DNA from: Candidatus Gracilibacteria bacterium CG2_30_37_12
GTDB taxonomy: Bacteria; Patescibacteriota; Gracilibacteria; BD1-5; UBA2023
DNA length: 11,276 nucleotides
Assembly (NCBI GenBank): GCA_001873165.1
Contig: MNYO01000025.1
Coordinates: 1-11,276, forward strand
Direction of reading: 5' to 3'
Shown here: positions 1-11,276 of the stretch, piece after piece
How positions within the stretch are numbered: the first letter of the stretch is position 1
How the letters are laid out: every line of letters starts with the position of its first letter
Made by a program: the position numbers and the translations under genes
Notes under the pieces: generated by a model
What the model was told of the DNA's origin: nothing
Database searches by the model: none
What the model saw: only the letters and a program-made list of their open reading frames with translations

Positions 1-42
1 ATAGTTTTGTTTGTTGGAATTAAGGGGATTTTTAATGATTTT

Positions 43-203
43 ATTAAATTCTTATACCCCGCTGCTTGCGGCGTGGGATTCCACTCTTCCTACTCTAACT
101 ACTTTTTAGAAATTGCCGGTCGTCAAGCGTAGTGTAGCGAGAAATTTGCGTAATACCCCGTTAGCTTGCTACGGGGATAGCGAATTTCAGGCAATTTCCT
201 TTA
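43..203 (+). repeat. 161-bp structured dispersed repeat, copy A
   Basis: This stretch matches 11074-11234 in the same orientation with a constant offset and only two differences, at positions 56 (A/C) and 147 (T/C). It can fold as a nested structure. The outer arms at 109-117 and 190-198 are perfectly complementary. Inside them, 141-149 pairs with 180-188, and within that a C4G/CG4 hairpin lies at 156-176. The T147C difference changes a U-G pair to a C-G pair, so pairing is kept in the + strand transcript. A second short GC-rich hairpin lies near 57-77. The copy ends only 6 bases before the likely ATG of the next gene, so it probably forms its 5' leader. It could be a mobile leader or REP-like element, or a small RNA; no known RNA family is recognised. 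Confidence 0.85.
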
Positions 204-209
204 TTTTTT

Positions 210-788
210 ATGAATACATTTATGTTATTGACTCATTCATGAAAGGGGCGAAAGATTATTGCTATCGCAATTCTTAGTAATATGGAGTTCTCTCCACGTA
301 TTCGGGAACTAGTGCTTTCTGTTATTCGTAACAATACCAAATTTTCCTCTCGTTGGGCATATAGGCTCCAATCTGTTATTGACGAATTAGTCAATAATGC
401 CATCGAACATGGATCAGATGGGCATTCTCTTGTGATTATTAGCCTGTTTTTAGATCCAATTGATGGAAGTCTTGAAGTGACTATAACCGATGCAGGAATG
501 GGAATGAAAAAAACAACAGCTGAAGTGCTGACCAAAAAGATGTATGAAAATTATGAACTTATGAAGGAAAATCCTTTGATAAATACTACGATTCGTGGAA
601 GAGGACTGGCTCAGATTGTTATCAATTGGACGGATACTTTTGAAATCCAAGATAATGTTGACGGAAAATGAGGACTGACTGTGAAGGTTGTTAAAAATTT
701 GACTCCTGACTGTCAAGAAGTGAAAAAAACTTCAGAAGAATTAGCACCTTCTCTTGCGGATATAGGTATCGAGGTATCCATTATCTAA
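210..788 (+). CDS. RsbW/SpoIIAB-like serine-protein kinase (anti-sigma type ATPase), UGA = Gly
   Basis: A 192-aa protein of the GHKL ATPase fold. The N box is at residues 58-67 (D-E-L-V-N-N-A-I-E-H). The G1 box is D94-A-G-M-G98 and the G2 box is G130-R-G-L. This layout, a stand-alone ATP-binding domain with no histidine phospho-acceptor domain, is that of RsbW/SpoIIAB kinases, which bind a target such as a sigma factor and phosphorylate a STAS antagonist. UGA codons at 240 and 669 are read as Gly. With them the reading frame runs from ATG 210 (or ATG 222) to TAA 786-788; read conventionally it would shrink to 282-671 and lose the C-terminal strand after the G2 box. There is no Shine-Dalgarno. 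The STAS partner and phosphatase follow on the same strand, which supports the role. The target is not visible in this window. Start choice is the least certain part. Confidence 0.8.
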
Positions 789-843
789 ATATATATCAAA
801 GATACCAGTCTATTTCACATTATATTTTTTACTTTTATTGTAT

Positions 844-1173
844 ATGAAATCCGTATTTACTATCAAGCTTTTGGGTGATCTCGATGCGGTGACTATCGAA
901 CCGTATAGTAGTGTTATCGATAAACTCATTACCACCATCACGAGTCCTTCCGTGGTATTACTCGACTTCTCACAAGTTCCGTATATGAACTCTACGGCTA
1001 TTGGAAATATCGCACACTGGTATTCACTCTTTCAAGACAAAGAATCCGAAGTACACATGATAGGACTCAATGAAAATATTTATGATACTCTCGATCTTGT
1101 GGGACTTTTGCATATTATTCCACATCATACATCGCTTGAAGCCTTTAAAGCTGTTATCGCTGCACAATCATAA
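844..1173 (+). CDS. STAS-domain anti-sigma factor antagonist (RsbV/SpoIIAA-like)
   Basis: A 109-aa single STAS domain. The signature strand and helix run L-D-F-S-Q-V-P-Y-M-N-S-T-A-I-G at residues 40-54. This corresponds to the D-S-S-G phosphorylation loop of SpoIIAA, so Ser50 (or Thr51) is the likely phospho-acceptor. The usual aspartate before the serine is Asn49 and the usual glycine is Ala52, a mild departure from the family pattern. In the known scheme the dephosphorylated STAS protein binds the RsbW-type kinase and frees that kinase's target. Start is the ATG at 844; a TTG two codons earlier is in frame but less likely. No in-frame UGA is present. It sits 55 bases after the kinase gene and 89 bases before the sensor phosphatase, the two expected partners. 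Confidence 0.85.
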   Translation: MKSVFTIKLLGDLDAVTIEPYSSVIDKLITTITSPSVVLLDFSQVPYMNSTAIGNIAHWYSLFQDKESEVHMIGLNENIYDTLDLVGLLHIIPHHTSLEAFKAVIAAQS

Positions 1174-1262
1174 GTCAATACCTTAGACTACTTTATTTCC
1201 TCTTTTCCTCTATAAAAATATCTCCATATTCTTTTTAAGAAATACACCTCCTCTTTTTGTAT

Positions 1263-3797
1263 ATGAGTATCAAAAATAAATTTCTCCTCTTTTTTTCTAT
1301 CATTATTCTAGCTTTTATTAGTACGCTAACTTTTCTGCTTTTTCGAACCGAGGAGATGATCGTAAAAAGTCTCTATAATGACTTTTCTCAGATTGCAAAT
1401 AGTACGGTCAAAGAAATTGACAGCTTCCTATTAAATCGTATCTTGAGTCTGGAAACCCTTTCTCATAATGAAGGAATAAAAATACAAATGGTCGGAACGG
1501 ATGATACGAAAAATGTCCATAAAAAAAATGAAATCAAGGAAAATGCTTCTGTGGAAATGGGGACAGGAAGTATTACGGGGACAGGAACATTCGATTCTGT
1601 ATGAGTACAGAAGACCAGTACTGGAAAAGTTGAAAATACTGGGAAAATTGTACGAAAAAATATTCCGATGAAGCAGGTACTCTCAGAAAAAGAAAATACT
1701 TCGAAAATATTGAATTCATCCATAAAGGAAAATGAAGATCTTCAAGAAGTTCTAAAAGATTTTATCTTGATTAATACGGATTTCCATTCGGTAGAACTTG
1801 TGAGCGTATCAGGACAAACTATTGCATATATATCAGAAGAAACATTGAGTGAGAATGATGCAGTATCACAGAAACTTATTCTCGAGAAACTTGGACGGGA
1901 TCGTACGACAAAAGATCTCTTTGTAAAGGCGCGAGCAGGGGATAAATCCTATTATATAGAAGATGCTGTGAGGGAAGATGATGGGAATGTTACTATTGAT
2001 ATCGCTGTTCCCATATATCTTGAGCAAGACGGAAAGAAATCATTTATCGGTACGATTATCGGAGATGTGAATATGAAACACATCTGGGAGATCACTGATA
2101 ATATCAAAATCGGAACGACAGGCGAGGTGATGTTGTATAATAAATCTGGATTCACCATTGCTGATCGTTACAAGGAAAAAATATTGACACGACCGAAGAT
2201 TATTGTTCCTTCTATTCAAGCTCTTTTACGAGGAGAGCAAGGAGAAACAGTAGAGATATCTGAGATGGGAACGGAGGCAATTACTGCCTATGAACCTCTT
2301 TTATGATACAAGGAATATAAAGGACTCTGATGGGGTATTCAAGTGACGCAAGATACTGATGAAGCTTTCAAAACTATGAGAACATTTACTTTGTATGGAC
2401 TTCTCTTGATGGTTGCTATTATATTGTTGGTATTACTTTTCGTATATTTGATTCATACACGTGTATCAGGACCGATTATTCGACTTGCTCAGGTAGCAAA
2501 GGAGATTGGTAATGGAAATTATTTGGTGGATATGGAAAATATCACTACTTCTATTTCTTCTCGTGATGAGATTAATCTCTTGGCGCAGACATTTCGGGAT
2601 ATGCTTCTCAATCTGAGAACCAATATCAATCTAATGGAACAATATAAACATACGATCGATGAAAGTAGTCTGGTTTCTAAAACAGATATACGAGGAATTA
2701 TAACCTATGCCAATAAACAGTTTTGTGAAAAAGCACAGTTTACCGAAGCGGAACTCATCGGGAAATCACATAATATCGTTCGACACCCCGACACCCCAAA
2801 AGAAACATTTAAAAATCTCTGGGATACAATTTCTGCGAAGAAAATATGGAGAGGTATTGTAAAAAATCGTGCTAAAGATGGTTCTGCTTATTGGGTAACA
2901 GCAATGATTGCTCCGATTTTGGACATCAATGGGAATATCTTTGAATACATGTCCATACGAACCGATATTACTGAACTGCAAAATACCAAGATTCAGCTTG
3001 CAGAATCATTTACGAAACTTCAGGAAAACACCGAAGCGCTGATAGAAGGGAAGCGTATATCTCGTGAATTTGAACTCGCGAAAAATATCCAGGAAACATT
3101 TCTCCCTAAGGTAACGAGTGATTTTATCCCTCATTTCGATACATATTGTGTAGTATATTCTGCAACGGAAATCGGAGGAGATCTCTATGATATTATCCCA
3201 TCGACATCCAAAGATGAATATCTTTTCTATATCGGAGATGTGACGGGGCACGGACTTATTTCTGGAATTATTATGGCGATTATCAGTTCGCTCGTATATA
3301 CATTCAACCGTGAAGTCGGAGGAAATATCCAGTTATTGCTATCGAAGTTGAACAATGTTGTTATGGCACGCATACCACCAAAGATGTTTGTGACGATGTT
3401 ATTTATGAAATATAAACCTGCGACGAAGACATTCTCATATATGGGAGCAGGACATGAGAGATTCTTGATATATAGAAAAAATACTTGAAAAGTGGAAATT
3501 ATGCCTTCTGGAGGTATTGCTGTCGGGATGTTTGCGAATATGTTCGCTAAAGATGTTTCCAAAGAGTTCACGCTCGCATCGGGAGATATGCTTCTCCTTT
3601 ATACCGACGGTATTACCGAAGCGAAGAATCCAGAGAATGAATTATTTGGAATCGAGAGACTTGCCGCGAGTCTTGAGAAACATCATGAACATTCAAGTGC
3701 AGTACTCTGCGATAATATATTCGCAGACATAAAGGAATTTGCTCAGTCCGATATTTTCGTAGATGATATCACTATGATGGCATTCGGAGCAGAATAA
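1263..3797 (+). CDS. Membrane sensor PP2C phosphatase (Cache-HAMP-PAS-SpoIIE), RsbU-like
   Basis: An 844-aa protein once four UGA codons (1602, 2304, 2328, 3486; residues 114, 348, 356, 742) are read as Gly. Order of parts: transmembrane helix about 7-29; extracytoplasmic region about 30-375 resembling a double Cache sensor, with a low-complexity Gly/Thr/Lys stretch near residues 100-130; second helix about 377-401; HAMP about 402-456; PAS about 458-570 of the Aer type, with R507-H-P-D510 followed by a V-K-N-R-x-K-D-G-x-x-Y-W-V segment; linker; SpoIIE/PP2C phosphatase about 600-844. The phosphatase motifs are complete: G-G-D640-L-Y-D, G-D659-V-T-G-H-G, Y-T-D782-G and D834-D835-I-T. It should dephosphorylate the neighbouring STAS protein in response to a ligand outside the membrane and/or redox state inside. 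Start is ATG 1263. No Shine-Dalgarno is seen. The signal is unknown; family assignment is firm. Confidence 0.88.
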
Positions 3798-3849
3798 AAG
3801 AAGTATATTATTTTTGTAACTCTCAGCCCCGTTAACTCCTCTCAATTAA

Positions 3850-4155
3850 GACTTGACTTTGGATGTTAAATGGAAAACTCTGGGGGATGTTAGTATAGTA
3901 GATACATTCGATTTTGCCAAAAATGCTCTCAATGCTTTCAAAAATGGGAACATTGAGACCAGAAAGATTATCTTTCGATCTCTTGGCTCGAACTGGACTT
4001 TGAAAGATAAAAAACTGCAAGCCAATCTGAACGATTGGCTTTTGCTGTTACAGAAATCTCAAAATTCCAACTCCCTCATTTCTATAAGGTTAGAACCGAC
4101 TAAAAAAGGCATCAGGTTGCGGAAACTTGATGCCTCTAATGATAGATTTCAACTA
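3850..4155 (+). pseudogene. C-terminal remnant of a serine recombinase / integrase
   Basis: The frame opens after a TAA at 3847 and reads as the tail of a large serine recombinase: a D-F-A-K-N-A segment, then G-N-I-E-T-R-K-I-I-F, then L-G-S-N-W-T-L-K-D-K-K-L, and finally I-R-L-E-P-T-K-K-G. This is the pattern found at the ends of site-specific recombinases in Patescibacteria. The catalytic serine domain and the rest of the protein are missing, so it cannot be active. The open frame continues without a stop through the antisense of the tRNA-Phe gene to about 4290, as expected when an integrase gene abuts its tRNA attachment site. The homology is recognised from memory of the family, not from a search, and the true end is not defined. 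Confidence 0.6.
4102..4134 (-). terminator. Rho-independent terminator of tRNA-Phe
   Basis: On the - strand a nine-pair stem with one mismatch (arms 4126-4134 and 4108-4116, loop 4117-4125) is followed by six T (4107 down to 4102). It begins 22 bases beyond the 3' end of the tRNA gene, so it most likely ends the tRNA-Phe transcript. It lies inside the open frame of the recombinase remnant. Confidence 0.75.
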
Positions 4156-4230
4156 TGGTGGCGAGGGGCAGAATTGAACTGCCGACACAAGGCTTTTCAG
4201 GCCTCTGCTCTACCACTGAGCTACCCCGCC
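4156..4230 (-). tRNA. tRNA-Phe (anticodon GAA)
   Basis: Read on the - strand this 75-base gene folds as a full cloverleaf. The acceptor stem GGCGGGG pairs with CCTCGCC (one G-T pair), the D stem is GCTC/GAGC, the anticodon stem GAGGC pairs with GCCTT, and the loop CTGAAAA gives anticodon GAA. The T arm is GGCAG-TTCAATT-CTGCC and the CCA end is encoded. It lies 117 bases beyond the dnaE stop on the same strand, with its own -10 box and terminator. A recombinase remnant abuts its 3' end, which marks this end as a probable integration site. Confidence 0.95.
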
Positions 4231-4241
4231 GGGCGACAAGC

Positions 4242-4270
4242 ATTATATGGAAAATTAGGAGAAAGCAAAA
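4242..4270 (-). promoter_or_regulatory. Probable promoter of tRNA-Phe
   Basis: On the - strand a perfect TATAAT (4247 down to 4242) lies 11 bases before the first base of the tRNA, so transcription would start about 5 bases upstream of the mature 5' end. The -35 position (TTTTGC at 4270-4265, 17-base spacing) is weak. It overlaps the edge of a perfect palindrome. Confidence 0.6.
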
Positions 4271-4296
4271 GATTTTTAGAGATTCTCTAAAAATCT
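4270..4296. repeat. Perfect 27-base AT-rich palindrome between dnaE and tRNA-Phe
   Basis: Arms 4270-4282 and 4284-4296 are perfectly complementary over 13 bases around a single central base. On the - strand the hairpin is followed by TTTT, so it may act as the dnaE terminator; it is A/T rich with a very tight loop, so an operator just upstream of the tRNA promoter is an alternative. The surrounding 4231-4347 holds nothing else that I recognise. Confidence 0.6.
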
Positions 4297-4347
4297 GGAT
4301 TTGCATTCGAACCTTCCCTATATTACGAATTGGCGACTCATTCTATT

Positions 4348-7300
4348 TTACCAACCTTTTGCTTGAGTCCATTTCTCGATTGCCCCTATAGATTCTACCG
4401 ATATTTTTGTATCTTTTTTCTGCCCCTGTATCTCTATGTATACCTGAATAGATCACGGAATAAGTCCTTCTAAATAGATTTTGAGATCTACGAGATCTTG
4501 TCGGCACGCAGAAGTAGGAATGTATATGAGGAACTTTTTTATATTTTCTTCTGGGTGAATATCTTGTTGATTATTAGGGTGAACACATAGGCTCCCCGAA
4601 GGCAGTCCTTTAGGATTCGCCCCTACAATTGCATCATTTTCATTTGTATCATCTTCAGTATCTTCCTCTGTTTCTGATTCATTGGATTCCATTATTTCAT
4701 CCTCTTCTTTTCATTTCTCTTCCTTGTTATTTGTTGCTGGTTTCTTGTCGTTTTCGCTTATCTCTTCGGTAAATCCTGAGAGATTTACGAGTGCTTTCGC
4801 ATCGAAGAGATTCATATCATTTGCTTGTTGCCGAGTAGAAGTGATAGTGGAAGGACGGATGGTTTGTGCTGTGACTGCCATTTCTCCATTTTCCTCATTT
4901 CCTCGGAAAATACCCTCGACGAGGAGTATCTTATCTTCTTCAAGAAGGGGAGAAAGTGCTTCATATTCTTTGGAAAATACCAGTACGGTGAATTTGAAAT
5001 CGAAACTATCACAAGTAGCAATAGCCATCATTTTCCCTGTTTTTGTTTGTACGTGTCGTACGGATGTGACGAGACCAATCAATCGAACTCGTTTCATTAC
5101 TTCTTTTTTAGTTTTGGTTGGTGTTTCTATTTTCTTGTCATTATTATTTTCAGGGGAAATAATAATTTCAGAATGAATATTTGGTTGGTAATCAGTTTGA
5201 ACACTGAGGTTTGCTCCTATATCTTCTTCTCATTCATTACTTTGTGAATTTTCATTCTTGATACTTAGTTCACTATGTTCCGCTTTTTTTGTCATCTTCT
5301 TTTGCCACTCGATAATATGTTCCATACCGATAGTCCGTTTATCGATATAGGGTTTAAGTCCATCGAGTCCATGTCCAGAAACTCCATATCCGATGGATTG
5401 TTTTTCTCCACGAATGCGTTCCTCGAAAGTCATGGGTTTCGCTTTTTCCAGAGAAAACCTCAAATGTTCGGTTCCGTGGTCACCAAAGTCAAAAAGTCCA
5501 ATCTGACTCGTCGCTTGTTTTTTCTCGTTTTCTTTTTGAACGGCACTCATTTTCAGTATGGACGCAAAAAGGTTTGCACGATCGCCAAACTTATCAAGTG
5601 CCCCAGAAAGTATCAATGCTTCGAGAGCCTTTTTATTGATAACATCGCCACTATTTCGTTCGATGAATTCATATATTGTCGTGTATGGAGAGGTTTCTCG
5701 GTTGCGACGAATAGAATCGATCGGTCCATCTCCGAGTCATTTTATAGCCTTGAGTCCAAAACGAATATGGTGTCGGTCGATGTAGGTAAAATGTTTCATA
5801 GATTCATTGACATCGGGTGGGAGAATCTCGATTCCCTTGGATTTACATTCTCCGATTTCCATAGTGATACGCTCCATATCTTCCTCGTCTGATACCATGA
5901 GAGCAGTCATAAACTCCGTCGGATAATATGCTTTCAAATACGCGGTTTGATAAGAAATCATCGCATAACAAGCGGCGTGGGATTTATTGAAAGAATAATC
6001 CGCAGCGGGCATAACCATTTTCTCATAGATAAATTCACTCGTTTCTGGTTTATATTCATTGGTTTCTGCGGCTTTTTTCACGAAATCGATCTTGATTTTC
6101 TCAACGACTTCACGGATTTTCTTTCCGACTCATCGACGCAAGACATCAGCTTCTCCGAGCGAAAATCCTCCCATAGATTGAGAAAGTTGCATGAGTTGCT
6201 CTTGATATATAGCGATACCATGTGAGACATTTAAGTATGGTCCCAGATCTCGTTCGAGTTTTCTCGTCTCTTCTTTTACGGTGTCTTTTCAATATTTTTT
6301 CTCGAGAATATCTCTGAGTTCGTCCATCATATAGGAAACTTTTTCTCGTCCGTATTTCCGGTCGATATAGACAGGGATAAATGCCATAGGCCCTGGACGA
6401 TAGAGGGCAACCATCGCGATAATATCCTCGAACGAATTGGGCTTCAAATCTTTGAGATACTTCCGCATCCCGGCAGATTCAAACTGAAATACTCCCGCAG
6501 TATCCCCCTGAGCAAATATTTTAAATACTTTCTTGTCACTAAAACTGATTTTGAGCATATCAATATCCTTCCCATGTATTTCCTTGATAATTCGGAGACA
6601 TCGTTCGATGATGGTCAGATTTCGGAGTCCGAGGAAGTCCATTTTTAAAAGTCCGAGATCTTCGAGAGGTTTTGCACTAAATTGCGTAACGGTCGTTACT
6701 ATATCTTTTGGAGGATGTTGGAGTGGACAATAATCGGTCATAGGACGTGGCGCGATGATAACCGCACAGGCATGTACTCCGAGTTGTCGGATAGATCCTT
6801 CAAGTTTCAGAGCACTATCGATAACCATATGATATCGATCATCGCTGTCATAGAAATTTTTAAATTCTACTGATTCAATCAGCGCATCTTTGAGCTTGGT
6901 TCCTGGTTTTGAAGGAATAGCTGCTGCGAGTTTATTCATCTCAGCAAAAGGGATTCCGAGAGCTTTCCCGACATCCTTGACTGCTGCACGAGCCGCCATG
7001 GTTCCAAAAGTACAGATCTGAGCCACATGATCACTCCCATATTTATTACGTACATATTCGATAACTTTGTCCCGTCCCGTATCGGAGAAATCCACATCGA
7101 TATCGGGCATAGAAACACGAGAAGGGTTGAGGAATCGTTCAAAAAGGAGACCATAGGGAAGGGGGTCGATATTGGTAATATTGGAAAGATACGCAAGTAT
7201 CGCTCCAGCTGCGGACCCACGTCCTGGTCCGACAGGCACGTCATTTTTCTTCGCCCAGATGATAAAATCGGAAACGATATTAAAATACCCATTAAATCCC

Positions 7301-8505
7301 ATCAAATCTACCACAATAAGTTCGTATTCTAGTCTGTCTACGATTGTTTTATTTTGTTCTGTTCCTGTGGTAACTATCTCATTTTTTGTATCGGTATAAT
7401 AGGTTTTTGCGAGTTCTTGGAGTTCGAGCGCAGACATATCCGAGAGTTTTTTCTCGGATCCAGCGATATCTTTTTTGTGGATAAATTCGGTGATAGTCGC
7501 TTCGTCGAGCCCAAAATTATAGCGATGATTCAGTCCCTCGATGCATATGCGACGCAAATTCCATTCCTCCTCCTCAAGTTTTTTCACTCCATGAGGTATA
7601 TTTTCTATATAATTCTTGTAACGAGCTTTTTCTATTTCTCCGAGTTCAAAAGTGGGAATAAGTGTTTTTCCGTACGGGATATCGATACGAATTTTGTCAT
7701 TGATTTCAAGCGTATTATGGATTGCTTCTGGTACATGTGCAAAAAGTTCCGCCATTTCTGCAGGACTTCTGAGGGCATAATTCCCCTCGATAAGAGTGGG
7801 ACGATCTGGATCTTCGAGCGAACGACCATCTCCAATACAATAAAAAAGATCACGAGCTTCCGCATCGTTTTGGTCGATATAATACACATGATTGGTAGCA
7901 ACTACTTTATGTCCATAGGTTCGTGAAAGTTTTACGAGATAATCATTAATTTTCGGTTGATTTCCCCGATCAGGATGCTCTTGGAGTTCCAGATAAAAAT
8001 CCTCTTTTCCGAAGATTCCTTCATAGTACGAGATTCTTTGACGAATATATTCCTCACTTTTTCCGGTAGTAATATGTTGTGGAATCTCTCCCATAATAGA
8101 TCCAGAAAGTCCGATCAAGTGACTTTTGTACTTTTCCAAGAGTTCAAAATCGATTCGTGGTCGACCATTGTACATCCCTTCAAGCCAAGATTCTGTCACC
8201 ATATCGATCAAATTTTTGTACCCTTCTACATTTTTCGCCAAGAGCACGATTTCAAAGAGCTCATTATCCTTGTCTCGATTGGTTTTCCCTTTCTTGGAAA
8301 TAGTTGCTTCCACTCCGATAATCGGATTAATCCCCGCTTCTTTTGCTTTTTTGTAGAATTCAAATGCTCCATACAGATTCCCCGCATCGGTGATGGCAAG
8401 TCCGGGCATCTCAAGAGCTTGTGCTTGTTTTACAAAAGCCCCTGGTTTTCCGAGACCAGAGAGAAATGAATAGTGTGTGTGAGTATGAAGGTGAACGAAA
8501 GACAT
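4348..8505 (-). CDS. dnaE: DNA polymerase III subunit alpha, UGA = Gly
   Basis: The replicative polymerase catalytic subunit, 1385 aa once six UGA codons (residues 739, 792, 923, 1092, 1265, 1351) are read as Gly. The N-terminal PHP domain opens with H5-L-H7-T-H9 and has intact metal-type histidines. The palm carries G-P-G-R-G-S at 426-431, catalytic D468 and D470 in M-P-D-I-D-V-D-F, and the third aspartate D623 in K-M-D-F-L-G-L. The fingers and tandem HhH regions follow, with A-D-V-L-R-R-G-V-G-K-K (UGA at residue 792) and K-A-I-K-G (UGA at 923). An OB fold spans about 1137-1225 and a small C-terminal domain about 1324-1385. No DnaQ-type exonuclease is fused, so it is not PolC. It is longer than the roughly 1100-1200 aa usual for DnaE, because of acidic, Asn-rich linkers on both sides of the OB fold. 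ATG 8505 gives the canonical PHP start; an in-frame ATG upstream is unlikely. It is divergent from the P-loop kinase gene. No Shine-Dalgarno is seen. Confidence 0.96.
4575..4626. repeat. Palindromic repeat embedded in frame inside dnaE
   Basis: A segment bounded by TAGGGTGAA (4575-4583) and its near inverted copy TTCGCCCCTA (4616-4625), with further partial pairing inside. It falls in the linker between the OB fold and the C-terminal domain of DnaE and is translated as A-N-P-K-G-L-P-S-G-S-L-C-V-H-P-N-N on the - strand. Its composition and residues differ from the acidic linker around it. The form is that of small palindromic elements that spread in genomes and can insert in frame, as the Rickettsia palindromic elements do. 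Family identity is inferred. Confidence 0.5.
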
Positions 8506-8575
8506 AAAAATTGAGTTCTTTTGATGGAATATTTTTGGTGAGTATATGGAAAATTTGCAAAAATAAAAATAAACA

Positions 8576-8603
8576 TTGTCTTTTTTTATTTTTTCCATAC
8601 TAT
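8576..8603 (+). promoter_or_regulatory. Possible promoter for the P-loop kinase in the divergent gap
   Basis: In the 134-base gap between the divergent dnaE and kinase starts, TTGTCT (8576-8581) and TACTAT (8598-8603) stand 16 bases apart on the + strand. Both boxes match the sigma-70 consensus at four of six bases, and the gap is A/T rich, so this is a weak call. On the - strand a TATACT (8546 down to 8541) could be a -10 for dnaE, without a clear -35. An AGGGG at 8622-8626, 13 bases before the kinase ATG, is the nearest thing to a ribosome binding site in the window. Confidence 0.3.
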
Positions 8604-8639
8604 CCTGGCAACTTATTTTATCAGGGGAAATATAAATCT

Positions 8640-9200
8640 ATGCAAAAAATAATCTTAGCACTAGCAGGGGAGATGGGGTGCGGAAAGGGAACACTTACAA
8701 AGTACTTGGTTGCAAAATATGATGCAGAAGTGTATCGGTTTTCAAATCCTTTGCGTGACATTTTGGATCGAATGCATCGCGAGAAAAGTCGGGATACTAT
8801 GCAGCAACTTTCAACAGCTCTTCGCCAGATTTTTGGGGACGATGTACTTTCGGAGATTATTCTTGCAGATATTTGACAGAGTAATTCATCCTTTATAATT
8901 ATCGATGGAGTACGAAGAGAAAGTGATATAAAATATCTTCGGAATCTTCAAGGATTCCGTCTGGTATATATAGATGCAGATATTTCCACTCGATATACAC
9001 GTATCACTTGTCGTAAAGAAAACAGTGATGATACGACGAAAACAATTGAAGAATTTATGAGAGATACGGAAGCAGAACCAGAGTTACGAATCCGTGGACT
9101 GAAAGAAATATCCCAGATTGTCCTCGAGAATAATGGAACGATTCAGGAATTAGAAATGCAATTTGAAGACGTATTAAAAGAGATAATTCATTCTTTATAA
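8640..9200 (+). CDS. P-loop nucleotide-kinase-like protein, UGA = Gly
   Basis: A 186-aa protein with an N-terminal Walker A loop, G10-E-M-G-C-G-K16-G-T18, preceded by a hydrophobic strand (I-I-L-A-L-A). A second strand, F-I-I-I-D-G-V-R-R, follows the UGA (8874-8876, residue 79), and a third is L-V-Y-I-D-A-D. The spacing of P-loop, D-G-x-R and later arginine-rich lid-like segment (residues about 120-150) is that of the adenylate kinase / dNMP kinase / dephospho-CoA kinase group of P-loop kinases. The substrate cannot be told. Read with the standard code, the protein would be cut after 78 residues, before the D-G-V-R-R strand. It is a single gene, divergent from dnaE and separated by 199 bases and a promoter from the ribosomal genes. 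Confidence 0.7.
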
Positions 9201-9286
9201 GGAGCTCTAGGGGACTATGCTGGGAATGAGAAAATCTTCCATTTTTGTATTTTTATTCTTCGTTCTATACTTTCCAAAACAAAAAT

Positions 9287-9314
9287 TTGACTCTCGAACC
9301 TTTTTCTATACAAT
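9287..9314 (+). promoter_or_regulatory. Probable promoter of the rpsT-infC-rpmI-rplT cluster
   Basis: TTGACT (9287-9292, five of six to the -35 consensus) and TACAAT (9309-9314, five of six to the -10 consensus) are 16 bases apart, ahead of rpsT. The transcript would start near 9321 and have a leader of about 80 bases. A second, poorer pair (TTGTAT 9245, TATACT 9266) lies upstream. Nothing else is recognised in 9201-9399. Confidence 0.55.
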
Positions 9315-9399
9315 GCCCCTACTTTTTAAACATAGTACTATTTTTGTCTCTATAAAAGTAGTGCCGTTTCTTTTATTTATTCTCTATTTATTCTACTCC

Positions 9400-9669
9400 A
9401 TGCCAAATACTTCATCGGCAAAGAAGGCTCTCAAACAAAGCCAAACCAAAGCATCTAGAAATCGTCGTTTCAATGCACTTTACAAAGAAACTCTCAAAGC
9501 TTTTCAAAAGGCTGTTGTATCTGGATCTGCAGACGCTTCCGATCTTCTTGCGAAACTCTATTCTCGCGTAGATACTCTTGTAAAGAAAAATATTCTCCAT
9601 ATTAATAACGGTTCGAGAAAAAAATCTCGTTTCGCTAAGATGTTGAAATCCGTATCCACTAAGGCATAA
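9400..9669 (+). CDS. rpsT: 30S ribosomal protein S20
   Basis: An 89-aa, highly basic, helical protein with the S20 pattern: N-terminal S-S-A-K-K-A-L-K-Q-S, then R-N-R-R-F-N-A-L-Y-K, and a C-terminal H-I-N-N-G-S-R-K-K-S-R-F-A-K. S20 binds 16S rRNA early in assembly of the small subunit. The ATG at 9400 matches the usual S20 start. The frame stays open upstream to 9217, but that part is Phe-rich and unlike S20, and it would cover the promoter. No Shine-Dalgarno is seen. The stop is 3 bases before the infC start, so the two are cotranscribed. rpsT beside infC is not the usual position in model bacteria. No UGA codon is used. Confidence 0.93.
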   Translation: MPNTSSAKKALKQSQTKASRNRRFNALYKETLKAFQKAVVSGSADASDLLAKLYSRVDTLVKKNILHINNGSRKKSRFAKMLKSVSTKA

Positions 9670-9672
9670 TCG

Positions 9673-10182
9673 ATGGCTCCAAAAGCAAAACGTACCAATG
9701 AAAATATTCGAGCTAACAAGGTTCAGGTTATTGCTGAATCTGGAGAACAACTCGGTATTATGTCTCTCTCCGAAGCTATTAGTAAAGCAAGTGCTTTAGA
9801 GATGGATATCGTAGAGATAGGAATGCAAGGTGGTGTGGTTCTAACGAAGATGATGGATTATGGAAAGTTTCTGTTCAAACAACAAAAATCTCAAAATAAA
9901 TCTCATTCTAAAAAGACCGAAGTTAAAACCATTAAGTTGACCTATAAGATAGGAGATCATGATTTGGAGATTCGAAAGAATCAAGCCATTAAGTTCTGAA
10001 CTGCTGGACATCCATTGAAGATTATACTTTCTCTCCGAGGAAGAGAGAATCACTACGAAGCTCTCGCTATGGATAAGGTTAATGAATTTGTAGCTTCTCT
10101 CGCAGAAGTTTACAAGGCAGATGGAAAGGTAATGAAGGCAGGAAATAATTTCTCCATCCTTCTTCATATTAAAAAATCATAA
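9673..10182 (+). CDS. infC: Translation initiation factor IF-3, UGA = Gly
   Basis: A 169-aa protein of normal IF-3 length with both domains. The N-terminal domain has N-E-N-I-R-A-N-K-V and G-E-Q-L-G-I-M-S-L-S-E-A and ends in the M-D-Y-G-K-F signature. A Lys/Gln/Ser-rich linker follows, and the C-terminal domain has L-S-L-R-G-R-E. The UGA at 9997-9999 (residue 109) lies inside the C-terminal domain; reading it as stop would remove the part that binds the 30S subunit. It uses an ATG start, not the AUU that autoregulates infC in E. coli, so that control is unlikely here. The residues before M-D-Y-G-K-F are G-V-V-L-T-K-M where P-P-V-C-K-I is usual. It overlaps nothing and sits 3 bases after rpsT and 25 before rpmI. 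Confidence 0.95.
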
Positions 10183-10207
10183 TTTATTTCTCATTTAATT
10201 TCATTTT

Positions 10208-10408
10208 ATGAAACAGAAAACTCACTCAGGAGCAAAAAAACGTGTAAAAGTTACTGCAACTGGTAAATACATATTTGCTCATTCATGTAAACGTCATCTT
10301 CTTTCTGATAAATCCAAGAAAGCAAAAGGACGAAACAAATATGGTATCGTAGCTCACGGAACAAATAAGCTCGCTGCTCAGAGATGTCTCCCATACGGAG
10401 TAAAATAG
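10208..10408 (+). CDS. rpmI: 50S ribosomal protein L35
   Basis: A 66-aa basic protein with the L35 signature: K-Q-K-T-H-S-G-A-K-K-R at the start, G-K-Y-I-F-A-H-S-C-K-R-H near the middle, and a final C-L-P-Y-G-V-K. It is a component of the large subunit. It has its normal place between infC and rplT. No Shine-Dalgarno precedes the ATG, only an A/T-rich stretch. The gap to rplT (146 bases) is long for this operon and is partly filled by a palindromic repeat. Confidence 0.95.
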   Translation: MKQKTHSGAKKRVKVTATGKYIFAHSCKRHLLSDKSKKAKGRNKYGIVAHGTNKLAAQRCLPYGVK

Positions 10409-10410
10409 TT

Positions 10411-10497
10411 GTCATCCTGAATTTATTTCAGGACCTTCCATTCCTTTCCCTCATAATACGAGAAAAGTTGAAGATACTGAAACGAGTTCAGTATGAC
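10411..10497. repeat. Palindromic repeat between rpmI and rplT
   Basis: The ends GTCATCCTGAA and TTCAGTATGAC are inverted copies of each other with one difference, and each end holds its own smaller palindrome (CCTGAATTTATTTCAGG and ACTGAAACGAGTTCAGT). The GTCATCCTGAA...TTCAGGATGAC form is a widespread small intergenic repeat type in bacteria. It starts two bases after the rpmI stop. It may influence the transcript between the two ribosomal genes. The remainder of the gap, 10498-10554, is A/T rich with nothing recognised. Confidence 0.7.
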
Positions 10498-10554
10498 GAT
10501 ACTATGATAAATGATTCATATTACACCTTTTATTATAATTAACTAACAATTACT

Positions 10555-10899
10555 ATGGTACGCGTAAAACGTGGTCTACAGACTAAGAAACGACACAATA
10601 ATGTCATCGCTCGTGCGAAAGGTTTTCGTATGATGAATGGAAATGTCTTTTCTCGAGCTAAGAATGCTCTTATGAAAGCAGGAACCAATGCTTATATCGG
10701 ACGACGTCTCAAGAAACGAGATTTCCGTGGTCTCTGGACTATTCGTATCAATAATGCGGTTCGTGAACTCGGATTGAATTACTCAACTTTTATCAATCTT
10801 CTCTATAAGAAGAATGTAAAGATTGACCGAAAGGCTCTTTCCAATCTTGCTATCAGCCATCCAGCTGTATTCGCAAAAATCGTTGATTTCGTAAAATAA
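10555..10899 (+). CDS. rplT: 50S ribosomal protein L20
   Basis: A 114-aa basic protein typical of L20 in length and sequence. It starts V-R-V-K-R-G and continues with R-H-N-N-V-I-A-R-A-K-G-F and then A-Y-I-G-R-R-L-K-K-R-D-F-R-G-L-W-T-I-R-I-N. The usual L-N-Y-S-T-F-I-N motif and the R-K-A-L-S-N-L-A segment follow. L20 binds 23S rRNA early in large-subunit assembly. It is the last gene of the cluster, followed by a palindrome and terminator. No UGA codon is used. In well-studied bacteria L20 represses this operon through its mRNA; no recognisable L20 leader was identified here. Confidence 0.96.
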   Translation: MVRVKRGLQTKKRHNNVIARAKGFRMMNGNVFSRAKNALMKAGTNAYIGRRLKKRDFRGLWTIRINNAVRELGLNYSTFINLLYKKNVKIDRKALSNLAISHPAVFAKIVDFVK

Positions 10900-10902
10900 A
10901 CC

Positions 10903-11022
10903 TTTTTGCGAAAATAATGGATGATTTCTTCGTCAAAACTTCTGCGTCTCATTCATCGTAGTTCACTACGCCTCATTCGATGCTCAGTTTCTCCTCGAAA
11001 TCCTCTCATTCTTTCGCAAAAA
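10903..11022. repeat. 120-base imperfect palindrome after rplT
   Basis: Perfect 11-base outer arms (10903-10913 and 11012-11022) enclose further pairing pieces: 10923-10928 with 10997-11002, and a central hairpin CGTAG-TTCA-CTACG at 10957-10970. Related words, CGTCTCATTC and CGCCTCATTC, flank the central hairpin. The layout is that of a small mobile palindromic element or a long mRNA-stabilising hairpin. It starts 3 bases beyond the rplT stop and fills most of the space to the terminator. Confidence 0.65.
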
Positions 11023-11039
11023 TAAAGATAATAAAAAGT

Positions 11040-11065
11040 AAAAACCCCGCGAAAGCGGGGTTTTT
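11040..11065. terminator. Strong bidirectional rho-independent terminator
   Basis: A perfect six-pair stem CCCCGC/GCGGGG with a GAAA tetraloop is flanked by five A and five T. It ends the rpsT-rplT transcript on the + strand and would also stop anything arriving on the - strand. Confidence 0.93.
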
Positions 11066-11073
11066 GTTAGTTG

Positions 11074-11234
11074 ATTAAATTCTTATCCCCCGCTGCTTGC
11101 GGCGTGGGATTCCACTCTTCCTACTCTAACTACTTTTTAGAAATTGCCGGTCGTCAAGCGTAGTGTAGCGAGAAATTCGCGTAATACCCCGTTAGCTTGC
11201 TACGGGGATAGCGAATTTCAGGCAATTTCCTTTA
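11074..11234 (+). repeat. 161-bp structured dispersed repeat, copy B
   Basis: Second copy of the element at 43-203, differing at 11087 and 11178 only. In this copy the inner arms (11172-11180 and 11211-11219) pair perfectly. It follows the terminator by 8 bases, so it is not part of the ribosomal transcript, and lies 23 bases before a possible next ATG, in the same position relative to a downstream gene as copy A. Confidence 0.85.
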
Positions 11235-11257
11235 CTATACTTGTCCCGAAACAAAAA

Positions 11258-11276
11258 ATGAATATACTACAAAGGT
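11258..11276 (+). CDS. Possible start of the next gene (partial)
   Basis: An ATG at 11258 in an A/T-rich context like the other starts here opens a frame of only six codons (M-N-I-L-Q-R) before the window ends. The only support is its place just after repeat copy B, matching the layout at 203-210. No product can be named. Confidence 0.25.

Follow-up and report, generated by a model that had tools for sequence, protein, structure and literature searches.

In the SR1 code, reportedly described by Campbell in 2013, UGA stands for glycine. Proteomics of a BD1-5/SN-2 bacterium gave the same meaning, with 97 peptides unique to a glycine reading of UGA and 3 to a tryptophan reading (PMC4032931), and in a BD1-5 genome prfA was present and prfB undetected (PMC6851277). 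Two Gracilibacteria species, one of them belonging to another order, possess RF2 and lack tRNA-Gly(UCA); the same work raises U34 wobble as one way in which decoding in these groups might become ambiguous and predicts that Absconditabacteria also read CGA and CGG as tryptophan (PMC8629427). UGA has been reassigned with loss of RF2 in the Mycoplasma-type code 4 as well (PMC4695839).

Here we analyse a window of 11,276 nucleotides, the whole of contig C107 in the assembly of the uncultured Candidatus Gracilibacteria bacterium CG2_30_37_12 (946,456 bases in 134 contigs, 90.5% complete). A sequence-only reading had claimed that UGA is translated as glycine in five of its genes, and had taken this code to be established for Gracilibacteria, as PMC4032931, PMC6851277 and PMC8629427 bear out. 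The assignment of UGA to glycine in the window is correct; it was already known for the group and is not new. Judged from sequence comparisons, the genome is almost certainly one of the BD1-5 type of Gracilibacteria, in which UGA would be a minor glycine codon, RF2 would have been lost and tRNA-Gly(UCA) would do the decoding.

Gene content and reading frames

Read with table 11, five stretches of the window fragment into pieces. Under NCBI code 25 they run through at full length, at 210-788 (two UGA codons), 1257-3797 (four), 8598-4348 (six), 8511-9200 (one) and 9673-10182 (one), and all 14 TGA codons on which the claim was built were located in frame. The features of the window are as follows.

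210..788, forward strand: RsbW-like HATPase gene in the UGA = Gly reading; UGA at 240 and 669
838..1173, forward strand: STAS-domain protein (Pfam); without UGA
1257..3797, forward strand: dCache-HAMP-PAS-SpoIIE/PP2C phosphatase in the UGA = Gly reading; UGA at 1602, 2304, 2328 and 3486
4156..4230, reverse strand: tRNA-Phe (GAA)
4348..8598, reverse strand: dnaE (DNA polymerase III alpha) in the UGA = Gly reading; UGA at 6289, 6130, 5737, 5230, 4711 and 4453
5737..5739, reverse strand: UGA at the Gly of the DnaE K-A-I-K-G motif; 18 of 19 standard-code proteins have Gly here
8511..9200, forward strand: AAA/nucleotide-kinase-like protein (Pfam); UGA at 8874
9217..9669, forward strand: ribosomal protein S20 (Pfam); without UGA
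9673..10182, forward strand: infC (IF-3) in the UGA = Gly reading; UGA at 9997
10208..10408, forward strand: ribosomal protein L35 (Pfam); without UGA; stop codon TAG
10555..10899, forward strand: ribosomal protein L20 (Pfam); without UGA

The five code-25 proteins match the Pfam domains HATPase, dCache-HAMP-PAS-SpoIIE, DnaE, AAA-kinase and IF-3 N and C. By its best DnaE matches the window is akin to Gracilibacteria, which supply five of the six records found, with best-segment identities of 63-88%; the remaining record, at 38%, is from Thermodesulfovibrionia. TAA is the stop codon of eight of the nine named genes and TAG that of the ninth, and UGA ends none of them. In their two shifted frames the stop triplets number 206 TGA, 134 TAA and 62 TAG, and given this mix the chance that all 14 interruptions are TGA is p ~9e-5. 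Such uniformity argues against the view that the UGA codons are real stops, brought about by sequencing errors, pseudogenes or programmed read-through, since UAA and UAG never interrupt these frames and the affected genes include dnaE and infC.

Some gene starts are less certain than the frames. Mechanical start calls make DnaE (8598) and the kinase (8511) overlap, and the true starts probably lie near 8505 and near 8640, respectively, as far as the sequence allows them to be placed. In the HATPase frame an alternative ATG at 282 lies downstream of the UGA codon at 240, so that this UGA may be upstream of the true start. An ORF of 145 aa at 3853-4290 matches no Pfam family. Toward its 3' end it runs antisense to tRNA-Phe (4230-4156), and at least that end of the frame is probably noncoding.

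The RsbW-like ATPase, STAS protein and Cache-HAMP-PAS-SpoIIE phosphatase follow one another at 210-3797, an arrangement that resembles a partner-switching signalling module. Three relatives (G005, G006, G017) have matches to each of them inside a single locus, and the phosphatase query finds three matches in its own genome. A 182-base repeat occurs near both ends of the contig (22-203 and 11053-11234, 95% identical). Five further copies, 97-99% identical, four of them near a contig start, were found on 4 of 20 other contigs of this genome, another copy lies on contig C69 (L009), and none was found among the relatives' loci compared; the repeat probably broke the assembly. The 96 bases between L35 and L20 at 10403-10498 are 72% identical to part of another contig of this genome (C96, L078 3946-4041) and are perhaps another dispersed repeat.

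Residues opposite UGA

We tallied the residues that stand opposite UGA by comparing the window and 20 further contigs of its genome (229,596 bases) with 800,000 bases of G129 and G081, two prfB-positive genomes of the same class used as standard-code references, with TGA, TGG, CGA and CGG masked. An initial tally of 53 UGA columns (22 Gly, 3 Trp, 3 Cys) was distorted by antisense shadow frames. Hits came from 47 frames; we discarded 9 because they overlapped a better hit, and the 38 kept gave 39 UGA columns. Where 6 or more of the 12 flanking residues are identical, UGA faces Gly in 12 of 13 columns, the remaining one being Leu at the IF-3 site; controls at the same threshold gave Trp for TGG in 22 of 32 and Gly for GGA in 198 of 254. 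The share of Gly is 17 of 25 at a threshold of at least 4 of 12, and a modest 21 of 39 without a filter, where the 18 other columns hold 12 different residues, none more than three times.

The sequence-only reading had argued against a code in which UGA means tryptophan, as in Mycoplasma code 4. Before the shadow frames were removed, 3 of the 53 columns did stand opposite Trp; afterwards the count was 0 of 39, and that of Cys was likewise 0. Codon exchanges were then counted between the nine window genes and 14 relatives' loci of the order, with L134 omitted. UGA codons of the window (n=68) face Gly codons 27 times, UGA 16 times and others 25 times, and relatives' UGA codons (n=290) face Gly codons of the window 193 times; Trp is absent from both sets. 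UGG codons of the window (n=78) face Trp in 65 cases and UGA in none. The lack of any UGA-UGG exchange in 68 + 290 + 78 comparisons refutes a tryptophan meaning, to which we give almost no credence. The same comparisons bear on the idea that UGA encodes selenocysteine or cysteine at some sites: a Cys codon of the window stands opposite 1 of the 290 relatives' UGA codons, as this idea would allow, but Cys faces none of the window's own 68.

Individual sites differ in how well they are conserved, and alignment, the check proposed by the sequence-only reading for DnaE, IF-3 and PP2C, supports glycine at some of them. For DnaE we aligned 19 standard-code proteins and 15 sequences from UGA-reading relatives, 12 of the order and 3 of family f13; L134 and L025 give identical counts and are probably one genome, and as both were included one of the 12 order sequences is a probable duplicate. 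As claimed, the UGA at 5737 sits at the Gly of Lys-Ala-Ile-Lys-Gly, where one standard-code protein has Asn instead, and 4453 faces Gly 16 times, Ser twice and a gap once; at both sites the UGA-reading relatives have GGN or UGA wherever the residue is present. At 6130 the standard-code proteins have Ala 17 times and Gly twice. The sites 6289, 5230 and 4711 fall in gaps of the standard-code alignment: the first is GGN in 8 of the 15 UGA-reading sequences, and the other two sit in variable linkers.

In the phosphatase, alignment favours glycine at 2304 and 2328, where all three relatives have GGN or UGA, and fails to do so at 1602 (Lys and Val in two relatives) and 3486 (chiefly Asp, Asn or Gln; GGA and UGA occur once each among 25). 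At 8874 in the kinase, four of six relatives have GGN and the other two Asp. In the HATPase, 240 is Glu in both of two relatives, and 669 is UGA once and a gap twice. Glycine is not conserved at 9997 in IF-3: outside the order the residue is Leu, in the three solved-structure sequences listed and in one standard-code relative, and of two near relatives one has Gly (GGA) and the other Ala. Five of the 14 sites (240, 1602, 3486, 5230 and 4711) thus show no glycine conservation, which is what real stops might look like.

The nine named genes contain 209 glycine codons, 14 of them UGA; for the sampled alignments the figures are 1008 and 43. In DnaE its share across the order runs from 3 of 113 (L026) through 6 of 97 (window) to 72 of 87 in a genome of the same family (G016). 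The code is common to the order and UGA usage varies widely. In a second genome, G030, 63 of 85 DnaE glycine codons are UGA (the two frames being L136 for G016 and L139 for G030); both frames are without CGA and CGG, unlike the window DnaE. The 72 UGA codons in one dnaE are hard to square with real stops.

Release factors

The assembly holds one class-I release-factor match, which scores 443.5 bits as RF1 (cut-off 423.25) and 257.4 as RF2 (cut-off 370). The loss of prfB that a glycine code would entail was among the checks proposed; RF1 is present, and no RF2 exceeds the cut-off in this 90.5% complete assembly. Loss of RF2 is compatible with a tryptophan meaning too. The RF1 gene itself contains three UGA codons, all facing Gly of the G081 protein, and therefore full-length RF1 itself requires that UGA be read. 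That RF1 is among the interrupted genes, and that no RF2 was found in this assembly, tells further against real stops, and the unconserved sites notwithstanding we regard that explanation as exceedingly improbable.

Across the class, prfB scores over the cut-off in 115 of 192 genomes: in none of the 33 order genomes, in none of the 32 belonging to family f13, which is probably Absconditabacterales, and in 115 of 127 elsewhere. The best DnaE segments are free of UGA in 20 of 20 prfB-positive genomes and carry 3 to 69 UGA in 12 of 12 genomes without prfB over the cut-off; one TGA does occur in a minor DnaE segment of the prfB-positive G081.

The UCA-anticodon tRNA

Neither the pattern search nor the model described below detected a tRNA-Gly(UCA) in this assembly. 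Its 22 tRNA genes, as labelled by ARAGORN, leave Ala, Val, Ile, Lys, Asp, Asn and Pro without a tRNA, and a contig end truncates its tRNA-Gly(UCC). With tRNAs for seven amino acids missing, the absence of tRNA-Gly(UCA) therefore says little, and we infer that it is missing from the assembly and not from the organism. DNA flanking a relative's tRNA-Gly(UCA) had no match in this genome, in a search run without a positive control.

Among relatives the tRNA is widespread. A pattern search of 40 genomes returned one recurrent tRNA with a UCA anticodon, present in five of the six other genomes of the genus. A model (R1) built from 15 tRNAs matched 31 of the 33 order genomes at 103 bits or more, nine of those 31 having contributed to its building, and the next listed match reached 56.5 bits; the two order genomes without a match are the present one and G008, which is called 93% complete. 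The 15 copies, 12 of them distinct, form an alignment of 79 columns in which the cloverleaf is intact. Seven of 22 pairs are changed on both sides among these copies, beyond chance; folding of one tRNA alone showed no excess over chance (z -0.36). Outside the order, stretches of 200,000 bases from each of two further f13 genomes gave no UCA tRNA by ARAGORN, and viral contigs scanned for both anticodon arms yielded one contig for each arm and no tRNA by ARAGORN.

ARAGORN labels the UCA tRNA 'SeC', which would favour selenocysteine, but we take this label to derive from the anticodon. A Sec-type tRNA has a long variable arm and an 8-bp acceptor stem. Both features are absent from the relatives' UCA tRNA, whose acceptor stem measures 7 bp and variable region 4 nt and which carries U73, and selenocysteine or cysteine at UGA appears extremely unlikely. 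All 15 aligned copies have G1:C72, C2:G71, G3:C70 and U73, which PMC8629427 gives as the criteria for glycine identity. These glycine identity bases, and the CCA anticodon of this genome's own tRNA-Trp, also oppose a tryptophan meaning of UGA.

In the order, positions 26 and 44 of tRNA-Gly(UCA) are Watson-Crick paired in all 13 distinct sequences, versus 10 of 108 other tRNAs of the compared loci, and this pair extends the anticodon stem to six pairs. The D-loop has ten bases and lacks the usual GG. One f13 UCA tRNA (G103), the sole example from that family, also has six pairs, with A-U and not C-G at 26:44. The pair is invariant within the order and so shows no covariation, and the copies being related, the pairing counts as one or two events. 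The tRNA-Trp(CCA) of this genome has a five-pair anticodon stem, as expected for UGA = Gly organisms in PMC13092985. The truncated tRNA-Gly(UCC) (L019 1500-1570, at the end of contig C128) has no 27:43 pair and hence a four-pair anticodon stem, the kind discussed in PMC13092985.

Discussion

The evidence fits a simple scheme for the glycine code. RF2, which would end translation at UGA, would be gone, and RF1 would terminate genes at UAA and UAG. A tRNA-Gly(UCA) that keeps the glycine identity set in its acceptor stem and base 73 would bring glycine to UGA, and tryptophan would remain with UGG and tRNA-Trp(CCA). This tRNA would be encoded in the unassembled part of the genome and would presumably be charged by GlyRS.

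The six-pair stem of tRNA-Gly(UCA) could be a fidelity device that stops U34 from wobbling onto UGG, a tentative idea that we think more doubtful than likely. If a long stem does limit misreading of UGG, this would explain the separation of UGA and UGG. The long stem would then be the counterpart of the short, four-pair one through which tRNA-Trp(CCA) reads UGA elsewhere. We found no description of a six-pair stem in the literature that the search covered, which included parts of PMC13092985 and PMC8629427, and the feature may possibly be unreported so far.

Reading raw sequence alone can recover a change of code and the correct amino acid. The practical side is evident from this contig, where gene callers using table 11 would split 5 of the 10 protein frames considered.

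Compared with the Absconditabacteria, this genome shares UGA = Gly, the SR1 code as treated in PMC8629427, but differs at the arginine codons predicted there to mean tryptophan. Its CGA columns have Trp in 0 of 268 and Arg in 135, its CGG columns, only 4 of 30 of which are well conserved, have Trp in 0 and Arg in 9, and a tRNA-Arg(UCG) was found in the assembly. The prediction in the same source that some Gracilibacteria read CGG as tryptophan likewise does not fit this genome, with 0 of 30 columns, 4 well conserved. The split of prfB by order seen here agrees with the species reported there to have RF2. The Mycoplasma-type code 4 is alike in combining UGA reassignment with RF2 loss and differs in the amino acid and in the identity of the UCA tRNA. 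Code 25, as described for BD1-5 and Gracilibacteria in PMC4032931 and PMC6851277, agrees with the window in UGA = Gly, and the genome of PMC6851277 resembles the present one in having prfA and no detected prfB. The two differ in composition, the window having a GC content of 38% versus 28.87% in that genome, and UGA is rare in the present one, a minor glycine codon within a code shared across its order.
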